From positions 1-53,244 of the forward strand of contig JAIRQN010000057.1 of NCBI GenBank assembly GCA_031256445.1: DNA of 53,244 bases, given 5' to 3'. The position numbers were made by a program, and so were the translations under genes. Position 1 is the first letter of the stretch, and the number at the start of each line of letters is the position of its first letter. The DNA comes from Treponema sp. GTDB taxonomy: Bacteria; Spirochaetota; Spirochaetia; Treponematales; Breznakiellaceae. The notes beneath the pieces were generated by a model. The model worked only from the letters and a program-made list of their open reading frames with translations, was not told the origin of the DNA and ran no database searches. Below, one piece after another: positions 1 through 53,244 of the stretch.

Positions 1-366
1 TCACTTTACGTTAAGGGGCATACAAAAGTTTCGTTTGTACTTATGGCTTCCGTTTTTTCCTTGGCGGTTATCAAGTATCTGCAATTTCTTGTTTCTTGAG
101 AGTTTTGCAAGAGACTCAATTGATAACATATTTGTTTAGTTTCGCATAACGTACCGACAGAATAGGAAAAATTTTACATCGCAGAGCGTAATTAAAACAC
201 CCTGAATTTCGCTCATAGAAACCTGTAGAGCGTTTCAAATGTCAATTGCCGTTTTTTCACACACAAACCTTTGGCTTTTTAAAAGCCTTTTACAAGCCGA
301 TTTTCTTTATTTCTTTATAACAATCCAAACATAGCAACAAAACAGATTACAAGATAGAATAAATAC
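1..366. other. Gene-free left edge, AT-rich
   Basis: I see no convincing coding sequence here. Two short palindromes are visible: TACAAA/TTTGTA at 21-39, and a near-perfect GGCTTTT-T-AAAAGCC at 273-287 that could act as a weak bidirectional terminator or a mobile-element end. The stretch is AT-rich like the conflict genes that follow and probably belongs to the same acquired segment. Confidence 0.4.
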
Positions 367-663
367 ATGGACGAGGTGTCTTTATTAGCTCTGCAGAATG
401 AAATAACAGAGTTGGAAAAGGTATTGACTGCCAAAAAACGCCAAGTTGAGGAACTTCAATCAGTCAACAAAGAAATAGTCCAGAACGTAACACAGAAATT
501 ATTGCCAGAAAAACAGATTAATAACCAATCGCCTCCCGAAGAAAAAATCGCCCTTTTCCGCTCGCTATTCAGAGGACGTGAAGATGTTTACGCAAAACTA
601 ATGAAACTTCGTTTCATTTTCGATTTTACTGTGCGGCAAAAAGCCGCACGAAACAGAGGATAG
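367..663 (+). pseudogene. TOTE-type primase-helicase, 5' fragment
   Basis: This 98-residue piece starts with a coiled-coil-like segment (residues 4-45) and continues into EEKIALFRSLFRGREDVYAK, the sequence that normally opens the archaeo-eukaryotic primase domain of TOTE conflict-system proteins. Right after VYAK the reading frame enters a 64-base insertion (601-664) and stops at 661-663. The expected continuation, FESKKTGKSGY, lies immediately downstream in the next frame. Fragment and downstream ORF are therefore best read as one gene, 367-2863, broken by an insertion. The family assignment rests on recognisable motifs, not a search. Confidence 0.75.
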
Positions 664-664
664 C
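601..664 (+). repeat. 64-base double-hairpin insertion in the primase gene
   Basis: Between the codons for VYAKL and FESKK there are 64 extra bases built of two hairpins: ATGAAAC-TTC-GTTTCAT (601-617) and GTGCGGC-AAAAA-GCCGCAC (631-649). An outer GTTTC/GAAAC pair brackets the second. Because 64 is not a multiple of three, the insertion shifts the frame and brings in the stop at 661. The TTC loop is shared with other palindromes in the window (5609-5622, 7546-7560, 11449-11487). It resembles a small non-autonomous palindromic element. Confidence 0.65.
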
Positions 665-868
665 TTTGAAAGTAAAAAGACAGGAAAATCAGGTTACCAG
701 CCTGTATGCCGGAATGAATGGGTACAGGGAATATGTGAAAAACCAAAGGTAAATTGCAATAATTGCCCAAAGAGGTCACTCGAGCCAATAACCGACGAGA
801 TAATCAGAAACCATCTCGCAGGATTTATCCCGTCAAAAACTGAATGGAAAAACCCAACTCCTTTTGTT

Positions 869-2863
869 ATGGGTGTTTATCCCTTATTGCAAGACGAGAC
901 ATGTTGTTTTTTGGCAGTTGATTTTGATAAAGATACATGGCAGGAAGATGTTAAAGCATTTATCGATACTTGCAAACTAGAAAATATACCTGCCGCTTTG
1001 GAGCGTTCACGTTCAGGAAACGGCGCTCACATATGGATTTTCTTCGAAAAGAAAATAGCCGCCTCAAAAGCACGTAAACTTGGATCATTCTTGATGACTA
1101 AAACACTGGACAGACGACCTGAAATAGGTCTTGATTCATTTGACCGTTTTTTTCCAAATCAAGATACACTGCCGAAAGGCGGTTTCGGTAATTTGATTGC
1201 ACTGCCTTTGCAAAAATCCGCAAGAGAGAAGAATCACAGTATTTTTCCTGATAGAGATATGTCTCCCTACACTGATCAATGGGCTTTTCTCTCTTCAATA
1301 AAACCGTTAGATGAAATTAAACTGGATGAAATTATCAATAACGCAATTCGACAAAATGAATTATTACCTGTGATTTACGATCCAGTAGAAGACGAGGATG
1401 ATTCAAAACCATGGGAAAGAAAATCCGCATCCCTACCGACAATTACAGAATCCCTTCCTCAAAAAATAGAAATAGTTCTTGCCGATCAACTTTATGTTAA
1501 TCACACAGGACTTCCTCCAATACTTCGCAACCGTATTCTACGGCTTGCGTCTTTTGCGAATCCCGAGTTTTACCGCGCTCAAAGAATGAGGCTTCCGACA
1601 TGGAATAAACCGCATATTCTTTACTGTTATGAATATTTTCCTGAACATATAGGCTTACCGGTTGGATGTTTAGACAGTTTGATTGAAATATTTGATCATT
1701 ACAAAATAAAAGTTGAATTTCAAAATAAGCAAAACAGAGGTAAAAGTATTGTTGTTAATTTTATAGGCGAACTTCGGGACGAACAAAAAGACGCTGCCCA
1801 AAAGTTACTGGCAAAACAAACAGGGATACTTTCAGCGTCTACGGCTTTCGGTAAAACTGTAGTCGCTTTGAGAATAATTGCTGAACGAAGAGTAAACACT
1901 CTCATTTTGGTTCATAGAAAACTGCTTGCCGACCAATGGGCAGAACGAATAAATCAATTTCTTGGAATTCCTAAAAAAGAAATCGGCTGTTACAGCGGAA
2001 CAAAGAAAAAACGCACAGGAATTATTGACATTGCGGTTATGCAGAGCATTGTTAAGAAAGATAAAGTTGAAGATTGGATAACTGATTATGGTCAAATAAT
2101 TGTTGATGAATGTCACCATATATCAGCGTCTTCTTTTGAGAGAATAATCAGGAAATGCCCTGCATATTACCGTTTAGGTTTATCAGCTACAGTCATTCGT
2201 AAAGACGGTCAGCATCCCATTGTTTTGATGAACATGGGCGAAGTTCGATATTCTAACACAAATAGCACGAAGGATGTGTTTATTAAAAAAGTATTTCCTC
2301 GTTTGACAAGTTTTTACTTACCTAACGAGTTTCAAGCAACAAATGAAAAACCTCTGGATATTAATGAAATATTCCGAAGTCTTTATACAAATGAAAAACG
2401 TAATGAATTAATTGTCAGTGATATTCTTGAGGCATACAATGAAGGTAGAAATTGCCTTGTATTAAGTGAACGGCTTGAACATTTGGATATACTACATGAT
2501 TTATTATCAAAAAATATATCCGCTGTTTTCATATTAAAAGGCGGACTTGGGAAAAAGCAGATAAAAGCTATTATGGAATCAATTCAAAACAAGTTATCTG
2601 AAGAAAATATAGTTATTCTTGCTACAGGTAAATATCTTGGAGAAGGTTTTGATTTACCAAATCTTGACACATTATTTCTGGTTTTTCCATTTTCATGGAA
2701 AGGAATTTTGATACAATATACTGGTCGTCTGAATCGCACTTATCATGGAAAAAATGAAATACAAGTTTATGATTATGTCGAAGAACAGGTGCCGGTATTG
2801 GCAAAGATGTACAGAAGACGGTTAAAAGGGTACAATGGATTGGGGTTTACGGTGGGAGTATAA
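869..2863 (+). CDS. TOTE-type primase-helicase, main fragment (primase plus SF2 helicase)
   Basis: The frame is open from about 605, so the true protein portion begins before this first ATG; residues upstream include a likely Zn cluster (CRNEW..GICEK..CNNCP). Residues 10-170 carry archaeo-eukaryotic primase motifs: FLAVDFDKD (metal-binding DxD) and SGNGAHIWIFF. Residues 300-664 form an SF2 helicase, with Walker A-like STAFGKT, the DEAH-type box IIVDECHH, and a C-terminal helicase lobe ending GEGFDLPNLDT...QYTGRLNR. Proteins of this kind belong to the TOTE conflict systems, thought to act against invading DNA. The gene is separated from its N-terminus by the hairpin insertion, so it may be inactive. 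The SF1 helicase-nuclease starts four bases downstream. Confidence 0.75.
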   Translation: MGVYPLLQDETCCFLAVDFDKDTWQEDVKAFIDTCKLENIPAALERSRSGNGAHIWIFFEKKIAASKARKLGSFLMTKTLDRRPEIGLDSFDRFFPNQDTLPKGGFGNLIALPLQKSAREKNHSIFPDRDMSPYTDQWAFLSSIKPLDEIKLDEIINNAIRQNELLPVIYDPVEDEDDSKPWERKSASLPTITESLPQKIEIVLADQLYVNHTGLPPILRNRILRLASFANPEFYRAQRMRLPTWNKPHILYCYEYFPEHIGLPVGCLDSLIEIFDHYKIKVEFQNKQNRGKSIVVNFIGELRDEQKDAAQKLLAKQTGILSASTAFGKTVVALRIIAERRVNTLILVHRKLLADQWAERINQFLGIPKKEIGCYSGTKKKRTGIIDIAVMQSIVKKDKVEDWITDYGQIIVDECHHISASSFERIIRKCPAYYRLGLSATVIRKDGQHPIVLMNMGEVRYSNTNSTKDVFIKKVFPRLTSFYLPNEFQATNEKPLDINEIFRSLYTNEKRNELIVSDILEAYNEGRNCLVLSERLEHLDILHDLLSKNISAVFILKGGLGKKQIKAIMESIQNKLSEENIVILATGKYLGEGFDLPNLDTLFLVFPFSWKGILIQYTGRLNRTYHGKNEIQVYDYVEEQVPVLAKMYRRRLKGYNGLGFTVGV

Positions 2864-2866
2864 TGT

Positions 2867-5440
2867 ATGCTTAAAGATAAAATAATAATCGTAAAAGGTG
2901 AGGATAAAACAAATAGTATAAGTACATTGAATGAAAGTGATGGAAAAATCCTTATAACTTATCAAGACGGACAAACATTTCCATATAATAAAAAAAATGT
3001 ACAAATTATTTACTCTGCTTTGACAAATGAAACAGCTTTGAAGCGTTTTATTTATCTAAAGCGAATAGCGCAAATAGTTGGACTTAAGGATACCAAAGGT
3101 GAAAATATTTTGGCTAATCGTTATGAAAAGATTGACTTTTTACATGAAGAAAATATTCTTTCTGCGTTTCTGACAGAGAAACTGCATAAAGAGAAAAAGG
3201 TAAATCCTGCTGTAATTGTTTTTCCTTTCGGTTTTAATATAAGTCAAAAAATTGCAATTGATAATGCATTTAAAACTCCTCTTACAATTATTGAAGGTCC
3301 GCCAGGCACAGGAAAGACACAAACTATTTTAAACATTATTGCAAATGCTGTAATGTTTGACAAAAGCGTTGCAGTTGTATCAAGCAACAATTCAGCAACA
3401 GCCAATGTTCAGGAAAAGCTAAAGAAATATCAAGTCGATTTTATCGCCGCGTATCTTGGTAACTCTGATAATAAAAAGGATTTTATAAAATCACAAAAAG
3501 AATTACCAGATATGTCTGATTGGGAATTATCTGTTGAATCAAGAAAATCAATGAATCAATCTCTTCAGTATCAATATAGAGCGATCAGCGCAATGCTGGA
3601 AAAAAGAAATGAATTATCTCAAATCAAACAGGAGCTTGACGCAATAGAATTAGAATATAGGCATTTTATTGTGTATTACGAATATGACGAAAATTTACCA
3701 TCATATTACATAAAACCGGTTGTTGCATCCAATTCCCTGCTTAAATTATGGTTTACATGCGATAAACACATTAAGCGCAATAAATTATCAATGTTTTTGG
3801 AAAGGCTATTTAATACCCTTTTTAATGGATGGAAGCATTTAGGAGTTAAAAGCAGGAAGTTCTATTCTTTAGAACCTGATATGATGATCGCAATTTGTCA
3901 AAAGCGCTGGTATGTTATGCGTATTGAAGAATTAAATAAAAACAAAAAGCGGTTGCAATCAGAACTTGACCTTTTCAATTTTATTGAGAAAATGGAAACT
4001 TATACTGCATTGTCAGCGCAGTTATTTCGCTCGCATCTTTTTAATAAATATAAAAACCGTAAAAGAAAACAATTTGAGTTAAAAGATTTATGGAAAAACT
4101 CGGAAAATTTTATAGATGAATATCCTGTTATTCTGAGTACAACTTATTCTCTTCGCAGCAGCCTTTCCAATAGAGTGATGTATGATTATGTAATAATCGA
4201 TGAAGCGTCTCAGGTTGATATTGCGACTGGCGCGCTTGCTTTGTCATGCGCGAGAAATGCGGTTATTGTAGGTGATTTGAAACAGCTTCCAAATGTAGTT
4301 GATTCTGATACAGCGCAAAAAACAGATATTATTTTTTCCGAATTTGATTTACCGGATTTTTACCGGTATAAAAATCATAGTTTGTTGCTTGCTGTCTCAG
4401 AGATATTTCCAAAAGCGCCGAGGACATTATTACGTGAACATTATCGCTGCCACCCAAAAATAATAGGATTTTGTAATCAGAAATTCTATAATGGAGATCT
4501 CATCATTTTAACAGAACTTAAATCAACTCGTGAACCTCTTATGGTATATAAAACCTCAGAGGGAAATCATGCCCGGGATCATGTCAATCAACGTCAAATT
4601 GATGTAATAAAGAATGAGATTATTCCCCAACAGAAATTATTTGATGGTTCAATTTCTATTGGTATTGTAACACCTTACCGTAATCAAACTAAAGCTCTTA
4701 AAGACGCATTTGCCGGAAGCGGCATACAGGCGGACACAGTTGATAAGTTTCAAGGACGTGAAAACGATGTTATTATCCTGTCAACCGTAGATAATAAAAT
4801 TTCTGATTTTACTGATAATGCCAATCGTTTGAATGTCGCTATTTCACGCGCAATTGATCAACTTATTGTGATCGTAAATAGCGGTGATGATATGCAAGAT
4901 AAAAACATCGGCGATCTTTTGCGCTATATCGAATATAATAATTTTGAAATAAAAAATAGCGCGATCTACTCTGTTTTTGATTATCTATATTCAGGATACC
5001 GTGATAAACTGAAAGATTTTTTAAAGAAACAAAAACAAGATGGATTAATAATATCAGAGTTCCCCAGTGAAAATCTGATGTATGATTTGATTCTTAAAGT
5101 ACTTAAAAATGAACAATTTGTAAAATATGATGTAGCGGTACATGTTCCGCTAATGATGATAATTCGAGATATGAAAGTGCTTAATGAAAAAGAAATACAA
5201 TACGCAAAAAATATTTTAACACATGTTGATTTTCTCATCTTTGACAAAATTGGGAAAACACCGAGACTTGTTATTGAAGTTGACGGAGTTAAATTCCATA
5301 AAGAAAAAACACGACAAGCTGAACGTGATGAATTGAAGAATAAAATTTTACTCGGATATGGTCTTCCATATGTACGTTTCAGGACAAATGAAAGTAATGA
5401 AGAAAAAAAACTTATAGAAATTTTAGAAAAAATTATATAA
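2867..5440 (+). CDS. SF1 (Dna2/Upf1-like) helicase with C-terminal PD-(D/E)XK-like nuclease
   Basis: The 857-residue protein has Walker A GPPGTGKTQT at 144-153, a Walker B box VIIDEASQVD near 440, GDLKQLPNVV (motif III), the REHYRCHP segment, and a C-terminal VDKFQGREND...NRLNVAISRA block typical of superfamily 1B helicases. The last 60 residues (DFLIFD...VIEVDGVKFH...LPYVRFRTNES) match the DUF2726/Vsr-like restriction-endonuclease fold with acidic catalytic residues. It follows the primase-helicase after three bases and has GGGAG upstream, so the two were probably co-transcribed. A helicase-nuclease next to a TOTE primase fits an anti-invader DNA-processing system. Composition is AT-rich. 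The exact family is inferred from motifs. Confidence 0.75.
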   Translation: MLKDKIIIVKGEDKTNSISTLNESDGKILITYQDGQTFPYNKKNVQIIYSALTNETALKRFIYLKRIAQIVGLKDTKGENILANRYEKIDFLHEENILSAFLTEKLHKEKKVNPAVIVFPFGFNISQKIAIDNAFKTPLTIIEGPPGTGKTQTILNIIANAVMFDKSVAVVSSNNSATANVQEKLKKYQVDFIAAYLGNSDNKKDFIKSQKELPDMSDWELSVESRKSMNQSLQYQYRAISAMLEKRNELSQIKQELDAIELEYRHFIVYYEYDENLPSYYIKPVVASNSLLKLWFTCDKHIKRNKLSMFLERLFNTLFNGWKHLGVKSRKFYSLEPDMMIAICQKRWYVMRIEELNKNKKRLQSELDLFNFIEKMETYTALSAQLFRSHLFNKYKNRKRKQFELKDLWKNSENFIDEYPVILSTTYSLRSSLSNRVMYDYVIIDEASQVDIATGALALSCARNAVIVGDLKQLPNVVDSDTAQKTDIIFSEFDLPDFYRYKNHSLLLAVSEIFPKAPRTLLREHYRCHPKIIGFCNQKFYNGDLIILTELKSTREPLMVYKTSEGNHARDHVNQRQIDVIKNEIIPQQKLFDGSISIGIVTPYRNQTKALKDAFAGSGIQADTVDKFQGRENDVIILSTVDNKISDFTDNANRLNVAISRAIDQLIVIVNSGDDMQDKNIGDLLRYIEYNNFEIKNSAIYSVFDYLYSGYRDKLKDFLKKQKQDGLIISEFPSENLMYDLILKVLKNEQFVKYDVAVHVPLMMIIRDMKVLNEKEIQYAKNILTHVDFLIFDKIGKTPRLVIEVDGVKFHKEKTRQAERDELKNKILLGYGLPYVRFRTNESNEEKKLIEILEKII

Positions 5441-5599
5441 AAAAACACTCTAAATTGCCGTTATATTTCCGTCTTACATCTTGCTTTTCGTAATCCGTTC
5501 CGCCTTAATTTTTCGTAGTTCACCCACGGCTGGCGTAATGATAACAGACTGCCAAATTCCGTACTGATACATTTATTCGCATTTCGATACAACCTCGCT

Positions 5600-5634
5600 G
5601 ATAAAGCGACTACCTTCGTAGTGAACAGTTTATC
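5600..5634. repeat. Nested TTC-loop hairpin
   Basis: An outer GATAAA/TTTATC pair (5600-5605, 5629-5634) surrounds an inner ACTAC-CTTC-GTAGT hairpin (5609-5622). The architecture, a six-base outer stem with an inner stem closed by a TTC-containing loop, is the same as at 7538-7571 in a coding region. The surrounding 5441-5721 has no gene that I can support. Confidence 0.45.
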
Positions 5635-5721
5635 GGCTCTATCACTGGTATAACATCTAAAATATATCTGGACTAATATAAAAAAATATGTTATAGTAAA
5701 ATCCTTGGGAGGGAATTTATT

Positions 5722-6014
5722 ATGGCAGCAAAGGCAATAATTTTAGAGTTATCTGAAAACGGCAAAAATTATATGTAAACGCTGACTCGTTCCAGAACAA
5801 TACAGGCGCAAATAGTACAAAGAGCAAGAATACTTTTATTAAAAGCAGACGGCGTACCTATTGATGTAATTGCAGACAAAGTCGGAATCAATAGAAAAAG
5901 CGTTATCTGTGTATAGAGAAAAATAAAAAAGGCAGGGCGGATAACGCTCTATATGACAAATAAGCCTCGCCCACATACACAACATACTGGAAAACGCGCG
6001 GATAAAGCCGTATA
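5722..6014 (+). pseudogene. IS630-family transposase remnant (N-terminal HTH region)
   Basis: Reading from the ATG, with an AGGG-type ribosome site and a TATAGT box upstream, gives MAAKAIILELSENGKNYM, a stop, then RTIQAQIVQRARILLLKADG..IDVIADKVGINRKSV, another stop, and fragments up to HTGKRADKAV. The order and wording match the helix-turn-helix N-terminus of IS630-type transposases. At least three in-frame stops and the missing DDE domain show it is dead. The copy is cut off where the HigA remnant begins, implying a deletion that joined two decayed mobile genes. Confidence 0.7.
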
Positions 6015-6017
6015 AGA

Positions 6018-6176
6018 CGCGGTATTACTGCGGATACGGATTTACGTCTGACATGTCTTTTTGGTCTTTCGGAAGGTTATTCTTTACGTTTACAGGAACA
6101 CATTGAAACTACCTTTATTAAGCAAAAAATCAGCGCTGAATTAAAAAAGATAGTTCCTTTGGAGAAAATCGCTTAA
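6018..6176 (+). pseudogene. HigA-type antitoxin remnant
   Basis: An open frame ending at 6176 encodes GITADTDLRLTCLFGLSEGY, then SLRLQEHIETTFIKQKISAEL. This is the second half of the Xre-type DNA-binding domain and C-terminal helix of HigA addiction-module antidotes. The N-terminal half, the start codon and the HigB toxin are absent, so it is a truncated relic. It overlaps the 3' end of the convergent methyltransferase gene by four bases. Confidence 0.6.
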
Positions 6177-8074
6177 ACTAAACTTGCGTACACCTCAAAC
6201 GTATCACCTAACCCAAAAAGTCTGCTGATTGCCAATAAAACCCAATACACCGGGCTTTTTCTGTTTTTTGCGAATTTTCCGAATAACGGGAAACGCTCTG
6301 GGTGGTGGCCGTTTGTCGCTGTTTTTTTAACCTTAAAACCCGCCAAAGAGAGAGCTTTTTTGCACATTGAAGGCGACCATACGGTATAGTGATCGGCGGG
6401 GCTTGCAGATAAAAATTTGCGCAGAGATGAACGTCCGCTGATACCGGAAAATGACGGGGTAGAGAAGGCAAGGATACCGCCGGGATTTAACAATTTACGG
6501 ATTTCAGCTAACACAGCGATGCAGTCGCGGAAGTGTTCAATTACGTACCAAAGAGTGATAACATCAAAGTGAGTAATGTGAAGCAAGGAGTGAGAAATTG
6601 GGAAGAAACCCTGAATTGCCGGGATATTCAATTTTTCTTTTACATAGTCAACCGCGTCCCTGGCGGGATCAATTCCGAAAGGAGAGAAGCCTTCTTCGCG
6701 GGCGGCGTCGAGAAACGGCCCGTACGCGCAGCCAATGTCCAATAAAGACGGAAGCTCGCCTGTCTTATTCCTTTTTCGCACCTCCGTGCCTCCGTGTAAA
6801 TATTTTGTAATAAATTTTAAACGGCATTTTCCCGCGTTTTTAATATTTTCGAAATCTTCCAGATATGTTTTTCCGTATTGTTTTTTGTATTGTTCAAAAA
6901 AATACTCTTTTTCGTATTCAACAGGAGGCGGGCAGATTCTGTCCATGAAAATTATTCCGCATTTGGAACAGCGGCGATAGGTGCGGTTGCTGAAACGGGC
7001 GATACTTTTACATTTTTTTTCATTGCCGCAAACCGGGCATTTTCTGTTAACCTGCGGCGTAAATCCGTTAACCAATTCTGCAAGATTTAAATCATCTGTG
7101 AATTTTAATTTTAATGTACTTTCTTTGCATTTATTTATTATTTTTTGTGTGACTCCGTGCCTGTGTATCATGTATTTATTGAAGGTGATAAAACCGGCGG
7201 ATTTTGCAAGTTTCCTATGATACGGCGTGGGGTGCGCAAGCAGAACAGGAGTTTCCGCGAAAACCGCTTCATAAGCTGTTAAACCGTAATGTGTGATTAC
7301 AAGATCGTATTCAGATAAATGATCAGACAGATTTGGAATCATGTCTATAATTTTTAAATTTGGCGAAGAGGAGATATGAGAATTGTTTAATCCGCCCCTT
7401 AACAGTGTAATTTCAATTCCATTATGCTTATTTTTAAGGAGTTCTCTCGTTATTTTTACTCCAAGCCCTGCCGAATCCTCATGCCCGAATGCAATTAAAA
7501 TTTTTAACTTTGATTTATTTGTATTTTGGACTTGTTCGACAACAGCGAACCTTCGGTTCGAGTTAGTTGTCTCACAAGTTCTTTTAAGCGGTAGTTGTTC
7601 AATAACTGAAGTTATCGAACAACTCTTTTCTTTTTTTTCTTCCGTGTACTCTGCGCTTCTGCGCTTGCGTGTGATGTCTTTTACCAATAATTTAGGCGAA
7701 TAAATATTTGCAGAAGGTTCAATAAAATTTTCCGGGACAAGCATATCTATTAAAAAATCAAAATCATCCCGGCAGGGGCCGCCTTCGTCAATGCCGATAA
7801 CAGGCGCGATTTTTTTCCAATGCAAAAGTTCCTGCCGAGGCGTTTGAAACCTGTCCAAAATAATGAATTCGTGGTTCATGGACAATTGATCAGATGTTAT
7901 TACCCATTGTTGATTGAAATTCATAAGTTGAAGTAAATTATTCCTGCCGTATTTTTCAGTTGGTAAATAAAGCCATGCTTCCCTGTTCAAACCGCGTAAT
8001 TCAGCTGTTAAACGCATACAGCGCGTTAAATGCCCGCCGCCTTTACCGCTGTCACAGCAGGGGACTATCAGCAC
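6173..8074 (-). CDS. SpsG/PseG-like glycosyl hydrolase-transferase fused to SAM methyltransferase
   Basis: The 633-residue protein has two parts. Residues 1-330 resemble SpsG/PseG (GT-B fold, nucleotide-sugar hydrolase/transferase), with GKGGGHLTRCMRLTAEL at the start and LIAFGHEDSAGLG and VITHYGLTAYEAVFAETPVL further on. Residues 335-633 carry a zinc ribbon (CPVCGNEKKC...CSKCGIIF) and a class I SAM methyltransferase (LLDIGCAYGPFLDAA; ITLWYVIEHF). It overlaps the SpsF-like gene by 23 bases and ends a glycosylation operon. Residues about 135-185 and 425-440 look like translated DNA repeats rather than family sequence: a palindrome at 7538-7623 and CTCCGTGCCTCCGTG-like repeats near 6780 and 7150. 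The substrate is unknown, probably a surface or flagellar glycan. Confidence 0.8.
   Translation of the reverse strand: MLIVPCCDSGKGGGHLTRCMRLTAELRGLNREAWLYLPTEKYGRNNLLQLMNFNQQWVITSDQLSMNHEFIILDRFQTPRQELLHWKKIAPVIGIDEGGPCRDDFDFLIDMLVPENFIEPSANIYSPKLLVKDITRKRRSAEYTEEKKEKSCSITSVIEQLPLKRTCETTNSNRRFAVVEQVQNTNKSKLKILIAFGHEDSAGLGVKITRELLKNKHNGIEITLLRGGLNNSHISSSPNLKIIDMIPNLSDHLSEYDLVITHYGLTAYEAVFAETPVLLAHPTPYHRKLAKSAGFITFNKYMIHRHGVTQKIINKCKESTLKLKFTDDLNLAELVNGFTPQVNRKCPVCGNEKKCKSIARFSNRTYRRCSKCGIIFMDRICPPPVEYEKEYFFEQYKKQYGKTYLEDFENIKNAGKCRLKFITKYLHGGTEVRKRNKTGELPSLLDIGCAYGPFLDAAREEGFSPFGIDPARDAVDYVKEKLNIPAIQGFFPISHSLLHITHFDVITLWYVIEHFRDCIAVLAEIRKLLNPGGILAFSTPSFSGISGRSSLRKFLSASPADHYTVWSPSMCKKALSLAGFKVKKTATNGHHPERFPLFGKFAKNRKSPVYWVLLAISRLFGLGDTFEVYASLV
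7538..7623. repeat. Two palindromes translated in frame inside the SpsG-methyltransferase gene
   Basis: The first hairpin is GACAAC (7538-7543) with CGAACC-TTC-GGTTCG (7546-7560) and GTTGTC (7566-7571). The second is a 13-base stem with one mismatch and loop TGAA (7594-7606, 7611-7623). They encode residues about 151-180, between KDITRKR and KILIAFGHED, where relatives would be expected to run on directly. The ORF stays open, so the insertion is tolerated in frame, as in the Rickettsia palindromic elements. Confidence 0.55.
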
Positions 8075-8759
8075 TTTTTTCCTCTGGTGGAAATATTTTT
8101 TTATACATGTTAATTATTACAGCTCCGTGATAACGGCGCGGCTCGTCTTTAAGCGCGGCGTATAATACATCAGCTCTGTCAAAATCTTCCTGTGTGTCAA
8201 CAGTCAGGCGGATTTCAGAGCCTTGCCAGCGAAGGGGAGCATAAGGACGGTGAAGCCTGAATGTTTGCGGATGAGCGTACAGATAGGGGCAGACATGCTC
8301 ACGGTCAAAATCTGAAGGAGTTTCGGATGCGGCGCGTAAAAGAGAGGAAGCGTTTACCGATTCAACTCCCGCGCCGTAGGGCAGTCCGCTGTAACCCGAA
8401 TAATCGGCGTTAAGCGCCATCGCCTCGGCGTTGATTGCGCAGGCGGCGTCGGTAAAAACAAACGGGTTGTCTCCTGTCGCCCTGATAAGACGGGTAATTG
8501 AAAAGCGCCGGATCGCAATGCAGTAACGCTCCAATACATCGTCTTTTGGGCCGCATATTATCTTAAAGCCTGCTTCGGCGGCAAGCGGCGCGAAAGAGGA
8601 AAAAGAGTCTTCCGGACAGGCAAGAACGCGCAGATCGCAGGGAATTTGGTTTAACGCTTCCATAACGCGTAAGGCAAGCGGTTTTCCGCCAAGAAGAAGG
8701 AGGGCCTTGCCGGAAAGCCTTGCAGAATCAAGCCGTGACTGGAGCACAATTCCTGTCAA
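8052..8759 (-). CDS. spsF: SpsF-like cytidylyltransferase family protein
   Basis: The 235 residues open with the nucleotidyltransferase signature MTGIVLQSRLDSARLSGKAL. They continue with GPKDDVLERY and RATGDNPFVF, which match spore-coat polysaccharide protein SpsF and CMP-sugar synthetases (substrate CTP plus an acidic or amino sugar). Family proteins are usually about 240 residues, so it is full length. It overlaps the preceding glycosyltransferase-like gene by four bases (ATGA-type) and the next by 23, implying translational coupling. The role in activating a sugar for surface glycosylation is inferred from family and context; the actual sugar is not known. Confidence 0.8.
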   Translation of the reverse strand: MTGIVLQSRLDSARLSGKALLLLGGKPLALRVMEALNQIPCDLRVLACPEDSFSSFAPLAAEAGFKIICGPKDDVLERYCIAIRRFSITRLIRATGDNPFVFTDAACAINAEAMALNADYSGYSGLPYGAGVESVNASSLLRAASETPSDFDREHVCPYLYAHPQTFRLHRPYAPLRWQGSEIRLTVDTQEDFDRADVLYAALKDEPRRYHGAVIINMYKKIFPPEEKSADSPLL

Positions 8760-9831
8760 GGACTGTTCTCCTGTTCGTTCCCGCTGTTGTGAGTTTGTAA
8801 AGGCGTCTGAGAGTCAGGAGCGTTTACCTTTGATACGCCCCACTTGTTTGTTATATCATGGGCGCTGTGTTTCCATCTGAACCTGTTTTTTTTCACCCAA
8901 TTTCTGCCTTCGGAAAATTCATTCCAGGAAGAAAGGATATCTTCTCCGGATTTGGCGAGAAAAGACGGAAATCTGTAAAGGGGCAAATGAGCATGATCGC
9001 CGCGGAACACAGGGGCTAGATTCTTAAGATAAAAACGCCGGTAACTTTTTTCTATTGTATAATTTTCTGCGGGTATTTCTCCTTCGCATAACAATTTTAA
9101 ATGAAGACTGAGGGAAATCTCCTCTCCCCAAAGATGTGAGCGAAAACCAAAATCCATAAATTGCCAATGAATATTTTTCAGCGTAGCGTCAAACCCTCCC
9201 ATATCCATAAAACGCTTTCGGTCATAAATTCCAATTCCGTCATAGGGATACAGGCTTAACGCGCCTTCTATATTCGGGTCCATTAAAACAGTGCGCATTT
9301 TTCTCCGGTGCGTCATTGGAGCCACAATTGTCGGTAATGCTTCGTAGTGGGAATTCATTATTAAGGGAACAGTACAGAGCCTTTGGAATCCCGGCTTGCT
9401 TTCAATATCATTTATTTCCTGCACAAAAGAGGCTTCTTCCTGACTGACTATCAGTCTTTCCGCCATTCTGCTTGCCGTTCCGCCAGCGATGATCTTCAGA
9501 TCGCAGCGAAGAACAAAAAAAGCGGACTGTCAATTTCTGACGCGCCAAGATTGATCTGTTCGCCGATGCTAAGTTCCTTTTTAGGCAGAACAAAGCGCAC
9601 AAAAGGGTACCTTTCCGAGAGATCCTCAATGTCATAATGCGGCAATGCTGACTCGATGGATATGACATTGTCAAAACCTGTTTTTTCAAGTTCCTGAAAA
9701 AATGATCTTCTATGAAGACCGGAGCTTGTAAGGACAATTGCCGAAATACCGGTAGAGGCGGCGCGTTCTTTTCCTCCGACTGCCGTATAAGGAGTTATTT
9801 TTTCATTAAAAATTGTAGGTATAGTATTCAT
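8756..9831 (-). pseudogene. Glycosyltransferase-like protein, frameshifted in a homopolymer
   Basis: Two open frames fit together as one protein of about 358 residues. The N-terminal part (MNTIPTIFNEKITPYTAVGG...IDSPLF) stops at 9496. The C-terminal part (DLKIIAGGTASRMAERL...GNEQENSP) is open in another frame from before 9500. The frames meet at a run of seven T on the coding strand (A7 at 9515-9521). One extra T would give SPLFFVLRCDLKIIAGG. The sequence, with a central GIYDRKRFMDMGGFDATLKN segment, resembles GT2-type glycosyltransferases. It overlaps spiro-SPASM upstream and SpsF downstream. It could be a pseudogene, a phase-variable gene or an assembly error. Confidence 0.65.
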
Positions 9832-11389
9832 CACAGTTTGCGCATAATCCCATGTCATCTGTTCCGGAATAATTTTTTTTGCATTGTTCCAGATAGCGCG
9901 GTTCTCCGTTTTGCCAGATGCTTTCAAGAGAACCGGTAAAAACATTTCCCAGGATATTGTTTTTTTCTCCTTTTAAAATTGATAAATCTTCTCTGCAAAC
10001 AGGCGCTGTTCCGTCCAGCAGAATCACCATATCACGCATTATATGCCAGCAGGGCTGTCTTGTTAAAGGCGATATATCGGAAGCCTGTCTTTTCTCCAGA
10101 GCGCCGCAGAAATCATCATATTTTTGAATAATAATATTCGATTCGCCGCCGGCCGCGTCTTTCCAGAAGCGGTAGAATTTTTCAGTATCTTCTTCCGAGC
10201 CTGCTGTCCGCACCGCCTGAACATAGCAGTTTTTTGGAAAAAGTGAAAGCAGCTTTTTGGCGCAGTCATTCGCCTCGGCAAATCCCTGTCCCCGCATCTG
10301 CGCGTACCTTGAAGGATCGGTTGTGTCCAGTGAAACAATCCATGAAAGGGGCGTAAGCCGGTTTTTCCTTTTGTTAAGCGAAAAATCGGCGGACATTCCG
10401 GCAATCTTTTCCAGCTCTACGGTTTTCCAGCCGATACCCGATGTTTCAATAATCAAAGACAGTTCGCTCCGGGAAAGAACCGCCTCTATTAGTTTTAATT
10501 TTTCGGGATGAAGGCTTGGTTCGCCCCACAGGGAAAGATCGATGACAGCGTCGCCGCAGAAAGCGGAAATTTTATCAAGAAGCGATTCAAATTTGCCGCT
10601 GTCCATAAAGTCCTTTCGGGCTGTTGGCTCCGTTACTGACGTATATGGACATAAACTGCAATTTTGCGGACAGCCGCCTGACACCTGAATTGGGAAAAAG
10701 CATGGCAGAGTTCGCAGGATTTCAGGATGCATTTGAATTAGCCGCTCAGTCTCGCCGGCGCCGGGAATTTTCCCTCCGGCGGCGCCGATAAAATTTGACA
10801 GCAGCAGCAGGTTGCGTTTTGAATCGGCGCACAGGCTGAGCCTGTGGCAGCGGAGATCGACAGACGAAATTTCGGCTTCAATATCAAACGCGTTAATATC
10901 TTTTTGAATAACTGAAAATAGTATGTCCCTTTCGACAGGTCCGTCGTCCTTTACAATCTTTGCCAAAATGCCGGCGGTTCCGGGCGCGAGCATTTCCGGC
11001 GCGAGTCCGTAAGGCCAGCCGTCCGCGTAGGAATATTCGGCTTTATTCTCAAGATGCCGCCGCACCAGCGCGCCCGCAAGAGCGGGATCAAGGAATGGAC
11101 AGTCGGCAAAGGCAAAATAGACACAGTCAAAACCTGCCTGATGTACGGAAATTCTTTCCAACAGGCTCTGTTTTGTCCAGGATTTTAAGACGGAGTCAGC
11201 TTTTTCTACCTCTACTCCGGTAATTCCGTTTAAATCAATGTCAGCGCAGGTAAAAAGAACTGTTTTTTTTACCCCAGGGAACATTTTTGCCCGTTCAATT
11301 GCCAAAAAAACACTGTTCTTCCCTTCAAAAACCGGCTCAAAAGCTTCGTCAGATAAATTTCCGCTATATAATACTAAAAGAGCATTCAT
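9806..11389 (-). CDS. Spiro-SPASM protein (cytidylyltransferase-like plus radical SAM/SPASM)
   Basis: About 527 residues from MNALLVLYSG; an ATG seven codons upstream (11410) is also possible, and neither has a clear ribosome site. The N-terminal half resembles a CMP-sugar synthetase (VFLAIERAKMFPGV, VYFAFADCPFLDPALA). The middle has a radical SAM CX3CX2C (CPQNCSLC, C247/C251/C254, numbered from the upstream ATG) and LSLWGEPSLH. The end is a SPASM cluster (CWHIMRDM..PVCRED....CKKNYSG...CANCDEYY). This architecture is the spirochaete-specific spiro-SPASM family, whose reaction is unknown. It leads the minus-strand operon with SpsF and SpsG-like genes, which points to modification of a surface or flagellar molecule. 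Confidence 0.85.
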   Translation of the reverse strand: MNALLVLYSGNLSDEAFEPVFEGKNSVFLAIERAKMFPGVKKTVLFTCADIDLNGITGVEVEKADSVLKSWTKQSLLERISVHQAGFDCVYFAFADCPFLDPALAGALVRRHLENKAEYSYADGWPYGLAPEMLAPGTAGILAKIVKDDGPVERDILFSVIQKDINAFDIEAEISSVDLRCHRLSLCADSKRNLLLLSNFIGAAGGKIPGAGETERLIQMHPEILRTLPCFFPIQVSGGCPQNCSLCPYTSVTEPTARKDFMDSGKFESLLDKISAFCGDAVIDLSLWGEPSLHPEKLKLIEAVLSRSELSLIIETSGIGWKTVELEKIAGMSADFSLNKRKNRLTPLSWIVSLDTTDPSRYAQMRGQGFAEANDCAKKLLSLFPKNCYVQAVRTAGSEEDTEKFYRFWKDAAGGESNIIIQKYDDFCGALEKRQASDISPLTRQPCWHIMRDMVILLDGTAPVCREDLSILKGEKNNILGNVFTGSLESIWQNGEPRYLEQCKKNYSGTDDMGLCANCDEYYTYNF

Positions 11390-11423
11390 ACTATTATTGA
11401 ATATCGGCATTTATGGGAAAGCA

Positions 11424-11491
11424 GTGAACAGTTGTGTGAGCCGCGGGAAGCTTCGCTGGTTGTACCGCCGGTAGCTTCGCTGGTTGTTCAC
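11424..11491. repeat. Intergenic palindrome with tandem AGCTTCGCT units
   Basis: GTGAACA (11424-11430) and TGTTCAC (11485-11491) form an outer inverted repeat. Between them a 15-base direct repeat AGCTTCGCTGGTTGT occurs twice (11449-11463 and 11473-11487), each containing a small AGC-TTC-GCT hairpin. It lies between the divergent spiro-SPASM and butyrate kinase genes and may overlap both promoters. The TTC-loop design links it with the other palindromes of the window. Confidence 0.5.
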
Positions 11492-11522
11492 AATTGATTT
11501 ACTTTGCATTACGATTATTTGT

Positions 11523-12971
11523 ATGGAAAAGAAAATTGAACGAGTAGAATTAGTTGTTCTCAATAAGCTAGGCGTCCTGGGCAGGGTAGCCGGGCATATA
11601 CGCCATGAAGGCTGGAATATCAAACGCCTTTCGGTAGATGAAAATGACGGCAGCCAAGATGAAAGCGAAGCCGGTACTTCCAGCGGAACATCATTAATGG
11701 AAATTGATATCGAAGGAACGCATACAAAACTCGCGCAGGTAATGGAACGTATTCTTAACCTTGATTGCGTAAAGAGTATCGCCATGATCCAGAACGGGGA
11801 GAAAGTAGTAAGACAGCGCCCGCAGCAGAGGATAATAAACCCGGCTCCCAGCGAAGAAATCCTGAAAGCGCCGGCAAAAAAAGAAAATACCTTCAGAATT
11901 CTGGCAATTAATCCTGGTTCAACTTCCACAAAATTCGGCCTGTATGATGACGAATTATGCATATTTTCAAAAACCATCCGGCATGACGCCTCTGTTCTGG
12001 CGGGCTGCGGTTCAATATTGAATCAAAAGGGTCTGCGAAGGGACTGCATCATGAAAAGCCTTGAAGAATGCGGCGCTGAAATCGGGTCGATTGACGCGAT
12101 TGCCGGCAGAGGCGGTCTTTTAAAACCGCTGGAAAGCGGCGTTTACGCAATAAACGAAAAAATGCTGGAGGACCTTCACAGCGCGACAGCCGCGGTTCAC
12201 GCTTCGGCGTTAGGTGCAATAATAGCGTCGGAAATCGCCGCCGCTCTTGAGCGCAGGGAGCGGCCGGTAAAAGCCTATGTTGTGGATCCGATTGTTGTAG
12301 ACGAAATGGATCGTAACGCGAAACTGACCGGCATTCCCGGCATTGAGCGTTCCAGCGTTTTCCACGCATTAAACCAGAAAGCGATAGCGAAGCGTCTTGC
12401 CGCGCGGATGGACAAGCCTTATGAAAACGCAAGATTCATTGTAGCGCATCTTGGCGGCGGCATTACTGTAGGAGCGCACAGATACGGCAGGGTAATTGAC
12501 GTTAATGACGCTCTTGCCGGAGAGGGACCTTTTACCCCGGAGCGCACAGGCGCGGTTCCGCTGGTTCCTGTTATCAATATGTGTTTTTCCGGCGAGTACA
12601 CCCGCGAAGAGATGATGGAAAAAGTAAATAAAAACGGCGGAATGAAAGCTTACCTTGGCACAAGCGAGGTAATTGACGCGCTTAAAATGATCAATGACGG
12701 AGATGAATTTGCCGCCCTTGTTCTGGACTCCATGGCCTATCAGGTGTCAAAGGAGATAGGCGCTATGGCCGCTGTCCTTGAAGGCGTTATAGACGCAATT
12801 ATTCTTACAGGCGGTCTTGCCTATTCAAACCGCTTTACAGGCGCCATAAAGCAGCGCGTGGATAAACTCGCGCCGGTTCATGTATTCCCCGGCGAAGATG
12901 AAATGCTCGCGCTTGCAAGCGGCGTCCTTCGCGTCCTTCGCGGCACAGAGAACCCCGCGCATTATGGCTAG
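11523..12971 (+). CDS. buk: Butyrate kinase with N-terminal ACT domain
   Basis: I start at MEKKIERVEL; a 13-codon longer frame lacks a ribosome site. Residues 1-95 form an ACT domain like the acetolactate synthase regulatory subunit (VVLNKLGVLGRVAGHIRHEG). Residues 120-482 are a butyrate/acetate kinase of the ASKHA fold, with AINPGSTSTKFGLYDD, VAHLGGGITVGAH, NDALAGEGPFTPERTG and ILTGGLAYS. Butyrate kinase converts butyryl-phosphate plus ADP to butyrate plus ATP, or works on branched-chain acids. No phosphotransbutyrylase gene is adjacent. The ACT fusion suggests allosteric control by an amino acid such as valine or isoleucine, which is inference. It converges on the phosphoesterase with a four-base overlap. 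Confidence 0.9.
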   Translation: MEKKIERVELVVLNKLGVLGRVAGHIRHEGWNIKRLSVDENDGSQDESEAGTSSGTSLMEIDIEGTHTKLAQVMERILNLDCVKSIAMIQNGEKVVRQRPQQRIINPAPSEEILKAPAKKENTFRILAINPGSTSTKFGLYDDELCIFSKTIRHDASVLAGCGSILNQKGLRRDCIMKSLEECGAEIGSIDAIAGRGGLLKPLESGVYAINEKMLEDLHSATAAVHASALGAIIASEIAAALERRERPVKAYVVDPIVVDEMDRNAKLTGIPGIERSSVFHALNQKAIAKRLAARMDKPYENARFIVAHLGGGITVGAHRYGRVIDVNDALAGEGPFTPERTGAVPLVPVINMCFSGEYTREEMMEKVNKNGGMKAYLGTSEVIDALKMINDGDEFAALVLDSMAYQVSKEIGAMAAVLEGVIDAIILTGGLAYSNRFTGAIKQRVDKLAPVHVFPGEDEMLALASGVLRVLRGTENPAHYG

Positions 12972-14011
12972 TGTCCCTGATTATTTCCCAACAACTTAAT
13001 CTTCGCGGATATGTAGTCTAATTTATTATGATTTAAAACCGCGCGGCGGTAAGGAGTTTCAGGAAGGGATTCAATACAGTAATCGCCGCGTTTAATAAAT
13101 TTTTTGCTTTTGCCTTCCGTGAACCAGTATACAAGCGCGATTTCTTCGCCGGTCATTTCAATGGCTGTTATTCCTTTTTTGCCCAGGGCGCTGCCTGAAT
13201 TGAAAAGGCAGGGGACAGGCAGCTCGTCTCCGTAAAGGCTCTGGCGCAGAACATCGCGGCGTTCTTTTTTTTTCAGTTTACCAAGTTCACTGCGAAGGGC
13301 AGTGACCTCTTCTTCAATGCGCCTGCGGTCATCACCTGACGATGTAGGGTAGCCGCGGCACAGTCTTTCAACCTCAAACTTGATGTAGTCAAAGCGGCCC
13401 AAAGATTCAAATAAAGGCCTGTGCGTATGGCCAATAATTGACAGGCAATGGTTTTTAATGGAAAAAGCGTATGCTTTTTTTTCTATATGAAATCTTTTGT
13501 GCGGACTGCGCGAATCGGCTATGTTCCTGATGCCGGCCGGCCCTAAAAAATACCTGACCATAAAACGGAAGAATTTGTTAAACCTCATGTAAATTGACGA
13601 CCATTGATGCCCATGATATACAAAAGCTTTTACAATGCCTGTTTCTATTTTTATTATATTGAACAGAGGGTACGGATAATATTTTTTGGAAAGAAGCAGC
13701 TCATCATGATTGCCGGCAATTTTATAGAGCCGCTTTTCCTCCGCGAAAAGGTTAAAAACCCGGTAAATGCCGGGCCATTTTTCGTGAATTTGATCCAATG
13801 AGTACTTATAAAGTTCTTCAATGTCGCCGTTAAGCACAAGAATCCAGCCGTTTTTAAAATAATACTCTTCCAGCAGGCAGGTTACCATGGCTCCGTTATG
13901 GTTAAGATCGTCTCTTGGGCCAGTTCCCATGTGGAGATCGCTTATAATAATGATTTTTCCGCCGTTTGAGATATCAACAACCGCGTCTTCAGGGAAATCA
14001 CCGGTTTCCAT
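12968..14011 (-). CDS. Calcineurin-like metallophosphoesterase
   Basis: All metal-binding motifs of the family are present in order: SDLHMG, NGDIEE, AGNHDE, YHGHQW and IGHTHRP. They predict a binuclear-metal phosphoesterase, cytoplasmic since no signal is seen. The C-terminal part carries a charged helical segment (RRRIEEEVTALRSELGKLKKKE). The frame is open to an ATG at 14038, but that ATG directly abuts the 3' end of the tRNA gene, so I prefer METGDFPEDA at 14011. The substrate cannot be named. Proteins of this layout are related to UDP-diacylglucosamine hydrolases, but the lipid A pathway is not otherwise seen here. Confidence 0.8.
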   Translation of the reverse strand: METGDFPEDAVVDISNGGKIIIISDLHMGTGPRDDLNHNGAMVTCLLEEYYFKNGWILVLNGDIEELYKYSLDQIHEKWPGIYRVFNLFAEEKRLYKIAGNHDELLLSKKYYPYPLFNIIKIETGIVKAFVYHGHQWSSIYMRFNKFFRFMVRYFLGPAGIRNIADSRSPHKRFHIEKKAYAFSIKNHCLSIIGHTHRPLFESLGRFDYIKFEVERLCRGYPTSSGDDRRRIEEEVTALRSELGKLKKKERRDVLRQSLYGDELPVPCLFNSGSALGKKGITAIEMTGEEIALVYWFTEGKSKKFIKRGDYCIESLPETPYRRAVLNHNKLDYISAKIKLLGNNQGH

Positions 14012-14038
14012 GCGGTCTAATAAGAATGAATCCGGCAT

Positions 14039-14112
14039 TGGGCCATCAAGGACTTGAACCTCGGACCAAGAGATTATGAGTCTCCTGCTCTAACCAACTG
14101 AGCTAATGACCC
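14039..14112 (-). tRNA. tRNA with CAU anticodon (Met elongator or Ile2)
   Basis: On the minus strand a complete cloverleaf folds: acceptor GGGTCAT/ATGGCCC with discriminator A, D stem GCTC/GAGC, anticodon stem GGAGA/TCTCT with loop CTCATAA, and T arm CGAGG-TTCAAGT-CCTTG. CCA is not encoded. The anticodon CAU leaves methionine or lysidine-modified isoleucine open. It lies immediately upstream of the phosphoesterase gene on the same strand. Confidence 0.9.
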
Positions 14113-14160
14113 CGACTTGTCACTTTAGTATATTTCTTATATCAAAGGGCGTGAAAAATG

Positions 14161-16002
14161 TCAATAGGACGCGGATTTACCGGCTGTGAATAAATGTTTC
14201 TGAAGTTTCCTGATCAGTTCCGATATTTCAACTGGTTTTCCGATATGGTCATTCATGCCTGCAGCAATGCATTTTTCTATGTCTTCCCTGAACACATTGG
14301 CTGTCATTGCAATTATCGGCACCTGTCTGCGCTGCGCGGAAGACGCGTAAAGTTCCGCTTCAAATTCGCGTATTTTTTTTGTTGCCTGGAAACCGTCCAT
14401 TTCGGGCATGTGAATATCCGAAAGTATTAAATCGTATTTTTGATAATCAGCGCGGAACATCCGCACAGCGTCCAGCCCGTCTTTTGCGTAATCAATCGCA
14501 ATGCAGGTATCTTCCAGTAACAATTGAATAATTTCCCTGTTGATTTCGATATCTTCCGCTACAAGAATAACCTTGCCGTAAAAAATATTGTCAAGATCGT
14601 TAAAGTCCACTTTCTTTTTTGCGTTTATTTCTTCTTTTAACCGTTTTCCCTCTTCCAGCGGAAGATCAATCGTAAAAACTGCGCCTTTGCCGTATTCGGA
14701 CTCAAGCGAAATGCTGCCTCCCATCTGCTCTATAATATTCTTTGAAATGGCGAGGCCGAGTCCCGTGCCCCCGAAACGGCGCGTTATGCTTGAGTCCGCC
14801 TGATTGAACGGGCTGAAGAGGTGATTTTTCTGATCTTCTTTTATGCCAATTCCGGTATCTTTAATCCGGAAACGAATAATCGGCGGCGTGTCCGTTACCT
14901 GCACATCAAAATTGATTATTCCGTTTTCCGGAGTGAATTTTACCGCGTTGGAAAGGATATTAATCAGCACCTGGATAAGCCTTTGTTCATCGGCGATTAC
15001 GCAGAACGGCAGATTGGGAGCCGGATTAAAAACGAACTCCTGGCATTTTTCATTTATTCTGAATTCAATCATGCTTTTCACATGCTTGAGCATTTTTAAC
15101 AATTCAAATTCTACAGGCGACAGTTCGAATTTTCCGGCTTCAATTTTTCCCATGTCCAGAATATCATTGATAATTCCAAGCAGGTGAAGCGAGGCTTCGC
15201 TAATCCTGGAAAGGCAGTATTTTACCCGCGACTGATCGTCGGAATTCTTGGCGATTGTCGCCATTCCGATTATTGCGTTCATTGGAGTGCGCATTTCGTG
15301 GCTCATTCTGGAAACAAAATTTGTTTTAGCCCTGTCAGAAGACTGCGCCTGCTCTTTTGCCTCGATCAGCGCTTTTTCCGCTTCCGCTTTTACAAGAAGG
15401 CTTACCATTGCTCCCGCTGTCAGTATCATTCCTCTGGCGTCTTTTTTTTTCCATTCCGTTTCGTCACTGTGACGCCCGATTGTCATTATTCCCCAAATGT
15501 TTCCCGCGATAATGATTGGCACAAAAATGCATGATCTTAAACCGTCAAGGGCGAGCTCTTTTATAAGTTTTGATTGTAAATCCAGTTTATTGCAGATAAG
15601 GTATACGTCGCCTTTTATCATAAAAGTTTCATACAGAATGCTTTCCTTTGAAAAATTTATTTTGGCGCGCGGGAACGGTTTTAGTTTGGGATCGCTCCAT
15701 TCATGCTCGATAATCAGTGTGTTGTCTTCCCTGTTAAACCGCGCAAGAGAGGCGTGTCCTGCCTGCATGGATAATGCGATCATCATAAGGGCATTGCGTA
15801 TTAAAACGCCCGTTTCATAATTAGTGCCTATATTCTGCGTAAGCGCGGTCAGAAGTTCATAATGGAGCTGCCTTCTTTGCAGCGCGGCGTTTTCATTGCG
15901 CAGGGGGATAATTGCTGTACGGTAACGCCAAAACAGGAAGGAAAACGCCCCCGCGGCTGTTGCCGCAAAAGAGCAAAAAACCGTTAATAAAATATTGTTC
16001 AA
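14161..16002 (-). CDS. Hybrid sensor histidine kinase (TM-GAF-HisKA-HATPase-REC)
   Basis: 613 residues: one N-terminal membrane segment (4-24), a GAF-like sensor (about 45-205), a short coiled coil, a HisKA dimer with phospho-acceptor His235 in MSHEMRTPMNAIIG, an HATPase domain (ILSNAVKFTPENG, DTGIGI, GGTGLGLAISKNI), and a receiver with the phospho-acceptor Asp in LILSDIHMPEMDG near 527. It ends VPIIAMTANVF...HIGKPV. No output regulator is adjacent, so phosphate presumably passes to an HPt protein or regulator elsewhere. It is divergent from the Mla operon. The signal sensed is unknown. Confidence 0.9.
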   Translation of the reverse strand: MNNILLTVFCSFAATAAGAFSFLFWRYRTAIIPLRNENAALQRRQLHYELLTALTQNIGTNYETGVLIRNALMMIALSMQAGHASLARFNREDNTLIIEHEWSDPKLKPFPRAKINFSKESILYETFMIKGDVYLICNKLDLQSKLIKELALDGLRSCIFVPIIIAGNIWGIMTIGRHSDETEWKKKDARGMILTAGAMVSLLVKAEAEKALIEAKEQAQSSDRAKTNFVSRMSHEMRTPMNAIIGMATIAKNSDDQSRVKYCLSRISEASLHLLGIINDILDMGKIEAGKFELSPVEFELLKMLKHVKSMIEFRINEKCQEFVFNPAPNLPFCVIADEQRLIQVLINILSNAVKFTPENGIINFDVQVTDTPPIIRFRIKDTGIGIKEDQKNHLFSPFNQADSSITRRFGGTGLGLAISKNIIEQMGGSISLESEYGKGAVFTIDLPLEEGKRLKEEINAKKKVDFNDLDNIFYGKVILVAEDIEINREIIQLLLEDTCIAIDYAKDGLDAVRMFRADYQKYDLILSDIHMPEMDGFQATKKIREFEAELYASSAQRRQVPIIAMTANVFREDIEKCIAAGMNDHIGKPVEISELIRKLQKHLFTAGKSASY

Positions 16003-16061
16003 TATAATTCTCCCAATAAGTTATACGAACATAAACTATACCAAATTTACCGTGAATTGTA

Positions 16062-16067
16062 TATAAT
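16062..16067 (+). promoter_or_regulatory. TATAAT box eight bases before the mlaE start
   Basis: A perfect TATAAT lies at 16062-16067 and the first ATG of the permease at 16075. No Shine-Dalgarno is present and no clear -35 is seen. If this is the -10 box, the transcript would begin at or next to the start codon, giving a leaderless mRNA. It could also be chance in an AT-rich spacer. Confidence 0.35.
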
Positions 16068-16074
16068 TTAATTA

Positions 16075-16845
16075 ATGTGGAATCCGCTCGCAAAAATAAA
16101 GGCAGTTCTTTATAACCTTGGTTTTTTCGCAAAAACGCTGAAAGGAGTCGGGTATTTTATCAAACATTCCCAGGCTTCATTCAAAATTCTGGTAATGCAG
16201 ATACTTTTTACCTTTGTTCACGCGCTGGGAATATCAACTCTGCTCGCTTTGGCAATCGGCGCGGCTGTAAATATCATCGGCACCCCCATGTTAGTTCAAT
16301 TTTCCCAGGAACAATTGATTTATTCCATCCTAATCACCATTATTTTAAGGGAACTGGGGCCTCTTCTGACTGCTTTTATAGTTATTGCCCGTTCGGCAAC
16401 GGCTATTGCCACTGAAATCGCCGGAATGGTCATTTCCCATGAGGTGGAAGCCTATATTTCAGTCGGAGTTGACCCGATTGAACACCTTGCGGTTCCAAGA
16501 TTCCTTGGAGTCACCGCTTCTCTTGTCCTTTTAAACATATATTTTTCCGTTTTCGGACTTGCCGGTTCATATATGGTTGCCCAATTTTTCAGTTCAATGC
16601 CAATGGATTACTATTTTGGCAATCTTCTTCAGCATTTGAATCTCCGGGACGTGATGCTTTCCCTGATAAAAAGCGTTTCTTTTGGCGCGATCATTTCCAT
16701 CGGCGCGGTTATTGAAGGTTTTTCTGTTGAAAGGGCCAGTACAGAGGTTCCGGTCGCCGGTCTCAGGGCGGTCAGCAGCGCTTTTGCCCTCTGTATAGTT
16801 GTTAATGTGCTGTTATCGGCGTTGTATTACATTGTGATGGTATAA
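16075..16845 (+). CDS. mlaE: MlaE-family lipid ABC transporter permease
   Basis: The 256-residue protein is a DUF140/MlaE permease: several hydrophobic segments and the family core LRELGPLLTAFIVIARSATAIATEIAGMVISHEVEAY, here cited only in part as ELGPLLTAFIV and GVDPIEHLAVPR. MlaE with MlaF and MlaD moves phospholipid between inner and outer membrane. It overlaps mlaF by one base (TAATG), and mlaD follows, so the three form one operon with a TPR lipoprotein. mlaB and mlaC homologues are not seen nearby. Start by position; no ribosome site is visible. Confidence 0.9.
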   Translation: MWNPLAKIKAVLYNLGFFAKTLKGVGYFIKHSQASFKILVMQILFTFVHALGISTLLALAIGAAVNIIGTPMLVQFSQEQLIYSILITIILRELGPLLTAFIVIARSATAIATEIAGMVISHEVEAYISVGVDPIEHLAVPRFLGVTASLVLLNIYFSVFGLAGSYMVAQFFSSMPMDYYFGNLLQHLNLRDVMLSLIKSVSFGAIISIGAVIEGFSVERASTEVPVAGLRAVSSAFALCIVVNVLLSALYYIVMV

Positions 16846-17579
16846 TGATAAACATAATTGAATTGAAAAATGTTAGTTTCTCCGCCCAGGACAGGAACGT
16901 GATACAGAGCGTGTCCGCTTCATTCAATACGGGAAAAACAACCGCTCTTGTCGGACCTTCCGGCAGCGGAAAAAGCACCGTACTGAAACTTGCCGGAGGG
17001 CTTTTAGTCCCTACCGAAGGAGAGGTATTATATAGGGGCAATAATGTAGCTTTAATGAACAGAAATGAAAATCTTCAATTCCGGTGCGATAGCGCGTTTG
17101 TTTTTCAGGATTCGGCGCTTTGGGCCAACCAGAATTTGGATCAGATACTGGAGCTTCCCTTAAAGATACATTTTCCTGAAATGAAGAAAAAGGACCGCGC
17201 TCAAAAGATAAAATCTTTAACTGAGCTTGTCGGCTATAAAAAGGAGCTGAATATCAGGCCGTCCCGCCTTTCAATGGGGGAGCAAAAACTTATCGGTTTT
17301 GCGCGGGCATTATTGTGCAGTCCAACGCTTCTTTACCTGGATGAGTGGGTAGAATCGCTGGATGAAAACGCCGCCGACAGGCTTATAGGCATTGTGAAGA
17401 AAATGCAAAAGGACGGCGTTACAGTGCTGTTTGTATGCCATGATATGCGCATAATAAAGATTTTGGCCGATTATATAATGATAATTATTGACGGTCAAAT
17501 AGTCATACATGATACAAAAGAAAATATAATGAATGATACTGAATTGAGTAATTATTTGAAAACGGGGTTGGCATTATGA
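16845..17579 (+). CDS. mlaF: MlaF-family lipid ABC transporter ATPase
   Basis: 244 residues with Walker A GPSGSGKST, a Q-loop FVFQDSALW, the signature LSMGEQKL, Walker B LLYLDEW and the H-switch VLFVCHDMR. It energises the MlaE permease. Two departures are visible: the usual Walker B DEP reads DEW, and the signature reads LSMGE rather than LSGGM. Both residues commonly vary in divergent Mla systems, so it is probably active. It overlaps mlaD by four bases (ATGA), a sign of coupled translation. Confidence 0.88.
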   Translation: MINIIELKNVSFSAQDRNVIQSVSASFNTGKTTALVGPSGSGKSTVLKLAGGLLVPTEGEVLYRGNNVALMNRNENLQFRCDSAFVFQDSALWANQNLDQILELPLKIHFPEMKKKDRAQKIKSLTELVGYKKELNIRPSRLSMGEQKLIGFARALLCSPTLLYLDEWVESLDENAADRLIGIVKKMQKDGVTVLFVCHDMRIIKILADYIMIIIDGQIVIHDTKENIMNDTELSNYLKTGLAL

Positions 17580-18634
17580 AATTTTCCATACGTTTCGCGG
17601 ATCAAATTGTAGGGGTTCTTATTATTCTTGCGCTGGCGATACTTGTTTTTGTTGTTTTTATGCTTGGCAGAAGCCAGCGCTGGTTCGCGCGCGATATTCA
17701 ATATAAAACCTATTTTACATCCGCGGCGGGATTAAGCCCCAATATGTCTGTGCAGTACAAGGGATTCAGCATGGGCCGCGTAAAAAAAATAATGCTTACG
17801 GAAAATGACACTGTAGAAGTAAATTTTATAATTTTCGAAGAGCACCGCCACAGGATTAAGGAAGGCACCCTTGTTGAGGTTGTTGTAAGCCCCATCGGCC
17901 TTGGAAATTCGTTCCTGCTGCATCCCGGCAGGGGGAAAAGCGAGATTCCGGAAGGCGAAGTTATTCCGGAAATAAATTCGCAGCAGGCGAAATTCTTCAT
18001 TGAAAACAGGCTGGTGGATAAACCGGAAACAGGCGACAGCATAGGAAATATCGTTAATCAGGTAAATATGCTGCTTGACACAATAAATGTCGCTCTTGCA
18101 GGATCGCAGGAAATGGCCTCTTCCAAGGAAAAATCGGCTGATGATCTTGCAATCGGCCAGATACTTATTAATGTGAATGACGTTATCGGCGGAGTTAAAA
18201 ATATCGTAGATCCTCTTTCTTTACGGGTCGATCCGGTGTTAGGTGAAGTACAATCCCTGCTTGCGCAGGTACAGGCATTGATTGACGATCTGAATAAGCA
18301 GCTTAATCCGATTCTCGCGGATGTCGGAACATTAACGGATCAGCTTTCCCAGCCGTCGGGAACGGTTATGTCAATTCTTGACGGAGAAGGCCTTGTATAC
18401 AAAGATCTGTTAACGCTTCTTGAATCGGTTACAGGTATTCTTGTCAATCTGGAAAAAACATCCGATGTTCTTCCGGCGCAGATTCCGGGCCTTCTTCTGG
18501 ATATAAACGCGGCATTAAGAACGGCTCAGGATGTGCTTGTCTCCCTTACCAATAATCCGCTGCTTAAGGGAGGAGTGCCTGTGCGCAAGGAAACAGGGCC
18601 TGCCGGAGCTAATCCCAGGAATCTGGAATTCTGA
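17576..18634 (+). CDS. mlaD: MlaD-family MCE-domain protein
   Basis: 352 residues: an N-terminal membrane anchor (about 10-32), one MCE domain (about 40-125, with YKTYFTSAAGLSPNMSVQYKG and VVVSPIGLGNSFLLHPG), then a long helical region rich in V/L heptads (190-310). The MCE ring of MlaD binds lipid in the periplasm and gates the MlaEF channel. The helical tail is longer than that of the short proteobacterial MlaD (about 180 residues) and could extend across the periplasm. It sits third in the operon. Confidence 0.88.
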   Translation: MKFSIRFADQIVGVLIILALAILVFVVFMLGRSQRWFARDIQYKTYFTSAAGLSPNMSVQYKGFSMGRVKKIMLTENDTVEVNFIIFEEHRHRIKEGTLVEVVVSPIGLGNSFLLHPGRGKSEIPEGEVIPEINSQQAKFFIENRLVDKPETGDSIGNIVNQVNMLLDTINVALAGSQEMASSKEKSADDLAIGQILINVNDVIGGVKNIVDPLSLRVDPVLGEVQSLLAQVQALIDDLNKQLNPILADVGTLTDQLSQPSGTVMSILDGEGLVYKDLLTLLESVTGILVNLEKTSDVLPAQIPGLLLDINAALRTAQDVLVSLTNNPLLKGGVPVRKETGPAGANPRNLEF

Positions 18635-18648
18635 CGAATGGAGTCTTT

Positions 18649-19512
18649 ATGAAAAAAACGGCATTGTTGTTGATTGTTTTTACCGCGGCGGGTTTATGGT
18701 TCTGCGCGTCCTGTTCTACAGCGTCCAAAAATCCTGGAGATATTGAAATTCTGCGTTCCCAGACGGAATCGGAACTGGAAATAGCCAATAAAGAAGCCGG
18801 CAGGGGCAATTACGAAACCGCGCTCAGGATATTGAATGAATGCAAACGCAAGGCGATTCTTTGCGATGATTCTTCTCTTTTAATCAGGATAAGCCTTTCC
18901 TTGGGCAATGTGCTTTTAACGGTGGGCAGGGAAGAAGAGGCGTTTGCCGAATGGGAGGCCGCCGTTAATGAAGCGTTAAAATCGGGTAACAGCGAACTCG
19001 TGTCCATTTGCAGAATATTTTCGGCAAGAGGGCGGCTTGTATCAGGCAGGGCCCAGGCGCAGTCTGTGCTTGACGAGGTTAACCGTGAAGCCGGCAATAT
19101 TAAAACCTCAACCCTTTATATCGCTTTTTCCTGGCAGGTAAGAGGTCTTGCCCTGCGCGAACTTCGATCATATAAAGACGCGGAAGAAGCCGTAAAACGC
19201 AGTCTTGCCATTCATGAAAAAGAAAGGTATCTTGAAAATGCTTCTTACGACTGGTACCTGATAGCGTCTGTCCGTTCATTGTCAGGTAACACAAAGGACG
19301 CTCTTGCCGCGCTGGAAAACGCGGTTGCGATTGACCGCCGCATAGAAAACTCATGGGGGCTTGCCGCAAGCTGGCGCGCCATGGGAGATGTTCATCGCAA
19401 AGCCGGAAACGCCAAAGAAGCGGCAGAGGCTTATTCGCGCGCCAGAGCGATCTTCGCGGCGATGGGGAACGAGCAGGAAGCGGCGGAACTGGACAAAAGA
19501 ATTGGCAATTAG
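18649..19512 (+). CDS. TPR-repeat lipoprotein
   Basis: 287 residues. The N-terminus has a charged start, a hydrophobic stretch and FCASCSTAS, a spirochaetal type lipobox with lipidated Cys near 22-24. The rest is tetratricopeptide-like helices (NYETALRILNECKRK, SYKDAEEAVKRSLAIHEKE, GNAKEAAEAYSRARAIFAAMG). GGAGT precedes the ATG. It follows mlaD by 14 bases and probably belongs to the Mla operon, so it may be a periplasmic accessory of lipid transport; this is inference from position. Confidence 0.75.
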   Translation: MKKTALLLIVFTAAGLWFCASCSTASKNPGDIEILRSQTESELEIANKEAGRGNYETALRILNECKRKAILCDDSSLLIRISLSLGNVLLTVGREEEAFAEWEAAVNEALKSGNSELVSICRIFSARGRLVSGRAQAQSVLDEVNREAGNIKTSTLYIAFSWQVRGLALRELRSYKDAEEAVKRSLAIHEKERYLENASYDWYLIASVRSLSGNTKDALAALENAVAIDRRIENSWGLAASWRAMGDVHRKAGNAKEAAEAYSRARAIFAAMGNEQEAAELDKRIGN

Positions 19513-19521
19513 AGGGGAATT

Positions 19522-20709
19522 ATGAGCAATGTTTTTATGGATACATATAACAGGCTGCCTGTTACATTTACGCGGGGAGAGGGGGTATATCTCTTCGACA
19601 TTAACGGAAAAAAATACCTGGATTTCGGTTCCGGAATCGCGGTTAATGTTCTTGGGCATAGTTATCCGCCGCTGGTCCGCGCGGTCAGCGAACAGGCGGC
19701 GAAATATTTTCATGTGTGCAATTATTATCAAAGCGATGTAAGCTGCGCTTTCGCGGAAAAACTGGCGGAAGCCTGCGCGCCCGCCGGAATGAAAAAAGTT
19801 TTTCTTGCCAATTCCGGAGCCGAAGCAAACGAAGGCGCCTGTAAACTCGCGCGCAAATATTCGCTTTTAAAATACGGAACGGGAAGGCATACAATCGTAA
19901 CCCTGAAAGGCAGTTTTCACGGAAGGACAATTACAACTCTTTCGGCTACAGGACAGGAAAAATTCCACAGGGACTTCGGCCCCTTTACTCCCGGCTTTAT
20001 GCATATTCAGGGAGGCAGCGTTGAAGAGCTGGAAAAAGCGCTTGATGAAAAAACTGTAGCGGGACTTTTAATTGAAGCGGTGCAGGGTGAAAGCGGAATT
20101 GTCCCGCAAACGCAGGAATTTATCCGGGAGGCGGCAAGGTTATGCGCACAGAGGGATATCCTTCTGATTTTTGATGAAATACAATGCGGCCTGGGCAGAA
20201 CTGGGACATTCCTCGGCCTTGAACAATACAAGGATGAAGCGGGCAATCAGATAAAAGCCGATATTGTCACGCTTGCCAAGGGATTGGCCGGCGGCATTCC
20301 GGCCGGAGCTGTTCTTGCCGGTGAAAAAACCTGCGATATTTTTATTAAAGGGGATCATGGCAGCACATTCGGAGGAAATCCGGTTGCCGCGGCGGCAGGG
20401 CTTGTTGTGTTAAAAACCGTAAATGATCCCGCGTTTCTGTCTGAAATTTCCCGCAAAGGAGAGCTGCTCTGCTGCGCTCTTAAGGAAAATCCAAAAGTAA
20501 AACAAATCCGCGCGAAAGGGCTGATGATTGGCATTGATATTGAAGGAGAAGCCCGGCCGCTGCTTGAGGCGGCAATCGCGAGAGCCAACAAACAGCCGGG
20601 ACTTTTAATGCTCTGCGCCGGCGCAAATACGCTGCGTCTTCTTCCGCCTTATATTATAAGCGACAGTGAGATAGAGCAGGGGCTATTGATAATGAACGAA
20701 CTGCTTTAA
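19522..20709 (+). CDS. argD: Acetylornithine/class III aminotransferase
   Basis: 395 residues, the usual length. Signatures in order: YLDFGSGIAVNVLGH, ANSGAEANEGACKLAR, GSFHGRT, LLIFDEIQCGLGRTG, the PLP-lysine segment VTLAKGLAGGIPAG, and STFGGNPVAAAAG. The enzyme transfers an amino group between N-acetylornithine and 2-oxoglutarate in arginine synthesis; related enzymes use ornithine or GABA, so the substrate is likely rather than proven. AGAGGGG precedes the ATG. It is ten bases behind the Mla-linked lipoprotein, with no other arginine gene nearby. Confidence 0.85.
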   Translation: MSNVFMDTYNRLPVTFTRGEGVYLFDINGKKYLDFGSGIAVNVLGHSYPPLVRAVSEQAAKYFHVCNYYQSDVSCAFAEKLAEACAPAGMKKVFLANSGAEANEGACKLARKYSLLKYGTGRHTIVTLKGSFHGRTITTLSATGQEKFHRDFGPFTPGFMHIQGGSVEELEKALDEKTVAGLLIEAVQGESGIVPQTQEFIREAARLCAQRDILLIFDEIQCGLGRTGTFLGLEQYKDEAGNQIKADIVTLAKGLAGGIPAGAVLAGEKTCDIFIKGDHGSTFGGNPVAAAAGLVVLKTVNDPAFLSEISRKGELLCCALKENPKVKQIRAKGLMIGIDIEGEARPLLEAAIARANKQPGLLMLCAGANTLRLLPPYIISDSEIEQGLLIMNELL

Positions 20710-20784
20710 AGACTCTGCAGTTGTAAAAGATTTACTTTTTCTTTCTCTGGAAAAATCCGTACTTGTAACCTACGCCCTGGATTT

Positions 20785-20806
20785 GGGAACCAGATAGTTC
20801 CCTTTT
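20785..20806 (+). terminator. Candidate terminator after argD
   Basis: GGGAAC-CAGATA-GTTCCC (20785-20802) is followed by TTTT and then a C/T-rich stretch. A weaker hairpin, GTAAA-AGA-TTTAC with five T, precedes it at 20723-20740. Either could end the mla-argD transcript. Confidence 0.5.
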
Positions 20807-21077
20807 CCCCCCTTTTACATTAATTTTGTGTTTATATTTTCATTTTGTGAATGTTTTGATGGAAATAATGTTTTTTTGCCTAAAAATTTGGTAAATTTGT
20901 GAGTAAACGCACGGTTTTTGTTTATTTTATCGGCTGTTATAAAAAAAGGAAAAATTTAACCACGAACCGCACTAAACGACACGAACCTTTTGTATCAAGT
21001 ACTATTTTACAATACTGATTATTTCAGCATTGGGGAATGGATTAAAATTTACAAACAATCCGGGATTTATATAACAT
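20807..21077. other. Intergenic spacer with CACGAAC-type repeats
   Basis: No coding sequence is supported. Around 20958-20990 the sequence CCACGAACCGCACTAAACG, then ACACGAACC, shows a degenerate CACGAAC/CACTAAAC repeat of a kind found dispersed between bacterial genes. It separates the plus-strand argD and the minus-strand ttcA-like gene, which converge here. Confidence 0.4.
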
Positions 21078-21827
21078 TCATTTTTCAGTCAGGTAATCAA
21101 TTCTGCCTTCACCCAGGGCATTCAGTATTCGCCGCTTGATTTCCCCGGAATCGGGAGACGCGCCTGTAAAGTCCGCGATTCGCCGGCGAAAATCGCCGCG
21201 TTTGGAATTTTGACCGTATGGGCAGGTACAGGCGGCTTTTAAAATGTTTTGCCGCGCGGCGCAGGCGATAATCTGTTTTTCCTCAAGCAGGGCAAGTGGG
21301 CGGATAAGGCTTACCGGGTATTTCCGGTATTTAAGAAGAATTGGCATTGCGGATATAGTTCCGCATGAGCAGAGATTCATAAAAAAAGTCTCGATAATAT
21401 CATCCAGATGGTGGCCAAGTGCGATCTTATTAAACCCGTTTTCAACGGCGTATTTTAAAAGCTCTGTCCGCCTTTGCGTAGAGCACCAGTAACAGTTCAT
21501 CTTCCTGCCTTCTTTAAGCCTGCCTGTAACAGGCACAAAAAGATCGTTAAATGGAATTTCCCATTCAGCCAGACGGCCGCAGAGGACTGACTTTTTACAG
21601 CAGGCGCAAAAATCTGTGCTTATGTGCAATGCCGAAAGATCGTAGCTGATCTTCAGCGCAGGCCTTACCGCTGAAAGCGCCCACGCGAGGACAGATGAAT
21701 CCTTGCCTCCTGATACGGCGATAAGAATTCTGTCTCCGTCGCATATCAGTGAACGCTCCATGACAGTTTTCACAACAAGCTTTTTGACAATCTCATCAGG
21801 CTCGGTCTTTTTAAAAAATCTGCTCAT
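21078..21827 (-). CDS. ttcA: TtcA-like tRNA 2-thiocytidine synthetase
   Basis: 249 residues with the PP-loop SGGKDS (39-44) and the cysteines used for Fe-S binding and sulfur transfer in TtcA: CYWC (112-115) and a later cysteine pair CTC (200-202). ALGHHLDDIIETFFMN is also typical. TtcA-type enzymes thiolate cytidine 32 of tRNA; TtuA/TilS relatives share the PP-loop but differ in cysteine layout. An additional CACC (74-77) is present. It overlaps the QueH-TcdA fusion gene by 17 bases and ends the four-gene overlapping operon. Confidence 0.8.
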   Translation of the reverse strand: MSRFFKKTEPDEIVKKLVVKTVMERSLICDGDRILIAVSGGKDSSVLAWALSAVRPALKISYDLSALHISTDFCACCKKSVLCGRLAEWEIPFNDLFVPVTGRLKEGRKMNCYWCSTQRRTELLKYAVENGFNKIALGHHLDDIIETFFMNLCSCGTISAMPILLKYRKYPVSLIRPLALLEEKQIIACAARQNILKAACTCPYGQNSKRGDFRRRIADFTGASPDSGEIKRRILNALGEGRIDYLTEK

Positions 21828-23145
21828 TGCCTTTCTCTCTTAACCCGTCACCAATAGCGTCCCTTAGAACAAGGCTCGCAAGTAAAAACCCCGCGCTTGC
21901 GGTAACCGTGACTATGCTTCCGTTAGCAGCTTTCCTGTCTTGCGGCGCGTCCTGCATGGGAGGCGGCGCGCAGTCTTGGTGCAGATTCCCACGGATAGGT
22001 TCTTCGCCTGAATAAACGGCTGTAAATGTGCCTGTAAAACCGCGTTTTTTTAAACCCTGGCGTACGAGCCGCGCCAGAGGGCAGACGGATGTTTTCCATA
22101 TTGGAGCGGTTTTAATTAATGACGGATTCATTTTCAGCGCCATGCCCATACTTGAAAAAAGGGTAACTCCGGCTTTGCAGACAGTTTCAATTAAATCAAG
22201 TTTATGATTAAGGGAGTCTATCGCGTCTATCACATAATCCGCGCTTTCAATGCCGAATAAATGCGCGTTTTCGCGGCAAAAAAGCGCGTCCCATGCCGTA
22301 ATTTCACATAATGGATTTATTTCCAGAAGCCGTTTTTTCAGCGCCGACGCTTTTGGCTGCCCAACAGTAAAACTTGTCGCTTCTATCTGCCTGTTTATGT
22401 TGGAAGCGCAAATACTGTCGTTGTCGATAATACCGATTTTTCCAATTCCGCTGCGGACAAGCGCCTCCGCGGCCCAGCTCCCCACGCCGCCCGCGCCGAA
22501 GACGAGAACGCGTTTTTGACTTATTTTTTCCAGTCCTGTGCCGCCTGTGAGCAATTGAAGACGCTCCAGAAAATTATGGGGAACAGGATGGCTGCCATCA
22601 GGAGGTTTTTGGTTTTTCAGGTAACGCTCCTCTTCGCTGAAAACGCAGCCGCAGTATTTTTGCATATAAAGATTTTTTTCGCGGGCGGCGGACTGGCCGT
22701 CCCTGAACAGCGGGCGGAAGTCCCTGTATAAAAATTCAATCTGATATTTTGCCGACATTTGCCCGCCTATGCTTCTTAGCGCCTCATGATCCTGATACGG
22801 GCTTGTCAGCAGGCTTGTTGAAAAAGCGGAAAATCCTTTTTCCGCCGCGAAAGAAGCGGTTTTTTCAAGACGCAGCCTGTAGCAGGTTAGACAGCGTTCA
22901 TTCTTCCGCGGATAAACAGCGCTTATAAACGAACGAAGACCGTACTCATCAGCCGTTTCAAGTTCAAGTTTTTCGTTAGCTGCAAATTCAGCAAGGCAGT
23001 CCCGGCGCGCCCTGTATTCGGTAAAGGGGTGAATATTCGGATTATACCAGAAGAGAGAAAAGTTAATATTTTCAGCGCGGAGGTTTTTCACGCAGGAGAC
23101 GGAGCAGGGCGCGCAGCAGCAATGCAGCAGAACATTCATACTCAT
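21811..23145 (-). CDS. QueH-TcdA fusion (tRNA queuosine and ct6A modification)
   Basis: 444 residues. Residues 1-178 are QueH (epoxyqueuosine reductase, DUF208): HCCCAPC at 8-14, CLTCYRLRLE at 85-94, YMQKYCGCVFSEEER at 160-174. Residues 190-444 are an E1/ThiF-like domain matching TcdA: FGAGGVGSWAAEALVRSG (ATP site), ICASNINRQ, DYVIDAIDSLNHK and a late SIVTVTASAGFLLAS. QueH makes queuosine at tRNA position 34. TcdA (t6A dehydratase) makes cyclic t6A at position 37. One chain thus carries two anticodon-loop modifications. It overlaps priA by four bases and ttcA by 17. The fusion is continuous with no frameshift visible. Confidence 0.88.
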   Translation of the reverse strand: MSMNVLLHCCCAPCSVSCVKNLRAENINFSLFWYNPNIHPFTEYRARRDCLAEFAANEKLELETADEYGLRSFISAVYPRKNERCLTCYRLRLEKTASFAAEKGFSAFSTSLLTSPYQDHEALRSIGGQMSAKYQIEFLYRDFRPLFRDGQSAAREKNLYMQKYCGCVFSEEERYLKNQKPPDGSHPVPHNFLERLQLLTGGTGLEKISQKRVLVFGAGGVGSWAAEALVRSGIGKIGIIDNDSICASNINRQIEATSFTVGQPKASALKKRLLEINPLCEITAWDALFCRENAHLFGIESADYVIDAIDSLNHKLDLIETVCKAGVTLFSSMGMALKMNPSLIKTAPIWKTSVCPLARLVRQGLKKRGFTGTFTAVYSGEEPIRGNLHQDCAPPPMQDAPQDRKAANGSIVTVTASAGFLLASLVLRDAIGDGLREKGNEQIF

Positions 23146-25178
23146 AACATGCTCACGGGATCTACATCCACTTCAAGATACGCCTTTGCGTCTTTGCCGT
23201 TCTCATACAGGGAAAGAAGTTCCCGCGCGGCATAATGAATGACGCCCATTGACGCGCTTCGCAGAATCACCTGATATCTGTAATTGTTATTGATGACGCC
23301 GATAGGGCACTGCGCGGGACCCAGCATATCCGCGTCTTTGGAAATCAGAGGCTGCGCGAGGGAAGCGAGCCTGTTTATGGCGGCCTGTGCGCGGTTTTCT
23401 TCCCTTGCGCGGATTGTAAAGCGGATGATTCTTGAGAAAGGCGGAAAATTCAGCGTTCTGCGGTGCGTTAATTCCGCGCCGTAAAAACCCTCGACATCAA
23501 GAGCGCATGAGCGGGTAATAGCGGGATCGTCCATTCGAAGGGTCTGGACAATTACCTTGCCGTCCGGGAAGTAACGCCCGGCGCGCCCCGCGACCTGGAC
23601 AATGAGCGAAAATGTTCTTTCCGCCGCGCGAAAATCCGGCAGGTGCAGCCCTGTATCCGCGAAGATGACGCCGACAAGGCGCACGCCCGGAAAGTTGAGC
23701 CCTTTCGCCACCATTTGCGTTCCAAGAAGGATGTCAATCATTCCCGTTTTAAAGAGGGCAAGCGTCTCTTCAAGACCTCCATTTTTTCCCGCTGTGTCCG
23801 CGTCCGCGCGCCTGAGACGCAGATCCGGAAAACTGCGGCGGACTTCTTCTTCGATCATTTCGGTTCCGAAGCCTCGGTAACCGGCTTCCACCGAGCCGCA
23901 GTTCGGACAGGCGGATGAAGGGCCTTCGCTGTAGCCGCAGTAGTGGCAAATGCAGCGGCCGCGGCTTTTGTGCCATGTCAGGGAAACTGAACAACGCCGG
24001 CAGGTTTGTTCCCATCCGCAGGACGGGCAATGGTAAAAATGGGCAAATCCCCTTCGGTTCATAAAAAGAATTGTCTGTCTGCCCATCTGCGCTGTCAAAC
24101 GGATTTCATCTTTTAATTCCTTTGAAAGACAACTGTCTGTACCGGCCAGACTGACAGGTTTTATTTCCGGTATTCCGCCGCCTGAAATCCGCCGCGAAAG
24201 ATCGAGTCTTTTTATTCCGCCTTCGTTCATGAGTTTCCATGCTTCCGCGGAAGGAGTGGCCGAACCCATGACCAACAGCGCGTTTTCCTGCGAACAGCGC
24301 CGAAGCGCGATCTGGCGCGCGTGGTAGCGCGGAGTGCTGCCGGATTTATAGGAGCCGTCGTGTTCCTCATCAATGATAATAAGCCCAAGATTTGGAACAG
24401 GCGCGAATACCGCGCTGCGCGGACCGATAACAATCGGCGCCTCTCCTTTGCGGATACGCACCCATTCGGCAAGCCGCGTTGAGGGACTCATTCCCGAATG
24501 TAACGTTGCGGCCTGAGAGCCGAAACGGCTGTTGATAACCTGCGCGGTCTGATGGGTTAACGAAATTTCCGGCACCAGATAAATTACCGATTTACCCGCG
24601 TTAAGCATATACTGCGCCGCCCGCAGGAAAACTTCGGTTTTGCCTGAACCTGTAACGCCGTATAAATAAAACATCCGCCGCTGTTTTGATTCAGAGGATT
24701 GAGGCGATCCAGGGCTTGAAGTGATTTCTTTTAATGCCGCGGCCTGTTCGTCTGAAATGGAAAGAGCGCTTTGTGCGCCCTCATCACCGTCATTCAGTTC
24801 CGGGACAATCATTCTTCTTCCGGACGGGATCATGGCGGCAAGAGCCTGGCCTGTTCCGCACAGATAATAACCCGCCATCCATCGCGCGATTTGTACATCA
24901 TTTGCGTCGAATACGCGCTGCGCGTCAACGACCCTTCTGATTTTTTTTATTGAATCCGGTTTTACATCCTGCGGCGGACTTTCGCGCTGCGCGATTATAT
25001 AACCCATGCAGTCTCTTTTTCCGAAAGCGGTCATAACCCTTTTGCCGAACGCGGCTTCGCCTTTATCGTCCATGCTGTATGTGTAACTCTGATCTACGGG
25101 AAATTTTATCGGGATGTCAAAAACAATATCAAAGAAGACAGCCAATTTTTGACCTTTGCCTTCAGGATTGGCCGTCAA
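23142..25178 (-). CDS. priA: Primosomal replication protein N' (PriA helicase)
   Basis: 678 residues, somewhat short for PriA. Walker A GVTGSGKT at 174-181, DEEH box in LIIIDEEHDGSYKSG, GSATPSAEAW, eight zinc-binding cysteines in the CPSCGWEQTCRRC...CHYCGYSE...CPNCGS block, and LLGTQMVAKGLNFP and VAGRAGR motifs. PriA recognises stalled forks and reloads the replisome. The N-terminal DNA-binding part begins YTYSMDDKGEAAFGKRV. The start overlaps the udg end by 17 bases. Confidence 0.93.
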   Translation of the reverse strand: MTANPEGKGQKLAVFFDIVFDIPIKFPVDQSYTYSMDDKGEAAFGKRVMTAFGKRDCMGYIIAQRESPPQDVKPDSIKKIRRVVDAQRVFDANDVQIARWMAGYYLCGTGQALAAMIPSGRRMIVPELNDGDEGAQSALSISDEQAAALKEITSSPGSPQSSESKQRRMFYLYGVTGSGKTEVFLRAAQYMLNAGKSVIYLVPEISLTHQTAQVINSRFGSQAATLHSGMSPSTRLAEWVRIRKGEAPIVIGPRSAVFAPVPNLGLIIIDEEHDGSYKSGSTPRYHARQIALRRCSQENALLVMGSATPSAEAWKLMNEGGIKRLDLSRRISGGGIPEIKPVSLAGTDSCLSKELKDEIRLTAQMGRQTILFMNRRGFAHFYHCPSCGWEQTCRRCSVSLTWHKSRGRCICHYCGYSEGPSSACPNCGSVEAGYRGFGTEMIEEEVRRSFPDLRLRRADADTAGKNGGLEETLALFKTGMIDILLGTQMVAKGLNFPGVRLVGVIFADTGLHLPDFRAAERTFSLIVQVAGRAGRYFPDGKVIVQTLRMDDPAITRSCALDVEGFYGAELTHRRTLNFPPFSRIIRFTIRAREENRAQAAINRLASLAQPLISKDADMLGPAQCPIGVINNNYRYQVILRSASMGVIHYAARELLSLYENGKDAKAYLEVDVDPVSML

Positions 25179-25884
25179 GCCTGGCGCGAAGGCGCTTTAA
25201 ATCTTCCCAGGCAGGGCGCTTGTATTCCGCGCTGTGAAGGAGAGCGGAAGGATGATAAGTTACAAAAAGCGGAATGGTTAAACCGCCGGTTTCTATGTCT
25301 GTAAATGTGCCGTGCAGTTTCCCGACCCTTTCTGTAGTGTTGAGCATCGCCTGCGCGGAGACGTTGCCGGCGCATAAAATAAATTTTGGCTTTAACAGTT
25401 TAATCTGCCGGTGCAAAAAATGCACGCAGGCTGCCGTCTCTTCAGGGTACGGATTGCGGTTGCCGGGCGGTCTGCATTTTACCATGTTCGCTATAAAACA
25501 ATTGCTGTTACGCGAAAGAGAGATTGAAGCGAGCATCTTGTCCAGAAGCTGCCCTGCCTTGCCGACAAAAGGGCGGCCCTGCGCGTCTTCATCGGCTCCG
25601 GGCCCTTCGCCGATTACCATGACAAGCGGTTCCGTTACCCCCTCTCCCGGCACAGTGTTTGTTCTGTTTGCCGCCAGATAGCAATTCGCGCATACGCCGA
25701 TTTCCCGCGCTATTTTTTCCAGGCTGTCCCCGCTGTCATTTTCCGTTATTTCCGGCGCTGCCTGCAGCGCACTCTGGTCATCTTCAAACCGGTAATCCCT
25801 TTGCGTAATCTTATAGCCGCAGGAAAAATAATCGCCTGCAAGATCGAGAAAACATGAGAGCTTTTGTTTTTCAGCTGCTGTCAT
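25162..25884 (-). CDS. udg: Family 4 uracil-DNA glycosylase
   Basis: 240 residues: motif 1 GEGPGADEDAQGRPFVGKAG and motif 2 VTYHPSALLH, plus the four cysteines of the 4Fe-4S cluster (CANC near 83-86, CRPPGN near 155, CVHF near 170). It removes uracil from DNA. Residues 1-65 are a variable extension. It is the first gene of the overlapping minus-strand operon with priA, the queH-tcdA fusion and ttcA; a strong terminator stands just upstream at 25923-25955. Confidence 0.88.
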   Translation of the reverse strand: MTAAEKQKLSCFLDLAGDYFSCGYKITQRDYRFEDDQSALQAAPEITENDSGDSLEKIAREIGVCANCYLAANRTNTVPGEGVTEPLVMVIGEGPGADEDAQGRPFVGKAGQLLDKMLASISLSRNSNCFIANMVKCRPPGNRNPYPEETAACVHFLHRQIKLLKPKFILCAGNVSAQAMLNTTERVGKLHGTFTDIETGGLTIPLFVTYHPSALLHSAEYKRPAWEDLKRLRARLDGQS

Positions 25885-25922
25885 AATTAATCTTAATCTT
25901 ACCGGCGATTGGATGACAAGAG

Positions 25923-25955
25923 TAAAAAAACGGCCGCGCGGAATCCCACGCGGCC
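25923..25955 (-). terminator. Rho-independent terminator, minus strand
   Basis: A perfect GGCCGCG/CGCGGCC stem (25932-25938 with 25949-25955) has a 10-base loop and, in minus-strand direction, is followed by a run of seven T (25924-25930). It ends transcripts coming from nrdR or from the structured region just upstream, before the udg operon. Confidence 0.8.
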
Positions 25956-26065
25956 TAAAGCCAGTACCCCTTCAAAAACGAAATACCGCTGAAGGGTAAG
26001 CTGCCGGTTTTCCCTTTTTGGCGCACAAAGCCAAGGGCCCCACCCCAAAACCGGCAAGAAATCCT
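25956..26065 (-). ncRNA. Candidate structured small RNA or leader between nrdR and udg
   Basis: Read on the minus strand this stretch folds into two long hairpins: GCCGGTTTT/AAAACCGGC enclosing a TTGGC/GCCAA inner stem (26055-26000), then TACCCTTCA/TGAAGGGGTA (25998-25964), and then the strong terminator. A TTGACA (26088-26083) could be a -35 box; the matching -10 is poor. No ORF is present. I cannot match it to 6S, SRP, tmRNA or RNase P RNA. It could be a small RNA, a riboswitch-like leader of the udg operon, or the nrdR 3' end. Confidence 0.4.
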
Positions 26066-26101
26066 CAAGTTAACCGGATATATGTCAAACAGAAAAACTT
26101 T

Positions 26102-26566
26102 TCACTCTGTTTCCTGTCCTACCTTGTTTATCTCCTTAATAAACTCATCCAAATCCATAAAATGCTTGTACACAGAAGCAAACCGTATGTAAGCAACCTT
26201 GTCCAAAACGCTCAGTCTTTTCAGCAGCAGATCCCCGATTACCGAACTTGAAATTTCCCGGCTGCCTTTGCTTATAATCGCCGTTTCATCTTCAATTTCA
26301 TTCACAAGGTTTTCAATCTGCAATTGCGAGAACGGACGTTTCTCCAAAGCCCGCGAAACGCCCCGTTCCAATTTATGCGCGTCAAAAGGTTCCCTTCTTC
26401 CGTCCCTTTTGACAACCATGAACAGGCCTTCATCAATTCGCTCGTAACTGGTGAACCGGTAATTACAACTTACGCATTCCCTGCGGCGGCGCACCACGTC
26501 TCCGTTTGCAAGAGACCGTGATTCAACAACCCTGTCTTCAATTGTTCCGCAATGTGGACATCGCAT
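26102..26566 (-). CDS. nrdR: NrdR transcriptional repressor
   Basis: 154 residues, full length. An N-terminal zinc ribbon (CPHCGTIEDRVVESR...RECVSCNYRF) is followed by an ATP-cone (VVKRDGRREPFDAHKLERGV). NrdR senses ATP/dATP and represses ribonucleotide reductase genes by binding palindromic NrdR boxes. No nrd gene is in the window. A dense set of CCATATATAG-type palindromes lies immediately upstream of its start, which may mean autoregulation. Confidence 0.95.
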   Translation of the reverse strand: MRCPHCGTIEDRVVESRSLANGDVVRRRRECVSCNYRFTSYERIDEGLFMVVKRDGRREPFDAHKLERGVSRALEKRPFSQLQIENLVNEIEDETAIISKGSREISSSVIGDLLLKRLSVLDKVAYIRFASVYKHFMDLDEFIKEINKVGQETE

Positions 26567-26590
26567 ATAGCGTAACCATCCGTACTACCC

Positions 26591-26685
26591 CTATATATGG
26601 TACACCATATATAGCGTATTCAACTGAAAACCATAGTACCATATATATAGCGTACCTGTCAAGCTGATTACGCTATATATATGGT
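26591..26685. promoter_or_regulatory. Palindromic CCATATATAG repeats upstream of nrdR
   Basis: CTATATATGG-TACA-CCATATATAG (26591-26614) is a perfect palindrome. A second, 17-base perfect inverted repeat (26638-26654 with 26669-26685) carries ACCATATATATAGCGTA and its complement around a 14-base spacer. The unit ACCATATATAGCGTA is also seen at 26604-26618. The region is between divergent nrdR and glycosyltransferase genes. NrdR boxes are AT-rich TATATA-centred palindromes, so autoregulation is plausible. Cruciform or terminator function is the alternative. Confidence 0.55.
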
Positions 26686-26789
26686 TTCAAATGAAAATAT
26701 TTTCAAGGAATTGAAAAACAGCGGAGGTTTTATAGAAGACATATTGAATGTTTTTTATTTTTAAGGTAGTTTCCCAGTTAAGGAATTTT

Positions 26790-27926
26790 ATGAAAATAGG
26801 GATAGATACTTTTACCTGCGACGGCGGCAAATCCGGGGTAGGTATGTATTTAACCCAGTTTTTAAAACGTATACCGCCTTCCCAAGAGGCTCTTTTTGAG
26901 CTTTTTGGATGGGAGTACGACCGGTTTGCTTACAGCGAGGTAGCGCCGAACTTTGAGTTCATTCCCCAATGTTCAGTGAACGGGCGGGCGGTTAATTCAT
27001 TGTGGCATTTATTTAAATACCCTGATTTCGCTTCACTGCGCAAGTATAACGCCTGCTTTTTTCCGGCTGCCCACAGGCGGCTTCCAAACAGATCTGCGTG
27101 TCCCGCAATCGGCGTTGTTCATGATATGTCCGCTTACTGGAGTACGCGCAAAACCAGAGAGTACCTTGGCGCGCTAAAGCGGATTATTCTTCCCAATTCA
27201 CTCAGGAAACTTGACAGAATTATCGCTGTGAGCGAATGGGTAAAACATGAACTTATTGATCTTGCCCGCGTAAAAGAAAACCGTATAGAAGTAGTGCCCA
27301 ACGGAATCGATCATTCCGCGTTTTACCCGCGTCAGAGAAACGAAGAAAGCGTACTGTTAATTCAGCCGTTCAGTTTCAGGCGGCCCTATGTGCTGTCCGT
27401 TTCGCGCATTGATCACCCGGTAAAAAACCATATCCGCCTGATAAAGGCATTCGGTATTTTTAAAGAGAAGACAAAATTTCCGCACCGGCTTGTTTTGGCA
27501 GGCGGTGATACAAATAAAGCTGCAAAGGTACACAAGGCCGCCGCCGCGTCCAAATGGCGGAGCGATATTTTCTTTACAGGTCATTTCCCGGTAAAAAGTT
27601 TACCCGAACTCTACGCGGGCGCTGATTTTGCGGTTTTTCCGTCAATTTATGAAGGCTTTGGAATGGGAGTTGTGGAAGCGATGGCTTCCGGCGTACCGGC
27701 ATTATGCGCCCGCGCCGCTTCGCTTCCTGAAACAGCCGAACACGCCGCTTTGTATTTTGATCCCTACGATGCAGAAGACATGGCGGACAGAATGATTACA
27801 ATCAGTACGGATAGCGGTATTTATAAAGAGTGCCGCAATCTTGGCCTTGAGCGCGTTAAAACATTCTCATGGGATCGCTGTGTGGAGCGTACCTTGCAGA
27901 TTATTTACGAAACAGCGAGAGAGTAG
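26790..27926 (+). CDS. GT4-type (GT-B) glycosyltransferase
   Basis: 378 residues from MKIGIDTFTCDGG, chosen because AAGGA stands six bases upstream; a 14-codon longer frame has no such site. Features: GGKSGVGMYL near the N-terminus, VVPNGIDHSAFYP, RPYVLSVSRIDHPVKNH, and the donor-binding block AVFPSIYEGFGMGVVEAMASG. These mark a retaining glycosyltransferase family 4/1 enzyme that adds a sugar from a nucleotide donor to an envelope glycan or lipid. It stands alone, so the acceptor is unknown. Confidence 0.85.
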   Translation: MKIGIDTFTCDGGKSGVGMYLTQFLKRIPPSQEALFELFGWEYDRFAYSEVAPNFEFIPQCSVNGRAVNSLWHLFKYPDFASLRKYNACFFPAAHRRLPNRSACPAIGVVHDMSAYWSTRKTREYLGALKRIILPNSLRKLDRIIAVSEWVKHELIDLARVKENRIEVVPNGIDHSAFYPRQRNEESVLLIQPFSFRRPYVLSVSRIDHPVKNHIRLIKAFGIFKEKTKFPHRLVLAGGDTNKAAKVHKAAAASKWRSDIFFTGHFPVKSLPELYAGADFAVFPSIYEGFGMGVVEAMASGVPALCARAASLPETAEHAALYFDPYDAEDMADRMITISTDSGIYKECRNLGLERVKTFSWDRCVERTLQIIYETARE

Positions 27927-27942
27927 TAAACAGAGAACAGTT

Positions 27943-28596
27943 TTACCAGGTGAAAATCAGGCCCAGCCCGTCTTTTTTTTCAAGAAGGTCCGCCGTGCCT
28001 GCAGAAAAGGACACTTTTTTTCCTGTTGTCACAACCCGCGCTTCTTTTGGCGCGGATATTATACCGCCCGCGCCGTTTGTCACGCTCATCTCGCTGTTTT
28101 TCCAGGCGCTGAAACTAACGCCGCATCTGTAAGGCTCTGATACCGAGCGCACAAGATCCAGCAATTGCGGGTCTGTTTCCGCGGGTACGCTCTCATTAAA
28201 AATAATGGCAAGTTTGTTGGAACTGCCTTCGCGGCTGAAATATGCGCGTTTACCGGAAGGATCCAAAAATTTTACCAGAGCCTGCGTATTGCTGAATTCG
28301 AGCTTTACCTTGTTTATAATATCGTTTTTATTTTCTTTTGTTGAAAATGAAACCAGTTTCATGCCATCTATACGGGCAACTGTCCGTTCCATGTCCGCGC
28401 GGCCCGCCGGAATGATATGCCATTTTTCATTTCCATCAAGCTTTCCGATTGCTTCCGCCATCCGCGAAAAACGGTATTCCAGAACAATTTTTCCGGAGCC
28501 GTCTTTTCGTATTTGAATGTCCGCCGAAATGCCAGCGCATGAATTAAATCCCAATAAAAACAAGGGAAGCAAAAATAAAAAGCGGTTTTTAATCAT
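27943..28596 (-). CDS. Putative lipoprotein, function unknown
   Basis: 217 residues starting MIKNRFLFLLPLFLLGFNSCAG, a lipoprotein signal with Cys20. The mature part opens ADIQIRKDGSGKIVLEYRFS and is rich in beta-strand patterns (KVKLEFSNTQALVKFLDPSGK). I do not recognise a domain; the start resembles proteins that describe themselves as spirochaetal lipoproteins with a LppM-like fold, which is a weak impression. It begins one base from the stop of the DUF503 gene, so the two are co-transcribed. Confidence 0.6.
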   Translation of the reverse strand: MIKNRFLFLLPLFLLGFNSCAGISADIQIRKDGSGKIVLEYRFSRMAEAIGKLDGNEKWHIIPAGRADMERTVARIDGMKLVSFSTKENKNDIINKVKLEFSNTQALVKFLDPSGKRAYFSREGSSNKLAIIFNESVPAETDPQLLDLVRSVSEPYRCGVSFSAWKNSEMSVTNGAGGIISAPKEARVVTTGKKVSFSAGTADLLEKKDGLGLIFTW

Positions 28597-28883
28597 CAGA
28601 ACTCCTCTGAGTAAATTTTCATATCCTGAATGCGGACAGGCGTTTCATTCTCGATCATGTTGAACACTTTGCGCATTACCGTTTCGCCGAATATTTTTGA
28701 ATTTGAAACATGAGCGCCGCCGATCTGGGCGAATGTAAGCGAATCCTGCAGGTCTACTTCCGCGGCGCTTAAATGAAAACGGCAGCGCATTTTATCCAGA
28801 ACGGATTTTACAATGCGCCGCTTTTCTTTAATGTTAAGAACGTCGGGAATTTCAAAAATAATCTGTATCATCGAAACAATCAT
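28596..28883 (-). CDS. DUF503 (YlxP-like) family protein
   Basis: 95 residues matching the small DUF503 family: IQIIFEIPDVLNIKEKRRIV at the start and FHLSAAEVDLQDSLTFAQIG in the middle. In Firmicutes the gene (ylxP) lies near rbfA and infB; here it instead precedes a lipoprotein gene. Function is not established. Full length for the family. Confidence 0.8.
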   Translation of the reverse strand: MIVSMIQIIFEIPDVLNIKEKRRIVKSVLDKMRCRFHLSAAEVDLQDSLTFAQIGGAHVSNSKIFGETVMRKVFNMIENETPVRIQDMKIYSEEF

Positions 28884-28945
28884 GAATGATACCGTATTAT
28901 ATACATAAAAAGCCTTTTTTGCGAAGCGTTAAAACCGCGGTTCTT

Positions 28946-29983
28946 TCATTCAATATCTGTCTTTGAATCGGATTTTGGATCTTCACTCGGCGTTTCAGTT
29001 GGTTCTTCCTGTTCCGTTTCAATATTTTCTTCGGCGGCAGGTTCCTGCGCTTTGGATTTTTCTTCCGCGGCGCGCTGCATACTGTTAATGATGTTCCTCA
29101 GGCTTTCCCTGCGCGCCGCGTCTGTTTTATCGCTGTTCATGATTTCTTCTACCGCTTCGATGTCTTCAAAACCATCTTTTACGGCGGCTTCCATTTCAGT
29201 AATGCCTTCTGCGCTGTCGCTGTCGGCTATCAGTAAAAGGCGCGCCAGAGCAAAGCGGATGTCGCCGCGTTTCGGCTCATCCTGGTTTCCCCTCAGTTCC
29301 GAAATGATAAGGCGGTATTCTTCCAGAGCTCTCGCGTAAAGCTCCTGGCTTTCCAGTATCTGGGCGTATTCGTACCGCACATTAAGGCCGGTATTGGTTT
29401 TCAGCCATTGATCGTAATTGTCAATCGCTTCGGCTTTACCCTGCGCTTTCTGACTGCGGGCGTAGAGCAAAAGAACATCGCTGTTTTCCTGCAGCGCGAT
29501 CCGGTATTTTTCCAGCACCTTTTCCGATTCGCCGTACCGCTCCATTGCGTATAACACAAGGGCGTGATTGTATCCGTCATCGGCGCTCTCCGGCACCAGT
29601 TCCAGAAGTCTTTTGTAATGCCTGTCGGCGATCTCAATATCGCCCGTTTTTATTCTTGTGTAGGCGGCGGCTTTAAGCGCAAGCACATTGTCCGGGTCTT
29701 TTTTTAATATATCCTCAAAGTGTTTGGCGGCTTCGCCGTATTTCTGCGTTTCAAATGCAATGCGTCCAAGATTGTACTGGGACGCGGCCAATGTCCTGTC
29801 AGCGGACTTTGCGCGGTTCAGCCATTTTTCAGCTTCGTCGAATTTGCCAAGCTCATAATACGCCATGCCGATTGAAAAATATTCCTGGGCGGAAGCCGCG
29901 TTGCCGGCGCACGAGGCTATAAAAGCGGAGATACAGCAAAGAATTAAAATTGAAAAAAGACTGAAAAAGAATTTTCTGTTCAT
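28946..29983 (-). CDS. TPR-repeat lipoprotein
   Basis: 345 residues. A signal peptide ends with the lipobox IASC (Cys25). Then about six tetratricopeptide units follow (YFSIGMAYYELGKFDEAEKW, SQYNLGRIAFETQKYGEAAKH, VLALKAAAYTRIKTGDIEIA). The last 40 residues are acidic and low in complexity (EEPTETPSEDPKSDSKTDIE). It lies four bases after upp on the same strand and is probably co-transcribed. Likely an envelope scaffold; no partner can be named. Confidence 0.75.
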   Translation of the reverse strand: MNRKFFFSLFSILILCCISAFIASCAGNAASAQEYFSIGMAYYELGKFDEAEKWLNRAKSADRTLAASQYNLGRIAFETQKYGEAAKHFEDILKKDPDNVLALKAAAYTRIKTGDIEIADRHYKRLLELVPESADDGYNHALVLYAMERYGESEKVLEKYRIALQENSDVLLLYARSQKAQGKAEAIDNYDQWLKTNTGLNVRYEYAQILESQELYARALEEYRLIISELRGNQDEPKRGDIRFALARLLLIADSDSAEGITEMEAAVKDGFEDIEAVEEIMNSDKTDAARRESLRNIINSMQRAAEEKSKAQEPAAEENIETEQEEPTETPSEDPKSDSKTDIE

Positions 29984-29987
29984 TTAA

Positions 29988-31040
29988 TCAATAATTTGCC
30001 AAAACAGTATTTTCCAGTTCGCGTAACTGCTTACGGTATAGATTCGCAATTCCCGAGCCGTAATCGGCTATAAGCTGAATTATATTGCGCGGGTTTGCTT
30101 CGCTGTCGATTCCGTTGATACGGTCTCCGGCGTCCCCAAGCCCCGGCATGATATAGGCATCGTCATTTAGAACAGGATCAAGCCAGAGGGTGTATACATC
30201 GCAGTTTTCAAGAGCCCTGACAACCCTGAGCGAGCCTTTTAACGCGCTTATCACGTTAAAGAATTTTATTGAACGCGGTTTTATTCCGGATTTTACAAGG
30301 TGCTTGATTACGGTAACAAGGCTGCCGCCTGTCGCGTTCATTGGGTCCGCGAAAATCAAATCCTTGCCGTCAAGCAGTTCCGGCCTGAAAAATGATCTGT
30401 CAAGATCAAGAATGTACTCCATATCATTTTCTTTTTTATTTTCATTGCGTTTGATTTTAAAGAGCGCGAAGGGAGTCACGTAATCATGCGACGAATATTC
30501 CTCTATTTCCTTGCTCATGATCATGGAAGGAAGAAGAGAACCGCGCAGCAGTACGCACATAACAGTGTTTTCGATTTTATTGTCAATGTTTGTAATTTTA
30601 TGAACCGCGTAATTCTGCTCTGGCCTTGTAACGGGCGTTTTTACAATAAAATAATTTTTTTCAGTTCCAGGAAGGCCTCCCCAGGCAAGTTTAAAAAGCA
30701 TTTCATAGGCGCGCTGGATGTAATATACAAATTCATGATTTTCCGTTCCTATATCCCTTAGCTTCGCGATTACCCTTGATGCTTCAGGATGGCTTTCCTG
30801 CGGCATTAAAAAAGAATATACATGTATTTGCGGCGTTTTCCGGCAGATTTCCTGCATAAGAGCGCCCATTTCATTGTACGAACTGATTAGTTTGTTTTCT
30901 GCGTCCGGATTTTTTAGCTGAAATTGCGGGAAAATACCGAGTGTTTTGGCGAAAAGATCGTCAAGTTTTGCCAGGTTTTCCCTGTCGGACGGGCTTAGAT
31001 ACCCGTCCAGTTCGTCTGCTTTTAGAATTATTTTATCCAT
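29988..31040 (-). CDS. upp: Uracil phosphoribosyltransferase, long form
   Basis: 350 residues, against about 210 in most bacteria. Residues about 150-350 hold the UPRTase core, with the PRPP-binding [19 protein letters not shown] near 231 and the uracil-binding [12 protein letters not shown] near 300. It converts uracil plus PRPP to UMP. The extra 145 N-terminal residues ([39 protein letters not shown]) have no motif that I recognise and may be regulatory. This long form is a spirochaete feature in my recollection. Confidence 0.85.
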
Positions 31041-31094
31041 AATTTGCAGTATAAATTGATAATCCCCTGATGACTAGTGGGCGCGATTAAAGGC

Positions 31095-31123
31095 TTGATA
31101 ATCCCATATATAAACTCTATGAT
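31095..31123 (+). promoter_or_regulatory. Sigma-70-type promoter for the following lipoprotein gene
   Basis: TTGATA (31095-31100) and TATGAT (31118-31123) are separated by exactly 17 bases, with the ATG at 31138. The -35 sits in an 11-base direct repeat, TTGATAATCCC, also found at 31056-31066, which could be a binding site. The leader would be only about eight bases long. Confidence 0.6.
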
Positions 31124-31137
31124 AGACACAGTTTATA

Positions 31138-32346
31138 ATGAAAAAACTGATATTTTTGGCACTAACTGTCCTGATCGCATTCTGTTTGCCGGCAGCCGGG
31201 TGCAAGAACAGCAAAATCGATTCTGTGGACAGGGAAGATCTTTTTACCCTTGATATCGGTCCAATGGATGACCAAATCGCCCTTTATCAGGTTGAGGGAG
31301 ACAGGGGAATAAAAAGAACCGGTTTTACAATGAGGGATGGGCTTTTTTATATATCAGACGGGAACAGCGGAAAAATTGTCCGTTACAATTCATACGGCAA
31401 TCTGTTGTTTATGATTTATAACGAAGAAACAAACCCGCTGCCAATCAGCTTAAAGGCGAATATCTCCGGCGGCGAGCAGGCGACACGCTGGGCTTATACC
31501 TATCCGCTTTCACAGCCAGGCTGGATTGCTGTTGACGCCCGTAAACATATTTTTGCAGAAGATAAACTGCCGCCCCAGATGCACCGCCACGATTCCGACA
31601 ACAGGGCGCTTCTGGACGGAATTATTCTTCATTTTGACCAGGACGGCCGTTTCATTGATTACATTGGCCGTGAAGGAATTGGAGGAAGCCCCTTTCCCAG
31701 GATTGTCGGGCTCTCCACTTCGGTAAGAGACGAACTTGCCGTAATATGCCGGATTCCGGACGGATGGGATGTTTACTGGTACAATTCATCCGGGATGCTT
31801 CTTTACCTGGTAAAAATCAGCACCGGCGCGATACCCGCTATTCCGGACTGGCCCGAAGCTCTGGCTGTTATTGACAGTATCGCGGCGGCTCCGGACGCAA
31901 GGCAGATTTATCTGAAAGTGGATTACAGTCATTATACCTACGATGAGTCTACCAACACCAGAACCGGTTCTGAGCCTGTCAATTCTGTAATATGGACGCT
32001 GAACGTAGAAGACGGAGTTTACTCATCTTTCGTGGAAATTCCGCTTTACGAACTAGCCGCAAGCGGACGCGCCGCAAGCGTCAAGGTGTTTTATTCATTG
32101 CTTGGAGTTATGCGCACAGGCAAGGCGCTCTTTTATTTTCCCGTGGAGACAGGATACGCAATTCTTTTTATTGATACTCATTCGCGCGAACAGCGCAGGG
32201 GAAATATAGCCTTTACAAATGAGGAACTGCAGTACAATGATTTCTTTTTATCAAATGAGGGAATCTTGTGCGCCATGCTTGCCGATAATTATAGAATAAA
32301 ATTTGTCTGGTGGCAGACAGACAAGTTAATCGAAAAAGCGGAATAA
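31138..32346 (+). CDS. Spirochaetal lipoprotein, beta-propeller-like
   Basis: 402 residues. The start MKKLIFLALTVLIAFCLPAAGC is a lipoprotein signal with Cys22. The body has propeller-like repeats: GLFYISDGNSGKIVRYNSYG, WIAVDARKHIFAED, GIILHFDQDGRFIDYIGREG, with NHL-type wording. It looks like the LIC_12708-type family of spirochaete lipoproteins, which I recall but cannot verify. It is probably located on the periplasmic face of a membrane. Two small membrane-protein genes follow on the same strand. Confidence 0.65.
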   Translation: MKKLIFLALTVLIAFCLPAAGCKNSKIDSVDREDLFTLDIGPMDDQIALYQVEGDRGIKRTGFTMRDGLFYISDGNSGKIVRYNSYGNLLFMIYNEETNPLPISLKANISGGEQATRWAYTYPLSQPGWIAVDARKHIFAEDKLPPQMHRHDSDNRALLDGIILHFDQDGRFIDYIGREGIGGSPFPRIVGLSTSVRDELAVICRIPDGWDVYWYNSSGMLLYLVKISTGAIPAIPDWPEALAVIDSIAAAPDARQIYLKVDYSHYTYDESTNTRTGSEPVNSVIWTLNVEDGVYSSFVEIPLYELAASGRAASVKVFYSLLGVMRTGKALFYFPVETGYAILFIDTHSREQRRGNIAFTNEELQYNDFFLSNEGILCAMLADNYRIKFVWWQTDKLIEKAE

Positions 32347-32377
32347 ACGGTGAACAGGGATTTGGGAGGAACGGCAG

Positions 32378-32977
32378 TTGGAAGAAAAGCAAAGGCCTAA
32401 CGCGAACTATGAGCTGAGCAAACCTGATGATATGAAGGTTCCGGAAGAGGGATTGAATTTTCATTACAGCCGCGAAAGGCGGCTGGCAAAAGCTCCGCAG
32501 GAAGTAAAGAATCTTTATACTGATACAGGGACTTTCAAATTTGATCTGTTTCGTCCGCTTGTCGCGGACAGGCCCAGAAAAATTATGTTCGCGTCAATTA
32601 TTCTTTTATGCGCGATAATATTTTTTTTTAACAGAACAGGTTTTTTTGACGACTCGCACAAGTTTGAAGGAAATAAAATTGAAATCCGCGCGACCAGATT
32701 TGAAGAAACCGCGATCATTGTGTTAAAGAAAAATGTTCAGAAAGGATTTACTTCAGGTTACAGCGGCGCTGTTGATATCGCCGTATCGCCTGCAATTAAG
32801 TCGCAGGATGAAGAGGCGTCCGTATTTTATCACCGTATTTTTTTCAGCGCTGAAACGGCGGAAGAGTACCGTTTTGTGGTACCCTGGCAATCCAAACCTG
32901 ACGCGGATGTTCCTGAATTGTTAATTGTACTGCAAACTGAAAAAAATACACTTAAAATGAAAATTAAACCAGAATAA
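32378..32977 (+). CDS. Single-pass membrane protein, unknown
   Basis: 199 residues from a TTG start with GGGAGGA upstream. A cytoplasmic N-terminal region of about 65 residues (PDDMKVPEEGLNFHYSRERR) precedes one membrane segment (about 68-88, IMFASIILLCAIIFFF). The external part has beta-rich wording (IEIRATRFEETAIIVLKKNV). I see no known domain. It follows the propeller lipoprotein by 31 bases and is likely in its operon. Confidence 0.6.
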   Translation: MEEKQRPNANYELSKPDDMKVPEEGLNFHYSRERRLAKAPQEVKNLYTDTGTFKFDLFRPLVADRPRKIMFASIILLCAIIFFFNRTGFFDDSHKFEGNKIEIRATRFEETAIIVLKKNVQKGFTSGYSGAVDIAVSPAIKSQDEEASVFYHRIFFSAETAEEYRFVVPWQSKPDADVPELLIVLQTEKNTLKMKIKPE

Positions 32978-33016
32978 ACCATTGACTAAGGGAACTTTTA
33001 ATGTTATCTATTAAAT

Positions 33017-33430
33017 ATGTTACAGTTGTATTTTTTATCCGTCTTATGTAATGGCTTGTGCGGCTATATTTTATTCGTCGGTAATGATTACGATTCAGAA
33101 GATAAAACGCGGTTATCCATGAATAACCCCACTTTTCATCTTGTGCTGGGAATTCTGTGCGCGGTTACCGGGTTATTAAAACTGCTTTCTCCCACTCTGG
33201 AAAAAATCCTTATCCTGGGCGATCTTATACCGGCATGCGGCGGCATAATTGGAGGTTTATTGCTGATATTCGGTATTTACCGTAAAGATAATACTTCATT
33301 CGCGTCAGAATCAATGGGTACGCTGGACAAGTTAGGCGAAACCCTTCTTCGTTTTAAAAAAACAGTGGGGCTTTGCCTGCTTGTAATCACCCTTATACAT
33401 TTTCTGTTTCCAAGGACTCTGTTTCTGTAA
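33017..33430 (+). CDS. Small multi-pass membrane protein, unknown
   Basis: 137 residues with three or four hydrophobic helices (1-22, 43-60, 68-88, 115-135), carrying LGILCAVTGLLKLLSPTLEKILILGDLIPACGG in the middle, cited only to show its hydrophobic nature around ILGDLIPACGGIIGG. No catalytic motif is visible. It is the third gene of a run on the plus strand and converges on the omptin-like gene. I cannot assign a role. Confidence 0.6.
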   Translation: MLQLYFLSVLCNGLCGYILFVGNDYDSEDKTRLSMNNPTFHLVLGILCAVTGLLKLLSPTLEKILILGDLIPACGGIIGGLLLIFGIYRKDNTSFASESMGTLDKLGETLLRFKKTVGLCLLVITLIHFLFPRTLFL

Positions 33431-33438
33431 AACGTATT

Positions 33439-34425
33439 TTAAAATTTCATCCTGATTAAGAATCGCGCGTCCAGCAAAGAAAGTCCCGCTCCGGCTTCGC
33501 CTCCGGCAATGCTGTAGCTGCTGCCGCCGTATTTCATATAAGTCAGTCCCCTTGTTTGCCCGATGTAACGGTATAAAAAATTCATTGAAAATTCAAAACG
33601 CCCGGCAGTTAAAGACAAACCGCTTTCCGGTTCCAGATAAAGACCCCATCCCGTATAATCCATAAATGTATAATTGGTTGTAAGATGATTGTCAACAGCG
33701 GCGCAATAGGTAAAAGGGCTTATTTTAAATGATAAATCAAAGGAAAAGGGAAGAAGGGCTTTTGTGCCCGCTTTAATTCCCGCCGCGATCAACAGCCAGT
33801 CCTGTGTGTATCTTATTACTTCCATGCCCTCATAGGAGTTCAGTAACGGATTATCGTCAATTGAATAATATGTTTCGGAAAAGGGATCTTTTTTTCTTGC
33901 GTATTTTCCGCTGCCGTTTCTTCCGGTAAACGAAAAACGCATCCATGAACCGATGATAAAAGGCTTAACATAAAAAAATGTTTTTACGGGAAATGAAGCG
34001 CCGGCGGAGGCGTCCATCCAAAGGAATTCGCGGGTTTTATTTGTATGGCTGGAAAAGTGGGTAAGATTGCCGTTTTCAACTGACATCCAGTCGCGATCTT
34101 CCATAATGCCTGAATCGCCCGGAATGCCGTATTTAAAAGCCAGGTCAGAAAAAAAACCAGGGCCGCCCATTAAATCCCTGCGGCCCAAACCGGTGGTCAT
34201 GCCAAAATAAAAAACCGGTTTCATATCCCATCTCAGTTCGCTTAACAGTCTGCCCGCTGTATTTTCCGGATAAACCAGTTCCAGAACCTGTCCATGAACA
34301 AAACCAAAACAGTGATCCAATGAAAAACTGTACGCGCTTTCTTTTTCCTGGCAATATAACGAATTGTTTGCGGTAATTGCGCAGACAATGATGACTAAAA
34401 CCGGTAAAACGGTTATATTTTTCAT
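33439..34425 (-). CDS. Omptin-family outer-membrane protease
   Basis: 328 residues with a signal peptide (cut about residue 25) and alternating beta-barrel strands ending in Phe (ARFLIRMKF). Omptin landmarks: LLSELRWDMKPVFYFG, EDRDWMS with Asp110 and Asp112 aligning with the catalytic DxD of OmpT (D83/D85), a following HFSSHTN, FSFTGRNGSG, and VDNH (Asp245, His247) at the catalytic D-x-H (D210/H212). All four catalytic positions are kept. Omptins cleave peptides at the cell surface, typically at basic residues. The gene is monocistronic. The family is best known from proteobacteria, so a spirochaete copy is notable. Confidence 0.75.
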   Translation of the reverse strand: MKNITVLPVLVIIVCAITANNSLYCQEKESAYSFSLDHCFGFVHGQVLELVYPENTAGRLLSELRWDMKPVFYFGMTTGLGRRDLMGGPGFFSDLAFKYGIPGDSGIMEDRDWMSVENGNLTHFSSHTNKTREFLWMDASAGASFPVKTFFYVKPFIIGSWMRFSFTGRNGSGKYARKKDPFSETYYSIDDNPLLNSYEGMEVIRYTQDWLLIAAGIKAGTKALLPFSFDLSFKISPFTYCAAVDNHLTTNYTFMDYTGWGLYLEPESGLSLTAGRFEFSMNFLYRYIGQTRGLTYMKYGGSSYSIAGGEAGAGLSLLDARFLIRMKF

Positions 34426-34495
34426 AGATATGAGAATAACTTTTAATTATACATTTGGTCAATCAAGAACATCTGCGGATAAAAAATGCAATAAT

Positions 34496-34870
34496 ATGTT
34501 TTTCTTAAAATGTTTTTTTCTGCTTGCCGGCCTTTCTGTTCTGAACGCCTGTACGGCAAAAAATGATGAAAGCCCCGTAATTCCTCCTTTAACGTCTCCG
34601 CTGTCAGGAAATTATATCGGGTATGGAGTTATAACCGCCTCTTTTACGCATGTTACAGCAGAACCTTCAACGGACAGTTCTTCTGTGGGGTACCTGCGGC
34701 GCGGATCTCTGGTGAGGATAACAAAAAGGCAGACAGTAAAAACAGGCAATAATTATGTATCATGGGTGCTTACAGAAGGAACAGCTGACGGATGGCTGAA
34801 AGAGGATGTAATGGAAATTTTTGACAATGAAAACCGCGCCAAGACCGCTTCGGAGTCCATGTCAAGGTGA
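34496..34870 (+). CDS. SH3-domain lipoprotein
   Basis: 124 residues starting MFFLKCFFLLAGLSVLNACT, a lipoprotein signal with Cys19; a longer frame upstream overlaps the omptin gene and is less likely. Residues 45-110 have bacterial SH3 wording (YGVITASFTHVTAEPSTDSS, SVGYLRRGSLVRITKRQ, GTADGWLKEDVMEIF). Such domains bind peptidoglycan or proteins in the periplasm. The stop overlaps the GTG of the DUF445 gene by four bases. Confidence 0.7.
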   Translation: MFFLKCFFLLAGLSVLNACTAKNDESPVIPPLTSPLSGNYIGYGVITASFTHVTAEPSTDSSSVGYLRRGSLVRITKRQTVKTGNNYVSWVLTEGTADGWLKEDVMEIFDNENRAKTASESMSR

Positions 34871-35829
34871 ATAATATACTCATCTTTATTGTGCCGCCGA
34901 TTGCAGGCGCATTTATCGGATTTGTTACAAATGTAATAGCGATAAGAATGTTATTTCGTCCGCTTGGGGAAATCCGCGTTTTAAAAATAAGGCTGCCGTT
35001 TACGCCCGGCATTCTGCCAAGGCAGAGGCACAAGCTCGCGCAGAGTATCGGCTCCATGGTGCAGCGCGAGCTTTTAACGCCGGAGATTTTGCGGGAACGT
35101 CTTGCGCGCGGCGATGTCCGCGAAAAAGTAAGAAAATCGATTTCGCTCTTTACCGAAAAAATTCTGGAAAAAACGCCGGGTGAATTATTTGAAGGCAGGG
35201 AAAATATCCTGACGGATAAAATTTCTATGACGGCACAAAAAGTATATCCGGCTTTTTTAACAGGACTTCTGCAATTTTTAGGCCGCGATGAAATAAAACG
35301 CGAACTGGAGTCGAAAGGAAGGGGATTCCTGCGCAACATAATTCTTCAGTTGAATGTATTCCAGCGTTTTTTCCTTTCGGCCGGCCAGTACGATTCCACT
35401 CTCGAAGAGAAAATGCCGGCCATTATCAGCGATTTGATTTTAAACGCGGAAAATTTTTTAAAAGAGGAGAAGGTAAAAAAACTGCTGACAGGCGCGGTCA
35501 CTTCTTCATTCAGCAGCATGATCGGCGGTCAGGATAAAAATATCGCCGGACTTCTTGAGATAAAAAGCGTCGATAAGGAAAAACTTGACGACTATATTTT
35601 TGATAAACTGATGACCGCCGCTGACGGTCAGATAGAGAACATTCTCGCTTCAATCGACGTAAAGGCGCTTGTTTCGGACAGAATTGACTCCCTGGACATG
35701 CTGCGCGTAGAGAGGATCATTCTTGATGTTATGGCGGATCAGTTTCTGTGGATTGATATCTTCGGCGGAATACTCGGCTTTTTAATCGGCTTGTTCCAGG
35801 TTACTTTTACCTGGTTTTTCAGACAGTAG
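34867..35829 (+). CDS. DUF445 family membrane protein
   Basis: 320 residues from GTG. Two terminal membrane segments (1-22 and about 298-318) flank a long helical body. The opening IVPPIAGAFIGFVTNVIAIR, then MLFRPLGEIR and PFTPGILPRQRHKLAQSIG, is characteristic of the DUF445/YheB family, whose function is unknown. Coupled to the SH3 lipoprotein (four-base overlap). Its 3' end overlaps convergent rlmN by 48 bases. Confidence 0.8.
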   Translation: MNNILIFIVPPIAGAFIGFVTNVIAIRMLFRPLGEIRVLKIRLPFTPGILPRQRHKLAQSIGSMVQRELLTPEILRERLARGDVREKVRKSISLFTEKILEKTPGELFEGRENILTDKISMTAQKVYPAFLTGLLQFLGRDEIKRELESKGRGFLRNIILQLNVFQRFFLSAGQYDSTLEEKMPAIISDLILNAENFLKEEKVKKLLTGAVTSSFSSMIGGQDKNIAGLLEIKSVDKEKLDDYIFDKLMTAADGQIENILASIDVKALVSDRIDSLDMLRVERIILDVMADQFLWIDIFGGILGFLIGLFQVTFTWFFRQ

Positions 35830-36906
35830 GTTTACGCAGCCGAGCTGCCCGCACGCGCCCATTATCCGCTGTCCTTTGCGCCGGCGCATGGTAACCTTCA
35901 GCCCGTAACATTCCAGCGCTTTTATAAAATTTTCAGTCTCTTTTTTTTCCGGTTCGCGCAGCGGCTTGCCCCTGAACAGAAGACCCGCGACAGGGTTCCA
36001 GGGGATTATATTTATGACAGTGTGCAGACCTTCCGCGAAGGCGGCGGTTTCTTTCGCGTCTTTCTCCCTTGTGTTAACGCCGCCAAGCAGAGGTATTTCC
36101 AGCGTTACGCGCGAACCGCCGTTACTCTGAAATAAAACAAGCGCTTCTTTAATCTTTTGCAATGGGTTGGCGGCGCTGACAGGCATAAGAGCGCGTCTGA
36201 GCTCTTCATCCGCAGTGGTCAGCGAAAGGGCAAGCCTGATATAAGGGTCGTTTTGCGCGATGTCGGATAAACCGGCGCAAATGCCGCATGTAGAAACGGT
36301 AATCCTGCGCCTGGAAAAATTGACGCCCTGCGGATCGGTAAAAATGGATACGGCTTTGCGAAGATTGGGAAGGTTTAAGAGAGGCTCTCCCATGCCCATT
36401 ATAACTATATTGTCTATATTCTGCGTTCCGCCCAAAAATAAAAACTGTTCCACAATTTCACCGCATGTAAGGTTACGGGAAAATCCAAGGCTTCCGGTTT
36501 TGCAGTATACGCAGCCGCAGGGGCAGCCGGCCTGGGTTGACAGGCAGGCTGTTCTGCGGTCTTTTCCGTCGTCAAGCAGCACCGCTTCCGCCTGCAAAAA
36601 GTCCTTCAGGGTAACGACAATTTTTTTCGCGGCGCGCCTGCCTGAGGCGTTTGTGTCTTCATTGCAGGAATCTACAGAGCAGGAATAAAGGGAAAAACGC
36701 TCTTTCAACTGCGCGCGCGCCGCGGCGGGAAGATCCGTCATCTGATCAAAGCCCGCAATGCCGCGCGATATCCAGTTGTAAATCTGCCTGGCGCGGAAAC
36801 GCTCAAGAGGCGCGGAAAGAAGAGCTGTTTTTTCACACAGGATTTTTTCCAGTTCAGGCAGGGATAACCCTGTAAGAGGCAGTACGTCTGTTTCTATTTC
36901 CGTCAA
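35782..36906 (-). CDS. rlmN: 23S rRNA (and tRNA) adenine-C2 methyltransferase RlmN
   Basis: 374 residues with the radical SAM CX3CX2C in STQAGCPCGCVYCKTGSLG, the family signatures NLTCGEIVEQ, NIVIMGMGEPLLNLPNL, RRITVSTCGI, and the C-terminal MRRRKGQRIMGACGQL with the conserved catalytic cysteine (ACGQL). RlmN methylates A2503 of 23S rRNA and A37 of some tRNAs. It is preceded on the same strand by a TPR gene and an RBS is not obvious. The 3' overlap with the DUF445 gene is convergent. Confidence 0.93.
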   Translation of the reverse strand: MTEIETDVLPLTGLSLPELEKILCEKTALLSAPLERFRARQIYNWISRGIAGFDQMTDLPAAARAQLKERFSLYSCSVDSCNEDTNASGRRAAKKIVVTLKDFLQAEAVLLDDGKDRRTACLSTQAGCPCGCVYCKTGSLGFSRNLTCGEIVEQFLFLGGTQNIDNIVIMGMGEPLLNLPNLRKAVSIFTDPQGVNFSRRRITVSTCGICAGLSDIAQNDPYIRLALSLTTADEELRRALMPVSAANPLQKIKEALVLFQSNGGSRVTLEIPLLGGVNTREKDAKETAAFAEGLHTVINIIPWNPVAGLLFRGKPLREPEKKETENFIKALECYGLKVTMRRRKGQRIMGACGQLGCVNLLSEKPGKSNLEQAD

Positions 36907-36914
36907 TTCGTTCC

Positions 36915-38024
36915 TCAGGACAGGCTGTCAAGCATTTCGGAAATTTTGCTGTTTTTAACGCCCAATTTCTGAAATTCTTCCAGGACTTCCAAAGCGCTGC
37001 GCCTGTCGCCCGATTTAATGTAGCAGTCGGCAAGTTCAAGGTAAAGACGGTAATTTTTAATATCCTGCTGAATAAGACGCCTGAATGATGTTATGGCTTC
37101 ATCAAAATTTCCCTGGAGTTTTGCAAGTAACGCAAGTCCCATTACGGCGTATGTGTCAAATTCAATATTCAGCGCTTTTTCATAGTATTCTCTGGCTTTT
37201 TCAAAATTATTCAGATTACGGTAAGCGTCTCCGGTGCGCGTCAGTATCATTTTATTTCTCGGATCCTGTTCCAGGATAAGCGTCCAGTATTCAAGCGATT
37301 TTTCCAGCAGGTTCATGCCCCTGTAGCAGTCTGCAAGGCCGAAAAGGGCGTAGAAATTGTTTTTTTCCCTTAACAGAGCCGCTTCAAAATACTGAATGCC
37401 TTCGCTGAATGTTTTCAATTTTCTGTGACAGTTGCCTATCGAAGTGAGCACCCGGATATCAGGAGCTTCTTTGCCCGATTTGAGCATTCTTTCCCAGAAG
37501 TTAAGAGCTTCCCTGTATTCTTTAAAATCGTAATGCAGATGGCCAAGGCCGATTATCGCGTACGGATTTGAATCTTCCATTTCCAGCACTTTAAGGTAAA
37601 CAAGCCTGGAATTGTTAAAATCACGGACTTTCCTGTACGCGTCCGCTATTCTTGTAAGAACCGTAATATTTTTGTCGTCATGAAGCAGGTACTGCTCCCA
37701 GATTTCAATTGCTTTTTGATACTGGTTCATGGCTTTGTAACAATCTGCAAGGCCGAAAAGGGCGTAATTATTTCCCGGGTGATGAACCAGGCACCTCTGG
37801 TAGAATTTTATCGCTTCGCGGTTCAAGCCCTGTTTGCGCGTAGCGTCTCCCATGCCGACAAGCGCGTAGTTGTTATTTTCGTCCTGCATCAGTATTTTGG
37901 AAAAACAGTCAATCGCGTCGCTGATCCTGTTCTCTTTTAAAAGCTGGTATCCTATTTTTGAAATTTCCGGAATTTTCTGCGTTTCCGCGTCAGGCTGGGT
38001 ATCTTCGGTTTTCACGTCACTCAT
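36915..38024 (-). CDS. TPR-repeat protein
   Basis: About 369 residues from MSDVKTEDTQ, whose ATG overlaps the upstream gene's stop (ATGAGTGA); a longer start exists at 38069. At least nine TPR units follow (RISDAIDCFSKILMQDENNN, YALFGLADCYKAMNQYQKAI, NSRLVYLKVLEMEDSNPYAI, repeated YALFGLADCYRGMN). No signal peptide, so cytoplasmic. Likely a protein-interaction scaffold, co-translated with the small upstream gene and upstream of rlmN. Confidence 0.8.
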   Translation of the reverse strand: MSDVKTEDTQPDAETQKIPEISKIGYQLLKENRISDAIDCFSKILMQDENNNYALVGMGDATRKQGLNREAIKFYQRCLVHHPGNNYALFGLADCYKAMNQYQKAIEIWEQYLLHDDKNITVLTRIADAYRKVRDFNNSRLVYLKVLEMEDSNPYAIIGLGHLHYDFKEYREALNFWERMLKSGKEAPDIRVLTSIGNCHRKLKTFSEGIQYFEAALLREKNNFYALFGLADCYRGMNLLEKSLEYWTLILEQDPRNKMILTRTGDAYRNLNNFEKAREYYEKALNIEFDTYAVMGLALLAKLQGNFDEAITSFRRLIQQDIKNYRLYLELADCYIKSGDRRSALEVLEEFQKLGVKNSKISEMLDSLS

Positions 38025-38367
38025 TGACTGCTTCCTGTTCATCGTCATGTAACATTGCCTGCATAACAAGCGCGAGCTGCTCGATTATCGGCTGTGATTT
38101 TGAGCGATCCGGCGCCAGATGGTACATTTGCAAAGCGTCGATAATTCTGTCTTTGGATTTGTAATAATCGCCAACCCTTGAGATACCGTCTGAATATTTT
38201 GTTGTCAGGAAGACTCTGCGTGCGCCCTCTATGTCTCCTTTATTGAATAGCTCGTTGCCTTTGCGGTTCAGTGCCGCTTTTGTGCTTCCCTCTACAGGCG
38301 CCGGCGTTGTTACTTTTATAAATGAACTGGAGCTTTCATGTTTTTCAAATATTTTTTTTATATCCAT
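38017..38367 (-). CDS. Small TPR-like protein, unknown
   Basis: 116 residues. The middle (AALNRKGNELFNKGDIEGAR, YYKSKDRIIDALQMYHLAPD) reads as one or two TPR-like helical hairpins; the rest is not recognised. It ends in EQEAVNE* overlapping the start of the large TPR protein by eight bases, so the two are coupled and probably act together. No signal peptide. Confidence 0.7.
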   Translation of the reverse strand: MDIKKIFEKHESSSSFIKVTTPAPVEGSTKAALNRKGNELFNKGDIEGARRVFLTTKYSDGISRVGDYYKSKDRIIDALQMYHLAPDRSKSQPIIEQLALVMQAMLHDDEQEAVNE

Positions 38368-38448
38368 ATTTTTTTCTTTATTATTAAATTTGTTCCCATA
38401 TGTATATTATCTACAATATTTTATAAAAAAACAAGTAAAAAGAAAATG

Positions 38449-38991
38449 TCAAACACAATGAAATGTATACTTAAAAAAATCCACTACTGAGCGGCCGTAT
38501 TCGCGGGAGCCGGTTTTTTCAAGATTCGGGATTTCTGTTTTAAGGTAATCCGGGCGCGGGCGGTGAATAAGGATACGGCTATTATTTATGACAAGGGCGG
38601 AACTGCAAATATTGGCAACTAACTCCCATTTGAACTGATACGGGAAAGGCGGATCAAGGAAAATAATGTCAAATGATGTCTTTGCCCGTTTGATATACAG
38701 TTCAGCGGGCATAAAACGGCAGTTAATCCTGACAGGAGCAATTGACACATTCTGCAGCAGTACCTTCCGTTTTAACTTATCCTGTTCAACGGCTTCAATA
38801 TGCCCTGCTCCCCGCGAAGCTGCTTCCAGGGCTATTATTCCCGAACCTGTGAATATATCCAGAAATGAAAGCCCGCCAATGTCCCCAAGAACAGCGAAAA
38901 CTGACTCGCGCATTTTATCCATGCTGGGTCTTATAATTCCGGCGGGAACAGAGACTTGCCTTCCCTTCAGCATTCCGCCTGTAATTCTCAT
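38449..38991 (-). CDS. rsmD: 16S rRNA (guanine-N2) methyltransferase RsmD
   Basis: 180 residues from MRITGGMLKGRQV, the usual RsmD start; a longer frame upstream runs into the preceding gene. Motifs: RPSMDKMRESVFAVLGD, FLDIFTGSGIIALEAASRGA (SAM site), VEQDKL, and the catalytic FLDPPFPY. It methylates G966 of 16S rRNA. It lies 20 bases behind an unknown gene on the same strand. Confidence 0.9.
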   Translation of the reverse strand: MRITGGMLKGRQVSVPAGIIRPSMDKMRESVFAVLGDIGGLSFLDIFTGSGIIALEAASRGAGHIEAVEQDKLKRKVLLQNVSIAPVRINCRFMPAELYIKRAKTSFDIIFLDPPFPYQFKWELVANICSSALVINNSRILIHRPRPDYLKTEIPNLEKTGSREYGRSVVDFFKYTFHCV

Positions 38992-39010
38992 AATGGTATT
39001 GTCTGGGTTT

Positions 39011-39454
39011 TTATGCGCTTCCCAAAAGCCCGTTAAGTTCGGCGTTGCTGACAACAGGTTCAATAACGCTTAAGCTTGCCGGTTGATAGGAATCCTCAAT
39101 TGTTTTTTGACGTTTCCCGCTGTCTTTCTTGAATTTTTCAATCCAGTTTACAATTTCCGGATATCGGGACGGTGCAAAAGGGCTGTTATTATTGGATATT
39201 TCATTTAAAAGCTGCGTAAACTGCCATTCGGCGTCTGAAAGATTATCCGCTTCGGTTTCGCGATCAAGAAATTTAAAATTCGCAAGAAATTTTGTAGTGA
39301 GCATGTCCAGAGTAATGTTAATAAATTCCAAATCCGCCATTGTCTGGCGCAGAAAAAAGGCAGTATCCGTATCCAATTGAAGAAGATCCCTAATCATCCG
39401 GATTCTGACATTCAGAATAAATATGGTATCTTCAAAATTTATGCGTTTATTCAT
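39011..39454 (-). CDS. Hypothetical helical protein
   Basis: 147 residues (MNKRINFEDTIFILNVRIRM...SNAELNGLLGSA). It is predicted helical with no signal or membrane segment and no motif that I recognise. It precedes rsmD by 20 bases, so both are probably in one transcript. The host-like composition suggests a native spirochaete gene. Confidence 0.65.
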   Translation of the reverse strand: MNKRINFEDTIFILNVRIRMIRDLLQLDTDTAFFLRQTMADLEFINITLDMLTTKFLANFKFLDRETEADNLSDAEWQFTQLLNEISNNNSPFAPSRYPEIVNWIEKFKKDSGKRQKTIEDSYQPASLSVIEPVVSNAELNGLLGSA

Positions 39455-39613
39455 GGTATTACTAACTTTATCGGCTTATTGGCGTCTGCTGATTAGCGAT
39501 AGTGAACAGTAATTTAAGAGATGTTGACATTATGTCGATATAGTTTTTATACTGTTTATCAGAATTTATCATTTTTTCCGCAAAGCAGGTTGCTTTGTGA
39601 TTAAAGAGGGGAA

Positions 39614-40843
39614 ATGGCCGCTCCTTTACAATTAACCTTTGTCAATTTTTCAAAAGACGCGTATATCATTGTCGAAGGTAAAAAAAACGCGGACAGATTC
39701 TATATTATCCGATCGGGAACAGTGCGGCTCTCCAAAGAAGCGCAGATTGTAGCCGAAGAGCAGGGCGATACCCTGGGGCCCGGAGATTTTTTCGGCGTAG
39801 TTTCCACAATGTCCGGCCACAGCCATATAGAAACCGCGCAGGCAATCACGGATGTTACCCTGATTTCCGTTCAAAAAGATCAATTCAGCCAGCTTATCCA
39901 GAATAACTCGCCTGTGGCCATGAAGATAATACTTCAATTTTCCAAGAGAATGCGCTACATGGACGACGCTCTTACAAAATTAACCTTAAAAAAAACATCC
40001 GAGAAGGATACAGGCCATATTTTCAAGATAGCCGAATACTACGCCAAGCAAAACCAGTTTAACCAGGCGTTTTACGCGTATCATAAGTACATCAGGAACT
40101 GCCCTCAGGGCGGAAATGTGCAGATCGCGACCGAAAGAATGAAAAAAATCGCCCCTTATGTCAAGAATCCGCCGAAAGACTACGCTCCGGGTGAAAATTT
40201 ACGGACTTTTACCAAAGATTCTGTGGTTTTTTGCGAAGGAGAGCCCGGAGATGAACTGTTTATTATCCAAAAAGGTTCAGTAAAGATAGTCAAGGTTACC
40301 GATACCAATGAAATTCTTCTGGCTGTTTTAAAATCCGGCGATATTTTCGGGGAAATGGCGCTTTTGGAATCAAAACCCAGAGCCGCAGGAGCCGTAGCAT
40401 ACGAAGACTGCCAGCTTATGGCCGTTAACAGGGACAATTTCCAGCAAATGATTAAATCCCAGCCGCAGCTGATCGCAAGGCTGACCACGCTGTTATCGGA
40501 GCGTATCTGGCTTCTTTACAAACAGCTTGCGAATACCCAGTTAACGGATCCTCTTGGGCGGATGTACGATATTCTGCTGACTCACATGGAGAAGAAAAAA
40601 CTCGATTTAAACAGTGTTACGAATTTCTCTTTCGATTTTGGAGTAAAAGAGCTGAGCAACATGGTGGGGCTGGAACAGGGAGACGGAATGATTGTAGGCA
40701 GAAAATTACTGGAAAACCGCAGCCTGCAAATATTGAATGACAAGATATTCGTAAAGGATGTTAAGGAAATAATCAGGCAAGTAGCCTATTTCCATAAAAT
40801 GCAGCAGCTTCAGAGATCCCGCAGGGAAGGCATGACAAGTTAA
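39614..40843 (+). CDS. Regulator with two cyclic-nucleotide-binding domains and a central TPR
   Basis: 409 residues. The first cNMP-binding fold (about 12-115) has FYIIRSGTVRLSK and GPGDFFGVVSTMSGHSHIETAQA. A TPR-like linker (135-180, IAEYYAKQNQFNQAFYAYHK) follows. The second fold (195-310) has ELFIIQKGSVKIVKV, GDIFGEMALLESKPRAAGAVA with an intact phosphate-binding cassette. The C-terminus (330-400, FDFGVKELSNMVGLEQGDGM) looks like a winged-helix DNA-binding domain of the Crp/Fnr type. The first fold lacks the GEMA...R signature and may not bind ligand. GGGGAA precedes the start. Confidence 0.8.
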   Translation: MAAPLQLTFVNFSKDAYIIVEGKKNADRFYIIRSGTVRLSKEAQIVAEEQGDTLGPGDFFGVVSTMSGHSHIETAQAITDVTLISVQKDQFSQLIQNNSPVAMKIILQFSKRMRYMDDALTKLTLKKTSEKDTGHIFKIAEYYAKQNQFNQAFYAYHKYIRNCPQGGNVQIATERMKKIAPYVKNPPKDYAPGENLRTFTKDSVVFCEGEPGDELFIIQKGSVKIVKVTDTNEILLAVLKSGDIFGEMALLESKPRAAGAVAYEDCQLMAVNRDNFQQMIKSQPQLIARLTTLLSERIWLLYKQLANTQLTDPLGRMYDILLTHMEKKKLDLNSVTNFSFDFGVKELSNMVGLEQGDGMIVGRKLLENRSLQILNDKIFVKDVKEIIRQVAYFHKMQQLQRSRREGMTS

Positions 40844-40877
40844 TTCCAGAGACGGGCCGTAATATCCGATAATTAAA

Positions 40878-41435
40878 ATGATGAACTGTAAATATTTAAG
40901 CGCTGTTCTTGCCATTATGCTCTTTGCTTGTGCTGACATTTACGCGCAGGATGAAAGCGAAGAATCTTCGGACGGGCTTCCGCGTCAGTTCCGGGAACTG
41001 TCGCTTGGAATGAACCTTGACGATCTTAAAACCAGCCTGATAAAAGACGGATATTTTAATTTCCGGGGCGACAGAGATGTTTCATTTTTACCTTCCAGAG
41101 AGCAGAGCCTTGTTGAAACTACCGGCTCTTCGTTTATAAAACGCGCTTTTTTTCAGTTAAGGGACGGCGCGGTTTTTATCATGGCGTTTACCCTGAACAC
41201 GGAAGTAATTGATCATTATTCGGTATTTACCCAGTTTACGGAAAAATACGGCAAACCGGCGCAGTTGGATCCAGGAGCCGCTGTCTGGGAGACCGAAGAA
41301 ACCAGAATAGCAATTGAGCGTCCTTTAACGGTTAAATACATTGATAAAAAAATCTTTGATGATATTGTAGGCGAATCCGGCGTTGTTGAATCCGGCCATG
41401 TCAAACTCCGTCAGGATTTCCTGAATGATTTTTAA
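40878..41435 (+). CDS. Secreted protein, unknown
   Basis: 185 residues with a signal peptide ending ADIYAQ (about residue 24). The mature part (LSLGMNLDDLKTSLIKDGYF, AVFTQFTEKYGKPAQLDPG) has the layout of small periplasmic proteins that describe substrate coupling by an LTE-type fold; I cannot name a family. Its last codons overlap the start of the DUF192 lipoprotein by 11 bases, so the pair is translated together. Confidence 0.6.
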   Translation: MMNCKYLSAVLAIMLFACADIYAQDESEESSDGLPRQFRELSLGMNLDDLKTSLIKDGYFNFRGDRDVSFLPSREQSLVETTGSSFIKRAFFQLRDGAVFIMAFTLNTEVIDHYSVFTQFTEKYGKPAQLDPGAAVWETEETRIAIERPLTVKYIDKKIFDDIVGESGVVESGHVKLRQDFLNDF

Positions 41436-41886
41436 CCGCGAACAAAACAAACCTGTTTTACTTGTTATATTTTTTTGTTTAATATTTTTTTCATGCTCGT
41501 CTGGCAAACTTCCTGTCAGGGAAATTCCCATAGAAAGCGGCGGGCAGATTATCGCGGTTGTAAAAGCGGAAATCGCCGTTACGCAGGAAGAGCGCAGCCG
41601 CGGCCTTATGTTCCGCAAAAAGCTGCCCGATGGGGAGGGGATGCTCTTTATTTTTGACAGAGACGAAGTTCTTTCCTTCTGGATGAAGAATACCCTTATC
41701 CCGCTTTCAATAGCATATATAACTTCTGACGGCATAATTATTGATATTAAAGACATGCGCCCCGGCGATTTGAATTCTGTTTCTTCAAGCCGTTCCGTCC
41801 GTTACGCGCTAGAAGTACCCCAGGGCTGGTTTTCGCGCGCCGGAGTGAAAACAGGCAGCATTGTTAAAATACCGAATAATTTATAA
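41425..41886 (+). CDS. DUF192 lipoprotein
   Basis: 153 residues. The start has a membrane-like segment ending IFFSCSSG (lipidated Cys24). DUF192 signatures are clear: VAVTQEERSRGLMFRKKLPD reads here AVTQEERSRGLMFRKKL, then GMLFIFDRDEVLSFWMKNTL and SVRYALEVPQGWFSRAGV. The family is widespread, its function unknown. It converges on the XRE regulator with a six-base overlap. Confidence 0.8.
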   Translation: MIFNREQNKPVLLVIFFCLIFFSCSSGKLPVREIPIESGGQIIAVVKAEIAVTQEERSRGLMFRKKLPDGEGMLFIFDRDEVLSFWMKNTLIPLSIAYITSDGIIIDIKDMRPGDLNSVSSSRSVRYALEVPQGWFSRAGVKTGSIVKIPNNL

Positions 41887-42207
41887 TGAATGTAAATGCC
41901 TGATTTGCAGCTTAATTGAATTTGATGTTTTTGCGCATTCCCTGTCTATAATTTGATCGATCATGCCGAACATACTGTCATCGTTTGAAATTTCATTTGC
42001 CGAATAAAAAAGCGCGGATGCCGAAACATGAAGTTCTCTGCTGAATTTTTCCAGCAGTTCCGCTGATACAAAAGCTGCGCCGGTTTCTATGGTGCTTAGA
42101 TGTTTTGGAGAAATTCCTAATTTTTCCGAAAATTGCTCCTGGGATAAACGCTGTTTTTTTCTATAGTGCTTAATATTAGCCCCCAAAACCGCCTTTATAT
42201 TCACCAT
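41881..42207 (-). CDS. XRE-family helix-turn-helix regulator
   Basis: 108 residues. Residues 8-62 form a Cro/C1-type HTH (IKHYRKKQRLSQEQFSEKLG, SPKHLSTIETGAAFVSAELL). The rest is a short helical tail. It is divergent from the first CsgG/DUF1566 gene at the left border of the AT-rich island and may regulate that promoter; this is inference from position. Confidence 0.8.
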   Translation of the reverse strand: MVNIKAVLGANIKHYRKKQRLSQEQFSEKLGISPKHLSTIETGAAFVSAELLEKFSRELHVSASALFYSANEISNDDSMFGMIDQIIDRECAKTSNSIKLQIRHLHSL

Positions 42208-42295
42208 GTAATTTAATATACTTTTGACCTGAAAAAAAGAACCGTATATTAAGTAATTTATTGCGAATTTTCACACTTTTAATGTAATAAAACTG

Positions 42296-42324
42296 TTGAC
42301 AATTCCATTTTATAGGTTTAATAT
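42296..42324 (+). promoter_or_regulatory. Promoter of the first CsgG/DUF1566 gene
   Basis: TTGACA (42296-42301), a 17-base spacer and TAATAT (42319-42324). The surrounding bases resemble those upstream of the second paralog (51894-51922), including a shared (C)CTTTTAATGT block just upstream, so the promoter was duplicated with the gene. Confidence 0.6.
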
Positions 42325-42399
42325 TTGTCCAATAATTACTTTTAAGGTTTGTTAAAATTTGCATTACCAAAAACATCCATATTGCTCAGGAGCATTGAG

Positions 42400-43410
42400 A
42401 TGAAAAAAGCCATGTTTGTTGCCATTTTGCATTTTCTTGCAGGCATTATTTACGCTCAAACGCTGGATACCTCCATAAACGCCGCCGCGGGAGAACTCAG
42501 CGGAAAATTGCCGAAAGGCTCCACTGTCGTAATGATAGAGTTTGAAACAGCTTCGGAAGAACTTGCGAATCATGTTATTGACGAGATGAACCATAAGCTA
42601 GTCACACTCGGCATAATACGGGCTGTAGAGAGAAGGCGGCTCAATACGATCAGATCTGAACTCTCTTTGAATTCTCGCGGAGAGGTAAGCGATGATTTCG
42701 CGCAAAGAATCGGACACATGCTTGGAGCCCAGCACCTTGTTCTTGGATCAATCAGTTCCGCAGGCAACCAGTACATTGTGCGTTTTCGCGCCATTTCTAC
42801 CGAAACCGCGACAATAGTGTGGTCATTCTCGCAGAATATCAGAAGCGACACTATTCTGGAAAATTTCCTAAGTAAGGGTGGTACGACGACAGCTTCTAAC
42901 AGAGCGGGGCAGACAACTCAAGCCACGGCAGCTCCGGCGGCTAAAATATATGAAATTGGCAGTACAGGACCAGCCGGCGGTCATGTTTTTTATGATAAAG
43001 GTTATTACGCGGACGGCTGGCGTTACCTTGAAGCAGCAACCAGCGATGTAGGAAGCGGTATTCCGTGGAGCGCAACAGAGAAAAGAGTAGACGGAACCAG
43101 TACCGCGATTGGAATAGGAAAGCGGAACTCAGAACTTATACGAGAATCAGGAGAAACAATTTCTGCGGCTTTGGCTGCTCTGCATTACAGTCAAGGGGGA
43201 TATAATGATTGGTTTTTACCCAGCAGAGATGAATTGAATTTTATTTATGTGAATTTAAAGCAGAAGAATCTTGGAAAATTTTCTGCTGGTTGGTACTGGT
43301 CTTCATCAGATTACGGCAGCGGCGGCTGGTATCAGAGGTTTAGTAATGGAGAGCAAAGTGATAGAAATAAAAAGGAAACATTTTTAGTGCGTCCTGTGCG
43401 GGCGTTTTAG
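42400..43410 (+). CDS. CsgG/LpoB-like secreted protein with DUF1566 C-terminus (copy 1)
   Basis: 336 residues from MKKAMFVAIL (AGGAG nine bases before); signal cut near IIYAQ. Residues 25-160 have the CsgG/LpoB-type fold (VVMIEFETASEELANHVIDE, VERRRLNTIRSELSLNSRGE, GHMLGAQHLVLGSISSAG). After a Thr/Ala-rich linker, residues 185-336 are a DUF1566 module (GPAGGHVFYDKGYYADGWRY, DWFLPSRDELNFIYVNL, WYWSSSDYGSGGWYQRF, ending VRPVRAF). Such proteins are thought to sit in the envelope. Paralogous to the protein at 51989. Divergent from an XRE gene. The C-terminal wording is like variable regions of diversity-generating retroelements, without a reverse transcriptase here. Confidence 0.7.
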   Translation: MKKAMFVAILHFLAGIIYAQTLDTSINAAAGELSGKLPKGSTVVMIEFETASEELANHVIDEMNHKLVTLGIIRAVERRRLNTIRSELSLNSRGEVSDDFAQRIGHMLGAQHLVLGSISSAGNQYIVRFRAISTETATIVWSFSQNIRSDTILENFLSKGGTTTASNRAGQTTQATAAPAAKIYEIGSTGPAGGHVFYDKGYYADGWRYLEAATSDVGSGIPWSATEKRVDGTSTAIGIGKRNSELIRESGETISAALAALHYSQGGYNDWFLPSRDELNFIYVNLKQKNLGKFSAGWYWSSSDYGSGGWYQRFSNGEQSDRNKKETFLVRPVRAF

Positions 43411-43436
43411 GTATTAATAAGTTGAAGGAGGTAAAT

Positions 43437-43493
43437 ATGAACAAACCGCGCTCTGTACCGGGATCATGTCAATTTTATTGTGATTCTACTTAA
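43437..43493 (+). pseudogene. Truncated copy of the 61-residue Cys-rich protein
   Basis: After GAAGGAGGTAAAT, the first 42 bases are identical to the start of the gene at 45141 (MNKPRSVPGSCQFY) and then diverge to CDST and a stop. It is a recombination scar or a relic of a third copy; only 18 codons remain. Confidence 0.7.
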
Positions 43494-43571
43494 TTCTTGT
43501 TAAATGATATTTACACATTTTGCAAATGGGATTCGTTGAATTCCTGATTAAATTTTTTAAAGGAAAAAAAA

Positions 43572-44015
43572 ATGAATTTTGACAAATTAGTTTCAAATTT
43601 ACAAGAAGAAGAAAAGAAGCTTGAAAATGAAGTTTTACCTTATTGTAACCCACAACAAATTGCCAATGAAATAATGAGCAATCTTGAAAAAGCGACTCCG
43701 CAAAGAGAAAATTGGACATCCCCCCAAGCAGGGTATTTCTGTGAAGCTGGATCACTTTTTACTCAATATGAGCTTTGGTTTATAGGTAAACATGAAAAAT
43801 ATGGTCAGACCCGTGGTCCCATTTGTAATTGTAATGATAAATTCAGTCTTTCTAATAAAATATTAAATTTAGTTAGAAAATATATTAATGAAGATATGAT
43901 AAAACTTGATTTAGAAAGACTTGAACTTGAAGATTCAAAAATATCAGCCATGTATCTTAATGCCTGTATATCTAAAGCAGACGTTGAAAAAATACTTAAA
44001 ATGAAATCGACTTAA
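43572..44015 (+). CDS. Hypothetical protein, AT-rich cassette
   Basis: 147 residues (MNFDKLVSNLQEEEKKLENE...DVEKILKMKST). AAAGG stands ten bases upstream. The middle has WTSPQAGYFCEAGSLFTQYE and a Cys-containing RGPICNCNDKFSLSN. Mostly helical at both ends; no recognised domain. It is the first full gene after the CsgG/DUF1566 protein in the all-plus array. AT-rich compared with the core genome. Confidence 0.6.
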   Translation: MNFDKLVSNLQEEEKKLENEVLPYCNPQQIANEIMSNLEKATPQRENWTSPQAGYFCEAGSLFTQYELWFIGKHEKYGQTRGPICNCNDKFSLSNKILNLVRKYINEDMIKLDLERLELEDSKISAMYLNACISKADVEKILKMKST

Positions 44016-44117
44016 AAAGGTCAGGATGTTAAAATCGCACTTAATTATTATTAAATCGTAAAGTGTTAAAATTATTCATTCCATATGGAATGATAATAAA
44101 ATAAAAAGGAGATTTTT

Positions 44118-44318
44118 ATGGAATATGATGAATGGATTGCGGCAGGAAATGGTGTTCGTAAGGGTGAATCATTGGAAGATGCTATAGGAAGAACAGTAAA
44201 TAGTATGTATGATTTCCCATTAAATTGCCCAAGTTGCGGAAGTCAAGACCTTGAATGTCCATTTAATAACAATCATTGGCGCTGTGAAAGCTGCGGACAC
44301 AGTTGGTATCATCGGTAA
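44118..44318 (+). CDS. Small zinc-ribbon protein
   Basis: 66 residues with a typical treble-clef/zinc-ribbon at the C-terminus: CPSCGSQDLECPFNNNHWRC then ESCGHSW, giving CX2C...CX2C. A strong AAAAGGAG precedes the ATG, the same RBS wording (AAGGAGATTTTTATG) as at 47785 and 53132. It may bind nucleic acid or protein; nothing more can be said. Part of the cassette array. Confidence 0.65.
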   Translation: MEYDEWIAAGNGVRKGESLEDAIGRTVNSMYDFPLNCPSCGSQDLECPFNNNHWRCESCGHSWYHR

Positions 44319-44390
44319 CTTAATTTATGATTGAATTTTATTTATTTTTAAGAAATATTAGTCATTGAACTTTTAACAAAGGAGAATTGA

Positions 44391-45080
44391 ATGGAATTTA
44401 ATGATTATGTTCAGCAAGCAGTTATTTTTTTCCAGAAAGGAAAACTCGAACAAGCTATTGAAAATTTTGAAGCAGCTTTAAAAATTGAACCAAACAATGA
44501 ACAAATTAAACAATTATATTCTAATTGTAAACAAATGATTTCTTTTAAAGAACAACAATGTCAATTACTGGCAAATGAAGCGAAACAAAGGGCTGATGTA
44601 ATTGGTATTGAATTAAGAGATGTGGATAAAATAATAGGTGACTGTACAGAAAATTTAAAACAAAATATTAATGACACTTCTTTAAAAGGATATCTTGCCA
44701 AGGTTTATTACATACGCGGTTTATTATTTTTTTCAAAAATGGATTATAAAAGCTCAATAAATGATTTTAACGAAGCAATTAATAATCAACCGGATTATAT
44801 TTTTGCTTTTAACAAAAGAGGCTTGGCATATAAGGAAATTGAAAACTATGATCTGGCTATTAAAGACTTTGAAAATATTCTTCAATATAAACCTGATGAT
44901 TCTCAATCTAAGGTGCACCTTTCTAATACTTATATTAAACGGGGTATTGATTTTGATCGAAAAGGAGATAAAGAACACGCAATTTCCGATTTTGAAACGG
45001 CTTTGAAGTATAATCCTGATGATAAAAATACCCGGGAAATTCTTCAAATGGTTAAATCACAGGTAAATAAAAATAATTGA
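44391..45080 (+). CDS. TPR protein, cassette paralog A
   Basis: 229 residues with TPR units at 8-42 (FFQKGKLEQAIENFEAALKI), 110-175 (YIRGLLFFSKMDYKSSINDF, FNKRGLAYKEIENYDLAIKD) and 185-222. Paralog of the 232-residue protein at 47785; the relation extends to the upstream bases (GTCATT...ACTTTT...AAAGGAGA...ATGGAATTTAATGA). No signal peptide. No partner is known. Confidence 0.75.
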   Translation: MEFNDYVQQAVIFFQKGKLEQAIENFEAALKIEPNNEQIKQLYSNCKQMISFKEQQCQLLANEAKQRADVIGIELRDVDKIIGDCTENLKQNINDTSLKGYLAKVYYIRGLLFFSKMDYKSSINDFNEAINNQPDYIFAFNKRGLAYKEIENYDLAIKDFENILQYKPDDSQSKVHLSNTYIKRGIDFDRKGDKEHAISDFETALKYNPDDKNTREILQMVKSQVNKNN

Positions 45081-45104
45081 AATGAATAATATGGATAATA
45101 ATTT

Positions 45105-45124
45105 ACAGCCGTCAGGCTTTAAAC
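45105..45124 (+). repeat. Recurrent hairpin AGCC-GTCA-GGCT-TTAAAC
   Basis: A four-base-pair hairpin AGCC/GGCT (45107-45110, 45115-45118) is followed by TTTAAAC and 16 bases later by the ATG of a Cys-rich gene. The same unit recurs at 46485, 46720, 47054 and 48565 with variable loop bases. It resembles a recombination site or a translation-control leader. Confidence 0.6.
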
Positions 45125-45140
45125 GAAAAGGAGGAGAAAC

Positions 45141-45326
45141 ATGAACAAACCGCGCTCTGTACCGGGATCATGTCAATTTTATGATCACACAATCGATAAA
45201 TGTTATCTGTCAGAAACAACACCGTCATCAGGCACTCGTGATCAGAAATGCAAGTCTGATTCGAAATGTAAGAATTGCGGTAACTATGAAGCATGGGAAA
45301 GCGGCAGTAATTACAGGGGGAAGTAA
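45141..45326 (+). CDS. 61-residue Cys-rich protein (copy A)
   Basis: Cysteines at 11, 21, 37, 43 and 46 (RSVPGSCQFYDHTIDKCYLS, SSGTRDQKCKSDSKCKNCGN); the C-terminus is EAWESGSNYRGK. Nearly identical from residue 20 onward to the gene at 46521, while the first 20 residues differ more. AAGGAGGAG stands eight bases upstream. Possibly a metal-binding or disulfide peptide, or a modification substrate. I do not recognise the family. A truncated copy occurs at 43437. Confidence 0.65.
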   Translation: MNKPRSVPGSCQFYDHTIDKCYLSETTPSSGTRDQKCKSDSKCKNCGNYEAWESGSNYRGK

Positions 45327-45386
45327 AATTAATAGGCCGGTAACGTTTGTATAAAAACGTTTTAAAAATTTTATAAGGAGAATTTT

Positions 45387-45944
45387 ATGAACGCAGAAGA
45401 ACTTTCTAAACGTGGAGAAAATTATTTATCAGAAAAGAATTATGATTGTGCAATTACTGAGTTTAATGAATTGCTTAAGATTGAACCAGATAATCCATAT
45501 ACATTTTATAAACTAGGTTTAGCATACACAAATAAAAACGAGTTTAATTTAGCTATTGAAAATTTTTCTAAGGCAATTAAAATAGAACCAGAAAAGGTAG
45601 GTGCTTTTTATTTTAATCGCGGTTTAGCGTATAATTTTATAGGTGAAAAAATAAAGGCAATTTCTGATATTGAGACAGCTATTAAAATTGACCCACAAGA
45701 TAATGATTTCCGCGAAGCTCTTAATGTAGTAAAATCAACTAATAATAAAAGCGGTGGATTAACTTTTGGAAAAGTAATACGTATTATTGCAATTATATTT
45801 ATTATTATCTCAATAATTGGTGGTATTGCGGCTAAAAATCCTAGTGTTCCAATTATGACAATTTTTTTTGTAGTTGTAATTTGGATGATAGTTGAATGGG
45901 TTAAGAAAAAAACTAGACAAGTAAAGAAATTCATTGGGATATGA
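45387..45944 (+). CDS. TPR protein with C-terminal membrane segments
   Basis: 185 residues. Three TPR units (YLSEKNYDCAITEFNELLKI, YKLGLAYTNKNEFNLAIENF, FYFNRGLAYNFIGEKIKAIS) are followed by two hydrophobic helices (about 130-150 and 153-170, IIAIIFIIISIIGGIAAKNP) and a basic tail (VKKKTRQVKKF). A cytoplasmic TPR anchored to the inner membrane is the simplest reading. RBS TAAGGAG. AT-rich cassette gene; a hairpin AACGTTT/AAAAACGTT lies upstream near 45338-45361. Confidence 0.65.
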   Translation: MNAEELSKRGENYLSEKNYDCAITEFNELLKIEPDNPYTFYKLGLAYTNKNEFNLAIENFSKAIKIEPEKVGAFYFNRGLAYNFIGEKIKAISDIETAIKIDPQDNDFREALNVVKSTNNKSGGLTFGKVIRIIAIIFIIISIIGGIAAKNPSVPIMTIFFVVVIWMIVEWVKKKTRQVKKFIGI

Positions 45945-45951
45945 TTTTATT

Positions 45952-46096
45952 ATGAATATTCGTGTAAACGGTAGTGAAATTAAAGATTTTGGAAAAAATC
46001 GGTATTATCAACGGCAAGGATATTAATACATATCATGTAATGAGAAAAGTCGGTTCAAAATGGGATGACGGAGATGTTTTTGATTCAAATGGTTAA
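45952..46096 (+). pseudogene. Small cassette gene broken at a six-A run
   Basis: The ATG frame reads MNIRVNGSEIKDFGK and then goes out of frame at A6 (45993-45998). Removing one A yields IGIINGKDINTYHVMRKVGS and KWDDGDVFDSNG and a stop, 47 residues in all. No family is recognised. It may be a one-base error in the assembly or a real frameshift. Confidence 0.45.
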
Positions 46097-46133
46097 AATT
46101 TATTTTAATTAATAATCGAAAGGGAGGAGATTT

Positions 46134-46430
46134 ATGACAGAAGAAGACAGATTATACCTTCAAAAAAATGCTGAAATGGGAGATGCAAAAGCTCAGGCTC
46201 TTATGGGTATCATGTATTATAATGGACATGGTGTAACAATTAACTATTCAAAAGCAGCCGACTGGCTTACTAAAGCCGCCGATAATGGAGATGCTCAGGC
46301 ACAGTATATTCTAGCTGTTATGTATGGAAAAGGCCAAGGTGTTTTAAAGGATTTTTCCAAAGCAGATGAGTTAATGCATAAAGCAGCAGCGCAAGGATTT
46401 GAGGAAGCGCAAAGATTTTTAAATAGTTGA
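46134..46430 (+). CDS. Sel1-repeat protein
   Basis: 98 residues with two to three Sel1-like repeats (AEMGDAKAQALMGIMYYNGH, AADNGDAQAQYILAVMYGKG, AAAQGFEEAQRFLNS). RBS GGGAGGAG. Sel1 proteins act in protein interactions. No signal peptide. A second gene with similar wording starts at 53132. Part of the cassette array. Confidence 0.75.
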   Translation: MTEEDRLYLQKNAEMGDAKAQALMGIMYYNGHGVTINYSKAADWLTKAADNGDAQAQYILAVMYGKGQGVLKDFSKADELMHKAAAQGFEEAQRFLNS

Positions 46431-46484
46431 GGTTCTTTAGAAATTATTTATTAATATTTTTTTGTGAATTGTTTCATCAAACTT

Positions 46485-46504
46485 ACAGCCGATGGGCTTT
46501 AAAC
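46485..46504 (+). repeat. Recurrent hairpin AGCC-GATG-GGCT-TTAAAC
   Basis: Second copy of the unit, with loop GATG, followed 17 bases later by the next Cys-rich gene. Stem bases are unchanged while the loop varies, consistent with selection on the hairpin. Confidence 0.6.
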
Positions 46505-46520
46505 TTATAAGGAGGTAAAC

Positions 46521-46706
46521 ATGAACAAACCGTGCGCAGTACCGGGCTGGTGTACGTTTTACGATGATTCATTTGACAAATGTTATCTGTCGGAAACTAC
46601 ACCGTCATCAGGCACTCGTGAGCAGAAATGCAAATCTGATTCAAAATGTAAAACTTGCGGCAATTATGAAGCATGGGAAAGTGGCAGTAATTACAGAGGG
46701 AAGTAG
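46521..46706 (+). CDS. 61-residue Cys-rich protein (copy B)
   Basis: Paralog of the 45141 product (about 40 of the last 42 residues identical). N-terminal changes add a cysteine at position 5: MNKPCAVPGWCTFYDDSFDK. Cysteines at 5, 11, 21, 37, 43 and 46. AAGGAGG stands before the ATG and the hairpin unit lies upstream. Role unknown; the uneven divergence (variable N-terminus, fixed C-terminus) is of interest. Confidence 0.65.
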   Translation: MNKPCAVPGWCTFYDDSFDKCYLSETTPSSGTREQKCKSDSKCKTCGNYEAWESGSNYRGK

Positions 46707-46719
46707 ATTTATTAAAATT

Positions 46720-46739
46720 ATAGCCGACGGGCTTTAAAC
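46720..46739 (+). repeat. Recurrent hairpin AGCC-GACG-GGCT-TTAAAC
   Basis: Third copy, loop GACG, between the Cys-rich gene and the next small gene; a ribosome site AAAGGAG follows after nine bases. Confidence 0.6.
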
Positions 46740-46758
46740 AAAAAAAGGAGATAAAATT

Positions 46759-46971
46759 ATGGCTAGAAGAGTATCAAAAGATGAATTATGTAGTAATTGT
46801 CGTAAAATTCGTCATCATATGAATGATGGGAGTCTCAGTGACACAATTGAAGATTTGTTGGATTGTGTAGGATATAAAAAACCTGAAGGTCCTTCTTTCA
46901 TGAATCAAATAATACAATTTTATTTAGAAGATAACGGCGGCTGCAAAAATTGTATAAATAAATTTAATTAA
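46759..46971 (+). CDS. Small protein with two CX2C pairs
   Basis: 70 residues: CSNCRKIRHH at 11-20 and GGCKNCINKF at the C-terminus give two CX2C pairs as in a zinc-binding fold. The middle (SDTIEDLLDCVGYKKPEGPS) is helical. RBS AAAGGAG. Not recognised. A cassette gene of the array. Confidence 0.6.
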   Translation: MARRVSKDELCSNCRKIRHHMNDGSLSDTIEDLLDCVGYKKPEGPSFMNQIIQFYLEDNGGCKNCINKFN

Positions 46972-47000
46972 AAATAATTTTTGATGATTATTTTGCACTT

Positions 47001-47073
47001 AAAAATCGCATTTTTCTGCGTTTTTTATACTGTCCGTTGGGCAGAGAAAAATTATAGCCGATGGGCTTTAAAC
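47001..47073 (+). repeat. 73-base three-hairpin repeat (copy 1)
   Basis: Three stems in a row: CGCA/TGCG (47007-47010, 47017-47020) followed by six T, CTGTCC-GTT-GGGCAG (47030-47044), and the recurrent AGCC/GGCT (47056-47067). The copy at 48511 differs by GGACAG in place of GGGCAG, which keeps the pairing via a wobble. The first stem could terminate the upstream gene. Confidence 0.6.
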
Positions 47074-47118
47074 GTAAAAAATTCAGCAATTGAGGGCTAA
47101 CTATTTAAGGAGTGTATT

Positions 47119-47271
47119 ATGGCAGATTGGTATGTAGTTTACGAAACAAATTATGGCACAATCGATCGAACATTGGTAGAAGCAAGTAATGAAGATGATG
47201 CAATAAAAAAGGCAAAAACAAAAGTTGGTTCAGAAAGAATAAAAAGAATAATAAAAGTTGAACCTATGTGA
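47119..47271 (+). CDS. Small 50-residue protein
   Basis: MADWYVVYETNYGTIDRTLV...RIIKVEPM, with TTTAAGGAG ten bases before the ATG. An alternating beta/alpha pattern (EASNEDDAIKKAKTKVGSER) suggests a small folded domain; no family is recognised. AT-rich cassette gene. Confidence 0.55.
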   Translation: MADWYVVYETNYGTIDRTLVEASNEDDAIKKAKTKVGSERIKRIIKVEPM

Positions 47272-47423
47272 AATGGTCAATCATTGGTTGTCTGGAAGAA
47301 GATCGTGATCAGAACATTGGCAAACGGTGGTAATAATAAGGAGTGGACTTTAAGTTTTATTTAAACTGTTTCATAAGAATTTTAACCAACCGGCTTTATA
47401 TTAAATTTTAAGGAGATATATAC

Positions 47424-47690
47424 ATGACTGAACAAGAAATTGATGATTGTTATGATCTTGCAGGAAATTATTTTGAAAATGGTGACTATTCTTTAGCCAT
47501 ATCAGAATGTAGTTCTGCAATTTCGCTAGGTGCGAAGGATGCTAGAATATTTAACACAAGAGCTTATGCGTACATAAAACAAGGTGAAGGTAAGAAAGCT
47601 CGTTTAGATTTTGATGCTTCGTTAATTCTAGATCCAAATGATGATTGGGTAAGAGAAATGCGTGATAAATTAGTTAATAAGGGTTATTAA
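47424..47690 (+). CDS. Small TPR protein
   Basis: 88 residues with two TPR units (YDLAGNYFENGDYSLAISEC, FNTRAYAYIKQGEGKKARLD). RBS AAGGAGAT. Its start MTEQEIDD resembles that of the gene at 53132 (MTEQEVRY). Between 47272 and 47423 nothing is supportable. Part of the cassette array. Confidence 0.65.
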   Translation: MTEQEIDDCYDLAGNYFENGDYSLAISECSSAISLGAKDARIFNTRAYAYIKQGEGKKARLDFDASLILDPNDDWVREMRDKLVNKGY

Positions 47691-47784
47691 GATAGTATTT
47701 ATTTTTTATTTCTAGTAAAAGTAGTAATTTATAGGACGATTTCGAGTTATTGTCATTAACTTTTTAATCTAAAAGGAGATTTTT

Positions 47785-48483
47785 ATGGAATTTAATGAGT
47801 ATATCCGTCAGGGCGGCACATTTTGGCAGGAAGGGAAAATTGACCAGGCATTGGAGAGTTTTGAAACGGCGTTGAAACTCCAGCCCAATAACACTGGACT
47901 TCAACAAGCGATTGAAGGGATGAAGAAAGATGCTGTCAAAATTAGAGAATTTCATCAAAAGATGGCTGAAGCATGTGTAGATGAGGCTAAAAGCAGGGCA
48001 AAAGTAATGGAGGATTTATATGGAGTCAAGCTGGAAGAAATAACAGATGTGCACAAAATAATTGCGGAGTATTCCAAAGAACCAAAATGCAGCCACGCTT
48101 CGGCAAAAAACATCCTCGCTATGGCTTATTACATAAGCGGCTTACTGCATGAGTCCAGGAGAGAGCATTACGAAGCTGTCAAAGCCTTTAGTGAAGCCAT
48201 TAATAACGAGCCGAACTATCCTTTAGCGTATAAAAACCGCGGAAGCGCAAATCTTGCAATAGGAAAAATAGAGAATTGCAATCAGGCTATCGAGGACTTT
48301 AAGAAAGCAAATCTGGATGAAGTCAAACTAAACCGATTTCTTGCTGATGCCTATTGGAAACGCGCTATTGCGTATGAGCAGAAAGGTGATAAAGCTCATG
48401 TTATTGAGGATTGCGAGCGGATATTGGAATTGAATCCTGATGATGGAGACGCTCGTAAACTTTTAAATATGGCAAAAGCATAA
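47785..48483 (+). CDS. TPR protein, cassette paralog B
   Basis: 232 residues, paralog of the 44391 product with the same architecture: N-terminal TPR (FWQEGKIDQALESFETALKL), a helical linker, central TPRs (YYISGLLHESRREHYEAVKA, YKNRGSANLAIGKIENCNQA) and a C-terminal TPR (YWKRAIAYEQKGDKAHVIED). It is less AT-rich than its paralog, so the two may have come from different donors. RBS AAAAGGAG. Confidence 0.75.
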   Translation: MEFNEYIRQGGTFWQEGKIDQALESFETALKLQPNNTGLQQAIEGMKKDAVKIREFHQKMAEACVDEAKSRAKVMEDLYGVKLEEITDVHKIIAEYSKEPKCSHASAKNILAMAYYISGLLHESRREHYEAVKAFSEAINNEPNYPLAYKNRGSANLAIGKIENCNQAIEDFKKANLDEVKLNRFLADAYWKRAIAYEQKGDKAHVIEDCERILELNPDDGDARKLLNMAKA

Positions 48484-48510
48484 AAGAATATTTAAAGTTT
48501 TTCTTTCAAA

Positions 48511-48586
48511 GAAAATCGCAGTTATCTGCGTTTTTATACTGTCCGTTGGACAGGATAAAAAGTAATAGCCACGGCTGGCTTTAAAA
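48511..48586 (+). repeat. Three-hairpin repeat (copy 2), upstream of the RiPP locus
   Basis: CGCA/TGCG followed by TTTTT (48517-48535), CTGTCC-GTT-GGACAG (48539-48553) and AGCC-ACGGCT-GGCT (48567-48580). It separates the TPR gene from the precursor-peptide gene. The first stem with its T run is a plausible terminator of the TPR gene. Confidence 0.6.
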
Positions 48587-48599
48587 GCTAAGGATAATT

Positions 48600-48776
48600 A
48601 TGAAACTTTTTAATCTAGGGAGTAGTGAGTTGGAATTTTTTAGACAGGAATTAAAAGCAAATTCTCCGTCTGCCAGAGAATTCAATGCACATTCATCCAA
48701 TTGTCAAGTCTGTCATTCAGTATGCGCTACAGGTTGCGGGGCAAATTGCAAAGGGCGAAACAGCAGCAGTAATTAA
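48600..48776 (+). CDS. CXXX-repeat RiPP precursor peptide
   Basis: 58 residues. Leader-like residues 1-34 (MKLFNLGSSELEFFRQELKA and on) have charged helical character. The C-terminal part has cysteines at 35, 38, 42, 46 and 50: CQVC then HSV-C-ATG-C-GAN-C-KGR, i.e. four CXXX units CHSV CATG CGAN CKGR, and ends RNSSSN. TAAGG precedes the ATG. The stop (48774-48776) is directly followed by the maturase ATG. This matches targets of the radical SAM peptide maturases annotated as the CXXX-repeat target family. The probable fate, thioether or other Cys-centred crosslinks, is inference. Confidence 0.8.
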   Translation: MKLFNLGSSELEFFRQELKANSPSAREFNAHSSNCQVCHSVCATGCGANCKGRNSSSN

Positions 48777-49931
48777 ATGGCGATAGAGGCAATTAGCGCT
48801 TCCAGAAAAACTATTATGCTTACAATAACTGAGACATGTAATCTTGATTGTGTCTATTGTTATGAACATAATAAGAAATCCAGGGAAATGTCCAGAGAAT
48901 TAATTTTAAATATCGTTGAAAATGCGTTAAAAGAAAGTTCAACTGCCATGGAAATATCATTTCATGGCGGTGAACCTTTTTTAAAATTTGATTTAATGCG
49001 TGAAACCGCGGAATATTTCTGGAAAAAATATAATCCTGAGAATAAATATGTTTTCTTTGTGACAACAAACGGAACATTATTAACTGATGAAATTAAAAAA
49101 TGGCTTTCAGAACATAAAGAACATTTCTGGTGCGGTCTTAGTTTTGACGGCACAGAAGATATGCAAAATAAAAATCGTTCTAACTCCGCAAAAGATGTTG
49201 ATTTGGAATTTTTTGCCAAAACATGGCCGGAACAGGGCGTTAAAATGACTGTTTCTGACTTAACCTTATCTGATCTTGCGGCAGGCACGATTTTTTTACA
49301 TAATAAAGGTTTCGATGTTAATAATAACCTTGCCTACGGTATAGACTGGAACAATAACGCCATTATAACGGTTTTTTCTGAACAATTGGAAATACTTATG
49401 GAATTCTATCTTGATAATCCTGATATCAAACCCTCATCAATATTATCAATGAATATCGAATGGTTTATTAAAGATAGCAGTATAAAACAAGAAAGATTCT
49501 GTGGTGCAGGCAAACAAATGAAATGTTTCGATACAAACGGGAAAGAATATCCATGTCATTTTTTCATGGATATGAACTTTAATAAAAATATACCGAAAAT
49601 ATCAAACATGGAAATGCTTCATAGTGATGATTGTTTACAGGATCCCTTTTGTAAAGACTGTGAAATTAGGTTAGTTTGTCCAACATGTTATGGTTATAAT
49701 TACGTAACTACCGGTAATCCAATAAAAAGAGACAGAAATCATTGTATTTTAGCGAAAATTCAAGCTGTAGCTTGCGCAATTTTTGCTTTGCGCAGAATTA
49801 AAAGATACGGGAAATTAACAATAAAAGGCGAAGAAATTCCAATTGGAAACGCGCTTCATGGTATTGATAGTGTTTTAAATAACGAATTTTTCTTAAATGA
49901 TGAAAGATTACGGGATTTTAAGCTGATATAA
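48777..49931 (+). CDS. Radical SAM/SPASM peptide maturase
   Basis: 384 residues. Radical SAM cluster TETCNLDCVYCYEH (C21, C25, C28), FHGGEPFLKFDL, SFDGTEDMQNKNRS, then SPASM cysteines: RFCGAGKQMKCFDTNGKEYPC, C near 290 (DDCLQDPFCKDCEIRLVCPTC), and C near 327/334. This is the layout of RiPP thioether/crosslink maturases such as the CXXX-repeat family. It follows the precursor without a spacer and is followed after nine bases by a second radical SAM gene. It is expected to modify the precursor's CXXX repeats. No RBS of its own is visible, so translational coupling is likely. Confidence 0.85.
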   Translation: MAIEAISASRKTIMLTITETCNLDCVYCYEHNKKSREMSRELILNIVENALKESSTAMEISFHGGEPFLKFDLMRETAEYFWKKYNPENKYVFFVTTNGTLLTDEIKKWLSEHKEHFWCGLSFDGTEDMQNKNRSNSAKDVDLEFFAKTWPEQGVKMTVSDLTLSDLAAGTIFLHNKGFDVNNNLAYGIDWNNNAIITVFSEQLEILMEFYLDNPDIKPSSILSMNIEWFIKDSSIKQERFCGAGKQMKCFDTNGKEYPCHFFMDMNFNKNIPKISNMEMLHSDDCLQDPFCKDCEIRLVCPTCYGYNYVTTGNPIKRDRNHCILAKIQAVACAIFALRRIKRYGKLTIKGEEIPIGNALHGIDSVLNNEFFLNDERLRDFKLI

Positions 49932-49940
49932 TATGTAACA

Positions 49941-51518
49941 ATGAAGCCGACAAGAAAAATATTATTTGTAATTGTTTGTTTAGATCCTTCTCCATTCAAA
50001 ACAGCGGAAAATTTTTTTATAAGAGCATTGCCTTTTGGCGTATTAGGCATTATTTCTTATTGTAAAAAACATGTATATAATTATAATATTGATTTTTCAA
50101 TATTGGAAATTTACATAAATGATGAAAGTATAGAAAATAAATTAATGGAGCGTGTAAATGAATTTAAGCCTGATATTGTTGCCTTCTCGGTGATGTTTAA
50201 TCATTTCTGTCCTGAAATATTCAGGTTATCTAAAGTAATAAAAGAAAATAAAAAAGAAATATTTACAATAGCGGGCGGAATAGGTATTTCCGATACTTAT
50301 GATGAATTTTTTAACTATACAGAAAATATTGATGCAATTTGCTTTAGCGAGGGTGAATTACCTGTTTCTGCATTATTAAACGCGGATAATTTATTTTATA
50401 TGGCTGAAACTCATAAATCATGGCTTACGCCAGGAACGGTGAAAAATGGCAAAAAACCTGCTTATGATCTCCTGGATAATATTAATGAAATACCGCCTTT
50501 TTATCATTTGATTAATATAAAAGATTATGTTTTGGAAACCATATCACGCAAAAATGGCAATACTATAAAAATGTTCCCAATGGTTACTACAAGAGGTTGT
50601 CCTTATAGCTGTAATTTTTGTTCCGCGTCATATAGATCAGGCAAGAAAGTCAGATCATTTTCCGCAGATAGAATAATTTCTGATATAAATAATATAATAA
50701 AATATATAGATATTGATATGATTTCATTCAGAGATGATCAATTTTTGCTGGATAAAAATAGAGCTATTACCATTCTTAAATATATTGCTGAAATTGGAAA
50801 AAGCGCATCTCCGGAAGGAGGTATAAATATATCCTTAATGGACGAAGAAATAGCATATTGGTTTAAACAAACAAATGTCACTCAAGTCAGCTTACCTGTA
50901 GAATCAGGCTCAGAACGCATGTTAAAAGAAATTATTAAAAAACCGCTTGATCTTAAACAGGTTAAACCTGTTGTTGATCTTTTAAGAAAATATGATATTG
51001 TAACAACTGGCAATTTTATTTGCGGCATGCCTGGTGAAACTCCTGAAGATCGTAAGCTGACAGAGGAATTTATCGAAGATACCGGATTCAACGGTGTGAC
51101 ATTTTTTGTCGCTACTCCGCTAAAGGGAACCAGATTATATGATGAATGCATTAAGTCTGGCTATATTAATAATACTAATATTTTTGATAAAAAGTCATTT
51201 TTTAATGGATATATTACAGCCCCATACATTGAGCCTGTAAAAATTAATAAATATTCTTATTACCTTAATTTAAAGTATAATTTTATTAAAAATTATGATT
51301 ATCTTCATGGTAATTTTGAAAAAGCGGAAATATTTTTTAAAAGAGTATCTGAATTGGATCCCAATCACGCAATTAGCCATTATTATTTGGCAAAAATATA
51401 TAATGAATTTGGCAATAAAGAATTAAAAGATAAATATATTAATATGTATAAAAAAATAATTAAAACTGATAAATTATGGAGAGAATATGCTTTAGCATTT
51501 GATTTAGAAATTGATTGA
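49941..51518 (+). CDS. Cobalamin-type radical SAM protein with C-terminal TPR
   Basis: 525 residues. Residues 1-150 have a B12-binding-like fold (RALPFGVLGIISYC, PDIVAFSVMFNHFCPEIF, TIAGGIGIS); the usual DxHxxG is not seen, so cofactor binding is uncertain. The radical SAM core carries TRGCPYSCNFCSASYRSG (about 220-227), FRDDQFLLDK and VSLPVESGSERMLKEIIKKP. Residues 430-525 hold TPR-like helices (NFEKAEIFFKRVSELDPNHA). Candidate reactions are methylation, epimerisation or another radical step on the peptide. The location directly behind the maturase makes a shared substrate likely, but it has no start-near RBS and could act independently. Confidence 0.8.
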   Translation: MKPTRKILFVIVCLDPSPFKTAENFFIRALPFGVLGIISYCKKHVYNYNIDFSILEIYINDESIENKLMERVNEFKPDIVAFSVMFNHFCPEIFRLSKVIKENKKEIFTIAGGIGISDTYDEFFNYTENIDAICFSEGELPVSALLNADNLFYMAETHKSWLTPGTVKNGKKPAYDLLDNINEIPPFYHLINIKDYVLETISRKNGNTIKMFPMVTTRGCPYSCNFCSASYRSGKKVRSFSADRIISDINNIIKYIDIDMISFRDDQFLLDKNRAITILKYIAEIGKSASPEGGINISLMDEEIAYWFKQTNVTQVSLPVESGSERMLKEIIKKPLDLKQVKPVVDLLRKYDIVTTGNFICGMPGETPEDRKLTEEFIEDTGFNGVTFFVATPLKGTRLYDECIKSGYINNTNIFDKKSFFNGYITAPYIEPVKINKYSYYLNLKYNFIKNYDYLHGNFEKAEIFFKRVSELDPNHAISHYYLAKIYNEFGNKELKDKYINMYKKIIKTDKLWREYALAFDLEID

Positions 51519-51530
51519 GGTGTGTTTTAT

Positions 51531-51772
51531 ATGGGAGACTTAAAAAAAACTATAATAAAAATTATTGGGCAAAGCTTTTACATTTTTGGAATATAATGGA
51601 GAAGAAGATCATGATGAACTGAAAAGGGAACTATTGGAAAAATTTCTGGAAACTGGTCTGGATGATTATTAGAAGAATCAATTTTGATAAATATAACGGA
51701 AAAGTGCTTCTAATGAAAGGATGGACACCTAAAGATGAAATATTCGACAGTGGCATTATCGACATCGTTTGA
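51531..51772 (+). pseudogene. Decayed small genes between the RiPP locus and the second CsgG gene
   Basis: An ATG at 51531 reads MGDLKKTIIKIIGQSFYIFG and stops. In the next frame a longer piece reads AFTFLEYNGEEDHDELKREL...FLETGLDDY (to 51672). A third frame reads MIIRRINFDKYNGKVLLMKG...DSGIIDIV (51662-51772). They look like one or two small cassette genes split by frameshifts. The rest of 51519-51988 shows only the promoter listed separately. Confidence 0.4.
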
Positions 51773-51893
51773 ACATTTCAATTATATCTGCGTTCAAGAA
51801 TAATTAAATAATACCTCATTATCACGCCTCAATCCTTAATTTGAATAGGTCGTAATTTTTCCATAAATTTCTAACCTTTAATGTTAAAAAGTA

Positions 51894-51922
51894 TTAACAA
51901 ATCCTATTATAAGGTATATATT
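51894..51922 (+). promoter_or_regulatory. Promoter of the second CsgG/DUF1566 gene
   Basis: TTAACA (51894-51899), a 17-base spacer and TATATT (51917-51922). Position and flanking bases (CCTTTAATGTT upstream) parallel the promoter of copy 1 at 42296-42324. Confidence 0.55.
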
Positions 51923-51988
51923 GCTCTTAAATATAACTTTAAAGGTAAGTTTTTTGATTTTTCAGATTATTTTTAAATGAAGGGTTAA

Positions 51989-53065
51989 ATGGGAAATCTC
52001 CTGGTACGAATAATTATTATTTTGCTGAGCGTTTTATTATTTTCATGCAAAAACGCTCCGGCTCCAAATCCTGCTCCGGTAAAGATTTCACTTCCGTTTC
52101 CGGAAGAATCAGCGGATAAATTGGATGCCGCTATCCGGGAAGTATCGGATTATCTTAACCGGCAGCTTCCAAGAGGGAATAAACTGGTAATTCTTAATAT
52201 ACAGTCCGAATATCCCGCGTTATCCGAGTACATTATTGATGAGCTTATCGCCAACACGGTGAATGACCGCGTTCTTTCAATGGTTGATCGCCAGCAGTTA
52301 AACGCCATCCGCGCTGAACAGCGTTTCCAAATGTCCGGCGAAGTCGACGACAATACAGCACAGGCATTGGGCAGAATGGCAGGCGCGCAGATTATCATTT
52401 CCGGCGCGGTTTCCAAAATAGGCGATTTATACCGTCTTCGAATTCGCGCTTTAAACGTACAAACCGCAGCTATTGACGGACAATTTAATAAAAACATTCC
52501 GGAAGGTACAACAATAAACGCTCTTGTAAAGAGCAAGGCAACCGGTTACGGCGTGGGAGAAGCTGTTTCAGCCGGTACGCAGAAGAGTACATCCTCCGCG
52601 GCAGTTCAACCTTCCAATGCTGCCGCAGTACCGGTAACTCCTGCTCCTGCGCCTGTTATATACAAAATTGGCGATAACGGACCCGGCGGAGGAATAATAT
52701 TTTTTGACAAGACCAGTTACAGCAACGGATGGCGGTATTTGGAAGCGGCTCCGGCTGAAAATGAGATAAAAGCAAGCTGGGATACCTGTGTTGAAATGAC
52801 AGGGTTGCTTGTTATCAATGGAGTTAAAGGCTGGCGTCTGCCCACACGGGAAGAATTAAACTGGATGTATAACAATCTGAAAATGAAAGACTTGGGCGAT
52901 TTTAGCAATGAAATTTACTGGAGTTCAGAGGAAGGCTGGGGTTGGGGAGCAAGAGCCATGAGGTTCAGAAATGGCGAATGGCTCAGGACAGGTACGATAG
53001 CCGGTGATGATGCGTTTGTAGGCAAGCAAAATATGCTAATAGCCCGTCCTGTCAGGAGGTTTTGA
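51989..53065 (+). CDS. CsgG/LpoB-like lipoprotein with DUF1566 C-terminus (copy 2)
   Basis: 358 residues. The signal MGNLLVRIIIILLSVLLFSC gives a lipidated Cys20. Residues 45-175 have the CsgG/LpoB-type fold (LVILNIQSEYPALSEYIIDE, VDRQQLNAIRAEQRFQMSGE, GRMAGAQIIISGAVSKIG). A Ala/Pro/Ser linker precedes a DUF1566 module (GPGGGIIFFDKTSYSNGWRY, GWRLPTREELNWMYNNL, IYWSSEEGWGWGARAMRF, ending ARPVRRF). Copy 1 is not a clear lipoprotein, copy 2 is. GGGTTAAATG stands at the start. The role may be envelope/outer-membrane assembly or binding; unproven. Confidence 0.7.
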   Translation: MGNLLVRIIIILLSVLLFSCKNAPAPNPAPVKISLPFPEESADKLDAAIREVSDYLNRQLPRGNKLVILNIQSEYPALSEYIIDELIANTVNDRVLSMVDRQQLNAIRAEQRFQMSGEVDDNTAQALGRMAGAQIIISGAVSKIGDLYRLRIRALNVQTAAIDGQFNKNIPEGTTINALVKSKATGYGVGEAVSAGTQKSTSSAAVQPSNAAAVPVTPAPAPVIYKIGDNGPGGGIIFFDKTSYSNGWRYLEAAPAENEIKASWDTCVEMTGLLVINGVKGWRLPTREELNWMYNNLKMKDLGDFSNEIYWSSEEGWGWGARAMRFRNGEWLRTGTIAGDDAFVGKQNMLIARPVRRF

Positions 53066-53131
53066 AGTGGAAAGAAGTCACAACAGGTAATTTATCTGTT
53101 GTTAAAATAAAATTTTAATAAGGAGATTTTT

Positions 53132-53244
53132 ATGACTGAACAAGAAGTTAGATATGCAATATTACAAGCTCAAGATAAAGCAGAAAAGGGTGATGTTATT
53201 TCCCAGCATTTTTTAGGCATTAGCTTTCTTGGACTTAAAGATTT
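53132..53244 (+). CDS. Sel1-like protein, cut by the window end
   Basis: Open frame with MTEQEVRYAILQAQDKAEKG, then DVISQHFLGISFLGLKD, running off the window at 53244. The RBS AAGGAGATTTTTATG is the same as in other cassette genes. The wording AEKGDVISQHFLG is like a Sel1 repeat. It shows that the array continues to the right. Confidence 0.55.
   Translation, partial: MTEQEVRYAILQAQDKAEKGDVISQHFLGISFLGLKD

Follow-up and report, generated by a model that had tools for sequence, protein, structure and literature searches.

The window analysed here is a stretch of 53,244 nucleotides of DNA from Treponema sp., a gut-type spirochaete, and the locus of interest in it consists of three plus-strand open reading frames of 58, 384 and 525 residues, at the positions where a first-pass annotation had placed them. 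The features in and directly before the locus are these:

48517..48535, plus strand: intrinsic-terminator-like hairpin CGCAG-TTAT-CTGCG with a T run, between the upstream TPR gene and the RiPP unit
48563..48599, plus strand: precursor-gene leader, AGCC-ACGG-CTGGCTTTAAAAGC...AAGGA, which is the AGCCGAYGGGCTTTAAAC array leader in a diverged copy
48600..48776, plus strand: precursor peptide, 58 residues, putative leader at about residues 1-33, core CQVCHSVCATGCGANCKGRNSSSN; homolog at L022:4781-4957 (52% identity)
48777..49931, plus strand: radical SAM/SPASM peptide maturase, 384 residues, without an RRE domain; closest fold CteB
49941..51518, plus strand: B12-binding radical SAM protein with a TPR-like C-terminal tail, 525 residues; possible accessory role

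The 58-residue frame, with five cysteines in four CXXX units, had been described as lying base-to-base before the maturase, and it does: its last base is 48776, and the maturase ATG follows the precursor stop with 0 nt between. The gap from the maturase stop to the start of the B12 gene, which had been said to follow at once, is 9 nt. There is no AGCCGAYGGGCTTTAAAC-type leader before the maturase or the B12 gene, and no internal leader motif among the three genes. The stop-to-start contact and the 9-nt gap suggest that the three genes are apparently one translationally coupled unit. The unit is taken to begin downstream of 48517-48535 because of the terminator-like hairpin with its T run there, of which a near-identical copy is located at 47002-47025. 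The ORFs of 35.8-53 kb that were scanned with family models include no transporter or protease, in agreement with what the first-pass annotation had reported; the surroundings of the RiPP unit contain neither a protease nor an exporter nor an immunity gene, and the whole genome has no C39 peptidase domain. Behind the B12 gene, at 51515-51772 of the window, there are small-gene fragments with a frameshifted look (MGKAFTFLEYNGEEDHDELKRELLEKFLETGLDDY / RRINFDKYNGKVLLMKGWTPKDEIFDSGIIDIV).

The precursor is translated as MKLFNLGSSELEFFRQELKANSPSAREFNAHSSNCQVCHSVCATGCGANCKGRNSSSN, 58 residues, with a leader/core boundary that probably falls at about residue 33. Its five cysteines have the pattern C-x2-C-x3-C-x3-C-x3-C, in units CQV-CHSV-CATG-CGAN-CKGR, and the core contains no Asp or Glu and a single Thr. 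The motif C...C...C...C, counted over all open frames, occurs twice in the window, once in the precursor ORF, against an expectation of 0.03 per window derived from 100 Markov-resampled windows.

The maturase is found at E <= 1e-20 in 10 of 200 genomes of the family, the window's own counted, and in none of the other genomes of the same genus. The sister locus is in G002, a genome of a different genus in the same family, where precursor and maturase are adjacent and in the same order. The two maturases are 73% identical, with a dN of 0.17 and a dS of 1.67; the two precursors are 52% identical with five of five cysteines kept, their synonymous sites being saturated. More relatives of the maturase occur in Bacteroides, Proteiniphilum, other Bacteroidales, Sporomusa, Oscillospiraceae and more distant spirochaetes. 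To count precursors beside them, 22 relatives were drawn from Spirochaetota, Bacteroidota and Bacillota, and an ORF of 30-130 residues containing CX3CX3C was looked for no more than 700 bp from the maturase and on its strand, with the other windows of the same loci as background. Such an ORF is present at 14 of the 22 relative loci and in 2 of 918 background windows (0.2%). Among the loci missed by this pairing test, L029 has its CXXX precursor inside a longer frame, and in the group of Bacteroides, Proteiniphilum and L021 the core that follows the maturase, CGCSGDCGSNWM, is shorter. The first-pass annotation had named as refuting its reading the lack of a homologous pair in related genomes or of protein-level conservation of the precursor; neither applies, as the G002 locus and the 14 of 22 against background show.

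The spacing of the cysteines is the recognizable feature of these cores. It runs 2,3,3,3 in the window and in G002, 2,3,3,3,3 in G025 and 2,3,3,3,3,3 in Sporomusa, and in the long cores it is a 2 followed by seven 3s (G122), sixteen 3s (G672/G700) or seventeen 3s (G254). The resulting signature, C-x2-C-(x3-C)n, is common to Spirochaetota, Bacillota and Bacteroidota and reaches 18 or 19 cysteines. The precursors of the relatives have weak matches to TIGR04117 in 11 cases, TIGR04114 in 9 and TIGR04118 in 3, and the window precursor matches none of the CXXX target models. The locus holds a conserved RiPP precursor-maturase pair of the CXXX kind, outside the curated families.

Several neighborhoods of the relatives contain genes worth recording. 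In Bacteroidales, at L013:7197-8984 and L014:3356-7921, M18 or M42 aminopeptidase genes adjoin CXXX-type precursors and are candidate leader peptidases; L014 also has a second SPASM enzyme. A UvrA-like ABC ATPase, identified by a UvrA model match for L028 and by a similar N-terminus for L016, is encoded immediately after the maturase at L028:1958-4090 and L016:7141-7650, possibly for self-resistance or export. Seven viral contigs of IMG/VR (L067, L068, L075, L089, L115, L117 and L128) encode CXXX-repeat proteins within 3 kb of a maturase-related radical SAM gene, and the faecal phage record MT836223.1 has a 34% identical maturase. In G140, at L046:1-330, there is an internally deleted relic from the same precursor-maturase subfamily directly before a GNAT-like gene, a homolog of which lies in G002 at L022:8001-8540, 1.9 kb behind the maturase.

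The reading of the second gene as a radical SAM/SPASM maturase agrees with its Pfam match to Radical_SAM (3.6e-13), with its CX3CX2C motif (C21, C25 and C28) and with its conserved SPASM-type cysteines. In the alignment of relatives, C21, C25, C28, C242, C260, C292, C301, C304 and C323 are invariant in 19 sequences, so that most positions of the SPASM-type set are invariant; together with the precursor conserved alongside, this is what characterizes a radical SAM/SPASM peptide maturase in general. Where it belongs among the curated families is another matter. The best NCBIfam score is to PapB (NF047865), 134.7 bits against a cut-off of 340 with nearly the whole enzyme covered, followed by the nif11 maturase model at 112.7 bits, the QhpD type at 106.1 bits, the CXXX-repeat maturase TIGR04115 at 104.1 bits against a cut-off of 350, and the SCIFF maturase TIGR03974 at 74 of 425 bits; the enzyme passes the cut-off of none of these models. 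For the 19 relatives the lowest E-values, 5.9e-44 (PapB) and 1.6e-42 (CXXX), indicate scores far under the cut-offs as well. The first-pass annotation had judged the locus to fit the known CXXX-repeat target class, and this is borne out in that it is a precursor-maturase RiPP whose relatives' precursors resemble the CXXX models, but not for the maturase, which stays at 104 of 350 bits. No description or characterized member of this maturase family was found in the literature searched.

Structure comparison leads to CteB. A profile made from the maturase alignment has CteB as its top PDB match (E = 4.4e-42); the alignment starts at CteB residue 90, past the RRE of that protein. The AlphaFold2 model, built from 19 sequences with a pLDDT of 84.6, finds CteB as the first PDB match by Foldseek with E = 3.7e-15 and a TM score of 0.68. 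The radical SAM barrel begins at residue 11 and the RRE is absent.

The locus is embedded in a run of short plus-strand genes from about 43.4 to 52 kb, which encode TPR, Sel1 and zinc-ribbon-like proteins and a 61-residue cysteine family. That this array is AT-rich is confirmed by a GC content of 27-38% at 43-52 kb, against about 40-55% at 8-43 kb. Several array genes are preceded by AGCCGAYGGGCTTTAAAC and an AAGGAG-type site, at 45107, 46487, 46722 and 47056; these four copies of the leader have no counterpart elsewhere in the genome within two mismatches, and a comparison of the array and its leaders with Rfam gives no match to a known RNA. The 61-residue Cys-rich genes are duplicated, at 45141 and 46521, and this gene family is present in 14 of the 200 genomes from the bacterial family, among which is G002, on the contig that carries the RiPP pair. 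On that contig, at L022:2600-4343, a CFI-box-CTERM domain forms the C-terminus of the array's BspA-like and Sel1 proteins. Arrays of a similar kind that lack the RiPP occur in the same genus, and in other genomes of the family their content has changed. An integron was considered for the array and rejected: the genome yields no integron integrase above the cut-off, and the integrase model gives a signal in all 14 control genomes too.

In the maturase tree, the window and G002 sequences join each other (100/100) apart from a clade with most other maturases of the same bacterial family, in the half of the tree to which the Bacteroidota sequences belong. This placement fits patchy inheritance and transfer. 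From its setting, the RiPP unit has the look of cargo in an array of small genes that is shared between genomes and reshuffled. The earlier suggestion of horizontal acquisition gains support to that extent, the patchy distribution, low GC and cassette-like setting all being consistent with it.

The third gene was described earlier as a B12-type radical SAM protein with a TPR tail, and the domain matches concur: B12-binding PF02310 at 3.7e-12 (46.6 bits against a cut-off of 32.1) and Radical_SAM PF04055 at 1.4e-18 (68 bits against 29.5), both above the Pfam cut-offs, which makes it a B12-dependent radical SAM protein in general terms, and a TPR_17 match at C-terminal residues 465-493 that is weak and under its cut-off. 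The best curated model is the Sden_1168 P-methyltransferase at 147 of 575 bits, and the RiPP C-methyltransferase TIGR03975 gives 52.8 bits, short of its cut-off of 281.85. Its AlphaFold model, from three sequences, is poor (pLDDT 57.8) and was left out of the fold searches. The genome has two cobalamin riboswitches and, because of these, can be said to handle B12.

The search for homologs of the B12 enzyme covered three overlapping samples: 200 genomes from the family, 394 from the order and 393 from the phylum. At E <= 1e-40 the only one is in G140, at 36% identity, where it is a solitary gene on the opposite strand, next to one recognized by eye as fliI-like. The enzyme is absent at the G002 sister locus and at all other intact relatives examined; viral contigs yield no relatives of it and plasmids one remote match. 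The idea that it is a conserved partner of the pair is rejected on this distribution. The 15-kb contig of G140 does contain both this nearest homolog and, 6 kb away, the deleted relic of this precursor-maturase subfamily, a co-location that is suggestive, no more. With the enzyme missing at the sister locus and the other intact relatives, its action on this peptide is conjectural, and we regard it as locus-specific and of uncertain role.

We consider it probable that the locus is a minimal RiPP operon in which the SPASM enzyme puts thioether crosslinks into the cysteine core, with the B12 enzyme optional. The 58-residue peptide would be made with approximately residues 1-33 as its leader. The RRE-less SPASM enzyme would then join the cysteines of the C-x2-C-(x3-C)3 core as thioethers to nearby non-acidic residues, the candidate acceptors being Thr, Ser, Asn, Ala, Val or a neighbor's alpha-carbon, and each crosslink would cost 2 H. 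Leader cleavage and export would depend on enzymes encoded elsewhere. The basis for thioether chemistry is the enzyme's kin and the periodicity of the cysteines. Freyrasin-type maturases act on Cys-x3-Asp motifs, where they join Cys to Asp/Glu (PMC9413430), and SCIFF maturases link Cys to Thr (PMC8172795). A PapB-type linkage is unlikely here because the core lacks Asp and Glu, and with one Thr in it we infer thioethers to other residues or to alpha-carbons. Counted against this reading are that single Thr, Thr being the acceptor in CteA, the lack of protease, exporter and immunity genes nearby, the curated cut-offs, which the maturase does not reach, and the absence of the B12 enzyme from the sister locus and the other intact relatives.

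Two alternatives to this reading concern the third gene. In one, the SPASM enzyme makes the RiPP alone, and the gene for the B12 protein is array cargo that came to lie behind the maturase without being related to it; the array around it shuffles short cargo genes between genomes, other relatives do without the enzyme, and the TPR-like tail resembles the habit of an array with many TPR genes, but the 9-nt gap and the lack of a leader motif between maturase and B12 gene speak for a closer tie, and we hold the matter to be evenly poised. The other makes the B12 protein obligate, methylating or otherwise altering the crosslinked peptide, to give a methylated thioether peptide. It is favored by the same 9 nt and by the missing leader motif, whereas upstream array genes have one, as well as by complete B12 and radical SAM domains in a genome with cobalamin riboswitches and by the G140 contig with its homolog and pair relic. 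The enzyme is nonetheless missing at G002 despite a pair 73% and 52% identical, the G140 homolog is 6 kb off on the other strand among housekeeping genes, and the score to the RiPP C-methyltransferase model is 52.8 of 282 bits, all of which leaves obligate partnership possible while falling short of probable. Within the minimal operon that we prefer, the B12 protein would be an optional tailoring enzyme at this one locus, and C-methyltransferase would be the most plausible activity if the same peptide is its substrate; such optional C-methylation we put forward tentatively. The full pathway, in which two radical enzymes, an RRE-less SPASM enzyme and a B12 radical SAM methyltransferase with a TPR tail, would give a C-methylated, multiply thioether-bridged CXXX peptide with non-acidic acceptors, is doubtful.

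SPASM maturases perform many reactions (reviewed e.g. in PMC8326336). With that diversity, and with the literature search having turned up no characterized member of this family, the enzyme might run another radical reaction on the CXXX core, such as epimerization, a C-C or C-N crosslink, or conversion of Cys to another residue. We think this unlikely, as the best match in both sequence and fold is the thioether synthase CteB, and the periodic cysteines are the sole constant feature of the cores. A last alternative takes the 58-residue ORF not for a RiPP precursor but for one more small Cys-rich protein of the array that binds zinc or haem. It has in its favor the zinc-ribbon-like array genes at 44118 and (by eye) 46759 and a CQVCH resembling the CXXCH haem motif, with a cytochrome match at chance level, but is very improbable, since the sister has CQHCE and does not keep CXXCH, relatives beside the same enzyme extend C-x2-C-(x3-C)n up to 18 or 19 cysteines, and the pairing is 14 of 22 against 0.2% background.

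These findings point to a family of about 20 RRE-less radical SAM/SPASM maturases that falls outside all the curated maturase families tested. It occurs in Spirochaetota, Bacillota and Bacteroidota, Bacteroides and Proteiniphilum being among the last, and is mostly tied to cores that have 4 to 19 cysteines and the form C-x2-C-(x3-C)n or one close to it. The short pairs are easily co-expressed, which makes CXXX-type crosslink chemistry and RRE-free leader recognition directly testable, and the window locus adds a possible second radical modification.

Among known systems, the CXXX-repeat RiPPs (maturase TIGR04115; targets TIGR04114, TIGR04117 and TIGR04118) share with the window a short precursor with a Cys every fourth residue and an adjoining radical SAM maturase, four CXXX units abutting the maturase here. 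They differ in that the window maturase scores 104 of 350 bits, with none of 19 relatives near the cut-off judging by best E-value, and in that the window precursor, with a first cysteine spacing of 2, matches no target model. The PapB/freyrasin ranthipeptide maturases (NF047865) are the best-scoring curated family and also act on a Cys-rich substrate, but the score is 135 of 340 bits, and freyrasin has Cys-x3-Asp/Glu, whereas both acidic residues are missing from the window core. The CteB/SCIFF maturase (thermocellin; PDB ID: 5WGG, 5WHY), a thioether synthase with a SPASM domain, comes first in both the structural and the profile comparison; the N-terminal RRE of CteB (PMC8172795) is missing from the window maturase, which scores 74 of 425 bits to TIGR03974 beside a precursor that is not a six-Cys SCIFF peptide. 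Finally, B12 radical SAM proteins of the Sden_1168/HpnJ/BchE type have the same order of B12-binding and then radical SAM domains as the window B12 enzyme, from which the latter is set apart by its 147 bits against a cut-off of 575 and by its TPR-like tail.
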